DNA from: Metapseudomonas otitidis
GTDB lineage: Bacteria > Pseudomonadota > Gammaproteobacteria > Pseudomonadales > Pseudomonadaceae
Assembly: GCF_900111835.1 (NCBI RefSeq)
Contig: NZ_FOJP01000008.1
Span: 124,001-188,000 of the forward strand
Length of the DNA: 64,000 nt
Direction of reading: 5' to 3'
Shown here piece after piece: positions 1 to 64,000 of this stretch. A program made the translations under genes and the position numbers. Under the pieces are notes generated by a model. The model had not been told where the DNA came from. It searched no databases and saw only the letters and a list, made by a program, of their open reading frames with translations. Within the stretch, counting starts at the first letter, position 1. Every line of letters starts with the position of its first letter.

Positions 1-1118
1 GCGTGTTCCCCCTCGGCGCCGCCGTGCCCCACGTGGACTACCTCCCCGTGCGCGCCCTGCACCAGCAACTGGCCAAGGTCACCCGCTTCCACAGCCCGCG
101 CGCCTTCAGCTACATGTTCAGCCCCGGTTTCGAACCGCTGCGCCGCCAGGTGGCGATCCGCATGCGCGATGCCGGCGTGGTGGTCGACCCGTCCGAAGTG
201 GTCATCACCCACGGCTGCGTCGACGCCATCCAGATGAGCCTGCGGGTGCTGACCCGCCCCGGAGACCTGATCGCCACCGAGTCGCCCACCTACTACGGCC
301 TGCTGCAACTGGCGGACCTGCTCGGGCTCAAGGTCATCGAGATCCCCAGCGACCCCACCACCGGCATCAGCCTCGAAGCCCTGCAACTGGCCGCCAACCA
401 ATGGCCCATCAAGGCCCTGGTGCTCACCTCGCGCCTCAGCAACCCGCTAGGCGGCACCGTGCCCGAAGAGCGGCAGAAGCAACTGCTGCGCCTGGCATCG
501 GACTTCGACATCCAGATCGTTGAGGACGACATCTACGGCGAGCTCATGTTCGAGCAAGGCCCCTCCAAATCCCTCAAGGCCAGTGACCGTGACGGCCGGG
601 TGATCTACTGCTCCAGCTTCTCCAAGACCCTCTCGCCCGGCGTGCGGATCGGCTGGATCGTCGCCGGCAAGTACCAGGACGAAATCCAGCGCCTGCAGAC
701 CTTCACCACCCACTCCGCCTGCAGCGTCACCCAGATGGGTGTCGCCGCCTACCTGGAGAACGGCGGCTATGACCGGCACCTGCGCTACATCCGACAGGAG
801 TACCGCAAGAACCTCACCGCCTTCCAGCTGGGGGTGCAGCAGTACTTCCCCGACGGCACCCAGATGACCCGGCCCAACGGCGGCTTCATCCTCTGGATCA
901 GCCTGCCGGCCAAGGTCAACACCAAGGACCTGCACGTCCGCGCGCTGCAGCAGGGCATCAGCATCGCCCCGGGGCTGATCTTCAGTAACACCGAGCAGTT
1001 CAACCACTGTGTGCGCCTGAACTGCGGCATCCCGTGGAACCGCGAGGCCGAGCGCGCCATCATGACCCTCGGCATGCTCGCCAAGCAGCTCTGCCAGGAA
1101 GCTGGCGGCAGCTACTGA
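1..1118 (+). CDS. MocR-type PLP aminotransferase domain, 5' end cut by window edge
   Basis: The frame is open to the left edge, so the start is outside the window; 371 residues of a fold-type I PLP enzyme are visible. The PLP lysine is in SFSKTLSPG (about visible residue 208). DDIY and SNPLGG are the usual cofactor-ring segments, and the Arg of CVRLNCG should hold the substrate carboxylate. MocR regulators carry such a domain behind a GntR-type winged helix, which here would lie upstream of base 1. A free-standing aminotransferase is therefore not excluded. A DapA-family gene follows on the same strand after a gap with a strong dyad, which makes that gene a possible target (inference). Confidence 0.85.
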   Translation, partial: VFPLGAAVPHVDYLPVRALHQQLAKVTRFHSPRAFSYMFSPGFEPLRRQVAIRMRDAGVVVDPSEVVITHGCVDAIQMSLRVLTRPGDLIATESPTYYGLLQLADLLGLKVIEIPSDPTTGISLEALQLAANQWPIKALVLTSRLSNPLGGTVPEERQKQLLRLASDFDIQIVEDDIYGELMFEQGPSKSLKASDRDGRVIYCSSFSKTLSPGVRIGWIVAGKYQDEIQRLQTFTTHSACSVTQMGVAAYLENGGYDRHLRYIRQEYRKNLTAFQLGVQQYFPDGTQMTRPNGGFILWISLPAKVNTKDLHVRALQQGISIAPGLIFSNTEQFNHCVRLNCGIPWNREAERAIMTLGMLAKQLCQEAGGSY

Positions 1119-1442
1119 GACCAGGCGGAGGAGGGTGGACGCTCATCGGCGTTGACAGCCCTCCACCGTTCCCCGCAGTATCCAGCTCCTCGCAAACTGC
1201 AACCTGAGCCCGACCATGCCCGCCCACGCCTTCTCCCGCGCTTTCGTACCGGCCCTGCCGGCGCTTGCGCTTGGCGTCGCCGCGAGCAAGGTCAAGAAAC
1301 AGCCGCTCATTTGACCGGGGCGCGCTGTCCCGTCAGATGGGCTGACAGGACAGCAGGCGCGAAGGTCGAACCCTCTCTCACTCCCGCATCCCTGTACCCC
1401 TCCGACGGCGACGACAGACGGTCAGCCTGAAGGAGTGAAGCA
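1119..1442. other. intergenic region between the MocR-like gene and dapA-like gene
   Basis: This gap has no convincing gene. It holds a near-perfect 12-bp inverted repeat (listed separately) about 90 bases before the next start. A good ribosome site, AAGGAG, lies just before the ATG of the DapA-family gene. A 92-codon open stretch at 1152-1430 has no recognisable protein character. Confidence 0.6.
1325..1353. promoter_or_regulatory. 12-bp inverted repeat, candidate operator or leader hairpin
   Basis: CTGTCCCGTCAG and CTGACAGGACAG pair at 11 of 12 positions around a 5-base loop (ATGGG). No T-run follows, so it does not look like a terminator. Its place upstream of the DapA-family gene and downstream of a MocR-type gene suggests an operator (inference). 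Confidence 0.45.
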
Positions 1443-2297
1443 ATGCCCGCGTTTTCTGGAATCTGGGTCGCCCTGGTGACCCCCTTCGCCGACGGCGAAC
1501 TCGACCTGCCCGCCCTGCAACGCCTCGCCCGGCATCTGCTGGATGCCGGAGCAGCGGGCCTGGTCGCCTGCGGCAGTACCGGCGAAGCCGCCGCCCTCAG
1601 CCGCGACGAGCGCCTCGCCGTGCTGGATGCCCTGCTCGAGGTCGTGCCCGGCGAACGCCTGGTGATGGGCCTGGCCGGCAACAACCTCAACGACGTTCTG
1701 GGCATGCTCGACGCCATCCAGCAGCGTCCCATCGGCGGCGTGCTGGTCCCGGCGCCTTACTACATCCGCCCCTCCCAGGCCGGCCTGCTCAACTGGTTCA
1801 GCCGCATCGCCGACGCCTCCCTGCTGCCGGTGATCCTCTACGACATCCCCTACCGCACCGGCGCCACCCTGGCCCTCGACACCCTGCGCCAGCTCGCCCG
1901 CCATCCCCGCATCGTCGCCCTCAAGGATTGCGGCGGCGACACCGGCAAGACCCAGGCCCTGATCGCCGACGGGCAACTGGCCGTGCTGGCCGGCGAAGAC
2001 AACCAGGTGTTCACCACCCTCTGCCTGGGCGGCAGTGGCGCCATCGCCGCCTCCGCCCACCACCACACCGAGCGCTTCGTCGAGATGGCCGCTTGCATGC
2101 AGCGGGGCGACCTGGCCCGTGCCCGGGCCCTCGCGCACAGCCTGCAACCCCTGATCGAACTGGCCTTTGCCGAGCCCAACCCCGCACCGGTGAAGAGCCT
2201 GCTGGCCCTGCGCGGGCTGATCCGCGATGAGCTGCGCGAGCCCATGCAGCCCAGTTCGCCGGCCCTGGTGGAGCGCCTGCGCAGCCTGCTCGTCTGA
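1443..2297 (+). CDS. dapA: 4-hydroxy-tetrahydrodipicolinate synthase family lyase (DapA-like)
   Basis: A 284-residue class I aldolase-fold protein of the DapA/NanA family. The Schiff-base lysine is Lys161 (ALKDCGGD) and the proton-relay Tyr133 sits in YDIPYRTG, with Arg138 for the substrate carboxylate. The Thr-Thr pair of true DapA (GTTGE) is Ser45-Thr46 (CGSTGE). DapA condenses pyruvate with aspartate semialdehyde in lysine synthesis. Pseudomonads carry several paralogues, and the MocR neighbour with its own putative operator suggests a regulated, perhaps catabolic copy. The family is clear; the lysine-pathway role, and so the symbol, is less certain. AAGGAG precedes the ATG. Confidence 0.85.
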   Translation: MPAFSGIWVALVTPFADGELDLPALQRLARHLLDAGAAGLVACGSTGEAAALSRDERLAVLDALLEVVPGERLVMGLAGNNLNDVLGMLDAIQQRPIGGVLVPAPYYIRPSQAGLLNWFSRIADASLLPVILYDIPYRTGATLALDTLRQLARHPRIVALKDCGGDTGKTQALIADGQLAVLAGEDNQVFTTLCLGGSGAIAASAHHHTERFVEMAACMQRGDLARARALAHSLQPLIELAFAEPNPAPVKSLLALRGLIRDELREPMQPSSPALVERLRSLLV

Positions 2298-2383
2298 GCC
2301 GGCTGCCGCCCGCCCGCCGGGCCGGGTGGGGCGGCGCCGGGGTTGCGATATATACTTCGCGCCTCTGAACCGAGGAGAGCCTT

Positions 2384-3511
2384 GTGGCCATCGATTTTCA
2401 CTGGATTCGCGACGACGCCGAACTGGCCTCCCACTGCGAACGCTGGCGCCGACTGAGTTTCGTCGCGCTGGACACCGAGTTCATGCGTGTCGACACCTTC
2501 TACCCCAAGGCCGGCCTGGTCCAGGTCGGCGACGGCGAGACGGCCTGGCTCATCGACCCCCTGCTGATCCAGGACTGGCGCCCCTTCGCCGCCCTGCTCG
2601 AAGACCCTGCCGTCACCAAGGTGCTGCATGCCTGCGGCGAAGACCTCGAAGTCTTCTTGCGCCTCACCGGCAGCCTGCCGCAGCCGCTGCTCGACACCCA
2701 GCTCGCCGCCGGCTACCTCGGCATCGGCTACTCCATGGGCTACTCGCGCCTGGTGAACGCCGTGCTCGGCATCGACCTGCCCAAGGAAGAGACCCGCTCC
2801 GACTGGCTGCAGCGCCCGCTCACCGAGATGCAGGAGCGCTACGCCGCCGAGGACGCCGTGCACCTGGCCGAGATCTACCGCATCCTCGACCAGCGTCTCG
2901 ACGCCACCAAGCGCGCCTGGATCCTCGAAGACGGCGCCGAACTGGTGGCCAACCTGCGCCGCGAGACCGACCCCCAGACGCTGTACCGCGAGTCCAAGCT
3001 CGGTTGGAAGCTGTCCCGCCAGCAACTGGCCGTGCTCCGCGCCCTCTACGCCTGGCGCGAGGCCGAGGCCCGGCGCCGCGACCAGCCGCGCAACCGCATC
3101 ATCCGCGAGCACGCCCTGTGGCCCATGGCGCGTTTCCAGCCGGACAACCTGGTCGCCCTGTCGCGCATCGAAGACATGCACCCGCGCACCGTCCGCCAGG
3201 ACGGCAACACCCTGCTCAAGCTGATCCGCGAAGCGGCCGAACTGCCGCCCGCCGAATGGCCCGAGGCACTGCCCGAGCCGCTGCCCGCCGAGGTCAACGG
3301 CCTGCTCAAGAAGCTGCGCGCCGTCGGCCAGGCCCAGGCCGAGCGCCTGGGCATCGCCCCCGAGCTGATGCTGCGCAAGAAACACCTCGAAGCCCTCATC
3401 AAGAGCGGCTTCCCCAACGGCCCCTACCTGCTGCCCGCAGGTCTGCGTGGCTGGCGCCGTGAACTGATGGGCCAGGCCCTGCTGGACGTCCTGGCCGGAG
3501 AGACCGCCTGA
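2384..3511 (+). CDS. rnd: ribonuclease D
   Basis: A 375-residue DEDDy 3'-5' exoribonuclease that trims tRNA precursors and other structured RNA. The first catalytic motif is DTEF (Asp30, Glu32), the second lies in [10 protein letters not shown] and the third is YAAEDA, the Y-x3-D form. An HRDC-type helical domain follows at about residues 210-290. The start is GTG with GAGGAG upstream; a TATATA-like -10 stretch lies near 2350. The stop overlaps the start of the ycgL gene by one base, so the pair should be cotranscribed, as in other Pseudomonas. Confidence 0.95.
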
Positions 3512-3804
3512 TGAAACGCATCTGCTCGATCTACAAGAGCCCCCGCAAGAACGAGATGTACCTCTACGTCGACAAGGCCGAAGCCCTCAGCCGCGTGCCC
3601 GAAGGCCTGCTGGCCGCCTTCGGCGCACCCCGGCACACCTTCGACCTGGTCCTCAGCCCCGAGCGCCAGCTGGCCCGCGAGGACATCCACAAGGTGCTGG
3701 AGAACATCGAGAAGCAGGGCTACCACCTGCAGATGCCGCCGGGTGAAGAGGAGTACATCGAGCACCTGCCCGAAGAACTCCTGCGCATGAACGACCCGGT
3801 CTGA
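3511..3804 (+). CDS. YcgL domain-containing protein
   Basis: A 97-residue protein that matches the YcgL family from its first residues ([20 protein letters not shown]) to its end, which is the normal length. Family structures show a small alpha/beta fold with no established activity. Its start shares a base with the rnd stop, and its own stop overlaps the next start. The rnd-ycgL-dehydrogenase order is a conserved gamma-proteobacterial block, so a link to RNA metabolism is often guessed but not shown. Confidence 0.93.
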
Positions 3805-4736
3805 TGCGCGTTCTCCTCGCCGACCCCAACCATGCCCGCCACGCCGAACTGCTGAGCGAGCTCGCCCCCGAGCTGGAGCTGCTGGCTGCAGATTCGCCTG
3901 ACGAACTGGCCCGCCTGGCCGCCGACTGCCCGGTGTGGCTAGGCAGCCCGGATCGTCTCGCCGAGCTGCTGCGCCGGGGGCTTCGGCCCGAATGGGCGCA
4001 GTCCACCTGGGCCGGCATCACCCCGCTGCTGGCCGAAGGCCTGCCGCGCCAGTACCGGCTCACCCGTGCCGTCGGCATCTTCGGCCAGGTGATGGCCGAG
4101 TACGTGCTGACCTACCTGCTGGCCCATGAGCGCGCGCTGCTGGCGCGCCTGGCGAGCCAGGTGGAAGGGCGCTGGGATGGTCGGCTGCCCCGCAGCCTGG
4201 CCGGGCGGCGCGTGCTGGTGGTGGGCGCCGGGGACATCGGCAGCAGCGTCGGGCGCTTTCTCGCCCCCTTCGGTGTCGAGCTGCGCGGCATCGCCCGCCA
4301 GCCGCGTCCGCTGGAGCCCTTTGCCGAGGTCGCCGGCCTCGAGGCCCTGCCCGAACAGGTCGGCTGGGCCGACTGCGTGGTCAACCTGCTGCCGGACACC
4401 CCCGCCACCCAGGACCTCTACGACCGCGCGCTGTTCCAGCGCATGCAGCCCACGGCGCTCTTCATCAATGCCGGGCGTGGCGTTGCGGTGGTGGACCACG
4501 ACCTGGTCGCAGCCCTCGAAGCCAACGAACTGGCCGGCGCCGTCATCGACGTCTGCCGCCAGGAACCGCTGCCGGCCGAGCACCCCTTCTGGCGCGCCCC
4601 GCGCCTGCTGCTCACCGGCCACAGCTCCGCCCCCACCTTGGCCGAGCCGCTGGTCAGGCTGTTCGCCGACAACCTCACCCGCTTCCAGCAAGGCCAACCG
4701 CTCCGCGGCGAAGTGGACTTCCAGCGCGGCTACTGA
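3804..4736 (+). CDS. D-2-hydroxyacid dehydrogenase (NAD(P)-dependent)
   Basis: A 310-residue member of the D-isomer-specific 2-hydroxyacid dehydrogenase family. The Rossmann motif is VVGAGDIGSSVG in the central domain. The catalytic set is the Arg in NAGRG, the Glu in CRQEPLP and the His in LTGHSSAP. Substrate cannot be read from sequence; glyoxylate/hydroxypyruvate or ketopantoate-type 2-oxoacids are typical. It starts in overlap with ycgL and is the last gene of this operon. Confidence 0.9.
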   Translation: MRVLLADPNHARHAELLSELAPELELLAADSPDELARLAADCPVWLGSPDRLAELLRRGLRPEWAQSTWAGITPLLAEGLPRQYRLTRAVGIFGQVMAEYVLTYLLAHERALLARLASQVEGRWDGRLPRSLAGRRVLVVGAGDIGSSVGRFLAPFGVELRGIARQPRPLEPFAEVAGLEALPEQVGWADCVVNLLPDTPATQDLYDRALFQRMQPTALFINAGRGVAVVDHDLVAALEANELAGAVIDVCRQEPLPAEHPFWRAPRLLLTGHSSAPTLAEPLVRLFADNLTRFQQGQPLRGEVDFQRGY

Positions 4737-4765
4737 CCCCAAGCGTGGGGGGAATCCACCGGAAC

Positions 4766-4848
4766 GTAGAATGGGCTGAGCTGTGCGAAGCCCATCATCG
4801 CCGGGCGATCCGGATTCGATGCGGTTCGCACAGCTCACCGCATCCTAC
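4766..4848. repeat. inverted pair of GTAG-headed REP units (REPIN-like)
   Basis: Unit one (4766-4796) is GTAG followed by AATGGGCT, an 11-base loop and AGCCCATC. Unit two (4818-4848) is the same arrangement on the other strand: GATGCGGT, loop, ACCGCATC, then CTAC. The loops are reverse complements of each other (GAGCTGTGCGA), while the stems differ by changes that keep pairing. A unit like the second recurs at 30847-30877. Confidence 0.7.
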
Positions 4849-4870
4849 GGGGGCCCTTGCCATGGCTCGT

Positions 4871-4899
4871 GTAGGGTGGGTCGCGCTTCATCGACCCAC
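4871..4899. repeat. GTAG-headed REP-like palindrome
   Basis: GTAG is followed by a perfect 8-bp stem, GTGGGTCG and CGACCCAC, around an 8-base loop. It has the head-plus-hairpin form of the neighbouring units but a different stem sequence. A decayed version sharing CGCTTCATCGA lies about 110 bases downstream. Confidence 0.55.
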
Positions 4900-5140
4900 G
4901 CGGAGGGGGAGGCCATCAATCCCATGGCTGGCTCCGTTCCCGGGCTGAAGCCCGGGCTACGTCAGGCAGGTGTGTCGGGCGGATTACGCTTCATCGATCC
5001 ACCGCCGGGGCGGCGCTGCTGGGAGATAGTGCGAACGATTTTCCTTACACCGCGCTACCGGTCGCTCCCGTGGCGGCGGTGCTTGGCCGGCACCGTCGGC
5101 GCGACTAGACTACCGCGCCCCTTCACCCAGTCAGATCGCC

Positions 5141-5590
5141 ATGGCCGCCAAAGTCGAACCCTTCTGGAAGCGCAAGACCCTCGCTCAACTCGATCAGGAA
5201 GAGTGGGAGTCCCTGTGTGACGGCTGCGGCCTGTGCTGCCTGCAGAAGCTCGAGGACGAAGACGACGGCGCGGTGTACTACACCCGCATCGCCTGCAAGC
5301 TGCTCGACCTCAAGACCTGCCGCTGCACCAACTACCCCAATCGCCGCGACTTCGTGCCCGACTGCATCCAGCTCACCCCGGCCCAGGCCGACGAGTTCCG
5401 CTGGCTGCCGCCCACCTGCGGCTACCGCCTGGTGGCCGAGGGCAAGGACCTGCCGCCCTGGCACCCGCTGGTCTGCGGCGACCCCGAGGCGGTGCACAAC
5501 GCCGGCATCTCCCAGTCCGGGCGTATGGTCAGCGAGACCAAGGTGGCCGAGGACGACTGGGAGGACTACATGATCTTCCGCGCCGGCTAG
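5141..5590 (+). CDS. YcgN family cysteine-cluster protein (UPF0260)
   Basis: A 149-residue protein of the YcgN/UPF0260 family, full length. It carries the cluster [11 protein letters not shown], then [21 protein letters not shown] and VCGD, the cysteine set of the CxxCxxCC family thought to bind zinc or an Fe-S centre. No enzymatic role is established. In P. aeruginosa a homologue lies a few genes from rnd, matching the arrangement here. Confidence 0.93.
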
Positions 5591-5655
5591 CGCACCCCAA
5601 GGGATCGAATCGCCGTTCGCCGCGTCATAGGGAAATCGCCACGAGGAAGCCCGCC

Positions 5656-6897
5656 ATGTCCCACCGCGCCACCCTGCTGCTGTCCGCCACTGCCCTGCTG
5701 TTCAGTGCCCCGCTGCTGGCGGCCAAGCGCACCGACATCGACTACAAGGTTCGCTTCCTGCCCGACAGCGACCAGGCCGAAGTCCAGCTGGTTGTGGAGG
5801 AGGGCGAGAAGGTCCGCCGCCTCAGCTTCGACCTGGGCGACAAGGGCTACTACAGCGACTTCAAGGCCGACGGCCAGTGGCAGCAGGAGGGCGCCGGCCG
5901 GGGCACCTGGCAACCCGCACCAGGCAAGGCCACCCTCAGCTACCGCGTGCGCATCACCCACGACCGCGGCGACGGCACCTTCGATGCGCGGATGACCCCC
6001 GACTGGGCCCTGCTGCGCGGCGACGACCTGGTGCCCCCAGCCCGGGCCGACGTGGTGGAAGGCACCGACCTGGCCGCGCGCATCCAGTTCGAACTGCCCA
6101 AGGGCTGGACCTCCGTGGAAACCGGCTGGACCCGCGTCGGCAAGAACCGCTTCCGCGTCGACAACGCCGAGCGCGTGTTCGACCGCCCCACCGGCTGGAT
6201 CATCGCCGGCAAGCTCGGCAGCCGCCGCACCGAACTGGGCAACACCGACGTCACCATCAGCGCCCCGGTGGGCGAGGGCATGCGGCGGATGGACATCCTC
6301 ACCCTGCTGACCTTCGTCTGGCCCCACGCCCAGGCGGTGTTCCCCCGCGACCCCGGCAAGCTGCTGATCGTCGGTGCCGGCGATCCCATGTGGCGTGGCG
6401 GGCTGTCAGGCCCCAACTCCTTCTTCATGCATGCCGACCGCCCGCTGGTCAGCGAGAACGGCACCAGCTCCCTGGTGCACGAACTGGTGCACGTGTTCAC
6501 CCGCATCCAGGACACCGAGCGCAGCGACTGGATCAGCGAAGGCATCGCCGAGTACTACGCCATCGAACTGATGCGCCGCGCCGGCGGGCTCAGCGAGGAC
6601 CGCTACCACAAGGTGCGCGCCAACCTGAAGCACTGGAGCCGCAAGATCACCAACCTGCGCGGCGAGCATTGCACCGGGCCGACCACCGCCCGCGCCGTGC
6701 TGCTGCTGCAGGACCTGGACGAAGAGATCCGCAAGAGCAGCAAGGGCGCTCACTCCCTCGATGACGTGGTGCGCGGGCTGATGCGCCTGGACAAGGTCGC
6801 CACGGCGGACTTCGTCGGCATCGCCGAGAACGTCCTCGGCGGCCCCTCCAAGACCCTCGACACGCCGCTGCTGGACGACAAGGCCGCCGCCCAGTAG
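5656..6897 (+). CDS. exported gluzincin-type metallopeptidase-like protein
   Basis: A 413-residue protein with a signal peptide (basic start, hydrophobic stretch, cut near LLAAK), so probably periplasmic. His275-Glu-Leu-Val-His279 is a zinc-peptidase HExxH motif, and Glu295 in WISEGIAEYY fits the third zinc ligand of the M1/M61 type. The spacing from HExxH to that Glu is slightly shorter than in classical M1. The amino-terminal half looks like a beta-rich M61/M1-type domain. The ATG at 5656 is chosen because it begins the signal peptide and follows a purine-rich site (GAGGAAG). No substrate can be named. Confidence 0.7.
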   Translation: MSHRATLLLSATALLFSAPLLAAKRTDIDYKVRFLPDSDQAEVQLVVEEGEKVRRLSFDLGDKGYYSDFKADGQWQQEGAGRGTWQPAPGKATLSYRVRITHDRGDGTFDARMTPDWALLRGDDLVPPARADVVEGTDLAARIQFELPKGWTSVETGWTRVGKNRFRVDNAERVFDRPTGWIIAGKLGSRRTELGNTDVTISAPVGEGMRRMDILTLLTFVWPHAQAVFPRDPGKLLIVGAGDPMWRGGLSGPNSFFMHADRPLVSENGTSSLVHELVHVFTRIQDTERSDWISEGIAEYYAIELMRRAGGLSEDRYHKVRANLKHWSRKITNLRGEHCTGPTTARAVLLLQDLDEEIRKSSKGAHSLDDVVRGLMRLDKVATADFVGIAENVLGGPSKTLDTPLLDDKAAAQ

Positions 6898-6909
6898 CCC
6901 TTCAGCGCA

Positions 6910-8547
6910 TCAGTGCGGGTACAGCGGCGGCAGCGCGCTGGCCGTGGCCTGCTGCTGCACCTGGCGCGCCGGCAGCGCGCGGATCGCTTTCCACAGGTCC
7001 TCGCCCTGCCAGTGCTGGCCGCTCTCGCTGTAGAGCGCGCCGTTCAGACCGTCCATCGCATCCGACAGCGGCACGAAGCGCGCCGCCATCTCCGCCAGGG
7101 TTTCCGGCTGCTGGCGTGCCCAGGCATCCAGCGCCTGGCGGGTCGCCTGCGGGTCGTTGGCCTGGCAGGCGCGCTTGAGGTCGTCCAGCAGCGTGCGCGG
7201 GCTCGGCCCGGTCTGCACCGTCGGCAGGATCGCCGGCTGACGGCGGGCATGCCACCACAGGCCGAAGCCCAGCAGGGTGGTCAGCGCCAGGATCAGCGTC
7301 GCCAGCTGCCAGGGCCACAGCGGCGCACCGGCCGGGGTCGGCTGGTCGGCACCGGGTGTTTCCACCGGGGCCTCGGGCTCCATCGCCGGGTTCACCGCCA
7401 CCTCCAGGGTGCGGGCCGGCAGGCGGCTGTGCTCCAGGCGGTCGTCCCGGGTGTTCCACCACACCACGTCCACCGCCGGCAGCTCGATGCGCCCGGCCGC
7501 CGTGGGCACCAGCGCCTCGCGTTCCTCGCGGCTGCCGGTCACCCCGCGTTCGCCCACCTCGTTGGCCAGCTGGGGCTGGTCCGGGTAGCGGCGCAGGTCA
7601 TTGGCGCTGGTGGCCGGCAGCGCCGGAATCTGCGCGCTGGAGAGTCCTTCGGTCTTCACCATCAGGCTGCGGGTCAGGGAATCGCCGACCCGCGCCTTGT
7701 CGGGCTCCGGGCTCCAGGCCTCCACCAGGGTCAGGTTCCGCGCCGGCAGCCACGGCGCATCGGCCGGGTAGTCCGCCGGGCGCGGCTTCACCGCCAGGGG
7801 GATCTGCGGCGAGCTGACCCGCGTCAGGCGGCCCGGGCGCGGCCCGAAGGGCTGGTAGGCGTCCTGGCTGCTGCGTTCGGCCAGGGTCGCGCTGAACACC
7901 TGGGAGGGGATCATCAGCTGGCCGCTCTTCTGCGGGAAGATCGCGTAGCGCAGCTCGATCACCCCGTGGCGCACACCGTTGATCTCCTTCTCGTAGGTGC
8001 GCGGCTCACCCAGCTGCTCGATGCGCGCATCGGCCATCTGCAGCGGCGTCAGGCTGCTGTCGTCGTACAGCGAGACCGAGTGGTAGATGCGCAGGGTGAG
8101 GATCGCCTGGGCCTGCACGTAGACGCTTTCCTGGTCCAGGCTGGCGTCGATGAACACCGGCGCCAGCTTGCCGGAGTCCGCGTTGGGGTCGTTCTTCTGG
8201 ATGTGCAGCGGGATCGGCTGGGTCTCGGCCTCGCCCAGCTTCAGCGGCGGGATGACCACATAGCCGGTCTGCTTCGGCTGCAGGGTGACGATCCAGCGGG
8301 TGGCGCGGTTGCTCTGGCCGTTGAGGGTGCTCAGGCGGTTGATCTGGCGGGTGCCGAGCACATCGAACAGCGACTCCAGCCGCGACAGGTCCGGCTTGCC
8401 GAACAGCGTCGGGTCGGAGGACTCCAGCACCAGCTCCACCGTCTCGCCTTCGCTGAGGCGGGTGCGGTCGACGCTGGCGGTGAAGCCGGCGGCGTGGGCG
8501 AGGCTGGCCAGCAGGAGGAGGATCAGGGCGCAGGTCAGGCGCTTCAT
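6910..8547 (-). CDS. batD: BatD family protein
   Basis: A 545-residue BatD (oxygen-tolerance) protein. A signal peptide ending LAHA is followed by tandem Ig-like beta domains, beginning FTASVDRTRLSEGETVELVLES, then one membrane helix near residues 425-445 (WPWQLATLILALTTLLGFGLWW) and a short helical cytoplasmic tail. It probably lies in the periplasm facing the BatA/BatB membrane proteins. It is the last gene of the moxR-bat operon, and its ATG overlaps the previous stop. Role: envelope stress or complex assembly with MoxR (family knowledge; mechanism not settled). Confidence 0.9.
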   Translation of the reverse strand: MKRLTCALILLLLASLAHAAGFTASVDRTRLSEGETVELVLESSDPTLFGKPDLSRLESLFDVLGTRQINRLSTLNGQSNRATRWIVTLQPKQTGYVVIPPLKLGEAETQPIPLHIQKNDPNADSGKLAPVFIDASLDQESVYVQAQAILTLRIYHSVSLYDDSSLTPLQMADARIEQLGEPRTYEKEINGVRHGVIELRYAIFPQKSGQLMIPSQVFSATLAERSSQDAYQPFGPRPGRLTRVSSPQIPLAVKPRPADYPADAPWLPARNLTLVEAWSPEPDKARVGDSLTRSLMVKTEGLSSAQIPALPATSANDLRRYPDQPQLANEVGERGVTGSREEREALVPTAAGRIELPAVDVVWWNTRDDRLEHSRLPARTLEVAVNPAMEPEAPVETPGADQPTPAGAPLWPWQLATLILALTTLLGFGLWWHARRQPAILPTVQTGPSPRTLLDDLKRACQANDPQATRQALDAWARQQPETLAEMAARFVPLSDAMDGLNGALYSESGQHWQGEDLWKAIRALPARQVQQQATASALPPLYPH

Positions 8548-10289
8548 TCTTGGTTTTCCTGGCGGCGTTGCTGTTCGTACCAGAACTTGCGGCGCAGCAG
8601 TTCGGCGGGGTCGTCGGGAATCTGTCGCAGCCACTGCTCCAGGGACTGGCGGCGTTCGTCGCCCAGGGGCTCGTGCTCGCTGTCCAGCGCTTGTGGCTCG
8701 CCGTCCGGTTCGGCGGGCTGGGCGTTGGCTGCCTGCTGGTCCTGGCCGCCGGCGCCCTGGCCGTTCTTCTGTTCGGCCTCCGCGGCCTGCGAATCCTGGC
8801 CGGTTTCGGGCTTGGTGTCCTGCTCCGCCGGCTGGGGCGTGCCCTTGGGTGCGTCCTGGGCAGCGTCGTCCTGGCCGGCCTGTTGCTGCTGTGGCTGCGA
8901 GGTGGGCTGGGGCTGCTCGGCCTGGGCCTGGCGCTGCTTCAGCAGCTCCTCCACCAGGGCCTTGTTCTTCAGCGCCGGCTGCAGGTCGGGCTGGCGCTCC
9001 AGGGCCGAATCGTAGGCATCCAGCGCGGCTTCCAGTTGCTCGGCCTTGGCCAGGGCGTTGCCCCGGTTGTAGTGATCGGCGGCGCTGTCGCCGGCGGCGA
9101 AGCGCTCCGCCGCCTCGCCGTACTGGCCGGCCTGGTAGAGGGCATAGCCCTGCCAGGCACGGTCCTGGAAGCGCTGCGCGGCCTCTGCCGGCTGTTGCGC
9201 TTCCAGCAGGCGCTGGCCCTGCTGGTCGGCCCGCAGCCAAAGGTCGTCCAGCTCGAAGGCCAGGGCCGGGCGGGGCAGCACGAAGAACAGCGGCAGGCAG
9301 AAGATCCAGCCCCGGCGGCCGGCGCAGGCGGCGATCAGCAGCAGCGGCAGCAGCAGCCAGTGGCCCTGGTCGGCCCAGGCCTCCAGGCGGGTGGTCTCGC
9401 CGCTGTCGCGCAGGGTGGTGGCGCCGCCGAGCAGGCCGAGGTTGCGCAGGTCGCGCTCGTCCACCCGGGCCGTGGCGTACTTGCCGCCCAGGTCGCTGGC
9501 GAAGCGCTTGAGCCCCGGTGCGTCCAGGCGCGGCAGGAGGATGGCGCCCTGGGCGTCCTTGAGGAAGCCGCCGTTGTCTTGGGCGATGGGCGCGCCCTGG
9601 GCGGTGCCGATGCCGAGGATCGACAAGCGGCCGCTGCGCGAGCCGAGGGCCTTGCGGATGCCGTTGCGCTCGGCCTCGCTGAGGCCATTGGTGATCAGCA
9701 GCAACCGGCCCTGGCCGCGCGCGCCCTGTTCCAGCAGCGCCAGGGCCTTCTGCACCGCCAGGTCGGCGCGCTGGCCGGGCTCGGGCATGATCGCCGGCTT
9801 GAGGGCGTCCAGCAGGTTGCCGGCGGTCATCAGGTCGTCCGACAGCGGCACCAGGCTGTGGGCGCTGCCGGCGTAGACGACGATGGCCGTCTGCGCGTCG
9901 CGGCGGGCGTCCAGCAGGTCGCGCAGCTTGCGCTTGGCGTGTTCCAGGCGGCTGGGCGGCACGTCGCCGGCGAGCATCGAGGGGGTCAGTTCGAGAATCA
10001 CCACCAGCGGGTCGGCGCGCTTCTGGGTGCTTTGCTCCACCCGCTGCCAGCTGGGGCCGAGCAGCGCTAGCAGGCCCAGCAACCAGGCCAGGCCGAGGGC
10101 GATCCACGGCAGCCGGCTGCCGCGCTGGCGCCCGCCACCCAGCAGCCAGGGCTGGAAATGCAGCGGCAGCAACTGCTGCCAACGGCCGGTGCGGCGTTCG
10201 CGGTGCAGCAGTTGCCAGAGCAGCCACAGCAGCAGGGGCAGCAGTAGCAGCCACAGCGGGCGCGACCAGTGGGGCCAGAGTTCGCTCAT
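8544..10289 (-). CDS. BatB/BatC fusion: membrane vWA domain plus TPR region
   Basis: A 581-residue protein. Two membrane helices (about residues 11-28 and 62-79) precede a von Willebrand A domain (about 94-290). A further membrane pair follows near 310-340, then TPR-like helices (about 350-445) and a Gln/Ala/Glu/Pro-rich low-complexity tail. It combines BatB and BatC, which are separate in other bacteria. The metal-site motif is ELTPS (Glu100, Thr102, Ser104) rather than DxSxS, and the third-loop Asp is Asn201 (ITNG), so metal binding is doubtful. Start and stop overlap both neighbours by four bases. Confidence 0.88.
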   Translation of the reverse strand: MSELWPHWSRPLWLLLLPLLLWLLWQLLHRERRTGRWQQLLPLHFQPWLLGGGRQRGSRLPWIALGLAWLLGLLALLGPSWQRVEQSTQKRADPLVVILELTPSMLAGDVPPSRLEHAKRKLRDLLDARRDAQTAIVVYAGSAHSLVPLSDDLMTAGNLLDALKPAIMPEPGQRADLAVQKALALLEQGARGQGRLLLITNGLSEAERNGIRKALGSRSGRLSILGIGTAQGAPIAQDNGGFLKDAQGAILLPRLDAPGLKRFASDLGGKYATARVDERDLRNLGLLGGATTLRDSGETTRLEAWADQGHWLLLPLLLIAACAGRRGWIFCLPLFFVLPRPALAFELDDLWLRADQQGQRLLEAQQPAEAAQRFQDRAWQGYALYQAGQYGEAAERFAAGDSAADHYNRGNALAKAEQLEAALDAYDSALERQPDLQPALKNKALVEELLKQRQAQAEQPQPTSQPQQQQAGQDDAAQDAPKGTPQPAEQDTKPETGQDSQAAEAEQKNGQGAGGQDQQAANAQPAEPDGEPQALDSEHEPLGDERRQSLEQWLRQIPDDPAELLRRKFWYEQQRRQENQE

Positions 10290-11314
10290 GAACGCCTCCA
10301 GCGGCTGCGGGCCCAGGCCAGCCCCTGCTGGGGCAGGTCGGGCCAGAGTTCACGGGCGATCAGTACCAGGCTCAGCAGCAACGCCAGCCCCAGCGGCCAG
10401 CAGTACAGCGCCAGGGCCGGGCGTGCCTGGCTGGGCAGCTGGCTCACTGGTTCGAGGGTGTCCAGTGCCAGCTCGATCTCGGTCAGCTCCTGGCTGGAGC
10501 GGGCGCGGAAGTACTGGCCGCCGGTCTGCTCGGCGATCTGCCGCAGGGTCGGCTCGTCCAGGTCCAATGCCGGGTTGAGGCCGAACAGGCCGAGCATGCC
10601 GCCCTGCTCGGGGTCGGCGCCGATGCCGATGGTGTAGATCTTCACGCCTTCCTCGGCGGCCAGGCGCGCGGCGGTCAAGGGCTCGATCTGGCCGCCGGTG
10701 TTGGCGCCGTCGGTCACCAGCACCAGCACGCGGCTGTTGGCCGGGCGCTGGCGCAGGCGCTTCACCGCCAGGCCGATGGCGTCGCCGATGGCGGTGTTCT
10801 TGCCGGCGATGCCGATCAGCGCCTCGTCCAGCCACACGTGCACGGTCTGCCGGTCGAAGGTCAGCGGTGCCTGCAGGTAGGCCTGGCTGCCGAAGAGGAT
10901 CAGGCCGATGCGGTCGCCCACCCGGCCGTCGATGAACTCGCCCATCAGGTGCTGCACCAGCGCCAGGCGGCTGACCGGCTTACCGTCCAGCTGCATGTCG
11001 GCGTAGTCCATGGAGCCGGACACATCCACCGCCACCAGCAGGTCGCGGCCGCTGGCCGGTAGCGGCTGCGGCTCGCCCACCCACTCGGGGCGTGCGGCGG
11101 CGCACAGCAGTAGCAGCCAGAGCAGGGCGAAGGGCGCCTGCTGGCGCCAGGCCGGCAGGTTGGCCCGGGCGCGGCGCCCGGCCAGGGTTTCCAGTTCGCC
11201 GAGGAAGCTCACCTTCAGCGCCGCCTCGCCGCTGTCGGCCGGCGGCAGCAGCACCCGCAGCAGCCAGGGCAGCGGCGCCAGCAGGAAGATCCAGGGCCAG
11301 GCCAGTTCAAACAT
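10286..11314 (-). CDS. batA: BatA family membrane vWA protein
   Basis: A 342-residue protein with an amino-terminal membrane helix pair (about 5-20 and 60-75), a von Willebrand A domain with an intact metal site (VDVSGSM, and Asp in VTDGANTGG), and a carboxy-terminal membrane helix (ALYCWPLGLALLLSLVLIA). Its vWA domain should face the cytoplasm, where MoxR acts. It overlaps the DUF4381 gene upstream by 8 bases and the BatB/C gene downstream by 4. Unlike its BatB/C neighbour, all metal-site residues are present. Confidence 0.92.
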   Translation of the reverse strand: MFELAWPWIFLLAPLPWLLRVLLPPADSGEAALKVSFLGELETLAGRRARANLPAWRQQAPFALLWLLLLCAAARPEWVGEPQPLPASGRDLLVAVDVSGSMDYADMQLDGKPVSRLALVQHLMGEFIDGRVGDRIGLILFGSQAYLQAPLTFDRQTVHVWLDEALIGIAGKNTAIGDAIGLAVKRLRQRPANSRVLVLVTDGANTGGQIEPLTAARLAAEEGVKIYTIGIGADPEQGGMLGLFGLNPALDLDEPTLRQIAEQTGGQYFRARSSQELTEIELALDTLEPVSQLPSQARPALALYCWPLGLALLLSLVLIARELWPDLPQQGLAWARSRWRRS

Positions 11315-11801
11315 GCTTGCGAATCCAGGTTTCGACGGCCTGGTGCAGGCCGGCGATGGCCTTGTCGTCGAGTTTGCACTGCGGGCGGTAGGCGCCCTCC
11401 ACCAGCACCATCCAGCGGGTCAGGCCGGCGGCGGGGCAGCGGTTGTCCAGGTAGGCCAGCCAGGCGCGGCCGTTCAGGGTCAGCACCTGGGCATCGGGGT
11501 AGCGCTGCCGGCACAGGCGCTTGAGCAGCGCATTGAGCTGCTGCAGCCAGGGGCCGGCATGGGCGCCGTCGTAGGGCTTGGCCAGTTGTGCCAACTCCTG
11601 CAGCGCGGCCTCGCGCATCGGGTCCAGGGGCTGGGCCTGCTCGGCCTCATGGCGCTGCCGCGACAGCCGCCGGGCCAGGCGCCAGGCGCCCCAGGCCAGC
11701 AGCGGCAGCAGCACGGCGAGCAGCCACCAGCCCGGCGCCGGGGGCCAGAACGGCACGGGCGGCGGGGCGATCAGGGGTTCGAGCTGGTCCAACGGGTTCA
11801 T
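11307..11801 (-). CDS. DUF4381 domain-containing membrane protein
   Basis: A 164-residue protein: a Pro-rich start, one membrane helix at about residues 26-46 (WWLLAVLLPLLAWGAWRL) and a helical cytoplasmic domain. This is the DUF4381 layout, found almost only in moxR-bat operons between the DUF58 and BatA genes. It overlaps both neighbours (4 and 8 bases). Function unknown; a scaffold between MoxR/DUF58 and the membrane vWA proteins is inferred from position only. Confidence 0.88.
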   Translation of the reverse strand: MNPLDQLEPLIAPPPVPFWPPAPGWWLLAVLLPLLAWGAWRLARRLSRQRHEAEQAQPLDPMREAALQELAQLAKPYDGAHAGPWLQQLNALLKRLCRQRYPDAQVLTLNGRAWLAYLDNRCPAAGLTRWMVLVEGAYRPQCKLDDKAIAGLHQAVETWIRKHV

Positions 11802-12730
11802 CGCCGCGCCCCGCGCTGCAGGTGGTCGCGCAACTGGTCGACCATCTCTTCCTGGGTGGACAGCGGCAGCAGCAGCACCCCCAGGCGCAGGGCCAGGCGT
11901 TGCCAGCGGGCGCGGCGGGCCTCGCCCTGTTCGCGGTAGGCCTGGCGCAGCTCGGGGTTGTGGGTGTCCAGCTCCAGCTGGGCGCCCAGCTCGCTGAAGC
12001 GCAGCAGGCCGGCAGCCGGCAGCGCGTGGTCGAGGGGGTCGGACAGCGGCAGCAGGATCAGGTCGGTGTGCCGGGCCAGCAGCGCCAGTTGCTGCTCGGC
12101 GGTGTCCGAGAGGGTGCGCTCGTCACACAGAATCACCACCAGGCTGCCGGGGCGCAGCACCTCGCGGGCGCGGCGCAGGGCAAGGCTGAAGCCTTCGCGG
12201 GGCGTCGCCTGCGGGGTGACCAGGCCTTGGTTGGCGCGCACCAGGCGGTTGAGCAGTTGCAGCAGGCTCTGCTTGCTGCGGCGGGGCTTGATCTCGTGGT
12301 GCTCGGCGTCGCTGAAGACCAGCCCGCCGATGCGGTCGTTGTGGCCCAGGGCGGCCCAGCCGATGAGGCTGGCGGCGTGGGCGGCGAGCACCGACTTGAA
12401 CATCCGCCCGGAGCCGAAGAACAGCCGCTGGCTCTGCTCGACGACGATGAACACCGGGCGCTCGCGCTCCTCGTGGAACAGCTTGGTGTGGGGCTCCTGG
12501 GTGCGTGCGGTGACGCGCCAGTCGATGGTGCGCACGTCGTCGCCCGGCTGGTACACGCGCACCTGGTCGAAGTCGACCCCGCGCCCGCGCAGCTTGGAGT
12601 GGTGCAGGCCGATCAGCGGGCTGCGCCGTGAGGGCGTGGAGAACAGCTGCACCTCGCGCACGCGGTGGCGGATCTCGATCAGCTCGGCGAGGCTGACCTG
12701 CACGCCGGGGACGGCTGCCGGGCTGGTCAT
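11798..12730 (-). CDS. DUF58 domain-containing protein
   Basis: A 310-residue soluble protein with the DUF58 core, seen in GRGVDFDQVRVYQPGDDVRTIDWRVTART, a hallmark stretch whose key residues are the Gly-Asp-Asp and the Asp-Trp. The carboxy-terminal half is vWA-like, with SLVVILCDERTL. It lies 4 bases after moxR and overlaps the DUF4381 gene. It probably acts with the MoxR ATPase as a chaperone-like pair. Confidence 0.92.
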   Translation of the reverse strand: MTSPAAVPGVQVSLAELIEIRHRVREVQLFSTPSRRSPLIGLHHSKLRGRGVDFDQVRVYQPGDDVRTIDWRVTARTQEPHTKLFHEERERPVFIVVEQSQRLFFGSGRMFKSVLAAHAASLIGWAALGHNDRIGGLVFSDAEHHEIKPRRSKQSLLQLLNRLVRANQGLVTPQATPREGFSLALRRAREVLRPGSLVVILCDERTLSDTAEQQLALLARHTDLILLPLSDPLDHALPAAGLLRFSELGAQLELDTHNPELRQAYREQGEARRARWQRLALRLGVLLLPLSTQEEMVDQLRDHLQRGARR

Positions 12731-12734
12731 GGCG

Positions 12735-13694
<960 letters not shown>

Positions 13695-13846
13695 CGTCGG
13701 GCTCGCTCGGGGTGGACGGGGGCAGCCTGGGCCCTCGGAGAAGGCGGGGTACTTTAATCCAAGCAGAGGTCGGCGGCCTAGGCGAGTACGCGAGCGCGCG
13801 TCGAAATCGTGACGGGCCGAGCGCTGTGCGCCCGGCCCGTTAGGGC

Positions 13847-14593
13847 TCAGGCGATCAGTTCGACCTGGCCGCTGGCCAGCCGGTAGACGCCGCCCACCAC
13901 CTTCAGGCGGCCTTCGGCGACGGCGTCGCGCAGCAGGGTGGAGCGCTCGGTGAGCTGCTTGAGGTTGTCCCGCACGTTCTGCGCGATGGCGTTGTCCAGG
14001 GCATTGCCCTCGTGCTTGAGCACCGCCTTCGCCGACGGCGCGATGGCCGCCGCCAGGGCCTGGATGTGGCCGGGGTAGCGGGCACCGTCGCGGGCCACCT
14101 TGAGGCCGGCTTCCACGGCGCCGCAGCCTTCGTGGCCCAGCACCATCGGCAGCGGGATGCCGAGCACGGCCACGCCGTATTCCAGGCTGGCCAGGCCGTC
14201 TTCATTGACGATGTTGCCGGCCACGCGCACGGCGAAGAGGTCGCCCCGCGCGGTGTCGAAGGCGTACTCCGGGGCGATGCGCGAATCGGCGCAGCTCAGC
14301 ACCGCCGCGTAGGGGTTCTGGGCCGACACCAGCGCCTCGCGCTCGGTGAGGAAGTCGTGGCGGCGGGTCAGGCCTTCCACGTAGCGCTGGTTGCCCTGCA
14401 TCAGGCGGTCCAGCGCTGCGTCGGGTGCCAGGCGGTTCTGCGGCTTGGGCGGCGGTGCAGCCGGGTCGGCGGCCAGGGCCGTCTGGCTCAGCAGGGGCAC
14501 GGCGGCGACGGCCGCGGCGGTCATGCCGGCCAGGCGCAGGAAGCGCCGGCGCTCGGGGCGATCAGGGGTGTGGGGTTCGTGGCAGGTGCACAT
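13847..14593 (-). CDS. exported beta-carbonic anhydrase (Tat signal)
   Basis: A 248-residue beta-class carbonic anhydrase. The start at 14593 is preferred because it places a twin-arginine signal, PERRRFLRLAGM, near the amino terminus and follows a GGAG site; an ATG 48 bases upstream would only add a Pro-rich leader. Zinc ligands are Cys in LSCADSR, with His and Cys in GHEGCGAVEA. Tat export with a folded, zinc-loaded enzyme suggests a periplasmic enzyme interconverting CO2 and bicarbonate. It is a single gene between moxR (same strand) and divergent gdhB. Confidence 0.9.
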   Translation of the reverse strand: MCTCHEPHTPDRPERRRFLRLAGMTAAAVAAVPLLSQTALAADPAAPPPKPQNRLAPDAALDRLMQGNQRYVEGLTRRHDFLTEREALVSAQNPYAAVLSCADSRIAPEYAFDTARGDLFAVRVAGNIVNEDGLASLEYGVAVLGIPLPMVLGHEGCGAVEAGLKVARDGARYPGHIQALAAAIAPSAKAVLKHEGNALDNAIAQNVRDNLKQLTERSTLLRDAVAEGRLKVVGGVYRLASGQVELIA

Positions 14594-14928
14594 GGCAGGT
14601 GCTCCGGTGGGAAAGGGGAGTGGCGAGTCTAGGGGGCACACCGGTCCTGTCGCTGTGGGCGCGCTGTAGGCGCTGCCGAAGCGCTCGTGTCGTCCTCCTT
14701 CCGTGAACCCTGTCGGCTTGCTGAAGGCGGCTGTCCGAGATTGACCGAATATGTCGCAGGACTAAAAGCGTCGCACCGGGTGCCGCCCTTAATCTGTCCG
14801 CGAGGATGACTGCCCGGTCCCAAGCGGTTCCGGCCCGTCACACTGCCTGAATCTCCTCCTGATCCATCACCGCGCGAATAAGCGTTCTACGCTTAACCCC
14901 CAACAACAGAGCCAAGCGGAGCACAACC
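14594..14928. other. divergent control region between carbonic anhydrase and gdhB
   Basis: No gene is seen. TTGACC at 14741-14746 followed after 16 bases by TAAAAG is a weak sigma-70-like candidate for gdhB. TAAGCG and CGCTTA form a 6-bp dyad at 14879-14895, close enough to the gdhB start to serve as an operator. AGCGGAGC precedes the gdhB ATG as ribosome site. Confidence 0.4.
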
Positions 14929-17900
14929 ATGGCGTTCTTCACCGCGGCCAGCAAAGCCGACTTCCAGCATCAACTGCAGGTGGCACTGGCGCAGCACGTC
15001 AGCGAGCAGGTCTTGCCACAAGTAACCCTGTTCGCCGATCAGTTCTTCGGCATCATCGCCCTCGACGAACTCACCCAGCGGCGCCTGTCCGACCTGGTGG
15101 GCTGCACCCTGTCGTCGTGGCGCCTGCTGGAACGCTTCGATCCCGCCAAGCCCCAGGTCCGCGCGTTCAACCCGGATTACGAGAAGCACGGCTGGCAGTC
15201 CACCCACACCGCTGTCGAAGTGCTGCACCCGGACATCCCCTTCCTGGTGGACTCGGTGCGCATGGAGCTGAACCGCCGCGGCTACAACATCCACACCCTG
15301 CAGAACAGCGTGCTCAGCGTGCGCCGCGACAAGAAGGGCGCGCTGCAGGAAGTGCTGCCCAAGGGCACCCAGGGCAAGGACGTGCAGCAGGAATCGCTGA
15401 TGTTCCTGGAGATCGACCGGGTTGCCGCCCCCGCCGCCCTCAAGGCGCTGGAGAAGGCCCTGGAAGACGTGCTGGGCGAGGTGCGCGTCGCCGTCGCCGA
15501 CTTCAAGCCCATGACCGCCAAGGCCCGCGAACTGCTGGCCTGGCTGGACAAGGCCAAGCTGAAGGTGGACCCGGCCGAGCTTGCCGAGGTGAAGGTCTTC
15601 ATGAACTGGCTGGTGGACAACAACTTCACCTTCCTCGGCTACGAGGAGTTCACCGTGGTGGACGAGGGCGAGGCCGGCGGCCACCTGGTCTATGACGAGC
15701 AGTCCCTGCTGGGCGTCTCGCGCCTGCGCCGCGCCGGCCTGAGCAAGGCCGACCTGCACGTCGAGCGGGAAGCCGTCGACTACCTGCGCGGCCCGGTGCT
15801 GCTGTCCTTCGCCAAGGCCGCCGAGCCGAGCCGCGTGCACCGCCCCGCCTACCCGGACTTCGTCTCCATCCGCGAGCTGGACGCCAAGGGCCGGGTGGTC
15901 AAGGAATGCCGCTTCATGGGCCTGTACACCTCCGCCGTGTACGCCGACAGCGTCACCCGCATCCCCTACATCCGTGGCAAGGTCGCCGAGATCCAGCGTC
16001 GCTCCGGCTTCGACCCCCGCGCCCACCTGGGCAAGGAGCTGGGCCAGGTGCTGGAAGTGCTGCCCCGCGACGACCTGTTCCAGACCCCGGTGGACGACCT
16101 GTTCGCCACCGCCATGGCCATCGTGCAGATGCAGGAGCGCAACAAGATCCGCCTGTTCCTGCGCCGCGACCCCTACGGCCGCTTCGCCTACGCCCTGGCC
16201 TACGTCCCGCGTGACGTCTACTCCACCGAGACCCGGGTGAAGATCCAGCAGATCCTCATGGAGCGCCTGCAGGCGACCGACTGCGAGTTCTGGACCTTCT
16301 TCTCCGAATCCGTGCTGGCCCGCGTGCAGTTCATCCTGCGCCTGGACCCGAAGAACAAGGCCGTGGTCGACCCCGTGCGCCTGGAGAAGGAGGTCATCCA
16401 GGCCTGCCGTTCCTGGAAGGACGACTACGCCAGCCTGATCAACGAAACCTTCGGCGAGGCCAAGGGCACCCGTGTGCTGGCCGACTTCCCGAAAGGCTTC
16501 CCCGCCGGCTACCGCGAGCGCTTCGCCGCGCACTCGGCGGTGGTCGACATGCAGCACCTGTACAGCCTGTCCGAGCAGCGCCAGCTGGTGATGAGCTTCT
16601 ACCAGCCGCTGACCCAGGGCGAGCAGCTGCTGCACTGCAAGCTCTACCACGCTGACACGCCGCTGCCGCTGTCCGACGTGCTGCCGATCCTGGAGAACCT
16701 CGGCCTGCGCGTGCTGGGCGAGTTCCCCTACCGCCTGACCCGCCAGGACGGCCGTGAATTCTGGATCCACGACTTCGCCTTCACCGCCGCTGCCGGTGTC
16801 GAGGTGGACATCCAGGAACTCAACGACACCCTGCAGGACGCCTTCGTCCACATCGTCGGCGGCGACGCCGAGAACGACGCCTTCAACCGCCTGGTGCTGA
16901 CCGCCTCCATGCCCTGGCGCGACGTGGCCCTGCTGCGTGCCTACGCCCGCTACCTGAAGCAGATCCGCCTGGGCTTCGATCTGTCCTACATCGCCAGCAC
17001 CCTGCTCAACCACACCAACATCGCCAAGGAACTGGTGCGGCTGTTCAAGACCCGCTTCTACCTGGCCCGCAAGCTCTCCGCCGACGACCTGGAAGACAAG
17101 CAGCAGAAGCTCGAACAGGCCATCCTCGGCGAGCTGGACAACGTCGCCGTGCTCAACGAGGACCGCATCCTGCGGCGCTACCTCGACCTGATCAAGGCGA
17201 CCCTGCGCACCAACTTCTACCAGCCCGACGCCAACGGCCAGAACAAGGGCTACTTCAGCTTCAAGCTGAGCCCGCGGCTGATCCCCGACATCCCGCGTCC
17301 GGTGCCCAAGTTCGAGATCTTCGTCTACTGCCCGCGCGTGGAAGGCGTGCACCTGCGCTTCGGCGACGTCGCCCGGGGCGGCCTGCGCTGGTCCGACCGC
17401 GAGGAAGACTTCCGCACCGAAGTGCTGGGCCTGGTCAAGGCGCAGCAGGTGAAGAACGCCGTCATCGTGCCCATGGGCGCCAAGGGCGGCTTCATCCCCC
17501 GGCGCCTGCCGGTGGGCGGCAGCCGTGACGACATCCAGGCCGAGGCCATCGCCTGCTACCGCATCTTCATCAGCGGCCTGCTGGACATCACCGACAACCT
17601 CAAGGACGGCCAGGTGGTACCGCCGGCCAACGTGGTGCGCCACGACGCCGACGACCCCTACCTGGTGGTGGCGGCCGACAAGGGCACCGCGACCTTCTCC
17701 GACATCGCCAACGGCATCGCCCAGGAATACGGCTTCTGGCTGGGCGACGCCTTCGCCTCCGGCGGCTCCGCCGGTTACGACCACAAGGGCATGGGCATCA
17801 CCGCCAAGGGCGGCTGGGTCTCGGTGCAGCGGCACTTCCGCGAGCACGGCATCGACGTGCAGAAGGACAACTTCACCGTCATCGGCATCGGCGACATGGC

Positions 17901-19794
17901 CGGCGACGTGTTCGGCAACGGCCTGCTGCTGTCGGACAAGCTGCAGCTGGTGGCCGCCTTCAACCACATGCACATCTTCATCGACCCGAACCCGGACGCC
18001 GCCAGCAGCTTCGTCGAGCGCAAGCGCATGTTCGACCTGCCGCGTTCCTCCTGGGCCGACTACGACACCAAGCTGATCTCCGAAGGCGGCGGCATCTTCC
18101 TGCGCAGCGCCAAGAGCATCGCCATCAGCCCGCAGATGAAGGCGCGCTTCGACATCCAGGCCGACAAGCTGACCCCCACCGAGCTGCTCAACGCCCTGCT
18201 CAAAGCCCCGGTGGACCTGATCTGGAACGGCGGCATCGGCACCTACGTGAAGTCCAGCAAGGAAAGCCACGCCGACGTCGGCGACAAGGCCAACGACGCC
18301 CTGCGCGTGGACGGTCGCGAACTGCGTGCCAAGGTGGTGGGCGAGGGTGGCAACCTCGGCATGACCCAGCTCGGCCGTGTGGAATTCGGCCTCAACGGCG
18401 GCGCCAGCAACACCGACTTCATCGACAACGCCGGTGGCGTGGACTGCTCCGACCACGAGGTGAACATCAAGATCCTGCTGGGCGAGATCGTCGGCGCCGG
18501 CGACATGACCGGCAAGCAGCGCAACACCCTGCTGGCGAAGATGACCGACGCCGTCTCCAACCTGGTGCTCGGCAACAACTACAAGCAGACCCAGGCCCTG
18601 TCCCTGGCCCAGCGCCGCGCCCGCGAGCGCATCGGCGAATACAAGCGCCTGATCGCCGCCCTGGAGGCCGCCGGCAAGCTGGACCGTGCCCTGGAGTTCC
18701 TGCCCAGCGACGAGGAACTCAACGAGCGCCTCGCCAACGGCCAGGGGCTGACCCGTCCCGAGCTGTCGGTGCTGATCTCCTACAGCAAGATCGACCTCAA
18801 GGAATCGCTGCTCAAATCCCTGGTGCCGGACGACGACTACCTCGCCCGCGAGATGGAGACCGCCTTCCCGCCGCTGCTGGCCGAGAAGTACGGCGAGGCC
18901 ATGCGCCGCCACCGCCTGAAGCGCGAGATCATCAGCACCCAGATCGCCAACGACCTGGTCAACCACATGGGCATCACCTTCGTGCAGCGCCTGAAGGAGT
19001 CCACCGGCATGAGCGCCGCCAACGTCGCCGGTGCCTACGTGGTGGTGCGCGACGTGTTCCGCCTGGCGCACTGGTGGAAGCAGATCGAGGCGCTGGACTA
19101 CAAGGTGCCCGCCGAGCTGCAGCTGACCCTGATGGATGAGCTGATGCGCCTCGGCCGCCGCGCCACCCGCTGGTTCCTGCGCAGCCGCCGCGAAGACCAG
19201 AACGCCGCCCGTGACGTCGGCCACTTCGGCCCCCGCGTCGCCGAACTGGCCGGCCGCCTGGACGAACTGCTGGAAGGCCCGGCCCGCGAGCAGTGGCTGG
19301 CCCGCTACCAGGCCTATGTCGAAGCCGGCGCACCGGAGGAACTGGCCCGCGTCGTTGCCGGCACCAGCCACCTGTACACGCTGCTGCCGATCATCGAAGC
19401 CGCCGACGTCACCGGCAAGGACGCCGCCGAAGTGGCCGCCGCCTACTTCTCCATCGGCGGCGCGCTGGACCTGTCCTGGTACCTGCAGCAGATCACCGGC
19501 CTGCCGGTGGAGAACAACTGGCAGGCGCTGGCCCGCGAAGCCTTCCGCGACGACCTCGACGGTCAGCAGCGGGCGATCACCATCTCCGTGCTGCAGATGG
19601 CCGATGCCCCGGCGGACATGGACGAGCGCGTCGCCCTCTGGCTGGAACAGCACCGTCCGCTGGTGGAGCGCTGGAAGGTGATGCTCACCGAACTGCGCGC
19701 CGCCACCGGCACGGACTACGCCATGTACGCCGTGGCCAACCGCGAGCTGATGGACCTGGCCCTGAGCGGCCAGCACGGGGTGAACATCCCCTGA
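14929..19794 (+). CDS. gdhB: NAD-specific glutamate dehydrogenase, large (about 180 kDa) type
   Basis: A 1621-residue enzyme of the large NAD-GDH class, which oxidises glutamate to 2-oxoglutarate and ammonia in amino-acid and arginine catabolism. The amino-terminal half holds ACT-like regulatory regions. The catalytic core at about residues 770-1250 carries RGGLRWSDR, VPMGAKGGF (substrate lysine) and the dinucleotide fold near IGIGDMAGDVFGNG. The carboxy-terminal third is helical. Length and motifs match P. aeruginosa GdhB, which is allosterically activated by arginine. A strong terminator follows. A long open frame on the opposite strand is a codon-bias shadow. Confidence 0.97.
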   Translation: MAFFTAASKADFQHQLQVALAQHVSEQVLPQVTLFADQFFGIIALDELTQRRLSDLVGCTLSSWRLLERFDPAKPQVRAFNPDYEKHGWQSTHTAVEVLHPDIPFLVDSVRMELNRRGYNIHTLQNSVLSVRRDKKGALQEVLPKGTQGKDVQQESLMFLEIDRVAAPAALKALEKALEDVLGEVRVAVADFKPMTAKARELLAWLDKAKLKVDPAELAEVKVFMNWLVDNNFTFLGYEEFTVVDEGEAGGHLVYDEQSLLGVSRLRRAGLSKADLHVEREAVDYLRGPVLLSFAKAAEPSRVHRPAYPDFVSIRELDAKGRVVKECRFMGLYTSAVYADSVTRIPYIRGKVAEIQRRSGFDPRAHLGKELGQVLEVLPRDDLFQTPVDDLFATAMAIVQMQERNKIRLFLRRDPYGRFAYALAYVPRDVYSTETRVKIQQILMERLQATDCEFWTFFSESVLARVQFILRLDPKNKAVVDPVRLEKEVIQACRSWKDDYASLINETFGEAKGTRVLADFPKGFPAGYRERFAAHSAVVDMQHLYSLSEQRQLVMSFYQPLTQGEQLLHCKLYHADTPLPLSDVLPILENLGLRVLGEFPYRLTRQDGREFWIHDFAFTAAAGVEVDIQELNDTLQDAFVHIVGGDAENDAFNRLVLTASMPWRDVALLRAYARYLKQIRLGFDLSYIASTLLNHTNIAKELVRLFKTRFYLARKLSADDLEDKQQKLEQAILGELDNVAVLNEDRILRRYLDLIKATLRTNFYQPDANGQNKGYFSFKLSPRLIPDIPRPVPKFEIFVYCPRVEGVHLRFGDVARGGLRWSDREEDFRTEVLGLVKAQQVKNAVIVPMGAKGGFIPRRLPVGGSRDDIQAEAIACYRIFISGLLDITDNLKDGQVVPPANVVRHDADDPYLVVAADKGTATFSDIANGIAQEYGFWLGDAFASGGSAGYDHKGMGITAKGGWVSVQRHFREHGIDVQKDNFTVIGIGDMAGDVFGNGLLLSDKLQLVAAFNHMHIFIDPNPDAASSFVERKRMFDLPRSSWADYDTKLISEGGGIFLRSAKSIAISPQMKARFDIQADKLTPTELLNALLKAPVDLIWNGGIGTYVKSSKESHADVGDKANDALRVDGRELRAKVVGEGGNLGMTQLGRVEFGLNGGASNTDFIDNAGGVDCSDHEVNIKILLGEIVGAGDMTGKQRNTLLAKMTDAVSNLVLGNNYKQTQALSLAQRRARERIGEYKRLIAALEAAGKLDRALEFLPSDEELNERLANGQGLTRPELSVLISYSKIDLKESLLKSLVPDDDYLAREMETAFPPLLAEKYGEAMRRHRLKREIISTQIANDLVNHMGITFVQRLKESTGMSAANVAGAYVVVRDVFRLAHWWKQIEALDYKVPAELQLTLMDELMRLGRRATRWFLRSRREDQNAARDVGHFGPRVAELAGRLDELLEGPAREQWLARYQAYVEAGAPEELARVVAGTSHLYTLLPIIEAADVTGKDAAEVAAAYFSIGGALDLSWYLQQITGLPVENNWQALAREAFRDDLDGQQRAITISVLQMADAPADMDERVALWLEQHRPLVERWKVMLTELRAATGTDYAMYAVANRELMDLALSGQHGVNIP

Positions 19795-19825
19795 TGCTCG
19801 GCCCGACCTGAGTTGTTGTGCTCTC

Positions 19826-19853
19826 AGCCCCGCCTGTGTGCGGGGCTTTTTTT
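19826..19853 (+). terminator. Rho-independent terminator of gdhB
   Basis: AGCCCCG and CGGGGCT form a 7-bp GC-rich stem around an 8-base loop, followed directly by a run of T. It lies 31 bases after the gdhB stop. Confidence 0.92.
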
Positions 19854-19960
19854 CGCCTGTTCCCCATGGCTATCGAGAGCTGCAGCCACTCGCTGATCCG
19901 TGAGGCCCGGCGCCCTGCTGTCAGGGGAGATAGGGAAGAGGGGAGCCAATCCGATGGGCA

Positions 19961-20935
19961 CTACGAAGCGGTGCCGGGCTCAGAAGGTACGGCGTCACCT
20001 GCCTCGATCCGCCCCTCGAATACCGTTACCTCCCGCACCCCATCCCCTTCCCGTATCAGGAAGATCGCCTCCAGTCCCCGCGCCTGCGCCAGCTTCGGCC
20101 CGTGCTCGGGGCCGCGGACCATCAGCGCGGTGGCCCAGGCATCGGCCAGCATGCAACTGGCCGCGATCACGCTGACCGAGGCCAGCGGATTGCGCAGGGG
20201 CGCCGCCGTGGCCGGGTCGAAGGTGTGGGCGAGGCGCTCGCCGTCCTGCTCGACCCAGTGGCGGTAGTCACCGGAGGTGGCGATGGCCGCGTCCTGCAAT
20301 TCCACCACCCCGCGCACCTCGCGGCGGCCGTGCAGCGGTTGCTCCAGGGCCACGGCCCAGGGCTGCCCGTCGGGCTTGCGGCCACGGGCGCGCATCTCGC
20401 CGTCGATGCCCACCAGATAGGCCGTGATGCCGAAGCCGTCCAGGGTCTCCGCCAGGCGATCGACCCCATGGCCCTTGGCGATGCCGTTGAGGTCCAGCGC
20501 CAGCGGGTGATGTTTGCGCAGCCGGCTGCCGGTGCGGTCCAGCTCCAGGGCGCCGCGCCGGTGCGGGTGCGCGGGGGCGCCCGCCGTGCCGGGCGGGCCG
20601 AACCCCCAGGCCTGGACGGGTGCACCGAGGCTGATGTCGAAGGCCCCGGCGGAGAGCAGGCCGACGTTGAGGCCGGCGTCCACCACCCGCAGCAGCGCCG
20701 GGGACAGCGGCAGCCAGGTGTCCAGCGGGGCAGCGTTGAGCCGGCTCAGTTCGGAGTCGGGCCGCCACAGCGACATCTGCTGCTCCACGCGCTCCACCGC
20801 CTCGGCCAGGGCCTGGCGGATGGGCTCCAGGTCGCGTCCCGGCTCGGTGTAGAACAGCGCGGTGAAGCGGCTGCCCATGGTCGGCCCGCTGAGGGTCGCG
20901 CGCACCCGGGGTGGGGTATCAGTAGACGTCTTCAC
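19961..20935 (-). CDS. apbE: FAD:protein FMN transferase (ApbE family)
   Basis: A 324-residue ApbE-family flavin transferase, which links FMN to a threonine of target redox proteins. Family marks are GPTMGSRF at the start, FDISLGAPVQAWGFG, LDLNGIAKGHGVDRL, SGDYRHW and HTFDPATAAP. It starts at GTG and overlaps the PepSY-flavoprotein gene by 17 bases, with AGGGG as ribosome site. There is no lipobox or signal, so it may act in the cytoplasm, or on a partner through another route. The partner target is not visible. Confidence 0.88.
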   Translation of the reverse strand: MKTSTDTPPRVRATLSGPTMGSRFTALFYTEPGRDLEPIRQALAEAVERVEQQMSLWRPDSELSRLNAAPLDTWLPLSPALLRVVDAGLNVGLLSAGAFDISLGAPVQAWGFGPPGTAGAPAHPHRRGALELDRTGSRLRKHHPLALDLNGIAKGHGVDRLAETLDGFGITAYLVGIDGEMRARGRKPDGQPWAVALEQPLHGRREVRGVVELQDAAIATSGDYRHWVEQDGERLAHTFDPATAAPLRNPLASVSVIAASCMLADAWATALMVRGPEHGPKLAQARGLEAIFLIREGDGVREVTVFEGRIEAGDAVPSEPGTAS

Positions 20936-23105
20936 GGTAGCGCCCCTGTGCCTTGAGGTGGTTCACGTCCAGGCCCAGCGGGGCCAGCACGCGGTCCAGC
21001 GCGTGCATCACGCCCTGGGCCATGTCGCGGCCGCCGCACACCAGTACCTGGGCACCCTGGGCCAGCAGTTGGCGCAGCACCGGTGCGTCGCCCAGCAGGC
21101 GGTCCTGCACGTGCTGGCGCTCGGCATGCTGGGAGAAGGCCGCGCACAGCCGGGTCAGGCGCTGGTCGGCCAGGTAGCTGCGCAGTTCGTCCTCATAGAG
21201 GAAGTCCGACGCCGGGTGGCGACCGCCCCAGTACAGGTGCATCGGGTGCTGCTCGCGGTTGTTGCGGATGAAGCCGGTGAGCGGGCCGATGCCGGTGCCG
21301 GCACCGATGAGGATCACCGGGTGGCGCCCGCTGGCGGGACGGAACTGCGGGTTCGGCTGGATGAAGGCCTGCACCTGCCCGCCGATGGGCAGCCTGTGCA
21401 GCAGGCTGGAGCACAGCCCGCCTTCGTGCCGGCGCACGCAGATCTCCAGCACGCCGTCTTCGGCGCCACTGGCCAGGGAGTAGAAGCGCGGCATCGCGCT
21501 GCCGGGCGGGACGATGCCCACCAGGTCGCCGGCCTCGAAGGCGGGCAGGGCGGCGCTGCCGGAAGGCGCGCGGAAGCGCAGCACCTGGGTGGGCGCGTTC
21601 ACCTGTTCGCCGTAGACCCGGCGTTCCATCAGTTCCAGCGGTTGGCTGGCGGGGGCGCTGGGCTGGTGCTCCAGCTGCAGCGGGTGCCCCAGGGCCTCGC
21701 CCAGGGCCATGCCCCAGCGGTGGAAGGCCTGCGGCGACTGGCGGTCGATGCGCTCCAGCGGCAGCAGCGGCCGGGCGCCTTGGGCCAGCAGCGCGGCGTC
21801 CACCGCCTCGGCGTAGGCGCAGAAGCGCGGGAACTGGCGGTCACCGAAGCCCAGCACGGCCACCGGCAGGTCGGCCTGCAACCCGTCACGGGCCAGGCGT
21901 TCGAGAAAGCGCGAGGCGGATGCCGGCGCCGCGCCGTCGCCGTGGGTGGCGGTCAGCACCAGCAGCTGGCGGGCCAGGGGGTAGTGGGGCGCGAGGTCGT
22001 TCATCGGCGCGCAGTGGACGCGGTGCCCGGCGCTCGCCAGGGCCTCGGCCAGGGTGCGGGCGAAGCCCCAGGTGCTGTGGTGCTCGCTGCCCACCAGCAC
22101 CACGCAGTCGGCGTCTTCGGCCGTGTGGTTATCGTCCAGCCGCACCCGGTCGCTGCGCCGGCGCCACCACATCTGCACGCCGCTCAGGGTCATCAGCGGT
22201 ACGCCCAGGGCGGCCAGGCCGAGGACGGCGGCCAGCCAGCCGAGCCCTTCGCCGGTGTGCAGGCGCCAGGCCCATTCATAAGCCTGGTGGGCCGTGTTGT
22301 AGGGCTGGAAGCCGAGCCACTGGCCGCTGGCCGGGTCGACGTAGCCTTCGCCGTCGCGGGTGCTCAGGCCGTAGGGTTCGCCGGGGTTGTCGGGGCTGGG
22401 GAAGGTCAGCTCGCGCAGCTGCGCCAGGGGCAGCGTCTGCAGGGCGCCGAGCTCGGCCACCGGAGCGGGACGGGCATCGGCCTGCAGCTCGGGGTAGGGC
22501 GGCTCCGCCCCGCTGCCGTCGTCCACCAGGCCGAAGGTGCCCGCCGCCAGGTACAGCCCGGTGCAGGCGGTGAGCAGCAGCACCGGCATGGAGGCGCGCG
22601 CCACCTGCAGGTGCCAGCGCTGCATCAGGCTGCCCTTGAGCGGGGCGAACAGGCGTCGCCAGCCGCCCATGCGCCGGGCCAGCAGCCAGGCCCCGGAGAG
22701 GCTCAGCACCAGCATGGCCAGGGCGCCCAGGGCGGCGCCGGCGTGGCCGGGCGTACCCAGCAGCAGGGCCCGGTGCAGTTCACGCACCCAGCGCCAGAAG
22801 GGCGACGGGGCGTAGGCACCGAGGCTGGCGCCGGTCTGCGGGTCGACCCGTTCGGCCAGGGCCTGCCCGTCGCGGCGGTAATGCACCACCAGCGTGCCGG
22901 AGGGCAGCTGGCGCAGCTGTTCGACGTCGGGGAAGCGCTCGCTCACCTGGCCGGCCAGCTGGGCGACGCTCACAGGGGCCTCGGCGCGGGGCACGCTGGC
23001 CTGGTCCAGCACCGGGGACAGGGCCAGCAGGGCGCCGCTGAGGGCCATCAGCATCACCAGCAGGGCGGCGAACAGGCCGGGCAGGGCGTGGGTCTTGCGC
23101 AGCAT
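20919..23105 (-). CDS. PepSY membrane domain fused to flavodoxin and NADPH-flavin reductase
   Basis: A 728-residue inner-membrane protein. PepSY-type membrane helices at about residues 10-30, 120-140, 170-190 and 300-320 carry conserved histidines (RELHRALLLGTPGH, WRLHTGEG). A flavodoxin domain (about 345-475; LTATHGDG, LGFGDRQFPRFC) and a ferredoxin-reductase-type domain (RFYSLAS for FAD, GAGTGIGPLTGFI for NADP, ending EDVY) follow. It probably moves electrons from NADPH across the membrane, as proposed for PiuB-like ferric reductases linked to iron uptake. It sits between the DUF2271 and apbE genes. Confidence 0.88.
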   Translation of the reverse strand: MLRKTHALPGLFAALLVMLMALSGALLALSPVLDQASVPRAEAPVSVAQLAGQVSERFPDVEQLRQLPSGTLVVHYRRDGQALAERVDPQTGASLGAYAPSPFWRWVRELHRALLLGTPGHAGAALGALAMLVLSLSGAWLLARRMGGWRRLFAPLKGSLMQRWHLQVARASMPVLLLTACTGLYLAAGTFGLVDDGSGAEPPYPELQADARPAPVAELGALQTLPLAQLRELTFPSPDNPGEPYGLSTRDGEGYVDPASGQWLGFQPYNTAHQAYEWAWRLHTGEGLGWLAAVLGLAALGVPLMTLSGVQMWWRRRSDRVRLDDNHTAEDADCVVLVGSEHHSTWGFARTLAEALASAGHRVHCAPMNDLAPHYPLARQLLVLTATHGDGAAPASASRFLERLARDGLQADLPVAVLGFGDRQFPRFCAYAEAVDAALLAQGARPLLPLERIDRQSPQAFHRWGMALGEALGHPLQLEHQPSAPASQPLELMERRVYGEQVNAPTQVLRFRAPSGSAALPAFEAGDLVGIVPPGSAMPRFYSLASGAEDGVLEICVRRHEGGLCSSLLHRLPIGGQVQAFIQPNPQFRPASGRHPVILIGAGTGIGPLTGFIRNNREQHPMHLYWGGRHPASDFLYEDELRSYLADQRLTRLCAAFSQHAERQHVQDRLLGDAPVLRQLLAQGAQVLVCGGRDMAQGVMHALDRVLAPLGLDVNHLKAQGRYREDVY

Positions 23106-23120
23106 GGGGGTGCCCTCCGG

Positions 23121-23591
23121 TCAGAGGTCGTAGCGCAGGGATTGCACGTAGCCGTTGCCGCTCACCGGCTTTCCGGCGCCGTCGCGGGTCAGCGGCACCA
23201 CCACGTCGGCGCGCACGTCACGGTGGTCTTCCACGGCGCTGTCGATGCGGATCTGGTAGCCGGCGTCGATCAGGTTGTCCGCCACCTCGGCGCTGATTTT
23301 GAGGGTGCCGCCGCTGCCGACGCTGGCGCCGGTCAGCCCGTCGAACTCGCTGGCCTTGAGCCCGCTGCCGCGGGCCCAGTCGGTGAGGTGGCTGTAGTAC
23401 TTGGCCTTCTTCCCGGCAACCCAGAGGGTCTGCTGGTACTGGCCCTGGGCATTGGTGAGGTAGACCGCGAGGTAGGCGTCGTTACCGCTGTAGTCGGTGA
23501 GGTCGGCCTGCAGGGTGACTTCGCGGGCCTGGGCGATGCCCGAGACCAGCAGGGCGCTGGCGAGGCCGGAGGTGGTGAGGAGTCTGTTCAT
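23121..23591 (-). CDS. DUF2271 domain-containing exported protein
   Basis: A 156-residue protein with a cleavable signal peptide (cut after IAQA), then a beta-rich DUF2271 domain. DUF2271, PepSY-flavoprotein and ApbE genes occur together in many proteobacteria, and here all three are in one operon with 15-base and overlapping junctions. Its role is unknown; a periplasmic redox or iron partner is the contextual guess. Confidence 0.85.
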   Translation of the reverse strand: MNRLLTTSGLASALLVSGIAQAREVTLQADLTDYSGNDAYLAVYLTNAQGQYQQTLWVAGKKAKYYSHLTDWARGSGLKASEFDGLTGASVGSGGTLKISAEVADNLIDAGYQIRIDSAVEDHRDVRADVVVPLTRDGAGKPVSGNGYVQSLRYDL

Positions 23592-23705
23592 GGCAAGGGT
23601 CCGGGTGGCGGGAGATGGACGCAGCCTGAACCCCTTGTCTGAAACCTGGCTTAAGCGGCCTGAAAAAAGTGTGAAAGGCCGTGCACGCCCCGGATGGGGC
23701 GCGCC

Positions 23706-25769
23706 TCAGAGGAACTCGGCGCGAATGCGGTCGAGGTCCAGCGGGTCGATGTCGCCGTCGGGTCCGAAGCGCAGGTCGGCCTCGGCGGGGTCGTCCACCT
23801 CGCTGCCACGGGCCTCGACGTGCAGCTCGAACAGGGTGTGGAGGTCCGGCGTGGCCAGGTCGCTCATGGCCCGGAGCATCAGGGCGATGCCGCTGAGGTT
23901 GTTGGCCACGTTGTTCCAGCGCGGGTAGCTACCCAGGCCGATGTCGGTCCAGATCACCTGCCGTGCCTCCAGGTCGAGGATGAAGGGCAGGCAGGTCTGC
24001 TGGTCGCTGGCCAGGTCCAGGCGGTCTTCCACGGTGCGGGCCTCGAAGGGCTCGCCGGAGTTCACCTGGTCACGGGCCATCCAGCCGGCGAAGCACTCCG
24101 GCAGGTCGCAATAGGGCTGCCGGGTGTAGCTGTTGATGCAGGTGACCACGAAGCGGATGCCGCGTGTGCGCAGCAGCTCCAGGTCCAGGTCGATGAATTC
24201 CGCTGCGCCTTTCGGGGCGTCGACGATGTCGCCGCTGTGGTGCCCGCCGTAGTGACGCAGGTTGTAAAAGGACACCACGTCGCGGTAGCCGAAGCCGCCG
24301 TCGAAGAAGGCTGCCGAGAGGTCGATGTCGGTGCGCTCGCGGCCGTTGGTCCACCAGAGGAACAGGCGGATGAAGCGGGTGTCCGGCAGCGGCAGGCGGC
24401 TGCCGCGCACCAGGGTACGCAGTGCCTTGGCGGCCGAGCGCTGGGCCAGCGGCACCTTCAGGTCCGCCAGCGCCGGATCCAGGTAGCAGCGGCCCAGCGG
24501 AGGGCGTGTGGCGAAGCGCGCCACCAGGGCCGCGCGCAGGTGCGCGATGACCTGGGTGCGCAGCGTGCCCGGCAGCGCCGGGCGTTGCTCCGGCGTGCAC
24601 CAGGCGCGGGCGGCGTCGCCCTTGGGGAAGAAGGTGCGCAGCGCGGCCTGGCCGCGGTGCTGGAAATGCGCCAGGGCCTGCAGCAGCACAGCGGTGGACA
24701 CCTGCTCGGCCACGCGGGCGAAGGTGGCGAGGACGTCCTCGGGTTGGTCGCCGCTGCGCAGCAGGTGGTCCAGCCGACGGGCCAGCTCACCGGGGCGTGT
24801 GCGCAGCAGGCGGGTGGCGTCGGCGCTGTGGCCCGCCGCCAGGGCCTGTTCGACGCGGCTGTTGAACCCTTCGAAGGGGCGGTCTTCACGCAGCACCTGG
24901 AAGGCGTCCCAGGCCTGAGGGAAGCGCTCGCGCCACTGGCCGGGGTGCAGGGCTTCGCCCAGGCGCTTCCAGCGTTCCTTCCAGCGCAGCATGTCTTCCA
25001 CCGGCGCCGGGCAGGCTTCCAGCAGCCCCAGCAGCAGGCGCCGCTCGCGCCGTGCAAGGCCCTTGAAGCGGCAGGCCTGGGCCAGGGAGGCATCGCCCTC
25101 GCACAGGCACACGGCCAGGCGCAGCACATCGGTGGCGGTGCGCAGCTGGGCCTGGGCAAAGGCCTCGGCGCCATCGAACGGCCCATGGCGCAGCAGCAGT
25201 GCGGCGATCAGCGCGAGGTTTTCCTTGAACGGGATGCTTGCCGGCAGCAGCCGCATCACCCCCTCGCCATAGGCGCTGACGAAGGTGCGCAGGTCGTCCC
25301 GGTCCTCCACCGACAGCGAGCTGCTGGAGGCGGCCAGGCGGGTGAAGATCGCCTCGCGCTCGGCCACGCTGCCCAGGCGGATCAGCCGGGGCGCGCGGCC
25401 GTGCAGCAACGGCACGGGCGCGTCCGGCGTGGCCGGGTGTTCGCGAAGCAGGGTCAGGTAGTGCTGCACCGCGCGCTGGTACAGCGCGTACTCGGGCACC
25501 TGGCGCACGCTGCGGGGGAACTCGGGGAACAGGGGCCGGTACTGCCGGTGGGCACCGGTGAGCGCGGCCAGGGTGGTGCGCAGTTCCACCAGCACCTCGG
25601 CCAGTTGCGCCGTGGACTGGGTGGCCAGCCGCTCCACCAGGGGCTCGTCGAGCACGAAACCGAGGTTCTCCACCTCCTGCTGCACCATCACCACGTCCCT
25701 CGGGCTGGCACCGCCGGCCCCGGGCTCCAGTACGAAACGACGGCTGCGCCGCAGGAAGAGTCCGTTCAC
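23706..25769 (-). CDS. large TerD-like domain protein
   Basis: A 687-residue protein of a poorly described family. The start is GTG at 25769, with GGAG five bases upstream. The first 430 residues are helical and without a known motif. From about residue 455 the sequence follows the TerD plan: LFLWWTNGRERTDIDLSAAFF, SFYNLRHYGGHHSGD, FIDLDLELL and GIRFVVTCINSYT. A cysteine group (VTCINSYTRQPYCDLPEC) could bind metal. TerD domains bind calcium and belong to tellurite/stress ter systems, but no other ter gene is here. It may belong to the large TerD-containing family typified by MXAN_6230/SCO0854, by memory only. Confidence 0.65.
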   Translation of the reverse strand: MNGLFLRRSRRFVLEPGAGGASPRDVVMVQQEVENLGFVLDEPLVERLATQSTAQLAEVLVELRTTLAALTGAHRQYRPLFPEFPRSVRQVPEYALYQRAVQHYLTLLREHPATPDAPVPLLHGRAPRLIRLGSVAEREAIFTRLAASSSSLSVEDRDDLRTFVSAYGEGVMRLLPASIPFKENLALIAALLLRHGPFDGAEAFAQAQLRTATDVLRLAVCLCEGDASLAQACRFKGLARRERRLLLGLLEACPAPVEDMLRWKERWKRLGEALHPGQWRERFPQAWDAFQVLREDRPFEGFNSRVEQALAAGHSADATRLLRTRPGELARRLDHLLRSGDQPEDVLATFARVAEQVSTAVLLQALAHFQHRGQAALRTFFPKGDAARAWCTPEQRPALPGTLRTQVIAHLRAALVARFATRPPLGRCYLDPALADLKVPLAQRSAAKALRTLVRGSRLPLPDTRFIRLFLWWTNGRERTDIDLSAAFFDGGFGYRDVVSFYNLRHYGGHHSGDIVDAPKGAAEFIDLDLELLRTRGIRFVVTCINSYTRQPYCDLPECFAGWMARDQVNSGEPFEARTVEDRLDLASDQQTCLPFILDLEARQVIWTDIGLGSYPRWNNVANNLSGIALMLRAMSDLATPDLHTLFELHVEARGSEVDDPAEADLRFGPDGDIDPLDLDRIRAEFL

Positions 25770-26019
25770 ATCAGCTCCTGGAAATGAAAAGCCCACCAGG
25801 CGGTGGGCGGTGTGGAAAGCGGGCACCCTAGTTTCAGAGGTAGAAGGAAGGACGCCCATAGCCACGGCGCGATGATAGTGCGGTCCTGGCCGGCAGGAAA
25901 ACCGTCGAAGTTGCGAAGCTTCGACGCCTTCGCATTTCCAGGGGCGGCGCTCTGGTGGCGCTGCCCGCGCCGCGCCATCATTGCGCGTTTTTTCGCAGGC
26001 CCTCAGGAGGGGTGACGGG
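25770..26019. promoter_or_regulatory. divergent promoter region of the TerD-like and WG-repeat genes
   Basis: The region separates two divergent starts. CGTCGAAG and CTTCGACG (25903-25926) form a perfect 8-bp dyad around an 8-base spacer, which itself contributes the palindrome CGAAGCTTCG. AGGAGG at 26005-26010 is the ribosome site for the + gene. The dyad is well placed to control both genes. Confidence 0.5.
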
Positions 26020-29004
26020 ATGGAGCAGGGCATGGCGTGGGAGGCGGCTTCGGGCGCCTGGTTGCACCTCGGGCAGGACGAGGCGCCGCCGCGCTGCGTG
26101 GCCTTCTGTGGCGAGGTCCCGGCGCTGTGGCTGGTGCTGCTGGGCGGTGCCCGCGAGGTGCCGGCCGTCACCCCGGCCACGGCGGGCTACCAGGTGCCGG
26201 CCATCGGCCTGCGGGTATCGCTGGAACAGGCCCTGGCCAACTGGCAGCGGTTGGGCGGGTGGCTGCGGGCGCACCCGCAGTTCTACCGCGTGCCCGCCCT
26301 GGGCCTGTGCCTGGCGGCGGTGGAGGCGTGGTTGCGGACGGCAGCCGAGGACCAGGGTACGGCCTGGCTGCAGGGTGACCTGGATGCCGTTTCCGGGCCG
26401 TTCGACCGCAACGCTCCCTCGTGCAGCGGCTTCTGGCGCTGGAATGCCGATGACCGGCTCCAGGCCCTGGCCGATGGCTTGGCGGACCTGCACCGCCTCA
26501 CCGGCGTGATGGATTTCGAGGAACTGGGCGAGTGGCACCGTGGGTTCGGCTTCGGCACCCTGCGCCACCCCTGGTTCGAGGCCCTGGGGCAACTGGATGG
26601 GTTCGCCGCGTTGGAGCACCCCTTCCCGGCGCTGCCGCCCTGTGAGCCGGTGGAACATGATCCCTGGTGGGAGCACAGCTACCGGGCCCACGCCCAGGAC
26701 GATCGCTGGGGCCTGGTCAACCAGGCGGACGGCACCTGGCACGAGGCCCCGCGCTGGGACGCCATCCTGCCGGACAGCCACAGCTTCATCCGCGTCTGGG
26801 TACGCCAGGGCGCGCTGTGGGGTGTGCTGCAGATCGAACCGGCGGTGGAGCTGCTGCTGGCCCCGCAATTCGACGCGGTGGTGGACAGCGCCTGTGACGA
26901 CCACATGGTGGCCAGCCAGGGCGGCCTGCTGGGGCTGATGCACATTCCCAGCGGCCAGTGGCGGCTGCCGCCGCGCTTCCACGAGCTGCGCCGGGAGACC
27001 GACGAGCTGCTGCGGGCCCGGGAGGGTGCGCACTACGGCTTCCTCGACCTCGACGGTCAGTGGCGGGTGCCGCCCCGCTACCAGGACACACGGCCCTTCG
27101 GTGGCACGCTCGCCTTCGACGCCCCGGGCCTGGCCTGGGTGATGGCGGAGGGCCGCTGGGGCCTGCTGGACGAGCAGGGCCAGGAGCGCCTGGCCTGCCG
27201 CTACGACCAGGTGGAGTGGCGGCAGGAGCATGACCATCGCGGCTGGCGCGTAGGGCGGGACGGCCGCCAGGGCTGGGTCGGCATCGACGGCCGCGAGGCG
27301 GTGCCCTGCGAATGGGACGAGGTGGACTGCTACGAGCCCTACCGGCACCCCCTGCAGGCCGAGGGCATCTACCGGGTGACCCGCAACGGCCTGCACGGCC
27401 TGCTGCCGGCGCTGGGCGACTGGCACGTGGCCCCGCGCTACACGGAGATCGAACCGCTGGGGCTCGGCCAGGGGGCCGCGCCGTTGCCGGCCGACCCCTG
27501 GCGCAATGCGCCGGAGCCGGACGGCAGCCTGGCGGTGTGGATCGCCGAGGGCAGTGGCGAGCCCGGCGCGCCGGGGCTGCTGATCCGTGTGCGCGATCAG
27601 CAGGGGTGCGCGGTGATCGACGAACGCGAACGGCAGTGGGTGCCGCCGTCGCCGGGGCTGGTGGAAACCCTGGGCAACGGCAACCAGCGCTGGCTGAAGC
27701 GAACCGATGAGCAGGACCGCCAGCAGCTTTGGAGCCTGGCCCGTGGCGAGCCCGCGCTGCCCGGCTGGCACGCCGGGGTCGAGGTGCTGGAGCTGCCGGA
27801 CCAGCCGCTGCTGCTGACCTTCGAACGCCTCGACGGCCCCGAGGGTTTCAGCCTGGGCCTGCGCCTGTGGCGGGAAACGGGCGAACCTGCGCTGGAGGGC
27901 TGCTTCAGCGCCCTGGCGGGCCAATCGTTCTGGCTGCCACGGCTGGACGAGGACACCCGCGAACAACTGCTCGAGGCCTGGAGCCGTGGGCAGGACGTAC
28001 CGGCCGAGGCCTGGGAGGCGGGGCAGGCACAGCCCTGTTTCGTCCGCCCCGGCCAGCCCCGGCAGAGTGCCCAGGCGGCCTGGCAGGCGCGCTACCAGGC
28101 CGGCGACCTGCAGGCCGCGTTGGCCCTGTCGCGCCTGGCCGCTTCCCCCACGGAGGCCTACGCCTGGGCCCGCCGGGCTTGTGCACTGGACGGCGGCACG
28201 GGCACGCCGAGCGCGGGCGCCTGGTTGCAACTGACGCGCCTGGCGCTGCAAGGCGCGGGCGGTGATGACGCCCTGCCGGCGGCCCGTGACTGGGTGGCCC
28301 GGGTGCGGGCGTCGGAGCCTGAGCTGGACGAAGGCTTCGAGGCCTCGGCCCTGGAGGCACGCCTGTGGCTGGACCCGGCTGCAGGCCCGGTGGATGGCGC
28401 GCGGGCCCTGGCGGCGGCCGATTACCTGGTTGCGGTGACCGGCACGACCCAGGCGCTGCACCACGAGGGGCGCTACCTGCTGGGGCGCTGCCACCGTGAG
28501 GGGCAGGGCACAGCGGTGGACCTGGACGCCGCCCGCGAGCACTGGCGCATCGCGGCCGCCGACGGCCATGGCGCCGCTACCCGGGCGTTGGTGGAGCTGC
28601 TGGCCGAGCAGGCCTCGGCCGAGGACGACCAAGCCGCCGCCGAGCGCCTGTGGCTGGAGGCCCGGCAGCACGCCTGGAACTACCTGGAGCACCCCGGCGA
28701 CGCCGGTGACGCGGCGGTGATCACCGCCTTGCACGGGGTCTGTGGCGAGCTGGAACTGCTCAGCGAGCCCCTCGATTGGGCGGCCGCCGAATACCACCTG
28801 TTGCAGGCCGCCGAGGCGGGCCATCTGCCTGCCATGGGCTTGCTGGCAGTGGAGGTCTATCGCCGACGCGGGAGCCCGCTGCGGGACGGTCGCCAGGCCC
28901 GTGCCTGGGCGCTGCGCCATGCCGAGGCCAGTGGCGCGCTGCCGGCGGAAGCGCCGGCCGCCTGGCGCTGGCTGCTGGGCTGGCTCCTCTGGCTGCGGGG
29001 GTGA
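26020..29004 (+). CDS. WG-repeat and Sel1-like repeat protein
   Basis: A 994-residue protein without signal peptide. The first 220 residues are unassigned. About seven WG-type repeats run over residues 225-485, including RWGLVNQADGTW, HYGFLDLDGQWRVPPRY, RWGLLDEQGQE and QGWVGIDGRE. Residues about 690-990 are helical Sel1/TPR-like units (GRCHREGQGTAVDLDAAREHW). Such scaffolds bind proteins or peptides and are common in bacterial conflict and stress loci. The ATG at 26020 is preferred because AGGAGG lies 9 bases upstream. It is divergent from the TerD-like gene, which suggests joint function. Confidence 0.75.
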   Translation: MEQGMAWEAASGAWLHLGQDEAPPRCVAFCGEVPALWLVLLGGAREVPAVTPATAGYQVPAIGLRVSLEQALANWQRLGGWLRAHPQFYRVPALGLCLAAVEAWLRTAAEDQGTAWLQGDLDAVSGPFDRNAPSCSGFWRWNADDRLQALADGLADLHRLTGVMDFEELGEWHRGFGFGTLRHPWFEALGQLDGFAALEHPFPALPPCEPVEHDPWWEHSYRAHAQDDRWGLVNQADGTWHEAPRWDAILPDSHSFIRVWVRQGALWGVLQIEPAVELLLAPQFDAVVDSACDDHMVASQGGLLGLMHIPSGQWRLPPRFHELRRETDELLRAREGAHYGFLDLDGQWRVPPRYQDTRPFGGTLAFDAPGLAWVMAEGRWGLLDEQGQERLACRYDQVEWRQEHDHRGWRVGRDGRQGWVGIDGREAVPCEWDEVDCYEPYRHPLQAEGIYRVTRNGLHGLLPALGDWHVAPRYTEIEPLGLGQGAAPLPADPWRNAPEPDGSLAVWIAEGSGEPGAPGLLIRVRDQQGCAVIDERERQWVPPSPGLVETLGNGNQRWLKRTDEQDRQQLWSLARGEPALPGWHAGVEVLELPDQPLLLTFERLDGPEGFSLGLRLWRETGEPALEGCFSALAGQSFWLPRLDEDTREQLLEAWSRGQDVPAEAWEAGQAQPCFVRPGQPRQSAQAAWQARYQAGDLQAALALSRLAASPTEAYAWARRACALDGGTGTPSAGAWLQLTRLALQGAGGDDALPAARDWVARVRASEPELDEGFEASALEARLWLDPAAGPVDGARALAAADYLVAVTGTTQALHHEGRYLLGRCHREGQGTAVDLDAAREHWRIAAADGHGAATRALVELLAEQASAEDDQAAAERLWLEARQHAWNYLEHPGDAGDAAVITALHGVCGELELLSEPLDWAAAEYHLLQAAEAGHLPAMGLLAVEVYRRRGSPLRDGRQARAWALRHAEASGALPAEAPAAWRWLLGWLLWLRG

Positions 29005-29040
29005 GGCATGGGCCGCCCGGGAGGGCGGCCCGTGGGCCTC
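29003..29040. terminator. GC-rich hairpin between convergent genes
   Basis: GGGCCGCCC and GGGCGGCCC pair perfectly around GGGA, with GAGGC and GCCTC as an outer extension. It sits exactly between the convergent WG-repeat and aldehyde dehydrogenase stops. There is no T-run, so it may be a weak or bidirectional terminator. Confidence 0.5.
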
Positions 29041-30535
29041 AGTAGGTGATGCACACCGACTTCAGCTCGGTGAAGCCTTCGATGGCGGCGCGGCCGAACT
29101 CGCGGCCGATGCCGGAGTGCTTGTAGCCGCCGAAGGGCAGGTTGGGGTCCACCGGGACGTGGTTGTTGACCCAGACGGTGCCGGCCTCGATGCGCGGAAT
29201 GAGGTCCATCACCCGGCCCAGGTCGTTGCTCCAGATGCTCGCGGCCAGGCCGTAGGGGCTGTCGTTGACCATCTCCACGGCCTGGTCCAGGTCGGTCCAG
29301 GGCAGCACCGACAGCACCGGGCCGAAGATTTCCTCACGGGCTGGGGTCATGGACTGGCTGACGTTGGCCAGCACGGTGGGCTCGACGAAGAAGCCCGGCA
29401 GGTCCGGCTGGCCGCCGCCGATGCAGACCCGCGCGCCCTGTTCCCGGGCCTGGCCCAGGTGATGCAGGACGTGCTGCTGGTGGCGGCGCGAGACCAGTGC
29501 GTTGATCTGCGCCTCCGGGTCCAGACCGGGGCCGACCTTCATGCCGGCGACGCCGGCACAGAGCGCCTCGACGAAGGCGTCGTAGCGGCTGGCATGCACG
29601 TACAGGCGCGAGGCCGCCGCACACACCTGCCCCTGGTTGAGCAGGCCGCCGCCGATGGCGCCGGCCACGGCCTGGTCGATGTCGGCATCGGGCAGCACCA
29701 GCATGGGGTTCTTGCCGCCCAGTTCGAGGGTGAAGCGGGTCAGGTTGTCCAGCGCCGCGTGGCCGACCTTGCGGCCGACGGCGGTGGAGCCGGTGAAGGA
29801 CACCTTGTTCACCAGCGGGTGGGCCACCAGGGCGGCACCGGCGTCGGCCCCGCCCACCAGCACGTTGAACACCCCGGCCGGCACCCCGGCCTGGAGCGCC
29901 AGTTCGGCCAGGCGCAGGGCGGTCAGCGGGGTCTCGTCCGCCGGCTTGATGACGATGGTGCAGCCGCAGGCCAGCGCCGGCACCACCTTCCACAGGGCGA
30001 TCATCATCGGGAAGTTCCACGGCACGATGCCGGCCACCACCCCGGCCGGCTCGCGGCGGGTGTAGGCGTTGAAGCGCGCACCGGCGGGCACGGGGATGGA
30101 CACGTCGAGGGTCTGGCCTTCGATCTTGGTGGCCCAGCCGGCCATGTAGCGCATGTAGTTCACCGAGGCGCCCACTTCCACCGCGCGGGCCAGGTGGATG
30201 GATTTGCCCTGGTTGAGGGTTTCCAGCTGGGCCAGTTCCTCGCCGTGGGCCTCCACCAGGTCGGCGAAGCGCAGCAGCACCCGCTCGCGCTCGGCCGGGG
30301 CCAGGCGGCTCCAGATACCGGAGCGGAAGGCAGTGCGGGCGGACTGCACGGCGGCATCCACCTGGTCCAGGTCGGCCTGGACGGTCTGTGCCAGCACCTC
30401 GCCGCTGGCGGGGTTGTGGATCGGCCGCAGGGTGCCCTGGGCGGGTTGCTGCTGGGCGCCGTCGATGAACGAGGCGTGGTGGCGGGCGACGAAGGCGTCG
30501 ACGGCGGGCAGGGTGGGAATCAGTGCGTGGCTCAC
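29039..30535 (-). CDS. NAD-dependent aldehyde dehydrogenase, phenylacetaldehyde dehydrogenase-like
   Basis: A 498-residue aldehyde dehydrogenase. The nucleophile is the Cys in NQGQVCAAASRLYVH and the general base the Glu in ELGGKNPM; IVPWNFP and FTGSTAVG bind NAD. The NQGQVCAA form and overall pattern resemble FeaB/PadA phenylacetaldehyde dehydrogenases, but other aromatic or aliphatic aldehydes are possible. A FeaR-like regulator 10 kb away supports an aromatic-amine role. It is a single gene with an unusually structured upstream region. Confidence 0.85.
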   Translation of the reverse strand: MSHALIPTLPAVDAFVARHHASFIDGAQQQPAQGTLRPIHNPASGEVLAQTVQADLDQVDAAVQSARTAFRSGIWSRLAPAERERVLLRFADLVEAHGEELAQLETLNQGKSIHLARAVEVGASVNYMRYMAGWATKIEGQTLDVSIPVPAGARFNAYTRREPAGVVAGIVPWNFPMMIALWKVVPALACGCTIVIKPADETPLTALRLAELALQAGVPAGVFNVLVGGADAGAALVAHPLVNKVSFTGSTAVGRKVGHAALDNLTRFTLELGGKNPMLVLPDADIDQAVAGAIGGGLLNQGQVCAAASRLYVHASRYDAFVEALCAGVAGMKVGPGLDPEAQINALVSRRHQQHVLHHLGQAREQGARVCIGGGQPDLPGFFVEPTVLANVSQSMTPAREEIFGPVLSVLPWTDLDQAVEMVNDSPYGLAASIWSNDLGRVMDLIPRIEAGTVWVNNHVPVDPNLPFGGYKHSGIGREFGRAAIEGFTELKSVCITY

Positions 30536-30613
30536 GGGCGGCTCCGGGTTCGAGGCAGTTCAGGGAAGGCCCGGAAAGGGCGTTCCCCAGCTTACGAACC
30601 CCGCTGTGGCCCG

Positions 30614-30706
30614 GCTTGACTCTGCCTGCCAGGCGCACATGACCCTGCGTGCAGGGGCGGCGCCCCGTCACCCAGCGGCAACGGTGTTGGCACGCAGGGT
30701 CAAGCC
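30614..30706. promoter_or_regulatory. triple TGACCCTGCGTGC motif, candidate operator array
   Basis: GGCTTGACTCTGCCTGCCA (30614-30632) and TGACCCTGCGTGC (30640-30652) are direct copies. The third lies on the other strand at 30688-30706 and matches the first at 17 of 19 positions and the second over 13 of 13. It lies about 80-170 bases upstream of the aldehyde dehydrogenase start. Confidence 0.5.
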
Positions 30707-30822
30707 AGCCTGCGGCGGCTGGGCGATAGTGGGCCTGCCGCTCGTGGGCGGCAGGCTTTACTTCATCAGCGCTCCGTTTTTCAGTTTTTGTGCCGCCGTG
30801 TTGGTCACCGGCGGCTTTTTTT
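30640..30822 (+). ncRNA. candidate structured small RNA ending at an orphan terminator
   Basis: A perfect 13-bp outer stem (30640-30652 with 30690-30702) encloses a 5-bp hairpin. A perfect 9-bp hairpin (30733-30741 with 30748-30756) and then a terminator follow. No + strand gene precedes the terminator, since the upstream gene is on the other strand. The promoter is not identified, so the 5' end is a guess. The same dyads could instead be protein-binding sites. Confidence 0.3.
30792..30822 (+). terminator. Rho-independent terminator without an upstream gene
   Basis: GCCGCCG and CGGCGGC form a 7-bp stem around a 10-base loop, followed by seven T. The nearest upstream + strand gene ends at 29004 behind its own hairpin, so this terminator needs another transcript. 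Confidence 0.85.
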
Positions 30823-30846
30823 CGCCTGCGGGTTTGTAGGCACGGT

Positions 30847-30877
30847 GATGCGGTTCGCCGAGCTCACCGCATCCTAC
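30847..30877. repeat. GTAG-type REP unit, second location
   Basis: GATGCGGT and ACCGCATC form an 8-bp stem, followed by CTAC (GTAG on the other strand). It matches the unit at 4818-4848 except for a few loop bases. Confidence 0.65.
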
Positions 30878-30962
30878 GGGGCGCTCTGCATCGCCTTCTT
30901 GAAGCGCCGTCAGGCGCCGCGTAGGTTGGTGGGCCGGACTGATAACCCCAAGGATGATGACC

Positions 30963-31424
30963 ATGGCTCTCGTGCGTGTTGCCCGTTCCGATGATTTGCC
31001 GGCCGCGAGTGCGGTGTGCCTGGCGGCGTTCCGTGGCCGGGTGGCGCCGACCCTGGGGGCGGAAGGGGTGGCCACTTTCGAGGCGCTGGCGCAGCCCGAG
31101 GCGTTCGCGGCGCGGCAGGCCGGGGGCAACCGGTTGTGGGTGGCCGAGCACGCGGGGCGGGTGGTCGGGGTGGTGGAGCTGCGTGAGCAGCGGCACCTGT
31201 CGATGCTGTTCGTCGACCCGGGCTGCCAGGGGCAGGGCATCGGCCGGGCGCTGGTGCAGGCCGTGGTGCCGGCGGTGCTGGCCGAGGGGCTGACGGTGAA
31301 TGCCTCGCTGACCTCGGTGGAGGCTTACCGGCGCTTCGGTTTCACCTGCACGGGCGAGGTGTTCGAGCAGCGTGGCCTGGTGTGCCAGCCGATGGTGCTG
31401 GCGCTGGAAGATCGCGCGCCCTGA
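30963..31424 (+). CDS. GNAT family N-acetyltransferase
   Basis: A 153-residue GNAT enzyme. Motif A (LFVDPGCQGQGIGRALV) carries the Q/G-x-x-G-x-G acetyl-CoA loop, and the end (AYRRFGF) is the usual motif B tyrosine region. The ATG at 30963 is preferred over one 9 bases earlier because AAGG lies at the right distance. The substrate, an amine or a protein amino terminus, cannot be told. Confidence 0.88.
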   Translation: MALVRVARSDDLPAASAVCLAAFRGRVAPTLGAEGVATFEALAQPEAFAARQAGGNRLWVAEHAGRVVGVVELREQRHLSMLFVDPGCQGQGIGRALVQAVVPAVLAEGLTVNASLTSVEAYRRFGFTCTGEVFEQRGLVCQPMVLALEDRAP

Positions 31425-31429
31425 ACGCA

Positions 31430-31454
31430 GAAAGCCCGGCAGGGCCGGGCTTTC
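31430..31454. terminator. bidirectional terminator between GNAT and dctM genes
   Basis: GAAAGCCCGGC and GCCGGGCTTTC pair over 11 bp around a 3-base loop, with A/T-rich stem base on both sides. It lies between convergent stops and can serve both transcripts. Confidence 0.85.
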
Positions 31455-31461
31455 TCGGGGA

Positions 31462-32745
31462 TCAGTTCATGCCGATCCAGTTGGGCAGGACCAGGGAGAT
31501 CCAGGGGACGTAGGTCACCAGCACGAGGAAGCCGAGCAGGATCAGCAGCCACGGCATGGCGGCGCGGATGGTCTGGGTCAGCGGCATGCCGGTCACCGCG
31601 GAGGTGACGAACAGGTTGAGCCCCACTGGTGGCGTCACCAGGCCGATCTCCAGGTTCACCACCATGATGATGCCGAGGTGGATCGGGTCGATGCCCAGCT
31701 TCATGGCGATGGGGAACAGGATGGGCGCGAGGATCAGGATGATCGCCGACGGCTCCATGAACGCCCCGGCGATCAGCAGCACGATGTTCACCACCAGCAG
31801 GAAGGTCACCGGCGTCAGGCCGGCATCCAGCACCCAGGCAGTGATCTGCTGCGGCAGCTGCTCGGTGGTCAGCACGTGGGCGAAGAGCATGGCGTTGGCG
31901 ATGATGAACATCAGCATGATCGACAGCTTGCCCGACTCCAGCAGCACCTTCGGCACTTCGCGGAAGGTCATGTCCTTGTAGACGAACAGCGCGATGAACG
32001 CCGAGTACACCGCTGCCACGGCGGCCGCCTCGGTGGGGGTGAACATGCCCGAGTAGATGCCGCCGAGGATGATCACCATCAGCAGCAGGCCCCAGATGGC
32101 ACGGCGGGCGGCGGTCAGCCATTCGCGGAAGGTGGCGCGGGGCAGGGCGGGGAGGTTCTTCTTCACCGCGACGATGTAGATGGCGATCATCAGCACCACG
32201 CCGAGCATGATGCCGGGCACGACGCCGGCCATGAACAGCTTGCCCACCGAGGTCTCGGTGGCGGCGGCGTAGACCACCATGACGATCGACGGCGGGATGA
32301 GGATGCCCAGGGTGCCGGCGTTGCAGACGATGCCAGCGCCGAACGACTGCGGGTAGCCCGAGCGCACCATGCCGGCGATGGCGATGGAGCCCACGGCGGC
32401 GACGGTGGCGGGGCTGGAGCCGGAGAGCGCGGCGAACAGCATGCAGGCCATGACGGCGGCGATGGCCAGGCCGCCACGGATGTGGCCGACGCAGGCGTTG
32501 GCGAAATCGATCAGCCGGCGTGCGACACCGCCGGTGGTCATGAAGGCGCCGGCCAGCAGGAAGAACGGGATCGCCAGCAGGGTGTAGTGCTCGGAGGTCT
32601 CGAACAGCTTGATGGCCAGCGAGCGCACCGAATCCGGGCTGAACAGCATGATGGTCACGGAGCCGGCCAGGCCCAGGGACACGCCGATGGGCACGCCCAT
32701 GAACATGAGCAGGAACAGCAGGAAGAACAGGAACAGGACGGTCAT
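31462..32745 (-). CDS. dctM: TRAP transporter large permease DctM
   Basis: A 427-residue integral membrane protein with about 12 helices, the DctM subunit of a C4-dicarboxylate TRAP transporter. It begins with a hydrophobic FLFFLLFLLMF stretch and has the family segments GVPIGVSLGLAG and PFFLLAGAFMTTGG. It drives sodium-coupled uptake together with DctQ and the DctP binding protein. Its start overlaps the dctQ stop by four bases. Confidence 0.93.
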   Translation of the reverse strand: MTVLFLFFLLFLLMFMGVPIGVSLGLAGSVTIMLFSPDSVRSLAIKLFETSEHYTLLAIPFFLLAGAFMTTGGVARRLIDFANACVGHIRGGLAIAAVMACMLFAALSGSSPATVAAVGSIAIAGMVRSGYPQSFGAGIVCNAGTLGILIPPSIVMVVYAAATETSVGKLFMAGVVPGIMLGVVLMIAIYIVAVKKNLPALPRATFREWLTAARRAIWGLLLMVIILGGIYSGMFTPTEAAAVAAVYSAFIALFVYKDMTFREVPKVLLESGKLSIMLMFIIANAMLFAHVLTTEQLPQQITAWVLDAGLTPVTFLLVVNIVLLIAGAFMEPSAIILILAPILFPIAMKLGIDPIHLGIIMVVNLEIGLVTPPVGLNLFVTSAVTGMPLTQTIRAAMPWLLILLGFLVLVTYVPWISLVLPNWIGMN

Positions 32746-33389
32746 TTCGAGTCTTCCTTGTGCGGGCTGTCGTCGTGCTCGGAGAGCTTGACCGCTTCGG
32801 CGGCTTCATCCGCGAGGCCGAGGCCGGTCTGGCGGCCCTGCAGGATGCGCACGAGGACTTCGGCAAAGCGGATGAACACCAGGGCGAAGCCCAGGGGCAG
32901 GATCAGGCCGATGTGCCATTGCTGGATGCCGTAGTGGCCCAGGTCTTCGGCGCCGATGCCGGCGGTGAACAGGGTCTGCACCCACTCGAAGCTGGCGGTG
33001 CCCATCAGCCCGGCATAGGCCAGGCAGCACAGGCAGGCGAGGATGCCGATGATGCGCTGGGCCGGACGGGGGAACAGCTTGACCACGGCGTCCACGCCGA
33101 TGTGGCCGGCGGTGCGCACGCCGTAGGCGAGGCCGAAGAAGATCAGCCAGGCGAACAGGGCCTTGGTCAGCGAGTTGCTCCAGGTCATGGCCTGGGCCAT
33201 GGCGAGGATGGAGTCGCCGATGCCGAACAGGGTTTCACTGGCCGACTCCCAACGGTCCGCCAGGTTGTAGAAGAGGGTGTAGAGGTTGTTGAGGATGACG
33301 TAGACGAAGGTCACCAGCGTCATGGCCGCCAGGAGGAAGGCGATGAAGGCCTCCTCGAAGTGGTCCCAGACGCGTCGGAGGGCGTTCAT
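32742..33389 (-). CDS. dctQ: TRAP transporter small permease DctQ
   Basis: A 215-residue protein with four membrane helices (about residues 12-35, 75-100, 115-135 and 165-185), the DctQ subunit. WSNSLTKALFAWLIFFGLAYGVRTAGHIGVD carries the family's conserved Arg and His. It lies between dctP and dctM in a standard dctPQM operon. Confidence 0.92.
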   Translation of the reverse strand: MNALRRVWDHFEEAFIAFLLAAMTLVTFVYVILNNLYTLFYNLADRWESASETLFGIGDSILAMAQAMTWSNSLTKALFAWLIFFGLAYGVRTAGHIGVDAVVKLFPRPAQRIIGILACLCCLAYAGLMGTASFEWVQTLFTAGIGAEDLGHYGIQQWHIGLILPLGFALVFIRFAEVLVRILQGRQTGLGLADEAAEAVKLSEHDDSPHKEDSK

Positions 33390-33455
33390 GGAGATTCTCC
33401 CGATGGCAGGAAGGACGACGGATGCGGGGCCTTGCGGCCCGCACCCGTGGTGGTC

Positions 33456-34661
<1,206 letters not shown>

Positions 34662-34680
34662 TCAGGGGTGGAGTGTGTTG

Positions 34681-34728
34681 TGGCGGAAACCCGCCAGATT
34701 TGTTCATTTGCGTGGCGGATTTCCGCCA
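34681..34728. promoter_or_regulatory. twin enhancer palindromes upstream of dctP
   Basis: TGGCGGAAACCCGCCA (34681-34696) and TGGCGGATTTCCGCCA (34713-34728) are near-identical palindromes with centres 32 bp apart, three helical turns. They lie about 96 and 128 bp upstream of the predicted sigma-54 start, where NtrC-family activators such as DctD bind. Confidence 0.75.
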
Positions 34729-34735
34729 TGTAGAG

Positions 34736-34761
34736 GCGCGGAGCGGCTGGCCGCTCCGCGC
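34736..34761. terminator. hairpin after the porin gene
   Basis: GCGCGGAGCGG and CCGCTCCGCGC form an 11-bp stem with a 4-base loop, just downstream of the porin stop on the minus strand. There is no clear T-run, so termination would be partial. Confidence 0.5.
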
Positions 34762-34766
34762 TGCTT

Positions 34767-36095
34767 TCAGAACATCACGGCCAGGGTCAGTTGGCTGTAG
34801 ACGTTGGTGCCGTTGCCGCCGACCTGGTTGCCGCCGCTGGTTTCGTCACGGTCGGGGCGGTAGAGGCCGACCAGGGGGCTGATCAGCAGGTGGTCGTTGA
34901 CCGCCCACTCCAGGTACAGGTCCAGCTCGCGGCCGTCGAGGTTGAGCTGCTCGTGGCGGTCCAGGGTGTTGAAGTCGAAGTACAGGACGCCGAGGGTGAG
35001 GTTCTCCAGGGGCTTGGCCTTCAGGCCGACATGGTGGATGCCGGTGTTGCGATTGAACGGGCCGGCGTAGTTGGAGGCCACTTCGCCCTGGAACCAGGTG
35101 CCGTAGCCGCTGGAGAAGCCGTTGAACATCGAGTCCCAGTCCTGGGAATAGCGGCTGTAGCGGTAGGTGAGCTTGGGTGCCCAGGCGACGTCGGCGAAGG
35201 TGTAGCCGGCCTCGGTGTACCAGGCGGTTTCGCGGCCGGCGTCCTTGTCCTGCCAGGCGTATTCGAAGCCGAAGCTGGCGTTCTCGATGCCAGCATCGCC
35301 TTCGCCGCGCAGGCTGTAGATGTCCATGCCTTCGCGCTGCTTCTGGAAGTCGCTGGCCCACTGGTCGGTGACGTCGAGGCCGTGGATCCAGGTCAGCCCC
35401 AGGGTGCCGGCCTTGCCGGTGTAGTCGAGGGTGCCGGCGGCCAGCTCGGTCTCGGCCTGGGCGCGGTTGTCGGACTTCAGCCAGAGCACGCTGCCGTGCA
35501 GGCCGTCCTGGCCGCCCAGGCGCAGCACGGCGGTGCGGTCGAAGGCATGGCGGGCGGCGATGTAGTAGGCGCCGCCGCGGTCGAGGGCGCCGTCGGCCGG
35601 GCCCTGGCCGAGGTTGGGGCCGTCGTCGTTGATCAGGAAGCCGGTGCCCAGCTTGACCACCTGGCGGCCGAAGGAGACATCGATGCCGTCCTCGCCCAGC
35701 ACCGGCACCAGGTCGGCGGAGCGCCAGCCCAGGTTGGCGTCTTCGATCTTGGTGGTGCGCTCGCGGCCGAGGGTGTTGCCCGCCGGGTCGCCGTCGCCCC
35801 AGGTGGCCGAGCTGACCCAGTTGAGGGCGCCGTAGAGGGTGCCGTTGCCGGCCAGGCCCTGGGTGCCGCTGACGCCGTACTTGATGAAGCCCTCGCGCCA
35901 GGTGGAGCCGCCGGAGGTGCCGTCGTAGTTCTTGCGGTTGTTCATCATGCCGTAGACGGCCAGCAGGTCGGCGTTCAGGTGGGTGTCCTCATCGGCGTAG
36001 AACTCGTAGGCGCGCGCGCCCTGGCTGGCGGCGAGCAGGGCCGCGCCCAGGGCGATGGCCTGTGCCAGCCTGTGCAGTCGGATCGGGTGCCCCAT
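34767..36095 (-). CDS. outer-membrane beta-barrel porin, OprD-like or alginate-export-like
   Basis: A 442-residue exported protein: the signal peptide is cut after GARA, and alternating amphipathic strands end in the typical outer-membrane signature, LTLAVMF with terminal Phe. The pattern resembles substrate-specific porins of pseudomonads. The ATG at 36095 is chosen for the signal peptide and the GGGAG site upstream. Its position before dctPQM suggests organic-acid passage, but it has its own upstream region and no recognisable sigma-54 site. Confidence 0.75.
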   Translation of the reverse strand: MGHPIRLHRLAQAIALGAALLAASQGARAYEFYADEDTHLNADLLAVYGMMNNRKNYDGTSGGSTWREGFIKYGVSGTQGLAGNGTLYGALNWVSSATWGDGDPAGNTLGRERTTKIEDANLGWRSADLVPVLGEDGIDVSFGRQVVKLGTGFLINDDGPNLGQGPADGALDRGGAYYIAARHAFDRTAVLRLGGQDGLHGSVLWLKSDNRAQAETELAAGTLDYTGKAGTLGLTWIHGLDVTDQWASDFQKQREGMDIYSLRGEGDAGIENASFGFEYAWQDKDAGRETAWYTEAGYTFADVAWAPKLTYRYSRYSQDWDSMFNGFSSGYGTWFQGEVASNYAGPFNRNTGIHHVGLKAKPLENLTLGVLYFDFNTLDRHEQLNLDGRELDLYLEWAVNDHLLISPLVGLYRPDRDETSGGNQVGGNGTNVYSQLTLAVMF

Positions 36096-36491
36096 GGTGT
36101 GTCTCCCTTGCGTGGTGTTGTGCGTCCGGGGCGTCGGCCCCGTGGTGGGTTGGCATGCCGTGGCGCGGGGCGACGGCGGGGGCATTTGTGCGCCGATGGG
36201 GCTGGGCCGTCTTGTCCGTCCCTGCCAGGCGCTTGACCGCGCCGGACGTGGCCTGGCGGATGTCAGCCAGCTACAAGAGGGGCGGCAGGCAGGGGCAAGA
36301 CGCTGGCGCGGGGCGGGGGCAAAGTGACCCGGACCCTGCACCGTTGCGCCGGTTTTGCGCAGCCCGGTGGGGGCGACAGACGGGCCTGGCGATGCGCCGA
36401 ATGGCTGATAGGGGAACGGGGGTTGCCTTCATGCTCTGGCCAGGCCGGTGTCACGACAAATCAGAACAACAGACTCCGAGGTTCACCCACC
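36096..36491. other. divergent control region, porin / amino-acid permease
   Basis: No gene is seen. A small GGGGC/GCCCC hairpin lies at 36128-36141. CCGAGG upstream of 36492 serves as the permease ribosome site. I found no confident promoter or operator, and no GG-N10-GC element facing the porin. Confidence 0.4.
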
Positions 36492-37991
36492 ATGTCGCTC
36501 AATGAACAGCTCAGCGTGCACCTGAGCCGAGGCTCGGTCGGCTTCCCGACGGCCCTGGCCAGTACCATCGGCCTGATCATGGCCAGCCCGGTCATCCTCA
36601 CCGCCACCATGGGCTTCGGCATCGGCGGCAGCGCCTTCGCCATCGCCATGCTGATCGCCCTGGTGATGATGCTGGCGCAGTCCACCACCTTCGCCGAAGC
36701 CGCGTCGATGATCCCCACCACCGGCTCGGTGTACGACTACATCTCCTGCGGCATGGGGCGCTTCTTCGCCATCACCGGCACCATCGCGGCCTACCTGATC
36801 GTCCACGTGTTCGCCGGCACCGCCGAAACCATCCTCTCCGGGGTGATGGCGCTGGTGAACTTCGAGCACCTCAACACCCTGGCCGAGTCGGCGGGCGGTT
36901 CCTGGCTTTTGGGCGTGGGCTTCGTGGTGGTGTTCGGCATCCTCAATGCCTTCGGCGTCAGCGTGTTCGGCAAGGCCGAGGTGATCCTCACCTTCGGCAT
37001 GTGGACCACGCTGATGGTGTTCGGCGTGCTCGGGGTGCTGGCCGCGCCGGCGGTCGAGCTGGACGGCTGGTTCGGCGCCTCCCTGGTGGGCACCGATGTG
37101 GTCACCGTGCTGTCCCTGGTGGGCATGGCGATGTTCATGTTCGTCGGCTGCGAGTTCGTCACCCCGCTGGCGCCGGACCTGCGCAACTCCGCCCGCACCA
37201 TGCCCCGTGCCATGGCCCTGGGCCTGTGTGGCGTGGCCTCGTGCATGTTCATCTACGGGGCGGCGATGAAGCGCCAGGTGGAGAACGTGCTGCTGGACGA
37301 GGCCACCGGGGTGCACCTGCTGGATACGCCGATGGCCATCCCGCAGTTTGCCCAGCAGGTGATGGGCGACATCGGGCCGATCTGGCTGGGCATCGGCTTC
37401 CTCTTCGCCGGGGCGGCCACCATCAACACCCTGATGGCCGGCGTGCCGCGCATCCTCTATGGCATGGCGGTGGATGGCGCGCTGCCGAAGGTCTTCGCCT
37501 ACCTGCACCCGCGCTTCAAGACCCCGGTGCTGTGCATTGCCGTGGCGATGCTGATTCCCTGCGCCCACGCGGCCTACCTGGGTGGCAACGCCGACAACAT
37601 CGTGCCGCTGATCCTCGCGGCGGTCTGTGCCTGGGGCACGGCCTACCTGCTGGTGACGATCTCGGTGGTGCTGCTGCGCCTGCGTCGGCCGGACCTGCCG
37701 CGTGCCTACCGCTCGCCGTTCTTCCCGCTGCCGCAGATCGTCTCCAGCGTCGGCATCCTCATCGGCCTGTGGTTCATCGCCCCGCCAGGCATGAGCCGCA
37801 GCGACGTCTACGTGCCCTTTGCCGTGATGCTCAGCCTGACCGCCGCCTACGCGCTGTTCTGGACCCTGGTGGTGCAGCGGGTGAACCCGTTCCGCCCGGT
37901 GCCGGTGGAGGAGATCCTGGCGAAGGAGTTCAGCCACGAGCCGGGCATTCACCCTGCGGAGTTCCCGGGCCATGTTGCAAAGGCTGTCTGA
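36492..37991 (+). CDS. APC family amino-acid/amine permease
   Basis: A 499-residue transporter with about 12 membrane helices of the APC superfamily. It carries the helix-1 break GLIMASPVILTATMGFGIGG and TTGSVYDYISCGMG. It resembles putrescine/amino-acid exchangers of pseudomonads, but the substrate is not visible. The ATG at 36492 is chosen because the family homology begins there. The following DUF3156 gene overlaps it by 20 bases, showing translational coupling. Confidence 0.88.
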   Translation: MSLNEQLSVHLSRGSVGFPTALASTIGLIMASPVILTATMGFGIGGSAFAIAMLIALVMMLAQSTTFAEAASMIPTTGSVYDYISCGMGRFFAITGTIAAYLIVHVFAGTAETILSGVMALVNFEHLNTLAESAGGSWLLGVGFVVVFGILNAFGVSVFGKAEVILTFGMWTTLMVFGVLGVLAAPAVELDGWFGASLVGTDVVTVLSLVGMAMFMFVGCEFVTPLAPDLRNSARTMPRAMALGLCGVASCMFIYGAAMKRQVENVLLDEATGVHLLDTPMAIPQFAQQVMGDIGPIWLGIGFLFAGAATINTLMAGVPRILYGMAVDGALPKVFAYLHPRFKTPVLCIAVAMLIPCAHAAYLGGNADNIVPLILAAVCAWGTAYLLVTISVVLLRLRRPDLPRAYRSPFFPLPQIVSSVGILIGLWFIAPPGMSRSDVYVPFAVMLSLTAAYALFWTLVVQRVNPFRPVPVEEILAKEFSHEPGIHPAEFPGHVAKAV

Positions 37992-38553
37992 CCGGCTGGG
38001 CTGGAACCGCGCACCCTCGGGCTACCGCCCGGGGGTGACCCTGGCCCACCTGCGGCGTGACCTGGCCGGGCTGGACTGTGAGCCGCTGGGCCCCGGCCTG
38101 GCGCGCTTCGTGACGGCGGACGGGGTGCCGTTCGAGGCCCGCGAACGCACCCAGTCCGAGCTGTTGATGCACTTGGTGCTGGTGGAGTTCTCCCTCTACG
38201 TGCCGTCCCGCGAGGAGGGCCCCGCGCGGTTGGCGCTGCGCCACACCGGCCTGGTACGTCGCGAGGGGCTGGCCATCCGCCGCATGGCGGGCCAGGGCGA
38301 GACGCTGGAGGCGCTGGTGCACGCGCTGGAAAACGACCCGGCGCTGAAGGCGGCGCTGATGCCGCTGGACTTCAAGCGCCTGGAGCTGGAACGCACGGGC
38401 AGCACCTGGCAGGTGCGCCTGGAGCACATGGGGGCCAGCGAGGTGGTCAACCGCATGCCGGCCTTCCGTCGCTACATCCGCCTCGATGGGCCGCAGCGGG
38501 CCCTGCTGCTGGATGCGTTGCAGGAACTGGCGCGGCTGCTGGCGCAGCATTGA
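37972..38553 (+). CDS. DUF3156 family protein
   Basis: A 193-residue soluble protein that I place in the DUF3156 family on its typical position behind an APC permease and its pattern (LVLVEFSLYVPSREEGPARLALRHTG). It has no catalytic motif I recognise. Overlap with the permease gene implies coupled synthesis, perhaps a cytoplasmic partner of the transporter (inference). Confidence 0.65.
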   Translation: MLQRLSDRLGWNRAPSGYRPGVTLAHLRRDLAGLDCEPLGPGLARFVTADGVPFEARERTQSELLMHLVLVEFSLYVPSREEGPARLALRHTGLVRREGLAIRRMAGQGETLEALVHALENDPALKAALMPLDFKRLELERTGSTWQVRLEHMGASEVVNRMPAFRRYIRLDGPQRALLLDALQELARLLAQH

Positions 38554-38561
38554 GGGCCGAC

Positions 38562-39527
38562 TCAGTCCTCCGGTGTGGAGGCCTTCTTCTTCATGCCCGG
38601 GATCAACACCAGCTGGCGCAGGTCCGCCACCTTCAGGTCGATGCTCTTGCCGCTGGGGGACAGCGCCAGCTCGCCCATGGCGAATACGCGGAAGTAGTCC
38701 ACCTCCTCCCGCAGCAGGCTGTCGAGGTAACCCCGGAAGCGGTAGGCATCCATCTGCTCCTTGGCGATGTAGAGGAACACCGGCTTGTTGTCGATGCGGT
38801 CGTAGAACTTCAGCTTGAAGCCGCTGCCGTAGCGGTCCACCAGCAAGGCACCGCCCTGCAGCACGCGGTTGGCATTGCCCAGCCGGGCGTAGCGGATGGC
38901 CTTGAAGTAAGCGGCGAGGGGCATCTCGCCTTCACCCACCACCCGCAGGCGCATGGCCTTGAAGTCCTCGTCGGACAGCTCCAGCCGTGCCTGCCGGTAG
39001 CACTCCACCAGGCGCTCCAGGCTGCTGGTGCGCTGGTTGGCGGAGGTGCGCTGGCGGGGCGTGCCGGCGCCTTCCTGCGGCTTGGCAGGGGCGGGGTTCG
39101 GTGCGGGTTTGGTGGCTGTAGCAGGCTCCTGGCCGGCCGCGGGGCGCTCGGCCAGGGGCTCGAACACGTCGATGTAGTCGTGCAGCTTGCGCCGCGCCTG
39201 GCGCAGCCGGGCCTCGGCTTCGCTCTCGCCGGGCAGGCGGCCTTCGGCGTCCTCCTCCTCGGTGCGCATCCACTCGCAGTCGGGGGCATGGGGCGAGTGG
39301 GGGTTCTCGCGGAAGTGGGCGGCCTTGTAGGTCTCGTTCGGCTGCTTGTCGTAGTTGGCCGCCGTCACCTTGGCGCCCAGTGCGCGGCAGGCGGGGTTGG
39401 AGCAGAGGAAGTCGAAGCGGCTGCGTGGCTCCGGCAGGGAGAAGTACGCCCGCCGGGCTTCGGCGATGGACAGCACTTCGTCCAGCTGGACGCAGTAGGC
39501 GCGGGTGATGGGGGCTTTGCTGGGCAT
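38562..39527 (-). CDS. unknown protein with a Cys/His amino-terminal motif
   Basis: A 321-residue protein I cannot assign. Residues about 40-90 hold FLCSNPACRALG and later HFRENPHSPHAPDCEW, a C-x4-C ... H-x2-H-x3-C set that could bind zinc and recalls the start of CoiA-like or phage-associated zinc proteins. A Pro/Ala/Lys-rich linker (about 125-165) separates it from a well-ordered carboxy-terminal domain (about 170-320). No signal or membrane segment. It is transcribed alone, convergent with the DUF3156 gene. Confidence 0.6.
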   Translation of the reverse strand: MPSKAPITRAYCVQLDEVLSIAEARRAYFSLPEPRSRFDFLCSNPACRALGAKVTAANYDKQPNETYKAAHFRENPHSPHAPDCEWMRTEEEDAEGRLPGESEAEARLRQARRKLHDYIDVFEPLAERPAAGQEPATATKPAPNPAPAKPQEGAGTPRQRTSANQRTSSLERLVECYRQARLELSDEDFKAMRLRVVGEGEMPLAAYFKAIRYARLGNANRVLQGGALLVDRYGSGFKLKFYDRIDNKPVFLYIAKEQMDAYRFRGYLDSLLREEVDYFRVFAMGELALSPSGKSIDLKVADLRQLVLIPGMKKKASTPED

Positions 39528-39660
39528 CCGAGCGGTTCCCTGGCTGGAGGCAAGAACGGCGATTATGCCGGCCCCGGCGGTGGCGGCAAACGGTCGGCTG
39601 GAGTGGGCGCCGGGTGGGTGCTAGGGTCGTGGCGTTCGTGCATTCAACAAGGAGTGAGTC

Positions 39661-39849
39661 ATGGCATCGCACAAGCTCAAGGGTGGAAGGCCCGTCGGCA
39701 GCGCCCGCTCGAAGGGCCGGGGAGGGCAGGCCGTACCCGGCAACCGCCAGGGCCGTGCCCCGCGCAAGACCCGCTCGGGGGTGCCGGCACTGTTGATCGC
39801 CGGCGGGATCGTGCTGCTGGTGATCGGCCTCGCGGTACTGACCCGCTGA
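39661..39849 (+). CDS. small basic membrane protein
   Basis: A 62-residue protein: a very basic first 40 residues (HKLKGGRPVGSARSKGRGG) and a single carboxy-terminal membrane helix (ALLIAGGIVLLVIGLAVL). AAGGAG lies at good distance from the ATG and a strong terminator follows, so a real monocistronic gene is likely. Function is unknown; the basic tail could bind nucleic acid or acidic lipid. Confidence 0.7.
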   Translation: MASHKLKGGRPVGSARSKGRGGQAVPGNRQGRAPRKTRSGVPALLIAGGIVLLVIGLAVLTR

Positions 39850-39871
39850 GGCGGTTGGCGTGATCCAGAAG

Positions 39872-39898
39872 AGCCCCGGCCATCGCGCCGGGGCTTTT
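39872..39898 (+). terminator. Rho-independent terminator of the small membrane protein gene
   Basis: AGCCCCGG and CCGGGGCT form an 8-bp stem around an 8-base loop, followed by TTTT. It starts 22 bases after the stop. Confidence 0.85.
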
Positions 39899-39902
39899 GC
39901 AT

Positions 39903-40229
39903 TCAGAGGTCGAGCAGTGACGGCGCGATACCGAGCGCCTTGGCGATTTTCTCCCGGGTGGCCTTGCGCGGCCTGCTGGCTTGCTCCTGCTGCGCGTAGG
40001 CCGGTTGGCTGATCCCGATCCGGGCGGCCACTTCTGCCTGGGACAGACCCAGGTGACGGCGCCAGGCAGCAATCGGCGTCAGCCCGTCCTTCACCATGTG
40101 GCCCACCACCTCGTTGGGCACCCGGTCGGCTTGCGGGTGGCTGGCGATGTACTGGGCGTAGGGAATGACGACGAAGGCTGGCTTGCCCTCGGCGTCGTTG
40201 ATGATCTGCACATCAGTAGGTGTGTTCAT
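39903..40229 (-). CDS. XRE-family antitoxin of a type II toxin-antitoxin pair
   Basis: A 108-residue protein. An amino-terminal strand-helix part (VQIINDAEGKPAFVVIPYAQY) resembles antitoxin dimerisation segments. A helix-turn-helix domain of the Cro/C1 type follows (LGLSQAEVAARIGISQPAYAQQE). It overlaps the toxin gene by 17 bases and is second in the pair. It should neutralise the toxin and repress their shared promoter. Confidence 0.88.
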   Translation of the reverse strand: MNTPTDVQIINDAEGKPAFVVIPYAQYIASHPQADRVPNEVVGHMVKDGLTPIAAWRRHLGLSQAEVAARIGISQPAYAQQEQASRPRKATREKIAKALGIAPSLLDL

Positions 40230-40467
40230 CGCGCTTCTTGACCTCTTCGATACTCACGATCTGGATGCCGCCGTCCCAGTCGAACAACACCCGGTAGTGG
40301 CCGACGCGCAGCCTGTAACCGTACGCGTGATGGACGAGTGCCTTGACGTTTTGCACGTCCGGCATGAAAGCCAGTGCCTGGACCGCGTCATAGAGACGCC
40401 GCTGGTCGTTGGGGGGGATCTTGCGGAGTTGCTTGACGGCCTTCCGTGTCCACTGGATCTCATTCAT
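40213..40467 (-). CDS. RelE/ParE-family toxin
   Basis: An 84-residue RelE-superfamily protein with the typical start (MNEIQWTRKAVKQLRKIP) and the core YRLRVGHYRVLFDW, whose basic residues serve mRNA cleavage in RelE. The ATG at 40467 is preferred; a TTG 15 bases upstream is possible. The toxin precedes the antitoxin, the HigBA-like order. The region upstream is strikingly AT-rich compared with the rest of the window. Confidence 0.88.
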   Translation of the reverse strand: MNEIQWTRKAVKQLRKIPPNDQRRLYDAVQALAFMPDVQNVKALVHHAYGYRLRVGHYRVLFDWDGGIQIVSIEEVKKRDEHTY

Positions 40468-40480
40468 CCCGACGCCACTC

Positions 40481-40505
40481 AATATATAAGCAATATAAGT
40501 AACGT
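40481..40505 (-). promoter_or_regulatory. AT-rich promoter/operator of the toxin-antitoxin pair
   Basis: Two direct copies of ATATAAG, two bases apart (CTTATAT on the transcribed strand), lie just upstream of the toxin start. The AT content contrasts with its surroundings and fits an autoregulated promoter. Confidence 0.5.
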
Positions 40506-40689
40506 AACAGGTGTTTTTGTCAGGCGAGCCGAAGGCGTTGTAGGGGCGTTCCGGCTCTCCATGGCGCGTCTTCCCAACGGCAGGTGCCGTTCACGCTCCC
40601 CCGGCTGGTAGCCCCCTGAACGGGCCAACATCGACTGGCACCAAACCTGCACAGGACGTGGCGTTGAGCCGCTGTTGCGCCTTCATCGA

Positions 40690-40699
40690 TAACATGTTA
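40690..40699. promoter_or_regulatory. small palindrome before the AraC-family regulator
   Basis: TAACATGTTA is a perfect 10-bp palindrome 46 bases upstream of the regulator start, in an AT-richer stretch. It may be a promoter-proximal binding site. Confidence 0.3.
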
Positions 40700-40745
40700 A
40701 CTATTCGCCGACAACAACAAGACAGCCACCCCAATGGAGGTGCCT

Positions 40746-41696
40746 ATGAACGCCGCTCTCGCTGCCCAAGACGGTCTGGATGGCTGGAAAGCCGCGCTGC
40801 AAGCCATCTGCGGGAAGTTCGAAACCCAGATCGCCTTCAACCGCTCGCTGTTCATCGGCGACATCTCGCTGCGTGATCATTCCGGCCTCACGATGGCGCA
40901 CCTGCGCACCAATGCCGGGCTCATTGCCCGCTCGTCGAACAAGGCCGACCACGACAACGACCAGCACTGCTTCCTGGTGAGCCAGCGCAGCGGGCATTCG
41001 CAGATCAGCCAGGACGGTGTGGCCATCCACCTTGCCCCCGGCGAGATGCTGCTGATGGATTCGGTCGGCTCCTGCGAGATCACCCCCTTCGGCCTGATCG
41101 AGCATTGCTCGCTGTCCCTTCCGCGCCGCGAGGTGGAGCAGGTGGTGAAGCAGCGCACCTTCGGCAAGATCCCCTCCGGCTGTTCCAGCGGGAAGATGTT
41201 GCACCTGCTGATGGACCAGCTCTGCCGCGAGGGCGAGGGGCCGGGCGAGGCGGGTGAGCGCGAGGCCATGCAGAGTGCCTTCATCTCGCTGCTGGCACCG
41301 GCCATGGCCCAGTCCGACGAGGAGCTGCCGAGCAGCGAGCCCCTGCACGGCGCCAGCCTGCGCAGCCATGTGCAGAAGCTGATCGACGACTCCCTGTCCC
41401 AGCCCAACCTCACGCCGCTGGGGTTGGCCAATCGCCTGAACATTTCCGTGCGCCACCTCTACCGGCTGTTCGAGGAGCAGGGCGACAGCGTCTGCCGCTA
41501 CATCCAGCGTTCGCGCCTGCAGCGCAGTGCCGCCGACCTGGCCAACCCGACCCTGCGCAGCGAGTCCATCACCGCCATCGCCTACAAATGGGGCTTCACC
41601 GACTCGGCGCATTTCAGCCGCTCGTTCAAGAAGCACTTCGAGCGCTCGCCGAAGGACTACCGCGCCAGCGCCTTGATGGTGGCCGGCGGTCGCTGA
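40746..41696 (+). CDS. AraC-family transcriptional regulator, FeaR-like
   Basis: A 316-residue regulator with an amino-terminal cupin-like sensing domain and a carboxy-terminal AraC double helix-turn-helix (LTPLGLANRLNISVRHLYRLF and ITAIAYKWGFTDSAHFSRSFKKHF). The whole-length pattern resembles FeaR, the activator of tynA and feaB for aromatic amine use. GGAGG lies before the ATG at 40746. No amine oxidase gene of the TynA type is adjacent. A phenylacetaldehyde-dehydrogenase-like gene is 10 kb away. Confidence 0.82.
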   Translation: MNAALAAQDGLDGWKAALQAICGKFETQIAFNRSLFIGDISLRDHSGLTMAHLRTNAGLIARSSNKADHDNDQHCFLVSQRSGHSQISQDGVAIHLAPGEMLLMDSVGSCEITPFGLIEHCSLSLPRREVEQVVKQRTFGKIPSGCSSGKMLHLLMDQLCREGEGPGEAGEREAMQSAFISLLAPAMAQSDEELPSSEPLHGASLRSHVQKLIDDSLSQPNLTPLGLANRLNISVRHLYRLFEEQGDSVCRYIQRSRLQRSAADLANPTLRSESITAIAYKWGFTDSAHFSRSFKKHFERSPKDYRASALMVAGGR

Positions 41697-41717
41697 GCCG
41701 CCGCCCCCTGAACGCAC

Positions 41718-41756
41718 AGCGCCGGACGGCCACGAGGACCGCCCGGCGCTTTCGTT
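41718..41756. terminator. hairpin terminator between convergent genes
   Basis: AGCGCCGG and CCGGCGCT form an 8-bp stem with further inner pairing, followed on the + strand by TTCGTTT. It lies between the AraC-family and amidohydrolase stops. Confidence 0.6.
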
Positions 41757-41768
41757 TGCAAGCGGTGA

Positions 41769-42878
41769 TCAGGCCAGGCGCGTGGCCAGTGCCTCCACCT
41801 GTTGCTCAAGGAACGCGGCGAAGGCCGCGCCCGGCTGCTGCAGGCCGATGAACTCCAGCAGCGGGTCCTCCACCGCCGTCCTCACCCCCGCCAGCGTCTC
41901 GATGGCCGCCAGCCCGCAGAAGGGCACGTAGGCTTCCGCATACCCCCCTTCGTGGACCAGCACCAGGCGCCCGTCGCAGAGCTGGTCCGCCGCCTCCAGC
42001 AGCAGGGTGGTCATCTGCCGGAAGGAGTCGCTGTGCAGCTGCATGCGCGCCAGCGGGTCCACCGCGTTGGCGTCGTAGCCGCAGGCCACCACGATCAGCT
42101 GCGGGCGGAAGCGCGTCAGCGCCGGCACCACGATGCGGCGCATGGCGTGTAGGTAAGCGTCGTGCCCGCTGCCGGCCGGCAGCGGGATGTTCAGGTTGAA
42201 ACCCAGCCCGTCGCCGATGCCTCGGTCCTCCACGCCGCCGTAGCCGGGTGGGAAGCAGTTCTCCTGGTGCAGGGACAGGGTCAGTACATCGTTGCGGGCC
42301 TCGTAGATGGACTGGGTGCCGTTGCCGTGGTGCACGTCCCAGTCCACCACCGCCACCCGCTCGATGCCGTGGCGCGCCCGCGCCGCCTCGATGGCGATGG
42401 GGATGTTGGCCAGCAGGCAGAAGCCCATGGCCTGGTCCGCCAGGCAGTGGTGGCCCGGTGGGCGGGAGAGGGCGTAGGCGTTGTCCGCCTCGCCCCGCAG
42501 CACCCGGTCCACCGCCTCGATGGCCAGCCCCGCCGAGCGCAGGGCGATGCCGTAGCTGCCCGGGCCCACCGGGGCTTCCGGGCCCAGCTCGCCGCCACCG
42601 GCATCGCTCAACTGGCGGAAGCGCTCCAGGTAGTGCGCCGGGTGGATGCGCAACAGGTCCGCCTCGGTGGCGGGCGCGGCGCTGCCCATCTGCAGGTGCT
42701 CGGCAAGCCCGGACACCTCCACCAGGTTCTTCAGCCGGCGTTTGGTCTCGGGGGATTCGGCGAACCCGGCGGCGGCCGGCGGCTGCACCCAGCCGCCTAC
42801 CGGCAGGGTCAGCGCGCGCATGCCGGCGCTGTGCCAGAAACAGTGTTCATCGGAAAGAAAGGCGGTACGGCGACTCAT
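41769..42878 (-). CDS. histone-deacetylase-family amidohydrolase
   Basis: A 369-residue class II HDAC-like zinc hydrolase. SRPPGHHC has the catalytic His pair, DWDVHHGNGTQ gives two zinc ligands (Asp, His), and GYDANAVDP the third Asp. It closely resembles the P. aeruginosa HDAC-like enzyme PA3774. Bacterial members remove acyl groups from amines or hydrolyse thioesters. The start at 42878 overlaps the MFS permease stop (ATGA), so the enzyme probably processes what the permease imports. Confidence 0.92.
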   Translation of the reverse strand: MSRRTAFLSDEHCFWHSAGMRALTLPVGGWVQPPAAAGFAESPETKRRLKNLVEVSGLAEHLQMGSAAPATEADLLRIHPAHYLERFRQLSDAGGGELGPEAPVGPGSYGIALRSAGLAIEAVDRVLRGEADNAYALSRPPGHHCLADQAMGFCLLANIPIAIEAARARHGIERVAVVDWDVHHGNGTQSIYEARNDVLTLSLHQENCFPPGYGGVEDRGIGDGLGFNLNIPLPAGSGHDAYLHAMRRIVVPALTRFRPQLIVVACGYDANAVDPLARMQLHSDSFRQMTTLLLEAADQLCDGRLVLVHEGGYAEAYVPFCGLAAIETLAGVRTAVEDPLLEFIGLQQPGAAFAAFLEQQVEALATRLA

Positions 42879-44065
42879 GAGGTGGCTCCAGTGGGATCGA
42901 GAGGGGTGAGCGCGGCGCCGGTGGGGCGACGTGCCAGGTGCAGGGCGAGGAACGACAGCAGCAGGCAGCCGGCGCTGACCGCCAGCATGCCGCTGTAGCC
43001 CAGTGGGCTTTCCAGCAGCGGCCCGGCGACGGCGGGGCCCAGGGCCAGGCCGCCGCCGATGACCAGGTTGACGCTGTTCATCAGCCGGCCGCTGCGGTCC
43101 AGGTCGGCCAGGCAGGCCAGGATCAGCGGCAGGACGAAGGTCCAGGTGTACTTGAACAGCAGCGCCGCCACCGCGAAGCGCAGGGTGCCGGGCAACCCCA
43201 GCAGGAGCAGCACCGACGCCGCCATGGCGGCGTAGCCCAGCACCAGCGGCAGCCCCCGGGGCCAGCGCCCGCCGATCAGGGTGACGGTGGTGGAGCCGGC
43301 GATGCCCAGCAGCGAGGCCACTGCCAGCAGGGTGCGGGTGGTGTCCGGGTCGACGCCGGCCCGTTCGGCCAGGGCGCCGATGAAGGTCCACACCCCGCTC
43401 AGGCCGATGTAGAAGGCCAGCACCGCGAACAGCCCGCACCAGGCGCGCAGGCGCGAGGGACTGGCAGCGGCTTCCATGCGGGCCTCCGGCGCCTTCATCC
43501 CGGCCGGGAAGGCGCGGGTCAGCGGCAGGCACAGCAGCATCATCCCGGCCCGCCCGAGGTACAGCGCGGCCAGGCCAAAGTGCGCGAACAACACTGGCAG
43601 CACCCACAACCCCACTGCGCCCAGCACCAGCTGGCCGATCAGCCAGAAGCCATAGACCCGGTCACGCTGGTCGCTGGCCACCGCGCTGGCGATGCACAGC
43701 ACCATCAGCGTGCCGCCGGCCAGGGCGCTGGTGAAGCGCAGGCCCATCAGCAGGGGCAGGTAGGCCTTGTCGGTGATGAAGGCCGAGGCCAGGTTGACGG
43801 CGATGAACAGCAGGGCCGCGACCCGTGCCACCCAGCGCCAGTCCAGGCGCGCCTGCCAGAGGTAGGCGGGCAGGGTGGCCAGGCTCATGGCCGCCAGCTC
43901 GATGGAGAACAGCTGGCCGATGGTGGCGGCCCCCAGGCCGAGCTGGTGGGCCAGCTGGGTGGCGATGGCGGGCGCAGCCATCAGCACCAGGGGCACCACG
44001 GCGGCGAACAGCACGATGGCGCAGAGACGCTCGCGGGGCAGTCCCGCCGATTCCTGTGTGGTCAT
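42875..44065 (-). CDS. MFS transporter
   Basis: A 396-residue major-facilitator permease with about 12 membrane helices. The start at 44065 is chosen because GAGGG lies 8 bases upstream; an in-frame ATG 27 bases earlier would overlap the preceding gene. It overlaps the amidohydrolase downstream and follows the outer-membrane gene by 10 bases. Substrate unknown; an acylated amine or aromatic acid would fit the neighbours (inference). Confidence 0.88.
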   Translation of the reverse strand: MTTQESAGLPRERLCAIVLFAAVVPLVLMAAPAIATQLAHQLGLGAATIGQLFSIELAAMSLATLPAYLWQARLDWRWVARVAALLFIAVNLASAFITDKAYLPLLMGLRFTSALAGGTLMVLCIASAVASDQRDRVYGFWLIGQLVLGAVGLWVLPVLFAHFGLAALYLGRAGMMLLCLPLTRAFPAGMKAPEARMEAAASPSRLRAWCGLFAVLAFYIGLSGVWTFIGALAERAGVDPDTTRTLLAVASLLGIAGSTTVTLIGGRWPRGLPLVLGYAAMAASVLLLLGLPGTLRFAVAALLFKYTWTFVLPLILACLADLDRSGRLMNSVNLVIGGGLALGPAVAGPLLESPLGYSGMLAVSAGCLLLSFLALHLARRPTGAALTPLDPTGATS

Positions 44066-44075
44066 GGCGGGGCCC

Positions 44076-44945
44076 TCAGAAGACGTGGACATAGCGCAGC
44101 AGGACGTTGCTCTGCTCGAAGGCGTTGGTGGTGGCGACGTTGCGGGTCACCCCCAGCAGCACCTGGTTCTGCCGGTCCAGCCAGTGGCCCACCTCGAAGC
44201 CCACCTGGCTGTAGCGCTGGTGGGTGTCGTCCAGGGTCCGGCCGTTGAGCTCCAGTTCGCCGCCGTCGGCGTGGATCAGGCGCAGGGCGCCGTAGGTGCT
44301 GGGGGTGAAGTCGTAGGAGGCGAAGGCCTGCAGGCGGTAGAGCGGCTTCTGCTCCAGGTCCTGGCCGAAGTAGTCGTCGTTCTTGCCGTAGAGCTGGGTC
44401 TCCAGGTTGGCTTCGAGCATCCAGCGTTCGCCGATGCCCTGGGTGTAGTTGTAGTTGAGGTGCAGGGCCCAGCGGTTGGCCCCGGGGGAGGCGTCGGGGT
44501 TGCGTCCGTGGTACTCGCCCAGGGGCACGCTGAGCATGGTCAGCAGGCCGCTGTAGGTGCGGTGCTGCGGGTCGTTGATGAAGAACAGCGTGCCGCCCAC
44601 CTGGGGATCGCCCAGGCCGCGTTCCGAGCTGCGGCTGGCGCTGCCCGGCGTGCGGATGTCGATGTCGGCGTAGGAAACGATGAACTGCGGCGTGCACAGC
44701 GTGCCGCAGAGGTCGGTGAATATCAGTTGGCGCCAGGCGAAGGCGTTCACCGCCAGGTCGGCCTTGCCGCTGGAGCCGGGGCCGTGGAATTCGCTGGCAC
44801 GGGTCATGGGCAGGTAGCCGACGCCGAGCACGGTGCCGACCGGGGCGGAGACGAAGTCCCGCGCGTTGAGGTCGGCGGCGTGGGCCGGGGTGGCCAGCGC
44901 CAGGGGCGCGAGGGCGAGCAGGAGCGGAGTAAGGCGGGCAAGCAT
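44076..44945 (-). CDS. outer-membrane transporter of the phenol-MetA type
   Basis: A 289-residue exported protein (signal cut after AHAA or nearby) made of beta strands, ending LLRYVHVF with terminal Phe. I place it in the family called MetA-pathway of phenol degradation, outer-membrane proteins tied to aromatic catabolism. It is first in the outer-membrane/MFS/amidohydrolase set and follows a LuxR-type regulator on the same strand. Confidence 0.75.
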   Translation of the reverse strand: MLARLTPLLLALAPLALATPAHAADLNARDFVSAPVGTVLGVGYLPMTRASEFHGPGSSGKADLAVNAFAWRQLIFTDLCGTLCTPQFIVSYADIDIRTPGSASRSSERGLGDPQVGGTLFFINDPQHRTYSGLLTMLSVPLGEYHGRNPDASPGANRWALHLNYNYTQGIGERWMLEANLETQLYGKNDDYFGQDLEQKPLYRLQAFASYDFTPSTYGALRLIHADGGELELNGRTLDDTHQRYSQVGFEVGHWLDRQNQVLLGVTRNVATTNAFEQSNVLLRYVHVF

Positions 44946-45032
44946 GGGGCGGTCCTCGGATTGTGGTGGGCAAAGGGGCTCCGTCCCGCCGGGCGGGCCG
45001 GCAGGTGGAGCAGACAGGGGGAGGGGCGGGCG

Positions 45033-46016
45033 TCAGCCCGGGGCGCGGTGCAGCAGCTGGCTGATGCCGGCCTTGCCGTTCACGCCGAGCTTGTCGTAGA
45101 TGCTGCGGATGTGATGGCGCACGGTGTTGGGCGCCACGCCCAGTTCACGGGCGATTTCCTTGTAGGTGCGGCCGCTGCCGAAGCGCTGGGCGATCTCCGC
45201 TTCGCGGGCACTGAGGCGGGCCATCGCCGGTGTGCGGCGGGCGCTGAGCAGGAACAGGTCGCCGACCTGCTTGGACTGCAGGCACAGGTTGCGCCCGCTG
45301 AAGCCCTCGGGCCTGACCGCGTCCGGCAGCTGCGGCCCGTTCCACTGCGGCCACTCCCCCAGCAGCAGGTCGACGAAACCGGGCTCGGCGTAGTGCAGCA
45401 GGCCGTGCCGGTCGCCCACCGCCAGCGCCGTGGCGGTGGGGCCTTCGAGGCTTTCCCGGTGGGTGACCAGGCTGCGCAGCTGGTTCAGCCCTTCGGCGGC
45501 CACCAGGTGCGGCATGCACAGGTCGAAGAGGAAGCGCTCCTGGGCGTTGAACGGCGCAGCCCCCTCGCGGCGGTAGAGCGCCAGGTGCACGCTGAGGCGG
45601 CTCTGCGGGTCCATGTGCACCCCGCAGAGCAGCTCGCGGAAGCCGTGGCGCTGGCCCAGCCAGCGCAGGCCGGGGGAGCTGGCGTCGGACTGGGTGTCGA
45701 TGATCACCGAATGGCCCGGGTCGGCGTGGGTGCGCTGCACGGTCGGGTCCTGGTCGCGGATGGTTTGCCAGTCCGCCAGGTAATGGCTGGGCAGGTTGTA
45801 GAGCTGGGTGCTGTGCTCGCAGGGCAGGCCGTCGATCAGGGCGGCACGGCCCCACCAGGCCTTGTCGAAGTCGATCAGCTGGCGCAGGCGCGACAGCACG
45901 CCGGCGTGGAAGCGCTGCATGGCGCGTTCCTGGGCCAGGCGGGTGAGGTCCAGCAGCAGGGCGTTGTAGGCGCCGATCTGCCGGGGCGTGATCTGGATAT
46001 CGGTGAGTGCGGACAT
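45033..46016 (-). CDS. LuxR-family transcriptional regulator
   Basis: A 327-residue regulator with a carboxy-terminal LuxR helix-turn-helix (LSAREAEIAQRFGSGRTYKEIARELGV, then TVRHHIRSIYDKLGV) and a long unassigned sensing part. The ATG at 46016 has GAGGTG upstream. It lies between the SDR genes and the outer-membrane gene, all on one strand. MoaR, activator of the Klebsiella monoamine regulon that includes moaF, is also of the LuxR type, which makes an amine-related role plausible. Confidence 0.88.
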   Translation of the reverse strand: MSALTDIQITPRQIGAYNALLLDLTRLAQERAMQRFHAGVLSRLRQLIDFDKAWWGRAALIDGLPCEHSTQLYNLPSHYLADWQTIRDQDPTVQRTHADPGHSVIIDTQSDASSPGLRWLGQRHGFRELLCGVHMDPQSRLSVHLALYRREGAAPFNAQERFLFDLCMPHLVAAEGLNQLRSLVTHRESLEGPTATALAVGDRHGLLHYAEPGFVDLLLGEWPQWNGPQLPDAVRPEGFSGRNLCLQSKQVGDLFLLSARRTPAMARLSAREAEIAQRFGSGRTYKEIARELGVAPNTVRHHIRSIYDKLGVNGKAGISQLLHRAPG

Positions 46017-46122
46017 GCAAAGCACCTCGCTGCGACTTTGTTGTTCTTGTAGTCATCAGTGGGCGGCCGGTGTCGGGACGACGGGGCAGGGCCATGGCGC
46101 CAGTATCCCCAGCGCCGGCAGG

Positions 46123-46154
46123 CCCCACCATCCTGCAAATGCAGGATGGTGGGG
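46123..46154. promoter_or_regulatory. 32-bp palindrome (15-bp arms) between SDR and luxR genes
   Basis: CCCCACCATCCTGCA and TGCAGGATGGTGGGG are perfect inverted copies separated by AA. It starts four bases after the SDR stop and ends 107 bp upstream of the LuxR-type start. No T-run follows. It may be an operator or a transcript-end hairpin. Confidence 0.6.
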
Positions 46155-46158
46155 GTGT

Positions 46159-46923
46159 TCAGACGAACGCGCCGGGGGCTTCCGGCAGGGTGGCGCCGCC
46201 GTCCACCACCAGGGTCTGGCCGGTGATGTAGGCGGCCTGCTCGGAGGCCAGGAACAGCATGGCGCCGGCGATGTCGGCGGGCTCCCCCAGGCGCCCGAGC
46301 GGCACGCTGCGGGCGATGGCGGCGGCATGGCCGGCGTCCCCCAGGTTGGCCATCGCCGGGGTGCGGATCATCCCCGGCTCCACGCCGTTTACCCGCACCC
46401 GGTCGCCCGCCAGTTCCAGGGCCGCGTTGCGGATGAAACCGTTGACCCCGGCCTTGGACGCGGCGTAGTGGGTCAGCCCCGGGTAGGCGACGCGCGGGCC
46501 GGTGACCGAGGAAGTCACCAGCAGGCTGCCGCCTCCGGCCCGGCGCAGCAGCGGGAGGGCGCCCTGGGCGAGCCAGAACAGCGCGCCGAGGTTGACTGCC
46601 AGGGTGCGCGCCAGCCGGGCTTCGTCGAGCTGCTCCAGGGGCGTGAGGGGGAAGTAGGCGGCGTTGTGCACCACCACGTCCAGGCGCTCCAGCCCGGCCA
46701 TCAGCGCCTCGATGGCGCGGCGCTCGGCCAGGTCCACCGCGTAGGCGCGGGCTACCCGGCCCTGGTCACGCAACCGGGCGGCCACTGCCTCGGCCGGTGC
46801 GGCCTGGAGGTCGACGATCAGCACCTCCGCCCCGGCTGCCGAAAAGGCCTCGACGATGGCCAGGCCGATGCCCTGTGCGCCGCCGGTGACCAGCACCGTC
46901 TTGCCGCCGAAGGCGCCGCTCAT
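46159..46923 (-). CDS. SDR family oxidoreductase (first of two)
   Basis: A 254-residue classical short-chain dehydrogenase/reductase. The cofactor motif is TGGAQGIG, with NAA (VVHNAAY), the catalytic Ser in VTSSVTG and Tyr-x3-Lys in YAASKAG. Asp after the second strand (VDL) favours NAD. Its start overlaps the stop of the second SDR, and the MoaF-like gene precedes both, so three genes form one translation-coupled unit. Confidence 0.9.
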   Translation of the reverse strand: MSGAFGGKTVLVTGGAQGIGLAIVEAFSAAGAEVLIVDLQAAPAEAVAARLRDQGRVARAYAVDLAERRAIEALMAGLERLDVVVHNAAYFPLTPLEQLDEARLARTLAVNLGALFWLAQGALPLLRRAGGGSLLVTSSVTGPRVAYPGLTHYAASKAGVNGFIRNAALELAGDRVRVNGVEPGMIRTPAMANLGDAGHAAAIARSVPLGRLGEPADIAGAMLFLASEQAAYITGQTLVVDGGATLPEAPGAFV

Positions 46924-47714
46924 GGCGCACCGCCCAGGCGCTCGAAGGCCAGGGTAGGGACGTCCACCACCGTCGCACCGCCATCGGCCACCAGGGTCGC
47001 GCCGGTGATGATCGAGGCCTCGTCGCTGACCAGGAAGCGGCACAGCGCGGCGATCTCTTCCGGCCAGGCCGGCCGGCGCAGCGGCACGTCCGCCGTGACG
47101 CGGGCGTAGGCGCTGTCCAGGTCCTCGCCGTAATGGGCCATCAGCGGCTGCATCTCGGCATCGGCCATGGGCGTGCGCACCCAGCCCGGGCACACGCAGT
47201 TCACCCGCACGCCGTGGGGGCCGTAGTCCCGCGCGAGCGAGCGGTTCAGGCCCAGCAGGGCGTGCTTGGCGGTGGTGTAGCCGCACACCTCAGGGCCGGC
47301 GGCGAGGGAGGCGATGGAGCCGAGCAGGACGATGCTGCCGCGCCGCTCCAGCAGCAGCGGCAGGCAGGCGCGGGCGCTCTGGAAGGCACTGCCGAGGTTG
47401 CTGTGCAGGGCGCTGTTCCAGGCCTCGTCGTCGGTCTGGGTCGCGCTGCCCAGGCCGTGGCCACCGGCGCAGGCGATCAGCGCATCGAGCCCGCCGAAGC
47501 GCGCCCTCACGCGCTCGACGAAGCCTGCCCAGTCCGCACTGCTGGCGGCATCGCCCACCAGCACCAGGCCGCCGGTGGCAGCGGCGACCCGCTCCAGCGG
47601 CTCACGGCGGCGCCCCACCAGCACCAGCTGGGCGCCGTCCTCGGCCAGGCGCCGGGCACAGGCCTCGCCGATCCCGGTGCCGGCCCCGGTGATGAGGACG
47701 GTGCGCTCACGCAT
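46920..47714 (-). CDS. SDR family oxidoreductase (second)
   Basis: A 264-residue short-chain dehydrogenase/reductase with TGAGTGIG, ACAGGHG in place of NNAG, Ser in LLGSIAS and Tyr-x3-Lys in YTTAKHA. Arg residues after the second strand (GRRRE) suggest NADP. Two adjacent SDRs with opposite cofactor leaning could carry out two steps on one skeleton. It overlaps the MoaF-like gene by 8 bases. Confidence 0.9.
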   Translation of the reverse strand: MRERTVLITGAGTGIGEACARRLAEDGAQLVLVGRRREPLERVAAATGGLVLVGDAASSADWAGFVERVRARFGGLDALIACAGGHGLGSATQTDDEAWNSALHSNLGSAFQSARACLPLLLERRGSIVLLGSIASLAAGPEVCGYTTAKHALLGLNRSLARDYGPHGVRVNCVCPGWVRTPMADAEMQPLMAHYGEDLDSAYARVTADVPLRRPAWPEEIAALCRFLVSDEASIITGATLVADGGATVVDVPTLAFERLGGAP

Positions 47715-48528
47715 CGCCGTACACCGTGCGGTTGAGCACGTCGCAGTGGGAGCTCACCGGGAAGTTGGAGAGGGCGGCGAAGTCGGCATCGGCATAGCCG
47801 AAGATCTTGCCGTCGCTGCGGTGGGCCTTCAGGTCGATCATCACCAGCCCCAGGGTGGGGACGATCTTCTCCCGCCAGACGAACAGGTAGAGCTCGTCGG
47901 CGATGCGGTAGTAGTGGCAGCGGTCGGTGTCGCACAGGCCCTGCTCGACGCCGGCCAGGCATTGCCAGGTGTAGAACTGATCGTTGAGGTAGATGTGCTC
48001 GTAGACCTCGGTGGGGCTGTAGCGGTAGCGGTTGCGCAGGCCCACCAGCTCGGCGGTCGGCGCGTGGGGGCAGGCGCCCGGCTCCCAGGGGCGGTCCAGG
48101 GTGCCGTGGAGGAACTGCACGGACACGTCGGTGAGGTCGCGCCCTTCCAGCGCCCGGCGGTACAGGCCCTGCTCGGTGGCCTCGCGCTGGGGCAACTGGC
48201 CGAGCACCGTAGTGAAGGACTGGCTGAGGGTGTCCAGCACCAGGCTCACCGACCAGGCCTGGCCGTTCTCGTGCTTGATGAAGTCCACCAGGTACAGCCC
48301 CGGTCGCACCGACGTGGCGCGGTAGGGCGAGCGCCCGCTGGCGCTGCCGTCGGCCAGCGCCCAGTCCAGCTGGCCCTCGGCGAAGACGTGGGCGATGCGC
48401 CAGCCGTTCTCGAACACCAGTTCGAAGCGGCGGCCATCCAGGTCCGCCAGGTTGGGCAGGATGAACGCCCCCGGGGCAAAGCCCTCGGCCAGCGCGCCTA
48501 CGGTGATCCAGTCGGTTGATGCGGTCAT
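47707..48528 (-). CDS. moaF: MoaF-like protein
   Basis: A 273-residue protein with both halves of the MoaF family: an amino-terminal beta part (RFELVFENGWRIAHVF) and a carboxy-terminal part (TEVYEHIYLNDQFYTWQCLAGVEQGLCDTDR). Despite the usual name it is not tied to molybdenum cofactor synthesis. In Klebsiella moaF belongs to the tyramine-induced monoamine regulon. The ATG at 48528 has GGAG upstream. Both halves look lipocalin-like, which suggests small-molecule binding or a non-redox enzyme. Confidence 0.88.
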   Translation of the reverse strand: MTASTDWITVGALAEGFAPGAFILPNLADLDGRRFELVFENGWRIAHVFAEGQLDWALADGSASGRSPYRATSVRPGLYLVDFIKHENGQAWSVSLVLDTLSQSFTTVLGQLPQREATEQGLYRRALEGRDLTDVSVQFLHGTLDRPWEPGACPHAPTAELVGLRNRYRYSPTEVYEHIYLNDQFYTWQCLAGVEQGLCDTDRCHYYRIADELYLFVWREKIVPTLGLVMIDLKAHRSDGKIFGYADADFAALSNFPVSSHCDVLNRTVYGDA

Positions 48529-48585
48529 GGGAAGCTCCTTGTTCAATGGAGCCTCCATGGTCCGCGCTGGCGGGCGGGGCGGGTA

Positions 48586-49296
48586 TCAACCGGATGGTTG
48601 AGGTTTTCTGTCGGAGGCTTTGATTGGGGACTGGTTAAGAAACAACATCCCCACCAGCTCCGTCCGGTTGCGCGCGCCCACCTTGCGGAACAGGTTGAGC
48701 AGGTGCGTCTTGACCGTGGGCAGGCCGAGGTCGAGGTGGCGGGCGAGGGCCTTGTTGCCGAGGCCGTCGCGCAGGAGCAGGGCGATCTCCCGTTCGCGGG
48801 GGGTGAGTTCGGGCAGGGTGGGGGGGAGGGGGGCGAGGTGTTCGGCGCCGGCCTGCATCAGGCCGTGGAGGGCGCCGAGGCTGGCCAGTTCGGTCGGCTC
48901 GAAGGCGGGGAGGCCTTCATGGCGCAGCAGGGAGAGGCCGGCGATGGGGCGGCTGCCGGCGCGGGCGATCACTTCCACCACGTCGATCACCCGGTGCTGG
49001 CGCAGGAAGCCGAGGTACTGGCGGTTGTCCGCGTCGCTGCGGTGGGCCTGGCCGGTGCGCAGTGGCACCACGGGCAGGCCGATGGCCTGGCAGGTCTGCG
49101 GCTGCAGCGGGTCGAGGTGGCGGTAGTGGTTGAGGTAGTCGGTGTGCATGCCCGGCTGCATGTGCAGCAGGTGGAAGTCGTGGGCCTGCAACTGGTCGTC
49201 GATGCGGTAGAAGGCGGCGACAGACGCGGGGACGAAGTGGGTGAAGGTGTTCAGGCAGTGCCGGGCGAAGCCGGCGGGGTCGCGGGGGGCGGTCAT
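48586..49296 (-). CDS. LuxR-family transcriptional regulator (second)
   Basis: A 236-residue regulator with a carboxy-terminal LuxR helix-turn-helix (LTPREREIALLLRDGLGNKALARHLDLGLPTVKTHL is its region; key residues are the Glu-Ile-Ala and Thr-Val-Lys). The amino-terminal part is GAF/PAS-like in size but shows no clear autoinducer motif. It lies just upstream of the MoaF-SDR-SDR unit on the same strand, with 57 bases between, so it may control it. Confidence 0.88.
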   Translation of the reverse strand: MTAPRDPAGFARHCLNTFTHFVPASVAAFYRIDDQLQAHDFHLLHMQPGMHTDYLNHYRHLDPLQPQTCQAIGLPVVPLRTGQAHRSDADNRQYLGFLRQHRVIDVVEVIARAGSRPIAGLSLLRHEGLPAFEPTELASLGALHGLMQAGAEHLAPLPPTLPELTPREREIALLLRDGLGNKALARHLDLGLPTVKTHLLNLFRKVGARNRTELVGMLFLNQSPIKASDRKPQPSG

Positions 49297-49341
49297 GGCG
49301 GGTTCCTCGCGCTGGGCGGCCGCTCGCGGGTGAGGGCCGCA

Positions 49342-49363
49342 GGCCTGCCCCGTGGGGCAGGCC
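49342..49363. terminator. 10-bp hairpin after the cupin gene
   Basis: GGCCTGCCCC and GGGGCAGGCC pair perfectly around a 2-base centre, 7 bases after the cupin stop on the minus strand. There is no T-run, as with the palindrome after the first SDR. Confidence 0.5.
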
Positions 49364-49370
49364 GGGTGGT

Positions 49371-49736
49371 TCAGGCCACGGCGTAGTAGTGCTTGACGAA
49401 GCCGTCGCCGGGCACTTCCCAGAGCACCGGGGTGCCCTTGGCGACGAACCAGCTGTCGCCGGCCTTGAAGCGGGTGGTCTGGCCGGTGGATTCGTCGGTG
49501 AGGATCACCTCGCCGCTGACCACGGTAGCCTGCTCGTTGAAGGGGTAGGTCATGCGGAACTTGCCGGCGGTGGTGCCGAAGTAGGCGGCGCTGACCGGGT
49601 CGGTGGGGGCACCAGCGGTCATTTTGCCGAAGGCCTTGACCTCGCCTTCGAGGATTTCCGAACCCAGGTCGGCCACGGTGCCCCAGGCATCCAGTTCAGC
49701 CAGGGTGATTCCGTTCTTGATGGGGGTGAGGGACAT
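49371..49736 (-). CDS. cupin domain protein (EutQ/DUF861-like)
   Basis: A 121-residue single-domain cupin (cupin_3 group). The barrel motifs run through TYPFNEQATVVSGEVILTD and GDSWFVAKGTPVLWEV. The usual metal histidines are largely missing, so it may be a binding rather than a metal enzyme domain. EutQ-like cupins and small cupins beside FAD amine oxidases occur in amine catabolism clusters, which fits here. Confidence 0.85.
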   Translation of the reverse strand: MSLTPIKNGITLAELDAWGTVADLGSEILEGEVKAFGKMTAGAPTDPVSAAYFGTTAGKFRMTYPFNEQATVVSGEVILTDESTGQTTRFKAGDSWFVAKGTPVLWEVPGDGFVKHYYAVA

Positions 49737-49825
49737 GGCAGTTGCTCCTGCGAGTGATGAAAAAGTGTGTTTGCTTGATGGATTCCCGCTTCGCGGGAGT
49801 TACGGTGTTCTCAACGCTTCCGGCG

Positions 49826-49942
49826 CGAGCGAGCTGGAGCGGTACAAGGCGGGAGCGGCTGCGGAAGCGGAGTTCACATCTGTGAATGAGCATTCCAAGG
49901 CCGATCCCAACGCCGTACCGCCGACGCTCAGCCGCGTCGATC
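49826..49942 (-). repeat. diverged member of the palindromic element family
   Basis: On the + strand this gap matches the reverse complement of the elements at 51285 and 60961: ACAAGGC, AAGCGGAGTTCAC, GTGAATGAGCA, GGCC and AACGCCG occur in the same order. Its central hairpin GTTCAC/GTGAAT (49872-49887) replaces GTTTAC/GTAAAT of the 60961 copy with pairing kept. Confidence 0.5.
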
Positions 49943-49946
49943 ACTG

Positions 49947-51245
49947 TTAGCGGCGGCCGGTCCAGAAGCCGGACACCTGGTGCCAGGACTTGCCGGCGGT
50001 GAGCAGCAGCGGGCGCAGCTGGTCCTTGCCGACGATGTTGATGCGCCGCACTGAGCTGATCAGGTCGTAGCGCGCCGAGCCTTCGCTCATGCCCTCGGCC
50101 AGCACCTTGCAGATGATGTGGCTGGGGGTGACGCCGAAGCCGGAGTAGCCCTGAACGAAGAAGGCGTTGGGCCGGCCGGGCAGGGTGCCGATCTGCGGGA
50201 ACAGGTTGGCGCTGCAGGCCATGGGGCCGCCCCAGGCGAGGTCGATCTTCACGTCCTTGAGGTAGGGGAAGATCTTCAGCATCAGGTTGCGGTTCCAGGC
50301 CTTCAGGTCGCGCGGGATGTGCTCGACGAAGGGGGTGGCCGCGCCGAACAGCAGGCGGTTCTCGTTGGTCACGCGGTAGTAGTCGATGACCGGGCGGATG
50401 TCGCTGTACGCCCCGCGGATCGGGCTGATGCGCTGGATGAGCTCGTCGGACAGCGGCTCGGTCATCATCTGGAAGGCGTAGGTGTTGATGGTGGTGCGAT
50501 GCAGCTCGGGCTCCAGCTTGTTGAGGAAGCTGTCGCAGGCCCACAGCAGCTTGCTGGCCTTCACCGAGCCCTGGCCGGTGCGCACGGTGATGCGCTCGCC
50601 GTAGGTCACCTCCAGTGCCGGGCTGTATTCGAAGATCTTCACGCCGTGGCTGGCCAGCGCCTTGGCCTCGCCCAGCAGCAGGTTGAGCGAATGCACGTGG
50701 CCGCCGCCCATGTGCAGCAGCGCGCTGCTGTAGGCATCGGAGCCGATGATCTGCTTCACCTCCGAGCCGCCGAGGAAGCGGATCTCGTGGGGCGAACCGA
50801 GGGATTTGAACTCCTTCTCCCAGGCCCGCAGGGTCTTTTCCTGGCGGGCGTTGAAGCCCATGTAGCCGTAGCCGTGGCAGAAGTCGGCGTCGATGCCGTA
50901 CTTGGCGATGCGGCCCTTGATGATGTCGGCGCCCATGTCGCTGATCTCGAAGATCTGCCGCAGGCCGTCCTCGCCCACGTCGTGGCGGATCTTCTCCAGG
51001 TCGTGGCCGATGCCGGCCATGATCTGCCCGCCGTTGCGGCCGGTTCCGCCGAAGCCCAGGTAGCGGGCCTCCAGCACCACGATGTTGGTGATGCCCTTTT
51101 CCGCCAGCTCCAGGGCGGTGTTGATGCCGGAGAAACCTCCGCCGATCACGACGACGTCCGCTTCCAGGTCCTGCTGGAGGGTGGGGAAGCTGAGGTCGTA
51201 CTTCTTGGTGGCCGTGTAGTAGGTGGGTGTCTCGATGTTGATCAT
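49947..51245 (-). CDS. FAD-dependent oxidoreductase, PuuB/amine-oxidase-like
   Basis: A 432-residue DAO-fold flavoenzyme. FAD binding is by VVVIGGGFSGINTALELAEKG with GGTGRNGGQ close behind, and the end (FVQGYSGFGVTPSH) is the second FAD contact. The pattern resembles gamma-glutamylputrescine oxidase (PuuB) and related amine oxidases. The ATG at 51245 gives the usual 35 residues before the dinucleotide motif. It leads the same-strand run towards the MoaF/SDR unit. The exact substrate is unknown. Confidence 0.88.
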   Translation of the reverse strand: MINIETPTYYTATKKYDLSFPTLQQDLEADVVVIGGGFSGINTALELAEKGITNIVVLEARYLGFGGTGRNGGQIMAGIGHDLEKIRHDVGEDGLRQIFEISDMGADIIKGRIAKYGIDADFCHGYGYMGFNARQEKTLRAWEKEFKSLGSPHEIRFLGGSEVKQIIGSDAYSSALLHMGGGHVHSLNLLLGEAKALASHGVKIFEYSPALEVTYGERITVRTGQGSVKASKLLWACDSFLNKLEPELHRTTINTYAFQMMTEPLSDELIQRISPIRGAYSDIRPVIDYYRVTNENRLLFGAATPFVEHIPRDLKAWNRNLMLKIFPYLKDVKIDLAWGGPMACSANLFPQIGTLPGRPNAFFVQGYSGFGVTPSHIICKVLAEGMSEGSARYDLISSVRRINIVGKDQLRPLLLTAGKSWHQVSGFWTGRR

Positions 51246-51284
51246 GACTGCAGCCTGGACAGTGGGGGGACGGCTGGCGCCGAA

Positions 51285-51497
51285 GCGCACCTCTAAAAAC
51301 TACCTGCGTTGTCATCGCGGCGTTAAAAACAGCCTCGTGCGCGAGTCCGATCAAAGTGCTCATTTACCGCACTTAAACTGCGCTTTTTCGCCTGTTTGAC
51401 GCGCTGGTGCGCGCCCTTCGGGCCAGCCTTCGGCTGTTACTCCCGTTGGTCGTTGCGCCTTGCGCTGACTGCCTCGCCTACATTTTTAGCGGCGCGC
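51285..51497 (+). mobile_element. palindromic MITE-like element, longer copy
   Basis: The ends GCGCACCTCTAAAAAC and (complement) GCGCGCCGCTAAAAAT match at 13 of 16. The first 44 bases from ACCTCTAAAAAC are identical to the element at 60961, as is a 21-base stretch near 51376. Copy length is 213 bp because about 65 extra bases lie after CGCCTGTTT. No convincing target duplication beyond CGA. Confidence 0.6.
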
Positions 51498-51524
51498 CGA
51501 GCGGCCCGTGCCTGACGACGGATA

Positions 51525-52017
51525 TTAGGAGCCGCTGCGGGGGATGGCGTCTTGTTCCTCAGTGCCGGGGTTCTTGTCCAGGTTTGACAAGTGCCGGGCA
51601 ACGCTCTGGGACGCGGCCTGGGCGCAGGCCGCGTCGATGGCCTCGGAGGCGCCGGAGACACCGATGGCGCCGATCACCCTGCTGTCATGCAAGAACGGCT
51701 CGCCACCGCCGAACAGCGCCAGGTTCGGCTGCAGGGGCAGGCCCTGGCGCACACCGGGGGAGCAGGCGGCCAGGCGCTGGTCCCAGGCGCTGGTGGCGAC
51801 GCCGAAGCCGGCGGCGGTGATGGCCTTGTGCAGGGCGATGTCGCGGCTGGGCTGGGGGGCGCCGTCCATGTGGGCGGTGTGGATCGGCAGGCCGGAGGCA
51901 TCCACCACGGCGATGCTGACGCGCGCCATGCTGTTCGGCGGCCTCCAGGGTGGCGTGCAGGGCCCGCATGGCGAGGGCGAGGCCGAGGTGGGTCTGCTGG
52001 TACAGCGGGGCGGGCAT
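51525..52017 (-). pseudogene. HbpS/GlcG-family heme-binding-type gene with a frameshift
   Basis: The family amino terminus (ALAMRALHATLEAAEQHG) begins at an ATG at 52017 with GGAG upstream, but the body (VSIAVVDASGLPIHTAHMDGAP onward, to FLHDSRVIGAIGVSGAS) lies in another frame. The switch falls in the GCGCGC tract at 51921-51926; two missing bases there would restore HGARVSIAVVD. A 134-residue product could start at the ATG at 51929, lacking the first helix. It may be a decayed gene, a phase-variable tract or a sequence error. Confidence 0.65.
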
Positions 52018-52209
52018 GGCGGCGACTCCGGGCTGGGCGGTGCCCGATCATGAATAGGTTAACGAGTGGCGGCAATGCCTGGTCGTGCAGCCGGGCAGGG
52101 CGGCAGGCAGGGACAAGCGTCCGTGGCAGGCAGCGACATGACGGGCACCCCGTGCCCCGGCCTAATGGCGCGTCCCGGTGCATCGCCGGTTGCCGCAAGG
52201 AGTCGCGCA

Positions 52210-53268
52210 ATGAGAGTGCTGGCCGGCCTGTTGCTGGTGTGGGCCCTGGATGCCCGCGCCGACGAGGTGCTGCGGGTGCTGAACTGGAAGAACTACATCG
52301 AGCCCCAGGTGCTCGAGGCCTTCCAGCAGTCGACCGGTATCCGCGTCGACTACCGCACCATGACGGCAGCCGAAGAGCTGGATGCCGCCCTGGCCACCGG
52401 CGAGGCGTTCGACGTGGTGGTGCCGTCGCATTTCCAGCTCGCCCGGCTGCTCCGCGAGAAGCGCCTGCAGCCCCTGGATACCAGCGCCCTGAGCCATTAC
52501 CGCCAGGTCGACCCGGGCCTGCTGGCGATGCTCGCGGGCATCGACGGCGCCAATCGCTACGCCGTGCCCTACCTCTGGGGCTCGGTGGGGCTGGTGATCA
52601 ACCCGGGGCCGGCCGAAGCGGCCTACGGCGGCGCCCTGCCCAACAGCTGGAGCCTGCTGTTCGACGAGCACCAGGCCGCCCGCCTGGCCACCTGTGGCAT
52701 CGCCCTGCTGGACGCCCCGGAAGAGACGGCCTCGCTCTGGTTCAACTACCGCGGCCGCAGCCTCGCCCTGCAAGGCCCCCGGCAGATCGAGCGAGGCCTG
52801 CAGGCGTTTCCCGGCATCGCCCGGCAGGCCCGCTACCTGGACAACGAGGCCTACATCGCCGCCCTGGCGGAAGGCCGGCTGTGCCTGGCAATGGGCTGGG
52901 TGGGGCACGCCCTCACCGCATCGGCCCGCAACCCGGCGTTGCAGTACCGCATTCCCGACGAGGGCGCGATGGTCTTCATCGACAGCCTGGCCATCCCCGC
53001 CAACGCCCAGCGGCCCGACCTGGCGCTGCGCTTCATCGACTTCCTGCTAGAGCCCCGCAACGCCCTGGCCGATGCGCGCGCCAGCCAGTTCTACTCGCCG
53101 CTGCCGGCGGATTCCGCCGAGCAGGCCGAACTGGCCCGCGAACGCCCGATGCAGGTGCTCAAGGCCGAGGAGCGGCGCCGCCTCTACCTGCTCGAACGGC
53201 TGACGGCCGAGCAGAAGGCCGCCCTCGATAAGGTCTGGGCCCAGGTCAAGGCCGCCCGCGCGCCGTGA
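52210..53268 (+). CDS. periplasmic polyamine-type ABC substrate-binding protein (PotF-like)
   Basis: A 352-residue binding protein with a short signal peptide (cut near ARA). VLNWKNYIEPQVLEAF is the hallmark start of PotD/PotF proteins, and YAVPYLWGSVGLVINP the usual hinge. The ATG at 52210 has AAGGAG seven bases upstream. No permease or ATPase gene is next to it, so it would use a transporter encoded elsewhere or act as a sensor. It may bind spermidine, putrescine or another amine. Confidence 0.87.
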   Translation: MRVLAGLLLVWALDARADEVLRVLNWKNYIEPQVLEAFQQSTGIRVDYRTMTAAEELDAALATGEAFDVVVPSHFQLARLLREKRLQPLDTSALSHYRQVDPGLLAMLAGIDGANRYAVPYLWGSVGLVINPGPAEAAYGGALPNSWSLLFDEHQAARLATCGIALLDAPEETASLWFNYRGRSLALQGPRQIERGLQAFPGIARQARYLDNEAYIAALAEGRLCLAMGWVGHALTASARNPALQYRIPDEGAMVFIDSLAIPANAQRPDLALRFIDFLLEPRNALADARASQFYSPLPADSAEQAELARERPMQVLKAEERRRLYLLERLTAEQKAALDKVWAQVKAARAP

Positions 53269-53282
53269 CGCCTGAAGGCTTG

Positions 53283-53302
53283 ATCGTTAAACTGTGAACA
53301 AT
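53283..53302. promoter_or_regulatory. candidate HpaR operator
   Basis: ATCGTTAAACTGTGAACAAT is an imperfect dyad 20 bases before the hpaR start, in an AT-rich patch. Its GTTAA/GTGAAC halves fit an autoregulated MarR-type site, but pairing is partial. Confidence 0.35.
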
Positions 53303-53322
53303 TTTTCCGAACCACCAGACCC

Positions 53323-53745
53323 ATGTCCAACACCCGCACATCCCTGACCCTCAGCCTGCTCCAGGCCCGCGAAGCCGCCATGCGCTTCTTCCGTCCGCAA
53401 CTCAACCTCCACGGCCTCACCGAGCAACAGTGGCGGGTGATCCGCATCCTGCGCCAGAACGGCGAGATGGAGAGCCACCGCCTCGCGCGGCTGGCCTGCA
53501 TCCTCAAGCCGAGCATGAGTGGCGTGCTGCTGCGCCTGGAGCGCGACGGCATGGTGCGCCGACGCAAGCAGGAACAGGACCAGCGCCGCGTACTGGTCAG
53601 CCTGGCGCCCAAGGGCGAGCAGTGCTTCGAGTCCATGAGCGTGGAGATGGAGCGCAACTACCAGCGCATCCAGGAACGCCTGGGGCCGGAGAAGCTCGCC
53701 GAGCTGCTGGCCCTGCTGCAGGAGCTCAAGGGCATCCGCCCTTGA
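53323..53745 (+). CDS. hpaR: MarR-family regulator HpaR
   Basis: A 140-residue MarR-type regulator matching HpaR (LTLSLLQAREAAMRFFRP, then GLTEQQWRVIRILRQNG and KPSMSGVLLRLERDGMV). HpaR represses the hpa meta-cleavage operon for 4-hydroxyphenylacetate in enterobacteria. No hpa catabolic genes are in view, so either they start elsewhere or this copy controls other targets, such as the neighbouring binding protein. Confidence 0.88.
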   Translation: MSNTRTSLTLSLLQAREAAMRFFRPQLNLHGLTEQQWRVIRILRQNGEMESHRLARLACILKPSMSGVLLRLERDGMVRRRKQEQDQRRVLVSLAPKGEQCFESMSVEMERNYQRIQERLGPEKLAELLALLQELKGIRP

Positions 53746-53852
53746 CCCTCGGCTGACCAAAGTAGGAGCGCGACCGGTACCAAGGTAGTAATCGGCTCGC
53801 CCGGGGGTACGCCTAGCATGGGCGCATCGGAAAATCCGCTCGAGGATCGGCC

Positions 53853-53969
53853 ATGCGTGTGCTCAAGGCCCTGCTGCTGCCCCTGCTGCTGATCATCACC
53901 CTGATCGGCCTGGACCGGTTGCACGGCCCGCAGCCACCCAGCGCCCAGCCGGAGCAGGCGCGGCCATGA
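53853..53969 (+). CDS. 38-residue membrane peptide coupled to the sensor kinase
   Basis: A short frame: Met-Arg-Val-Leu-Lys, then a Leu/Ile-rich membrane helix (ALLLPLLLIITLIGL) and a Pro/Gln/Glu-rich tail. CGAGGA lies at the right distance before the ATG, and its stop overlaps the sensor kinase start as ATGA. Signal- or helix-like peptides at the head of a two-component operon may act as kinase modulators. This is inferred from position and shape only. Confidence 0.65.
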   Translation: MRVLKALLLPLLLIITLIGLDRLHGPQPPSAQPEQARP

Positions 53970-55219
53970 GCACGGCCCTGCGCATCCAGCTCTGGGTCAG
54001 CCTCTGCTTCGCCGCCGTGGCGCTGCTCTGCAGCCTGGTGCTGGTGCACCAGGGGGCCCAGTCCCTGGCCGAGGAACTGGCCACCGAGCGGGCCGCTGCC
54101 CATTACCTGCGCCAGGCTGCCGAGCAGGACCCGAACGTGCTCGACTCGGCCCTCGCCGCCGGGCTGCGGCACCTGCAGATCGTGCGCCTGCCGATGAATG
54201 CTTCGTCGCCCTTGACCCGCAGCGCCCCGAGCTGGCCCTTCCCACCGGCCGCGACGGTGGGCGACCCGCTGCCCCTGGCTGGCGGCGAACAGGCCTGGCT
54301 GCTGCTCGACCCCCGTGACGGCATCGACGAGGTACGCAACGGCGTGCTGCAACTGCTGGTGCTGTTCGCCCTGGCTCTGGCGCTCAGCCTGGCCGCCATC
54401 CGCTGGGCCCTGGCCCGCGGGCTGCAGGCGCTGGAGGAGCTGCAGCAGGCCTTCGACGCGGTGGCGGAAGGGCGCCTGGACGTACGCCTGGCGGGGCACC
54501 CGCTGGACGAGGCCCAGCGCCTGGTGGGGCACTTCAACGGCATGGTCGGCACCCTGGAGCGGGTGCGCGACGAAAACGCCGCGCTCACCCAGGCCCTGCT
54601 GGACCTGCAGGAGCACGAGCGCAAGCACTTGGCGATGGCCCTGCACGACGACATCGGCCAGTACCTGGTGGGCATCCGCGCGCAGTTGCTGCTGCTGCGC
54701 TCGCTGTCCGGCCAGGCACCGGGCACCGTCACGGTGCTGCACGACCTGGAGGGCAACTGCCAGCGCATGCAGGCCGCCTTCCGCGCGCTGGTGCGCGACC
54801 TCTACCCGACCGCCCTGGAACGCCTGGCCCTGGACGACGCCCTGCGCCTGCTCGCCGAGCAGTGGCAGCAGGCCCAGGGCATTCCCCTGCGCCTGCACCT
54901 GGGAACGTCGCTGCCGACCCTCGCGCCGGGCGAGCGCGCGCACCTCTACCGCCTGCTGCAGGAGGCGCTGACCAACGTCGCCCGGCATGCCGGCGCCAGT
55001 GCCGTGAGCGTACGCCTGGAGCGACGCGGGCAGCGGCTGTGCCTGCTGGTGGGGGACAACGGGCGGGGCGCCGAGCGTGCCCCGCAGCCCGGCATCGGGT
55101 TGCGCTCCATGTCCGAGCGCGCCCGCTGCCTCGGCGGCCGCCTGCGCCTGCGTACCCGCGCCGGCCGGGGCTGGCTGTTGCGGGTGAGCATGCCGCTGGA
55201 CGGCCTGGAGGGCCCATGA
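53966..55219 (+). CDS. sensor histidine kinase (NarX/UhpB type)
   Basis: A 417-residue membrane kinase: helices at about residues 8-28 and 126-148 flank a periplasmic loop, followed by a HAMP-like region (150-205). The phosphoacceptor is His227 in ALHDDIGQYL (HisKA_3 type), the N box is QEALTNVARHAGA and the G box GDNGRG. It overlaps the small peptide gene upstream and the regulator downstream by four bases. Its signal is unknown. Confidence 0.92.
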   Translation: MSTALRIQLWVSLCFAAVALLCSLVLVHQGAQSLAEELATERAAAHYLRQAAEQDPNVLDSALAAGLRHLQIVRLPMNASSPLTRSAPSWPFPPAATVGDPLPLAGGEQAWLLLDPRDGIDEVRNGVLQLLVLFALALALSLAAIRWALARGLQALEELQQAFDAVAEGRLDVRLAGHPLDEAQRLVGHFNGMVGTLERVRDENAALTQALLDLQEHERKHLAMALHDDIGQYLVGIRAQLLLLRSLSGQAPGTVTVLHDLEGNCQRMQAAFRALVRDLYPTALERLALDDALRLLAEQWQQAQGIPLRLHLGTSLPTLAPGERAHLYRLLQEALTNVARHAGASAVSVRLERRGQRLCLLVGDNGRGAERAPQPGIGLRSMSERARCLGGRLRLRTRAGRGWLLRVSMPLDGLEGP

Positions 55220-55851
55220 AGATTCTGTTGGTGGATGACCACTCGGTGGTGCGCCAGGGCTACGCCAGCCTGCTCCGCGCCTTGCTGCCCGAGGTGCAGG
55301 TGAGCGAGGCGGCCAGCGGCGAGCAGGCCCTGCAGGCGGTGCAGGAGAGCATTCCCCACCTGGTGGTGATGGACTTCACCCTGCCCGGCATCAGCGGGCT
55401 GGAGACCACCCGCCGCCTGCGCCAGCGCCTGCCGCAGCTGCGGGTGCTGTTCTTCAGCATGCACGACGAGTTGCCCCTGGTCCGCCAGGCGCTGGAGGCC
55501 GGTGCCTCGGGCTACCTCACCAAGAACGCCTCGCCGGAGGTGCTGATGGAGGCGGTGCGGCGCATCCTCGCCGGGCACGCCTACATCGAGCAGCCCCTGG
55601 CCACCCAGCTCGCCTGCCACCCCAGCCGGGAAGCGGGCGACCCGCGCCTTTCGGGCATGACCCAGCGCGAGCTGGAGATCTTCACCATGCTGGCGCGTGG
55701 CATGCCGGTACGGCGCATCGCCGAGCACCTGTGCATCAGCGGCAAGACGGTCTCCAACCACCTGACGATGGTGAAGAACAAGCTGCAGATCGGCTCACAG
55801 GCGGAGCTGGTGCACCTGGCGATCGATACGGGCGTGTTGAGGGTGGGGTGA
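55216..55851 (+). CDS. NarL-type response regulator
   Basis: A 211-residue response regulator. The receiver has the DD pair of LLVDDHS, phosphoacceptor Asp53 (VVMDFTLPG) and Lys of YLTKNAS. The LuxR-type DNA-binding domain starts MTQRELEIFTMLARGM and holds ISGKTVSNHLTMVKNKL. It forms a two-gene pair with the kinase. An OprD-family porin lies just downstream on the other strand and could be a target (inference). Confidence 0.93.
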   Translation: MKILLVDDHSVVRQGYASLLRALLPEVQVSEAASGEQALQAVQESIPHLVVMDFTLPGISGLETTRRLRQRLPQLRVLFFSMHDELPLVRQALEAGASGYLTKNASPEVLMEAVRRILAGHAYIEQPLATQLACHPSREAGDPRLSGMTQRELEIFTMLARGMPVRRIAEHLCISGKTVSNHLTMVKNKLQIGSQAELVHLAIDTGVLRVG

Positions 55852-55942
55852 GGGGCGCCACGGTTCGGAGGGGCTCGGCTGGTCGAGCGAGGCTGAGCTC
55901 GATGATCCGCCTGGTCCCGAGCCGGTGATTACCGGCCCATGA

Positions 55943-55972
55943 AAAACGCCGCCCGGTTCAGGGCGGCGTTTT
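55943..55972. terminator. bidirectional terminator
   Basis: AAAACGCCGCCC and GGGCGGCGTTTT form a perfect 12-bp stem around a 6-base loop, with A/T runs at both stem ends. It separates the convergent response regulator and porin genes. Confidence 0.92.
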
Positions 55973-55990
55973 CAACGCTGGCGGCTCGTC

Positions 55991-57259
55991 TTACCAGAGC
56001 GGAATGACGTAGCTGACGATCAGGCGGTTCTCGTCGATGTCGTTGCCGAAGTTGGTGGAGCGCACGGTGGCGTTGCGCCATTTCACGCCCAGGTTCTTCA
56101 GCGGGCCGTCCTGGAACACGTAGGCGATGTCGGTGTTGCGTTCCCATTCCTTGCCATCCGGCTTGCCGGCGCCCAGGTCGACGTTGTCGCCGGAGAGGTA
56201 GCGGGTCATGAAGGTCAGGCCGGGGATGCCCACGGAGGCAAAGTTGAAGTCGTAGCGGGCCTGCCAGGACTTCTCGTCCTTGTTGGCGAAGTCGCCGATC
56301 TGCACGTAGTTGACCAGGTACGGGTCGGTGCCGTTGATGTAGGCGTAGCCGGTGTCGCCGCTCATGCTCTGGTAGCCGAGGCCGAAGGCATGGCCGCCGA
56401 GGGCGTAGGTGAACATGGCGCCGAAGGCCTTGTTGTCCACGTTGCTGGTGCCTTCGTCGGTGGAGCGGGCGTAGCGGATGTCGCTCTTCAGGGACTGCTT
56501 GTCACCCAGCGGCAGCGTGTGCACCAGGGTGAAGATGTGCTGTTTGTAGAGGTCGTCGAGGTTGCCGTAGTTGTAGCCGGTGGTGAGGTTGTCGTTCCAC
56601 TTGTAGGTGGCCCCGCCGAAGTTGAACGCATCGCTGGTGGTGCCGCTGCGGAAGGTGATGCCGCGCGCGCCGCCGCTGGTGATGGTCATGTCCTCGTAGT
56701 CGGAGGAGTCGCGCTGGTTCACCTGGGTCAGGCGGCCGGCGTCGAGGGTCAGGCCGTCGATCTCCAGGGAGTTGAGGTGGCCGCCCTTGAAGGTCTGCGG
56801 CAGCAGGCGCGAGTCGTTGTACTGCACGCTGGGCAGCTTGGGCATCAGGGTGCCGACCTTGAGCACGCTCTTGGAGGCGCGCAGCTTGGCGGTCACGCCG
56901 AGTTCGCCGTATTCGTCCTGGGCGCGCTTGCTCTCGCGGTCGCGCTTGAGCAGGCCGGTGCCGCTGCGATCCGGGCTGGAGTCGAGCTTGACCCCCAGCA
57001 GGCCGATGGCGTCGACGCCGACGCCGATGGTGCCTTCGGTAAACCCGGACTCGTAGCGCAGCAGGAACCCCTGGGCCCACTCCTCGGCCTTTTTCTGGGA
57101 GGCACCCGGCTGGCGGAAGTCGCGGTTGAAGTAGAAGTTGCGCAGCTCGACGCTGGCCTTGCTGTCTTTCAGGAAGTCGGCCTGGGCGAGGCCGGGCAGG
57201 GTGAGGCCGGTGCCGAGCGCCGCCAGGGTGATGGCGGACGCGAGCGAGGTCTTGCTCAT
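55991..57259 (-). CDS. OprD-family outer-membrane porin
   Basis: A 422-residue OprD-family porin with a signal peptide ending LAQA, then ADFLKDSKASVELRNFYFNRDF, the characteristic family start. It ends IVSYVIPLW with an aromatic last residue. OprD-type porins pass one kind of small solute, often carboxylates or basic amino acids. The RDF/ADFL pattern is close to the OprE/OprQ side. The start ATG at 57259 follows an AGGAGA site. Confidence 0.93.
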   Translation of the reverse strand: MSKTSLASAITLAALGTGLTLPGLAQADFLKDSKASVELRNFYFNRDFRQPGASQKKAEEWAQGFLLRYESGFTEGTIGVGVDAIGLLGVKLDSSPDRSGTGLLKRDRESKRAQDEYGELGVTAKLRASKSVLKVGTLMPKLPSVQYNDSRLLPQTFKGGHLNSLEIDGLTLDAGRLTQVNQRDSSDYEDMTITSGGARGITFRSGTTSDAFNFGGATYKWNDNLTTGYNYGNLDDLYKQHIFTLVHTLPLGDKQSLKSDIRYARSTDEGTSNVDNKAFGAMFTYALGGHAFGLGYQSMSGDTGYAYINGTDPYLVNYVQIGDFANKDEKSWQARYDFNFASVGIPGLTFMTRYLSGDNVDLGAGKPDGKEWERNTDIAYVFQDGPLKNLGVKWRNATVRSTNFGNDIDENRLIVSYVIPLW

Positions 57260-57369
57260 TGTTCTTGTCTCCTCGTTGGGGTTGCAGGGTGGTTGGGGCC
57301 GCCCTGTTACAACGCGGAAAAATTAAGCACCCGGTAACAATTTCGTCACCTTAGACATTGGTCGTGGCG

Positions 57370-58230
57370 TCATTCCACCCACTGCGGGTAGTAGCCAATA
57401 CGGTCCTGCACGGCGGCATCGTGGGCCGGCACCACGGTCAGCGCGGGGTCGGCCTGGATCAGCTCATGCACCCGCTGGAGCTGGGCCCGCGTGCCTTCGC
57501 GGTCGTTGTCGACCATCTGCCGGCTGACCCAGAACTTCTCGTTCGGGCCGGTGAAGCCTTCCAGGCGCCAGCTGGTGTCGCCGGTGAAGAAGAAGCGCCG
57601 TCCGTCGGCCAGTGTCAGGAACGCCCCCACCGAGCCCGGCGTATGCCCGGTCAGCGGCACCAGCACCACGCTGCCGTCGCCGAACAGGTCGAGGCTCTCG
57701 TCGAAGCCCATGTAGGGCGTCGGCTCGAACTCGAAAGGCTGCCAGCGCACGCCATGGGTGAACTGGCTGGGCAGCACGGCGGGCGGGGTGGCGATGTGGC
57801 TGAAGTCGATCTCCGCCCAGGGCGCCCACACCGGCACCTCGGGGAAGTCGGCCAGGGCCGAGGCATGGTCCCAGTGCGCATGGGTGAGCAGGATGCGGTC
57901 GACGCGGATGCCGTCCCGGTCCAGCTGGTCGCGGGCGGGCGTCACCGTCTGGTACTTGAACAGCGGCTTGTCCCACCAGGGCATGTCCTGCTCGAACTGC
58001 GCGTCCACCTGGCGACCGAGGCCGGTGTCCAGCAGCAGGGTGGCGGCGTGGTGCTGGATGAGCACGGCGGTGTGGTTGACCGGGACGGTCCGGGTCCACT
58101 GGCCGCCCTCCACGGTGAAGGCGTCGAGGGTTTCCGCGCCGGAGGTCTTCACCAGGGCGAAGCGCAGGCCTTCGGCCTGGGCTAAGGCGGTGGCGAGCAG
58201 CAGGGTCAGCAGCAGGGCGAAGCGGGGCAT
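57370..58230 (-). CDS. exported metallo-beta-lactamase-fold hydrolase
   Basis: A 286-residue protein with a signal peptide (cut after AQA). The zinc motif is THAHWDHAS (HxHxDH), followed by GHTPG and FTGDTSWR, with a last His in PAHDA. The layout fits lactonase-like members such as AiiA relatives. The substrate is not known. It is a single gene before the GST gene on the same strand, with 36 bases between. Confidence 0.87.
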   Translation of the reverse strand: MPRFALLLTLLLATALAQAEGLRFALVKTSGAETLDAFTVEGGQWTRTVPVNHTAVLIQHHAATLLLDTGLGRQVDAQFEQDMPWWDKPLFKYQTVTPARDQLDRDGIRVDRILLTHAHWDHASALADFPEVPVWAPWAEIDFSHIATPPAVLPSQFTHGVRWQPFEFEPTPYMGFDESLDLFGDGSVVLVPLTGHTPGSVGAFLTLADGRRFFFTGDTSWRLEGFTGPNEKFWVSRQMVDNDREGTRAQLQRVHELIQADPALTVVPAHDAAVQDRIGYYPQWVE

Positions 58231-58265
58231 GGTGCGGCGTCCTTGGCAGGGGAGGGGGTGAGCGA

Positions 58266-58865
58266 TCAGCCCGGCAGGCGGGGCGTGTCGATGAAGCCCG
58301 GCAGGGCGCGGATGCGTGCCAGCCAGTCGCCCAGGTGGCGGTGGGGCGCCAGGTCGAGCCCGCCTTCGCCGGCCATCGCCAGGTAGGGGAAGGCCGCCAC
58401 GTCGGCCACGCTCGGGGTCTCGCCTTCGGCCAGCCAGCGGTGCTGGGCGAGGTGGGCATCCACCAGGGCCAGCACCTGCTCGCCACGGGCCTGGGCGGCG
58501 GCCAGGTCGCCGGGGCGCTTGAACAGCTTGAGCACCCGCGCCTGGGCCGGGCCGTGGTGGATCTCGTTGGCGGTGAAGCTCAGCCAGCTGGCGACCCGCG
58601 CCAGGGGCAGGGGGTCCAGCGGCAGCCAGGCGGGGGCGTAGCGGCTGGCCAGGTAGACGAGGATGGCCTGGGAATCGCCGATGGCCTGGCCGTCATCCTC
58701 CAGCAGCGGCACCTGGCCGCGCGGGTTGAGGGCGAGGAATGCCGGCTGTTTCTGCGCGCCGGCCGGCAGGTTGACGAAGACGGTCTCCGCCTCCTGGCCG
58801 ATCAGCCCGAGGAACAGGCGCACCTTGTAGCAGTTGCCGGAGAGGGGGAAGTCGTGGAGGCGCAT
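58266..58865 (-). CDS. glutathione S-transferase
   Basis: A 199-residue GST: a thioredoxin-fold start (MRLHDFPLSGNCYKVRLFL) with the cis-Pro segment GQVPLLEDDG and the glutathione-contact SQAILVYL, then an all-helical half. A Ser or Cys near residues 9-12 (SGNC) is the likely catalytic residue. It is divergent from a TetR gene with a clear palindrome between them, so it is probably repressed by that TetR. Confidence 0.9.
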   Translation of the reverse strand: MRLHDFPLSGNCYKVRLFLGLIGQEAETVFVNLPAGAQKQPAFLALNPRGQVPLLEDDGQAIGDSQAILVYLASRYAPAWLPLDPLPLARVASWLSFTANEIHHGPAQARVLKLFKRPGDLAAAQARGEQVLALVDAHLAQHRWLAEGETPSVADVAAFPYLAMAGEGGLDLAPHRHLGDWLARIRALPGFIDTPRLPG

Positions 58866-58907
58866 GGCAGGTCATCCGTGTGGTGGAGGTGGGGTGAAAA
58901 ATAATAG

Positions 58908-58921
58908 ACAGACCTGTCTGT
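58908..58921. promoter_or_regulatory. TetR-type operator between gst and tetR
   Basis: ACAGAC and GTCTGT form a perfect 6-bp dyad around CT, inside a longer imperfect palindrome with AAATAA/TTATTT flanks (about 58899-58927). It lies 43 bases upstream of the gst start and about 90 bases upstream of tetR. Confidence 0.7.
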
Positions 58922-59011
58922 TTATTTCAATCTTCTTTTCGCCACACCGCGAACCACGCGGTTTGAGCCGCTGCCGGGGGATGCGCATAATGCGCCGTCC
59001 AGGAGATTCCA

Positions 59012-59584
59012 ATGGCTTCCAGCAAACGCGACCAGCTCATCGATACCGCCCTTACGCTGTTCTACCGCGACGGGTTCCATGCCACCGGCATCGACCGCAT
59101 CCTGGCCGAATCCGGCGTGGCGAAGATGACTCTCTACAAGCACTTCAAGTCCAAGGACGAGCTGATCGAGGCCGCCCTGCAGAAGCGCATGGAAGCCCCC
59201 CGCGAGCGCATGGCCTGGGCGCTGGAGCACTTGCCGCCGCGCACGGCGATCCTGGCGGTGTTCGAGGGGCTGCACGGCCTGCTGCACGAGGCCGAGTACC
59301 ACGGCTGTGCCTTCGTCAACGCCGCCGCCGAGTTCCATGACCGCGACCACCCCATCCACCGCGTCGCCGCCTCCCACAAGGCCAACGCCGAGGCGCACTT
59401 CCGCGCGGCGCTGGAGCGCCTGGAGGTGGCCGAGCCGGCGCGCCTGGCGCGCCAGCTGCAGTACCTGCTGGAGGGGGCCATCACCATGGCGCATATCCAG
59501 GGGCCGTGTAACCAGGCGCTGGAGGCCGGCGCCGCTGCCGAGGTGCTGCTGCGCGCCGCCGGGGTGCCCGACCCGCAGGCATGA
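59012..59584 (+). CDS. TetR-family regulator
   Basis: A 190-residue TetR regulator: helix-turn-helix FHATGIDRILAESGVAKMTLYKHFKSKDEL at the start, then a ligand-binding half (HGCAFVNAAAEFHD). AGGAG precedes the ATG. It is divergent from gst around a palindromic operator, so it probably controls gst and itself, responding to an electrophile or drug (inference). Confidence 0.92.
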   Translation: MASSKRDQLIDTALTLFYRDGFHATGIDRILAESGVAKMTLYKHFKSKDELIEAALQKRMEAPRERMAWALEHLPPRTAILAVFEGLHGLLHEAEYHGCAFVNAAAEFHDRDHPIHRVAASHKANAEAHFRAALERLEVAEPARLARQLQYLLEGAITMAHIQGPCNQALEAGAAAEVLLRAAGVPDPQA

Positions 59585-59686
59585 ATGCAGCCGACCGTCC
59601 ATCGGTTACCCCTTTAATAATCCTCAAGGTTTTTCCGTAGTCGCCGTCAAAAAATTCTGTACATCCGCTCAGACGGGGCTGCCACC

Positions 59687-60907
59687 ATGAACTCACTCGA
59701 TTCTCTGGCTTCGGCCACCAGCCGCCCGAACTACCTGACCCGTAGCGACAGCGCCAACCGCAACGCCACCAACGCTCAGAACGTCCTGGCCAACCGTGTC
59801 GCCCAGCGACTCGGCGTCGACCCCGCGACCCTCGCCGGCAAGACCCAGGACGACTACACCCCCGACAAGGTTGCCGGGCGCATCCTCGATTTCGTCGGCG
59901 GTCGCATCCAGGCCGAAGCGGCCAATGGCGCCGACCCCGAGAAGCTGCAGAAGATGCTCGACCAGGCCCGCCAGGGCGTGGAGAAGGGCTTCGCCGAAGC
60001 CAAGAAGATCCTCCAGGGCATGGGTGTGCTGGGCGGCAAGATCGCCAGCGACATCGAAGACACCTTCCAGCGCGTGCAGGATGGCCTGGCCAGGATCGGC
60101 AGCACCTATGGCCTGGGTAACGCCCCGGCTGGCGACACCTCCAGCGTCTCCCGCACGGCGGCCAGCGCCAGCACCAGCACCCTGGTGGCCCGCTCCAGCA
60201 CCTTCGACATGGAGGTGACCACCCGCGAAGGCGACAAGCTGAAGATCTCCATCGCCCAGGCCTCGGCCAACTGGTCCAGCACCTCGGCCAGCGCCAGCAG
60301 CACCCGCACCTCGGGCAATGGCGGCACCTCCACCAGCACCAGTGCCCAGGCCAGCGCCTCCAGCGGCAGCCTGCAGATCGGTGGCTGGTCGGTGCAGATC
60401 GAAGGCAACCTCAACGACGACGAGAAGGCCGCACTCACCGACTTGCTCGGCCAGGTGCAGGACATCTCCAGCAAGTTCTACTCGGGCGACCTGTCCGGCG
60501 CCTTCGACCGCGCCCTGGCCCTGAACATGAACGGCGACCAGCTCGCCTCCATGTCCCTCAACCTGTCCCAGACCACCTACGCCCAGGCCACCAGCACCTA
60601 CGGCGCGGTGTCGGAGGAGGGCGGCCAGCCCGCCAGCGCGGTGAACACCTCCCTGCGCGACTACGCCCGTGGCCTGCTGGATGCGATGAAGAGCGCGGCG
60701 GCCTTCAGCGACGACGCCAAGGGCACCCTGCAGCAACTGCTGGACGGTGGCTTCTCCCTCAACCAGAACCTCAGCGAAGGCCAGTTGGAGAAGGCCAAAT
60801 CCCTCAACAGCCGCCTGCTGGAAGGCTTGGCGCCGCTGCTGCAGGGCACTGCCAGCACCCCGGCCGAGAAGGGCGCGGTCGACGCCAGCGCGCCCAAGGC
60901 CAGTTGA
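59687..60907 (+). CDS. DUF5610 domain-containing protein
   Basis: A 406-residue protein without signal or membrane part. Residues 1-125 and about 235-395 are helical; the latter fits the DUF5610 region (ALTDLLGQVQDISSKFYSGDLSGAFDRAL). A Ser/Thr/Ala-rich linker (about 155-230) joins them. Function unknown; the composition recalls proteins of the cell surface or flagellar export, but nothing nearby supports that. A MITE-like element follows 50 bases after the stop. Confidence 0.75.
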   Translation: MNSLDSLASATSRPNYLTRSDSANRNATNAQNVLANRVAQRLGVDPATLAGKTQDDYTPDKVAGRILDFVGGRIQAEAANGADPEKLQKMLDQARQGVEKGFAEAKKILQGMGVLGGKIASDIEDTFQRVQDGLARIGSTYGLGNAPAGDTSSVSRTAASASTSTLVARSSTFDMEVTTREGDKLKISIAQASANWSSTSASASSTRTSGNGGTSTSTSAQASASSGSLQIGGWSVQIEGNLNDDEKAALTDLLGQVQDISSKFYSGDLSGAFDRALALNMNGDQLASMSLNLSQTTYAQATSTYGAVSEEGGQPASAVNTSLRDYARGLLDAMKSAAAFSDDAKGTLQQLLDGGFSLNQNLSEGQLEKAKSLNSRLLEGLAPLLQGTASTPAEKGAVDASAPKAS

Positions 60908-60960
60908 TGCTTGGCGGGGGCTGGCGCCGTGCCAGCTCCCGTCTGTCCCGCCCGTCAGAA

Positions 60961-61100
60961 GGGCACCTCTAAAAACTACCTGCGTTGTCATCGCGGCGTT
61001 AAAAACAGGCTCAAATTGCTCATTTACAACTCGTAAACTGCGCTTTTTCGCCTGTTTTTGCCTTGCGCTGACGGCCTCGCCTACGTTTTTAGAGGTACCC
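60961..61100 (+). mobile_element. 140-bp MITE-like element with terminal inverted repeats
   Basis: The ends GGGCACCTCTAAAAAC and GTTTTTAGAGGTACCC are inverted copies at 15 of 16 positions. The element is flanked on both sides by CAGAA, a likely 5-bp target duplication (the match could also be read as 9 bp, CAGAAGGGC). A central hairpin ATTTAC/GTAAAC lies at 61022-61038. It has no coding capacity and matches 51285-51497 closely. Confidence 0.75.
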
Positions 61101-61158
61101 CAGAAGGGCCGGGAGGCCGTGATAAACTGCGCGCCCTTCCCCTTGCGCGAGCCTTGTG

Positions 61159-61398
61159 ATGCTTCCTGAATGCAGCCTGTTCGGCACCCTCGGATGCCAC
61201 CTGTGCGAAGTGGCCGAGAGCGTGCTCATGCCCTTCGTCGAGCACGGCCTGCTGGTGGAGGTGCTGGACATCACCGACCAGCCCCAGTGGGTGGATGCCT
61301 ACGCCCTGCGCATTCCCGTCCTGCGCCGCAACGACACCGGTGCCGAGCTGAACTGGCCGTTCGACGCGGCCCAGGTCGCCGCCTTCCTCGAACCCTGA
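61159..61398 (+). CDS. small glutaredoxin-like (thioredoxin-fold) protein
   Basis: A 79-residue thioredoxin-fold protein. LFGTLGCHLCEVAESVL is the active CxxC-type segment (Cys-His-Leu-Cys), and IPVLRRNDTG holds the cis-Pro. It is of the short glutaredoxin-like family found next to metabolic genes. The ATG at 61159 is used; a GTG just before it is possible. No ribosome site is strong. Confidence 0.82.
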   Translation: MLPECSLFGTLGCHLCEVAESVLMPFVEHGLLVEVLDITDQPQWVDAYALRIPVLRRNDTGAELNWPFDAAQVAAFLEP

Positions 61399-61566
61399 CC
61401 GTCGGTCGGGCGGATGGCTGCCCGGCGTCCCGCGTTTCATCCCCGCCGCGAGGCCCTGAATCGGGGCTTCCGCTGATCAATCCGTTTGCGGCGGAACGGA
61501 TTGTCGCGCAAACGCAACAGTGACTGTCTTGCCAAATGTGTCTTCAGGCGTAACATCGCCGCATCG

Positions 61567-61586
61567 ATAGCTGCCTAGGCAGATAT
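61567..61586. promoter_or_regulatory. MarR-type operator overlapping the ribosome-site region
   Basis: CTGCCTAGGCAG is a perfect 12-bp palindrome (61571-61582), extended by ATA/TAT after one mismatch. It ends 7 bases before the marR start, so a bound repressor would block transcription and possibly translation initiation. Confidence 0.7.
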
Positions 61587-61592
61587 TAGGAA

Positions 61593-62069
61593 ATGAAGCA
61601 CTACAGCCCCTCCGATTACCCCTTCAACGGCTCCATCGGCCAGTACCTCGGTCGCTCGGCGCTGCTCAAGGACCGCCTGCTGGACCTCCACCTGGCCCCG
61701 CTGGACATCACCGCCGCGCAGTTCAAGGTGCTGGTGTTCATCTTCATGGGCCGCGCCAGCACCCCGGCCGACCTGTGCCGCCAATTGGCCGTGGACAGCG
61801 GCTCCATGACCCGCATGCTCGACCGCCTGGAGAAGAAGGGCCTGCTGCTGCGCCAGCGCTGCGAAGAGGACCGCCGCAGCGTGCGCCTGCACCTCAGCGA
61901 GCAGGGCCTGGCGCTGAGCCGGGAGACCCCGCGCATCGTCGCCGACGCCATGAACGAGCTGACCAGCCCCTTGACCGCCGAGGAGCTCGGCACCCTGCTC
62001 GGGCTGCTGGGCAAGATCCTCCAGGGGCGCGACCCCTTCCTCTCTGCCGGAGACCCGAACCATGAATGA
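61593..62069 (+). CDS. MarR-family repressor of the efflux operon
   Basis: A 158-residue MarR regulator with the winged helix centred on ADLCRQLAVDSGSMTRMLDRLEKKGLL and the wing RCEEDRRSVRLHLSEQG. It overlaps the outer-membrane efflux gene by 8 bases. This matches the P. aeruginosa order marR, OMF, emrA-like, emrB-like. It should repress its own operon through the palindrome just upstream and respond to small phenolic ligands (family knowledge). Confidence 0.93.
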   Translation: MKHYSPSDYPFNGSIGQYLGRSALLKDRLLDLHLAPLDITAAQFKVLVFIFMGRASTPADLCRQLAVDSGSMTRMLDRLEKKGLLLRQRCEEDRRSVRLHLSEQGLALSRETPRIVADAMNELTSPLTAEELGTLLGLLGKILQGRDPFLSAGDPNHE

Positions 62070-63534
62070 ACGCCGTCCCGCCCTGCGCCTGGGGCTGGTG
62101 CTCGGTGCCAGCCTGGCCCTGGGCGCCTGCGCCAGCTACAGCGGCCTGGAGCCCGCCGGCCAGCGCCTCGACCCGGCCGGCCTGGCCGCTGGGGACAGCC
62201 TCGCCGGCCACGCCGTGGGGCCCGCCGCCTGGCCGCGCCAGGACTGGTGGACCCGACTGGGTGACGCCCAGCTCGACGGGCTGATCGACGAAGCCCTGGC
62301 CGGCTCGCCCGACCTGGCGGCCGCTGCGGCCCGCACCCGCAAGGCCCTGGCCGATGCCCAGGTGCGCGATGCCGATCGCCAGCCCGGCGTCAACGCCAGT
62401 GCCGGCTACTCCGGCGCCAGCGCCCCGGAAAGCGTGGTGCCGGCGCCCATCGGTGGGCACTACGCCGGCATCAAGTACCTGTCCCTCAGCTTCAACTACG
62501 ACCTCGACCTCTGGGGCGGCCGGCGCGCCGCCTGGGAAGCGGCCCTGGGCAAGGCCCGCGCCGCCGAGGTGGACCAGCAGGCCGCGCGCTTGACGCTGTC
62601 CGCCGACATCGCCCGGGCCTACAACCAGCTGGCCTATGCCTTCGTCGCGCGGGACCTGGCTGCCGAGGAGGTGAAGCGTGCCGAGCAGCTCTACACCCTC
62701 AGCCGCCAGCGCATGGCCGCCGGCCTGGACAGCAAGGTGCAGCTGCAACAGAGCGAATCCCAGCGCGCCACCGCCCGCCAGCAACTGCTGGCCGCCGAGC
62801 AGCAGATCGACAGTGATCGCACCACCCTGGCGGTACTGCTCGGTCAGGGGCCGGACCGCGGCCGCGCCATCCAGCGTCCGCAGGTGCTGCAGCCGGCGGC
62901 CCTGGCGCTGCCCTCGGAACTGCCGGCCGAGCTGCTGGGCCGTCGCCCCGACGTGGTCGCCGCGCGCTGGCGGGTGGAAGCCGCCAGCCGGGGCATCGAC
63001 TCGGCGAAGACCGGTTTCTACCCCAACCTCAACCTCAGCGCCATGCTCGGCCTCGCCGCCCTGGGCGGGGATGGCCTGTTCAAGGGCGACAGCCGCTTCT
63101 ACCAGGTGGCCCCGGCGCTGTCCCTGCCGGTGTTCGACGGCGGCCGCCTGCGCGCCGAGCTCGACGGCGTCGACGCCGACTACGACCTGGCGGTGGCCCA
63201 GTACAACAAGGCCCTGGTGGGCGCCCTGGGGGATGTCAGCGAAGACCTCAGCCAGCTCGACTCCCTGGCCCGGCAGATCGAGGCCCAGCGCGAGGCCCGC
63301 GACATCGCCCGCTCCAACTACGACCTGGCCATGCGCCGCTACGGCGAAGGCATCGGCAACTACCTCGACGCCCTCAGCGTCGAGCAGCAGCTGCTGGTCG
63401 CCGAGCGCCAGCTGGCCAGCCTGGACGCCCAGCGCATCGACGCCTCCGTGCGCCTGGTGCAGGCCCTGGGCGGCGGCTTCCAACCCGACAGCACCCCGCT
63501 GGCCCAGGCAGGCCAGCCGACTGCCACCGAATGA
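62062..63534 (+). CDS. outer-membrane efflux lipoprotein (NodT/OprM family)
   Basis: A 490-residue TolC-like outer-membrane factor. The lipobox LGAC gives lipid attachment near residue 23. Two related helical-barrel halves follow, with YDLDLWGGRRAAWEAA typical of the family. It should form the outer duct for the EmrA/EmrB-type inner pump that follows. It overlaps marR and lies 14 bases before the membrane-fusion gene. In P. aeruginosa the equivalent is opmG; the symbol is not assigned here. Confidence 0.92.
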   Translation: MNERRPALRLGLVLGASLALGACASYSGLEPAGQRLDPAGLAAGDSLAGHAVGPAAWPRQDWWTRLGDAQLDGLIDEALAGSPDLAAAAARTRKALADAQVRDADRQPGVNASAGYSGASAPESVVPAPIGGHYAGIKYLSLSFNYDLDLWGGRRAAWEAALGKARAAEVDQQAARLTLSADIARAYNQLAYAFVARDLAAEEVKRAEQLYTLSRQRMAAGLDSKVQLQQSESQRATARQQLLAAEQQIDSDRTTLAVLLGQGPDRGRAIQRPQVLQPAALALPSELPAELLGRRPDVVAARWRVEAASRGIDSAKTGFYPNLNLSAMLGLAALGGDGLFKGDSRFYQVAPALSLPVFDGGRLRAELDGVDADYDLAVAQYNKALVGALGDVSEDLSQLDSLARQIEAQREARDIARSNYDLAMRRYGEGIGNYLDALSVEQQLLVAERQLASLDAQRIDASVRLVQALGGGFQPDSTPLAQAGQPTATE

Positions 63535-63548
63535 ACGAGGCACCGACC

Positions 63549-64000
63549 ATGAGCACCGAAACCCAAGACACCCCCGAACAGGGCAACCCCCGCCGCAAAC
63601 GCCTGCTGCTGGGCCTGCTGGCCGTGATCGTCATCGGCGGCGGCGCCAGCTTCGCCTGGCAGCAGTTGGTCGGCCAGTGGAGCGAAGGCACCGACGACGC
63701 CTACATCGGCGGCAACGTGGTGCAGATCACCCCGCAGACAGTGGGCACCGTCACTCGCATCGGCGCCGACGACGGTGACCTGGTGCAGGAAGGCCAGGAG
63801 CTGGTGAGCTTCGACCCGGCCGACGCCGAAGTGGGCCTGCAGCGTGCCGAGGCCAACCTGGCCCACACCGTGCGCCAGGTGCGTGGCCTCTACAACAGCG
63901 TGGACGGCTACCGCGCCGAGGTGGCCGCCCGCGAGGTGGCGATGGAGAAGGCCCGCGCCGACTTCGCCCGCCGTCGCAACCTGGCCAAGGACGGGGCCAT
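63549..64000 (+). CDS. emrA: EmrA-type membrane-fusion protein, cut by window edge
   Basis: The first 150 residues are present. A short basic start, one membrane helix (LLLGLLAVIVIGGGASFAW) and the HlyD/EmrA segment TDDAYIGGNVVQITPQTVGTV with its biotinyl-lipoyl-like strand (GDLVQEGQELVSFDPADAEV) lead into a coiled-coil hairpin that runs off the right edge. It should bridge an EmrB-type permease to the outer-membrane factor upstream. Confidence 0.92.
   Translation, partial: MSTETQDTPEQGNPRRKRLLLGLLAVIVIGGGASFAWQQLVGQWSEGTDDAYIGGNVVQITPQTVGTVTRIGADDGDLVQEGQELVSFDPADAEVGLQRAEANLAHTVRQVRGLYNSVDGYRAEVAAREVAMEKARADFARRRNLAKDGA

Follow-up and report, generated by a model that had tools for sequence, protein, structure and literature searches.

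A conserved small RNA accompanies a TerD-domain protein with a predicted Ro60-like ring in bacteria and jumbo phages

Analysis of a 64,000-nt stretch of the Metapseudomonas otitidis genome (contig NZ_FOJP01000008.1, positions 124,001 to 188,000, referred to here in its full length as the window) showed two divergent genes, for proteins of 687 and 994 amino acids, which stand head to head across a 250-bp gap, as a first-pass annotation of the sequence had stated (Table 1). The longer protein carries the WG repeats ascribed to it (PF14903, E 1e-13), whereas the Sel1-like repeats named alongside them gave a weak match under the Pfam cut-off. The shorter, TerD-like protein is not part of a standard ter operon, a point on which the annotation was also correct: a search of the whole window genome with the TerD profile (PF02342) gave no match, and the five TerC genes of this genome sit on other contigs. 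On its other side, the TerD-like gene adjoins an apparent FMN-dependent redox cluster (window positions 19961 to 23591) composed of an ApbE flavin transferase, a PepSY/flavodoxin-reductase fusion, and a DUF2271 periplasmic protein.

Table 1. Features of the locus, in window coordinates
Feature	Position	Strand	Remarks
TerD-like gene	23706-25769	minus	687-aa ORF, GTG start
N-terminal region, Ro60/TROVE-like helical ring (about residues 126-420), TerD domain (about residues 450-635)	within 23706-25769	minus	predicted structure
Terminator-like hairpin	25787-25808	minus	GCCCACC-GCCT-GGTGGGC + TTTT; between RNA and start codon
Conserved structured small RNA, ~60 nt	25809-25868	minus	model R1, 65 bits, E 7.6e-17 (this copy is one of the 30 used to build R1)
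-10-like box	25872-25877	minus	TATCAT; sigma70-like; puts the inferred RNA 5′ end at about P1
Dyad	25903-25926	none	CGTCGAAGTTGCGAAGCTTCGACG; equalled in length by 17/300 dinucleotide shuffles
WG/Sel1 gene	26020-29004	plus	994-aa ORF, WG-repeat/weak Sel1 protein (Pfam)

The two genes had been proposed to form a single stress or conflict module. For a linkage test, 80 loci with homologues of the TerD-like gene were taken from a species-representative collection, and the neighbor was sought within 8 kb. A WG/Sel1 gene was found at only one of them, a P. alcaligenes record from the same genus; the homologues are thus routinely unlinked, the outcome that the annotation itself had named as refuting the module. 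Within the genus, the TerD-like gene occurs in 3 of 18 genomes, the window genome and two close relatives, and all three retain the divergent WG/Sel1 neighbor, which speaks for a module; the neighbor in the two relatives has no WG repeats. Across the Pseudomonadaceae, the neighbor is present in 3 of the 10 genomes that carry the TerD-like gene. The other seven, Pseudomonas of another genus, have a TerD-like gene of ~50% identity with no WG/Sel1 neighbor; it lies mostly by guaBA, close to genes whose products have N-terminal domains of the dermonecrotic-toxin type. The converse also occurs: in one genome (G017), a WG-less homologue of the WG/Sel1 gene lies beside the same aldehyde dehydrogenase and the TerD-like gene is missing. 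Because the pair was found at 1 of 80 loci and each gene occurs without the other in the Pseudomonadaceae, the module was rejected and is scarcely credible as an explanation of the locus. The WG/Sel1 gene, whose linkage is lost beyond the genus, is a chance or lineage-specific neighbor outside the system. The claim that the locus holds an undescribed system stands, with a small RNA as the partner instead of the WG/Sel1 gene.

Some side observations concern these neighborhoods. The nearest homologues of the WG/Sel1 protein have no WG repeats at all; the repeats (about residues 212 to 680 of the window protein) are missing from those at L009 to L011, which keep both ends only, a gain or loss of a domain inside one genus. 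The guaBA site is variable, with large ToxA_N-domain (dermonecrotic-type) proteins (L028, L030, L031, L032, and L034) and HipA instead at one site. TerC was considered as a partner and set aside: it adjoins the TerD-like gene in two relatives, and a third has TerC and the WG-less neighbor with no TerD-like gene. In relatives, the TerD-like or WG-less gene adjoins a gene for a TerC-family membrane protein and two small, conserved genes with no Pfam match (L017:11146-13895 and L016:7888-9948); all three are absent from the corresponding part of the window.

The gap itself encodes a conserved structured RNA that the first-pass annotation had overlooked. The perfect dyad noted there is present, but its length is not unusual (Table 1), and it is probably incidental. 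The RNA has the layout P1-GGCUAU-P2-UUCCUUCUA loop-UAG-P2′-YUUUCC-P1′, in which P2 is an 8-bp stem and the part of the loop after UUCCUUCUA is variable, followed by UAG, the returning stem, YUUUCC, and the outer stem. Leaders bearing it are strikingly alike across the Pseudomonadota, Verrucomicrobiota, a Pyrinomonadaceae MAG, Cyanobacteria, Chloroflexota, Armatimonadota, and Bacillota. In an alignment of 30 diverse copies, 93% of the cells were paired, two-sided changes were found at 12 of 15 pairs, and the covariation score was 0.843, compared to 0.202 for shuffled alignments and at most 0.204 for slid registers. The same 30 copies served to build the covariance model R1. A known Rfam RNA was ruled out as the identity of the new RNA: no family of Rfam 15 matched, the sole sub-threshold match being that of the adjacent terminator-like hairpin, as an isrD-like terminator (E 0.9), and the YrlA model (RF02553) left it unmatched, though the same model detected YrlA itself elsewhere in the Pelomonas locus L041. 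The new RNA makes up a small-RNA class that Rfam 15 does not contain and whose members occur in several bacterial phyla as well as in jumbo phages.

The RNA is genetically coupled to the TerD-like gene. First, R1 found it at 79 of the 80 homologue loci, in several phyla and always on the strand of the gene; the exception (L076) has only ~115 nt of sequence ahead of the gene. Second, among 298 Pseudomonadaceae genomes it is confined to the protein locus of the ten that encode the protein; an additional 19-bit protein fragment, which contains an internal stop, is left out of this count. Third, all RNA copies in 32 further genomes lie at the protein locus, and when 398 Pseudomonadota genomes were scanned for the RNA first, three cases already known came up along with a single new genome (G445), in which the protein gene is directly downstream of the RNA. 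Finally, actinobacterial and Deinococcus members of the protein family that bear a RING domain are also accompanied by the RNA, which therefore belongs to the wider NF041916 family described below. This distribution, together with the conservation, gives good support to a dedicated RNA-protein pair.

In bacteria, the RNA directly precedes the gene at most loci. In Proteobacteria it is preceded by a -10-like box and followed by a terminator-like hairpin that folds separately, 3′ of the small RNA. The boxes cluster ~14 to 16 nt 5′ of GGCUAU (45 non-redundant leaders; 3.98 matches versus 3.26, sd 0.11). This arrangement suggests a discrete small RNA, which would be transcribed from its own promoter and often stopped by the terminator, with the protein made by read-through into the gene. 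Conservation of the leader first suggested a riboswitch, and a cis-acting element, either a riboswitch or an autoregulatory leader, would account for the upstream position, for the terminator-like hairpin, and for the placement by the ribosome-binding site in Paenibacillus. However, the RNA is not always upstream in cis, as such an element would be. Six lineages have copies on the downstream side of the gene (Niallia, Vibrio, Heyndrickxia, Dawidia, a Variovorax plasmid, and one jumbo phage). Because copies occur downstream of the gene and far off in phage tRNA arrays, the RNA is taken to act in trans, and control of the downstream gene by a cis element is very doubtful; the riboswitch was ruled out on the same grounds. 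The copy number ranges from 1 to 6, and single copies are common. In Brevibacillus, an extra copy lies ~1.8 kb upstream of the gene-adjacent one (L085:6107-6170, L089:6080-6143, and L091:6081-6144).

The protein also occurs in Rhodococcus, Rhodobacter, Ruegeria, Xanthomonas, Salicola, Lactobacillus, and uncultured jumbo phages, and phage members match NF041916. The RNA was found at 66 of 75 viral protein loci, a set that includes several near-duplicate contigs, and all 156 RNA hits were on the gene strand; at the nine loci where R1 gave no RNA, the gene sits at a contig end in at least three. The phage copies, aligned by fitting to R1 and none of them used to build it, were 88% paired, and both sides had changed in 14 of 15 pairs. 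A motif scan of 2.9 million viral contigs returned 68 stretches, and R1 confirmed the structure in 49; the remaining 19 look like chance pattern matches. The protein is beside the RNA in 42 of the 49, and the other seven are all inside tRNA arrays, away from the protein gene (L204, L206, L224, L211, L250, L251, and L257). These seven array copies come from six records. A gene for the protein is present elsewhere in the three large records (463, 250, and 236 kb) and missing from the other three (61, 24, and 9.6 kb). In phages, the RNA may also be produced from tRNA arrays. Phage neighbors of the system include tRNAs and tRNA nucleotidyltransferases. In a review of jumbo phages (PMC7824862), TROVE proteins and stand-alone TerD appear as separate entries.

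The N-terminal part of the 687-aa protein, which had been described as a long unknown helical region, fits a known NCBIfam family, NF041916 (MXAN_6230/SCO0854 family RING domain-containing protein; E 6e-150), a match the first reading missed. The similarity lies outside the RING, and the score, 501 bits, is under the curated cut-off of 600. Alignment with a RING-bearing Streptomyces member shows that the whole RING segment is deleted in the window protein and its close relatives, and the RING signature was found in none of 50 close homologues; Variovorax and Vibrio forms keep part of the segment. The window protein has no Pfam match, PF02342 included, and a sequence search for relatives of solved structure gave none. 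In the open-licence literature, no paper on SCO0854/MXAN_6230 was found, nor was any description of the RNA-protein pair when TerD was combined with riboswitch candidates, with Ro60, or with RNA repair.

AlphaFold models of the protein reached a pLDDT of 83 in full length and 89 for the ring alone (residues 126 to 452). The predicted C-terminal domain has a TerD fold, in agreement with the TerD plan read from the sequence (3ibz, Z 14.2; 2qz7, Z 13.6; 2kxt, Z 12.1; Foldseek E 7e-4). For the predicted ring alone, the six top structural matches were all Ro60/TROVE proteins (Z 12.5 to 10.7 over 262 to 284 of 327 residues), including a phage Ro60 and human Ro60-RNA complexes, and the next-best match had a Z of 8.0 at 16.8 Å, values to be read against the Z of 13 that helical-repeat rings can attain by chance. 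Foldseek by itself did not call Ro60 for the ring, the TROVE profile (PF05731) matched none of 50 homologues, and comparison of ring and TROVE profiles gave 10% probability or nothing, a sub-region test with shuffled controls being weak or null as well. Sequence homology to TROVE was set aside on these results. Because the profile comparisons were weak or null, the comparison with Ro60 is one of predicted structures; and because such Z scores can arise by chance, Foldseek was silent, and the sequence profiles did not link the two, likeness to Ro60 is claimed and not membership in its family. The vWA domain that ends Ro60/TROVE proteins was not found; the C-terminal fold here is TerD. A canonical Ro60 (TROVE) gene is present elsewhere in the window genome (G000 contig C5:67060-67227, L197; 516-aa ORF).

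The predicted folds also bear on a reading of the locus as a type III toxin-antitoxin-like unit, in which tandem RNA hairpins would neutralize a toxin protein. The order of promoter, RNA repeats, terminator, and gene in Proteobacteria is the ToxIN layout, and the range of copy numbers and the occurrence in phages and plasmids would fit. However, a ToxN-like endoribonuclease was not among the fold matches of either the ring or the TerD domain, the defence-system profiles of PADLOC gave no match, and single RNA copies and copies downstream or far off in tRNA arrays do not suit such a unit. We consider this reading unlikely.

RNA-repair genes neighbor the system at a minority of loci, largely in Burkholderiales, and most bacterial loci are stand-alone. 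One example is the Pelomonas locus L041, with the gene order rtcR (divergent), Ro60, YrlA, rtcB, rtcA, the new RNA, and the new gene. In Variovorax, rtcB with rtcR, Ro60, or an RNase Z-like gene is close to the new gene, and in a Hyphomicrobiaceae MAG (L080) rtcA adjoins it. Together with the tRNAs and tRNA nucleotidyltransferases beside the system in phages, these neighbors point to RNA, probably tRNA, repair or surveillance. Beyond the new gene, the Pelomonas locus (L041:4441-15768) continues into a large array of tRNAs, in which a GOLLD RNA itself embeds a tRNA.

Taken together, the 687-aa protein and the ~60-nt RNA probably form a ribonucleoprotein built like that of Ro60 with Y RNA. The HEAT-type ring would hold the RNA and, by analogy with Ro60, could capture RNA that is damaged or misfolded, for instance cleaved tRNA, while the TerD domain, in the place of the Ro60 vWA domain, may sense a ligand or metal. 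The particle would thereby serve in RNA repair, and in large phages the module probably protects or repairs their tRNAs and other RNA. It may also be that the ribonucleoprotein is real and its likeness to Ro60 convergent, the ring being a generic HEAT-like array with another role, e.g., tRNA binding or phage counter-defence; the lack of sequence homology to TROVE and the tRNA-array and tRNA-nucleotidyltransferase neighbors in phages would agree with this. Against it, the six best ring matches are all Ro60 with a large gap to the next, and some RNA-repair loci of the system hold a true Ro60, which makes convergence quite improbable. For the Ro60-like particle, a broader proposal is evenly balanced in our judgment, namely, that it represents a widespread bacterial and phage class in which an uncatalogued trans-acting RNA and a Ro60-shaped ring protein, with TerD (in some lineages RING) replacing vWA, serve RNA repair or resistance to RNA-cleaving defences.

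A large family whose members had no annotation beyond "RING" or "TerD family protein" gains an RNA partner and a testable mechanism. The shortness of the RNA, its high conservation, and its genetic coupling to a single protein make binding and structure directly testable. Ro60/Y-RNA-type particles are known from animals and a few bacteria, and the human Ro60-Y RNA is an autoantigen. If the interpretation is true, these particles would belong, as a single branch, to a broader group of ring-RNA machines.

Comparison with known systems shows features shared with several of them. Ro60/Rsr-Y RNA particles are alike in having a HEAT-like ring (by comparison of predicted structure), a small hairpin RNA encoded beside the protein, an occasional rtcR-rtcBA context, and an occurrence in phages. 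They differ in that Ro60 has vWA where the new protein has TerD, the new protein shows no significant TROVE sequence similarity, and the new RNA is distinct from YrlA and in no Rfam family; the window genome also has its own canonical Ro gene apart from the new one. Ro60 binds Y RNA and misfolded RNA; for the new protein, the association seen with its different hairpin RNA is genetic. The MXAN_6230/SCO0854 family (NF041916) aligns outside the RING, and its RING-bearing members also have the RNA, but the window protein has lost the RING zinc finger and falls short of the curated cut-off. TerD (PF02342) stress proteins share the predicted fold of the C-terminal domain, whereas the new protein has no Pfam match, is fused to a large helical ring, and is not in a ter operon. 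ToxIN-type systems share the order of RNA hairpins, terminator, and gene and differ in protein fold, in the variable position of the RNA, and in its tRNA-array copies. Finally, the RtcR-rtcBA RNA-repair operon shares loci with the new system in Pelomonas, Variovorax, and Hyphomicrobiaceae, although the new system mostly stands alone.
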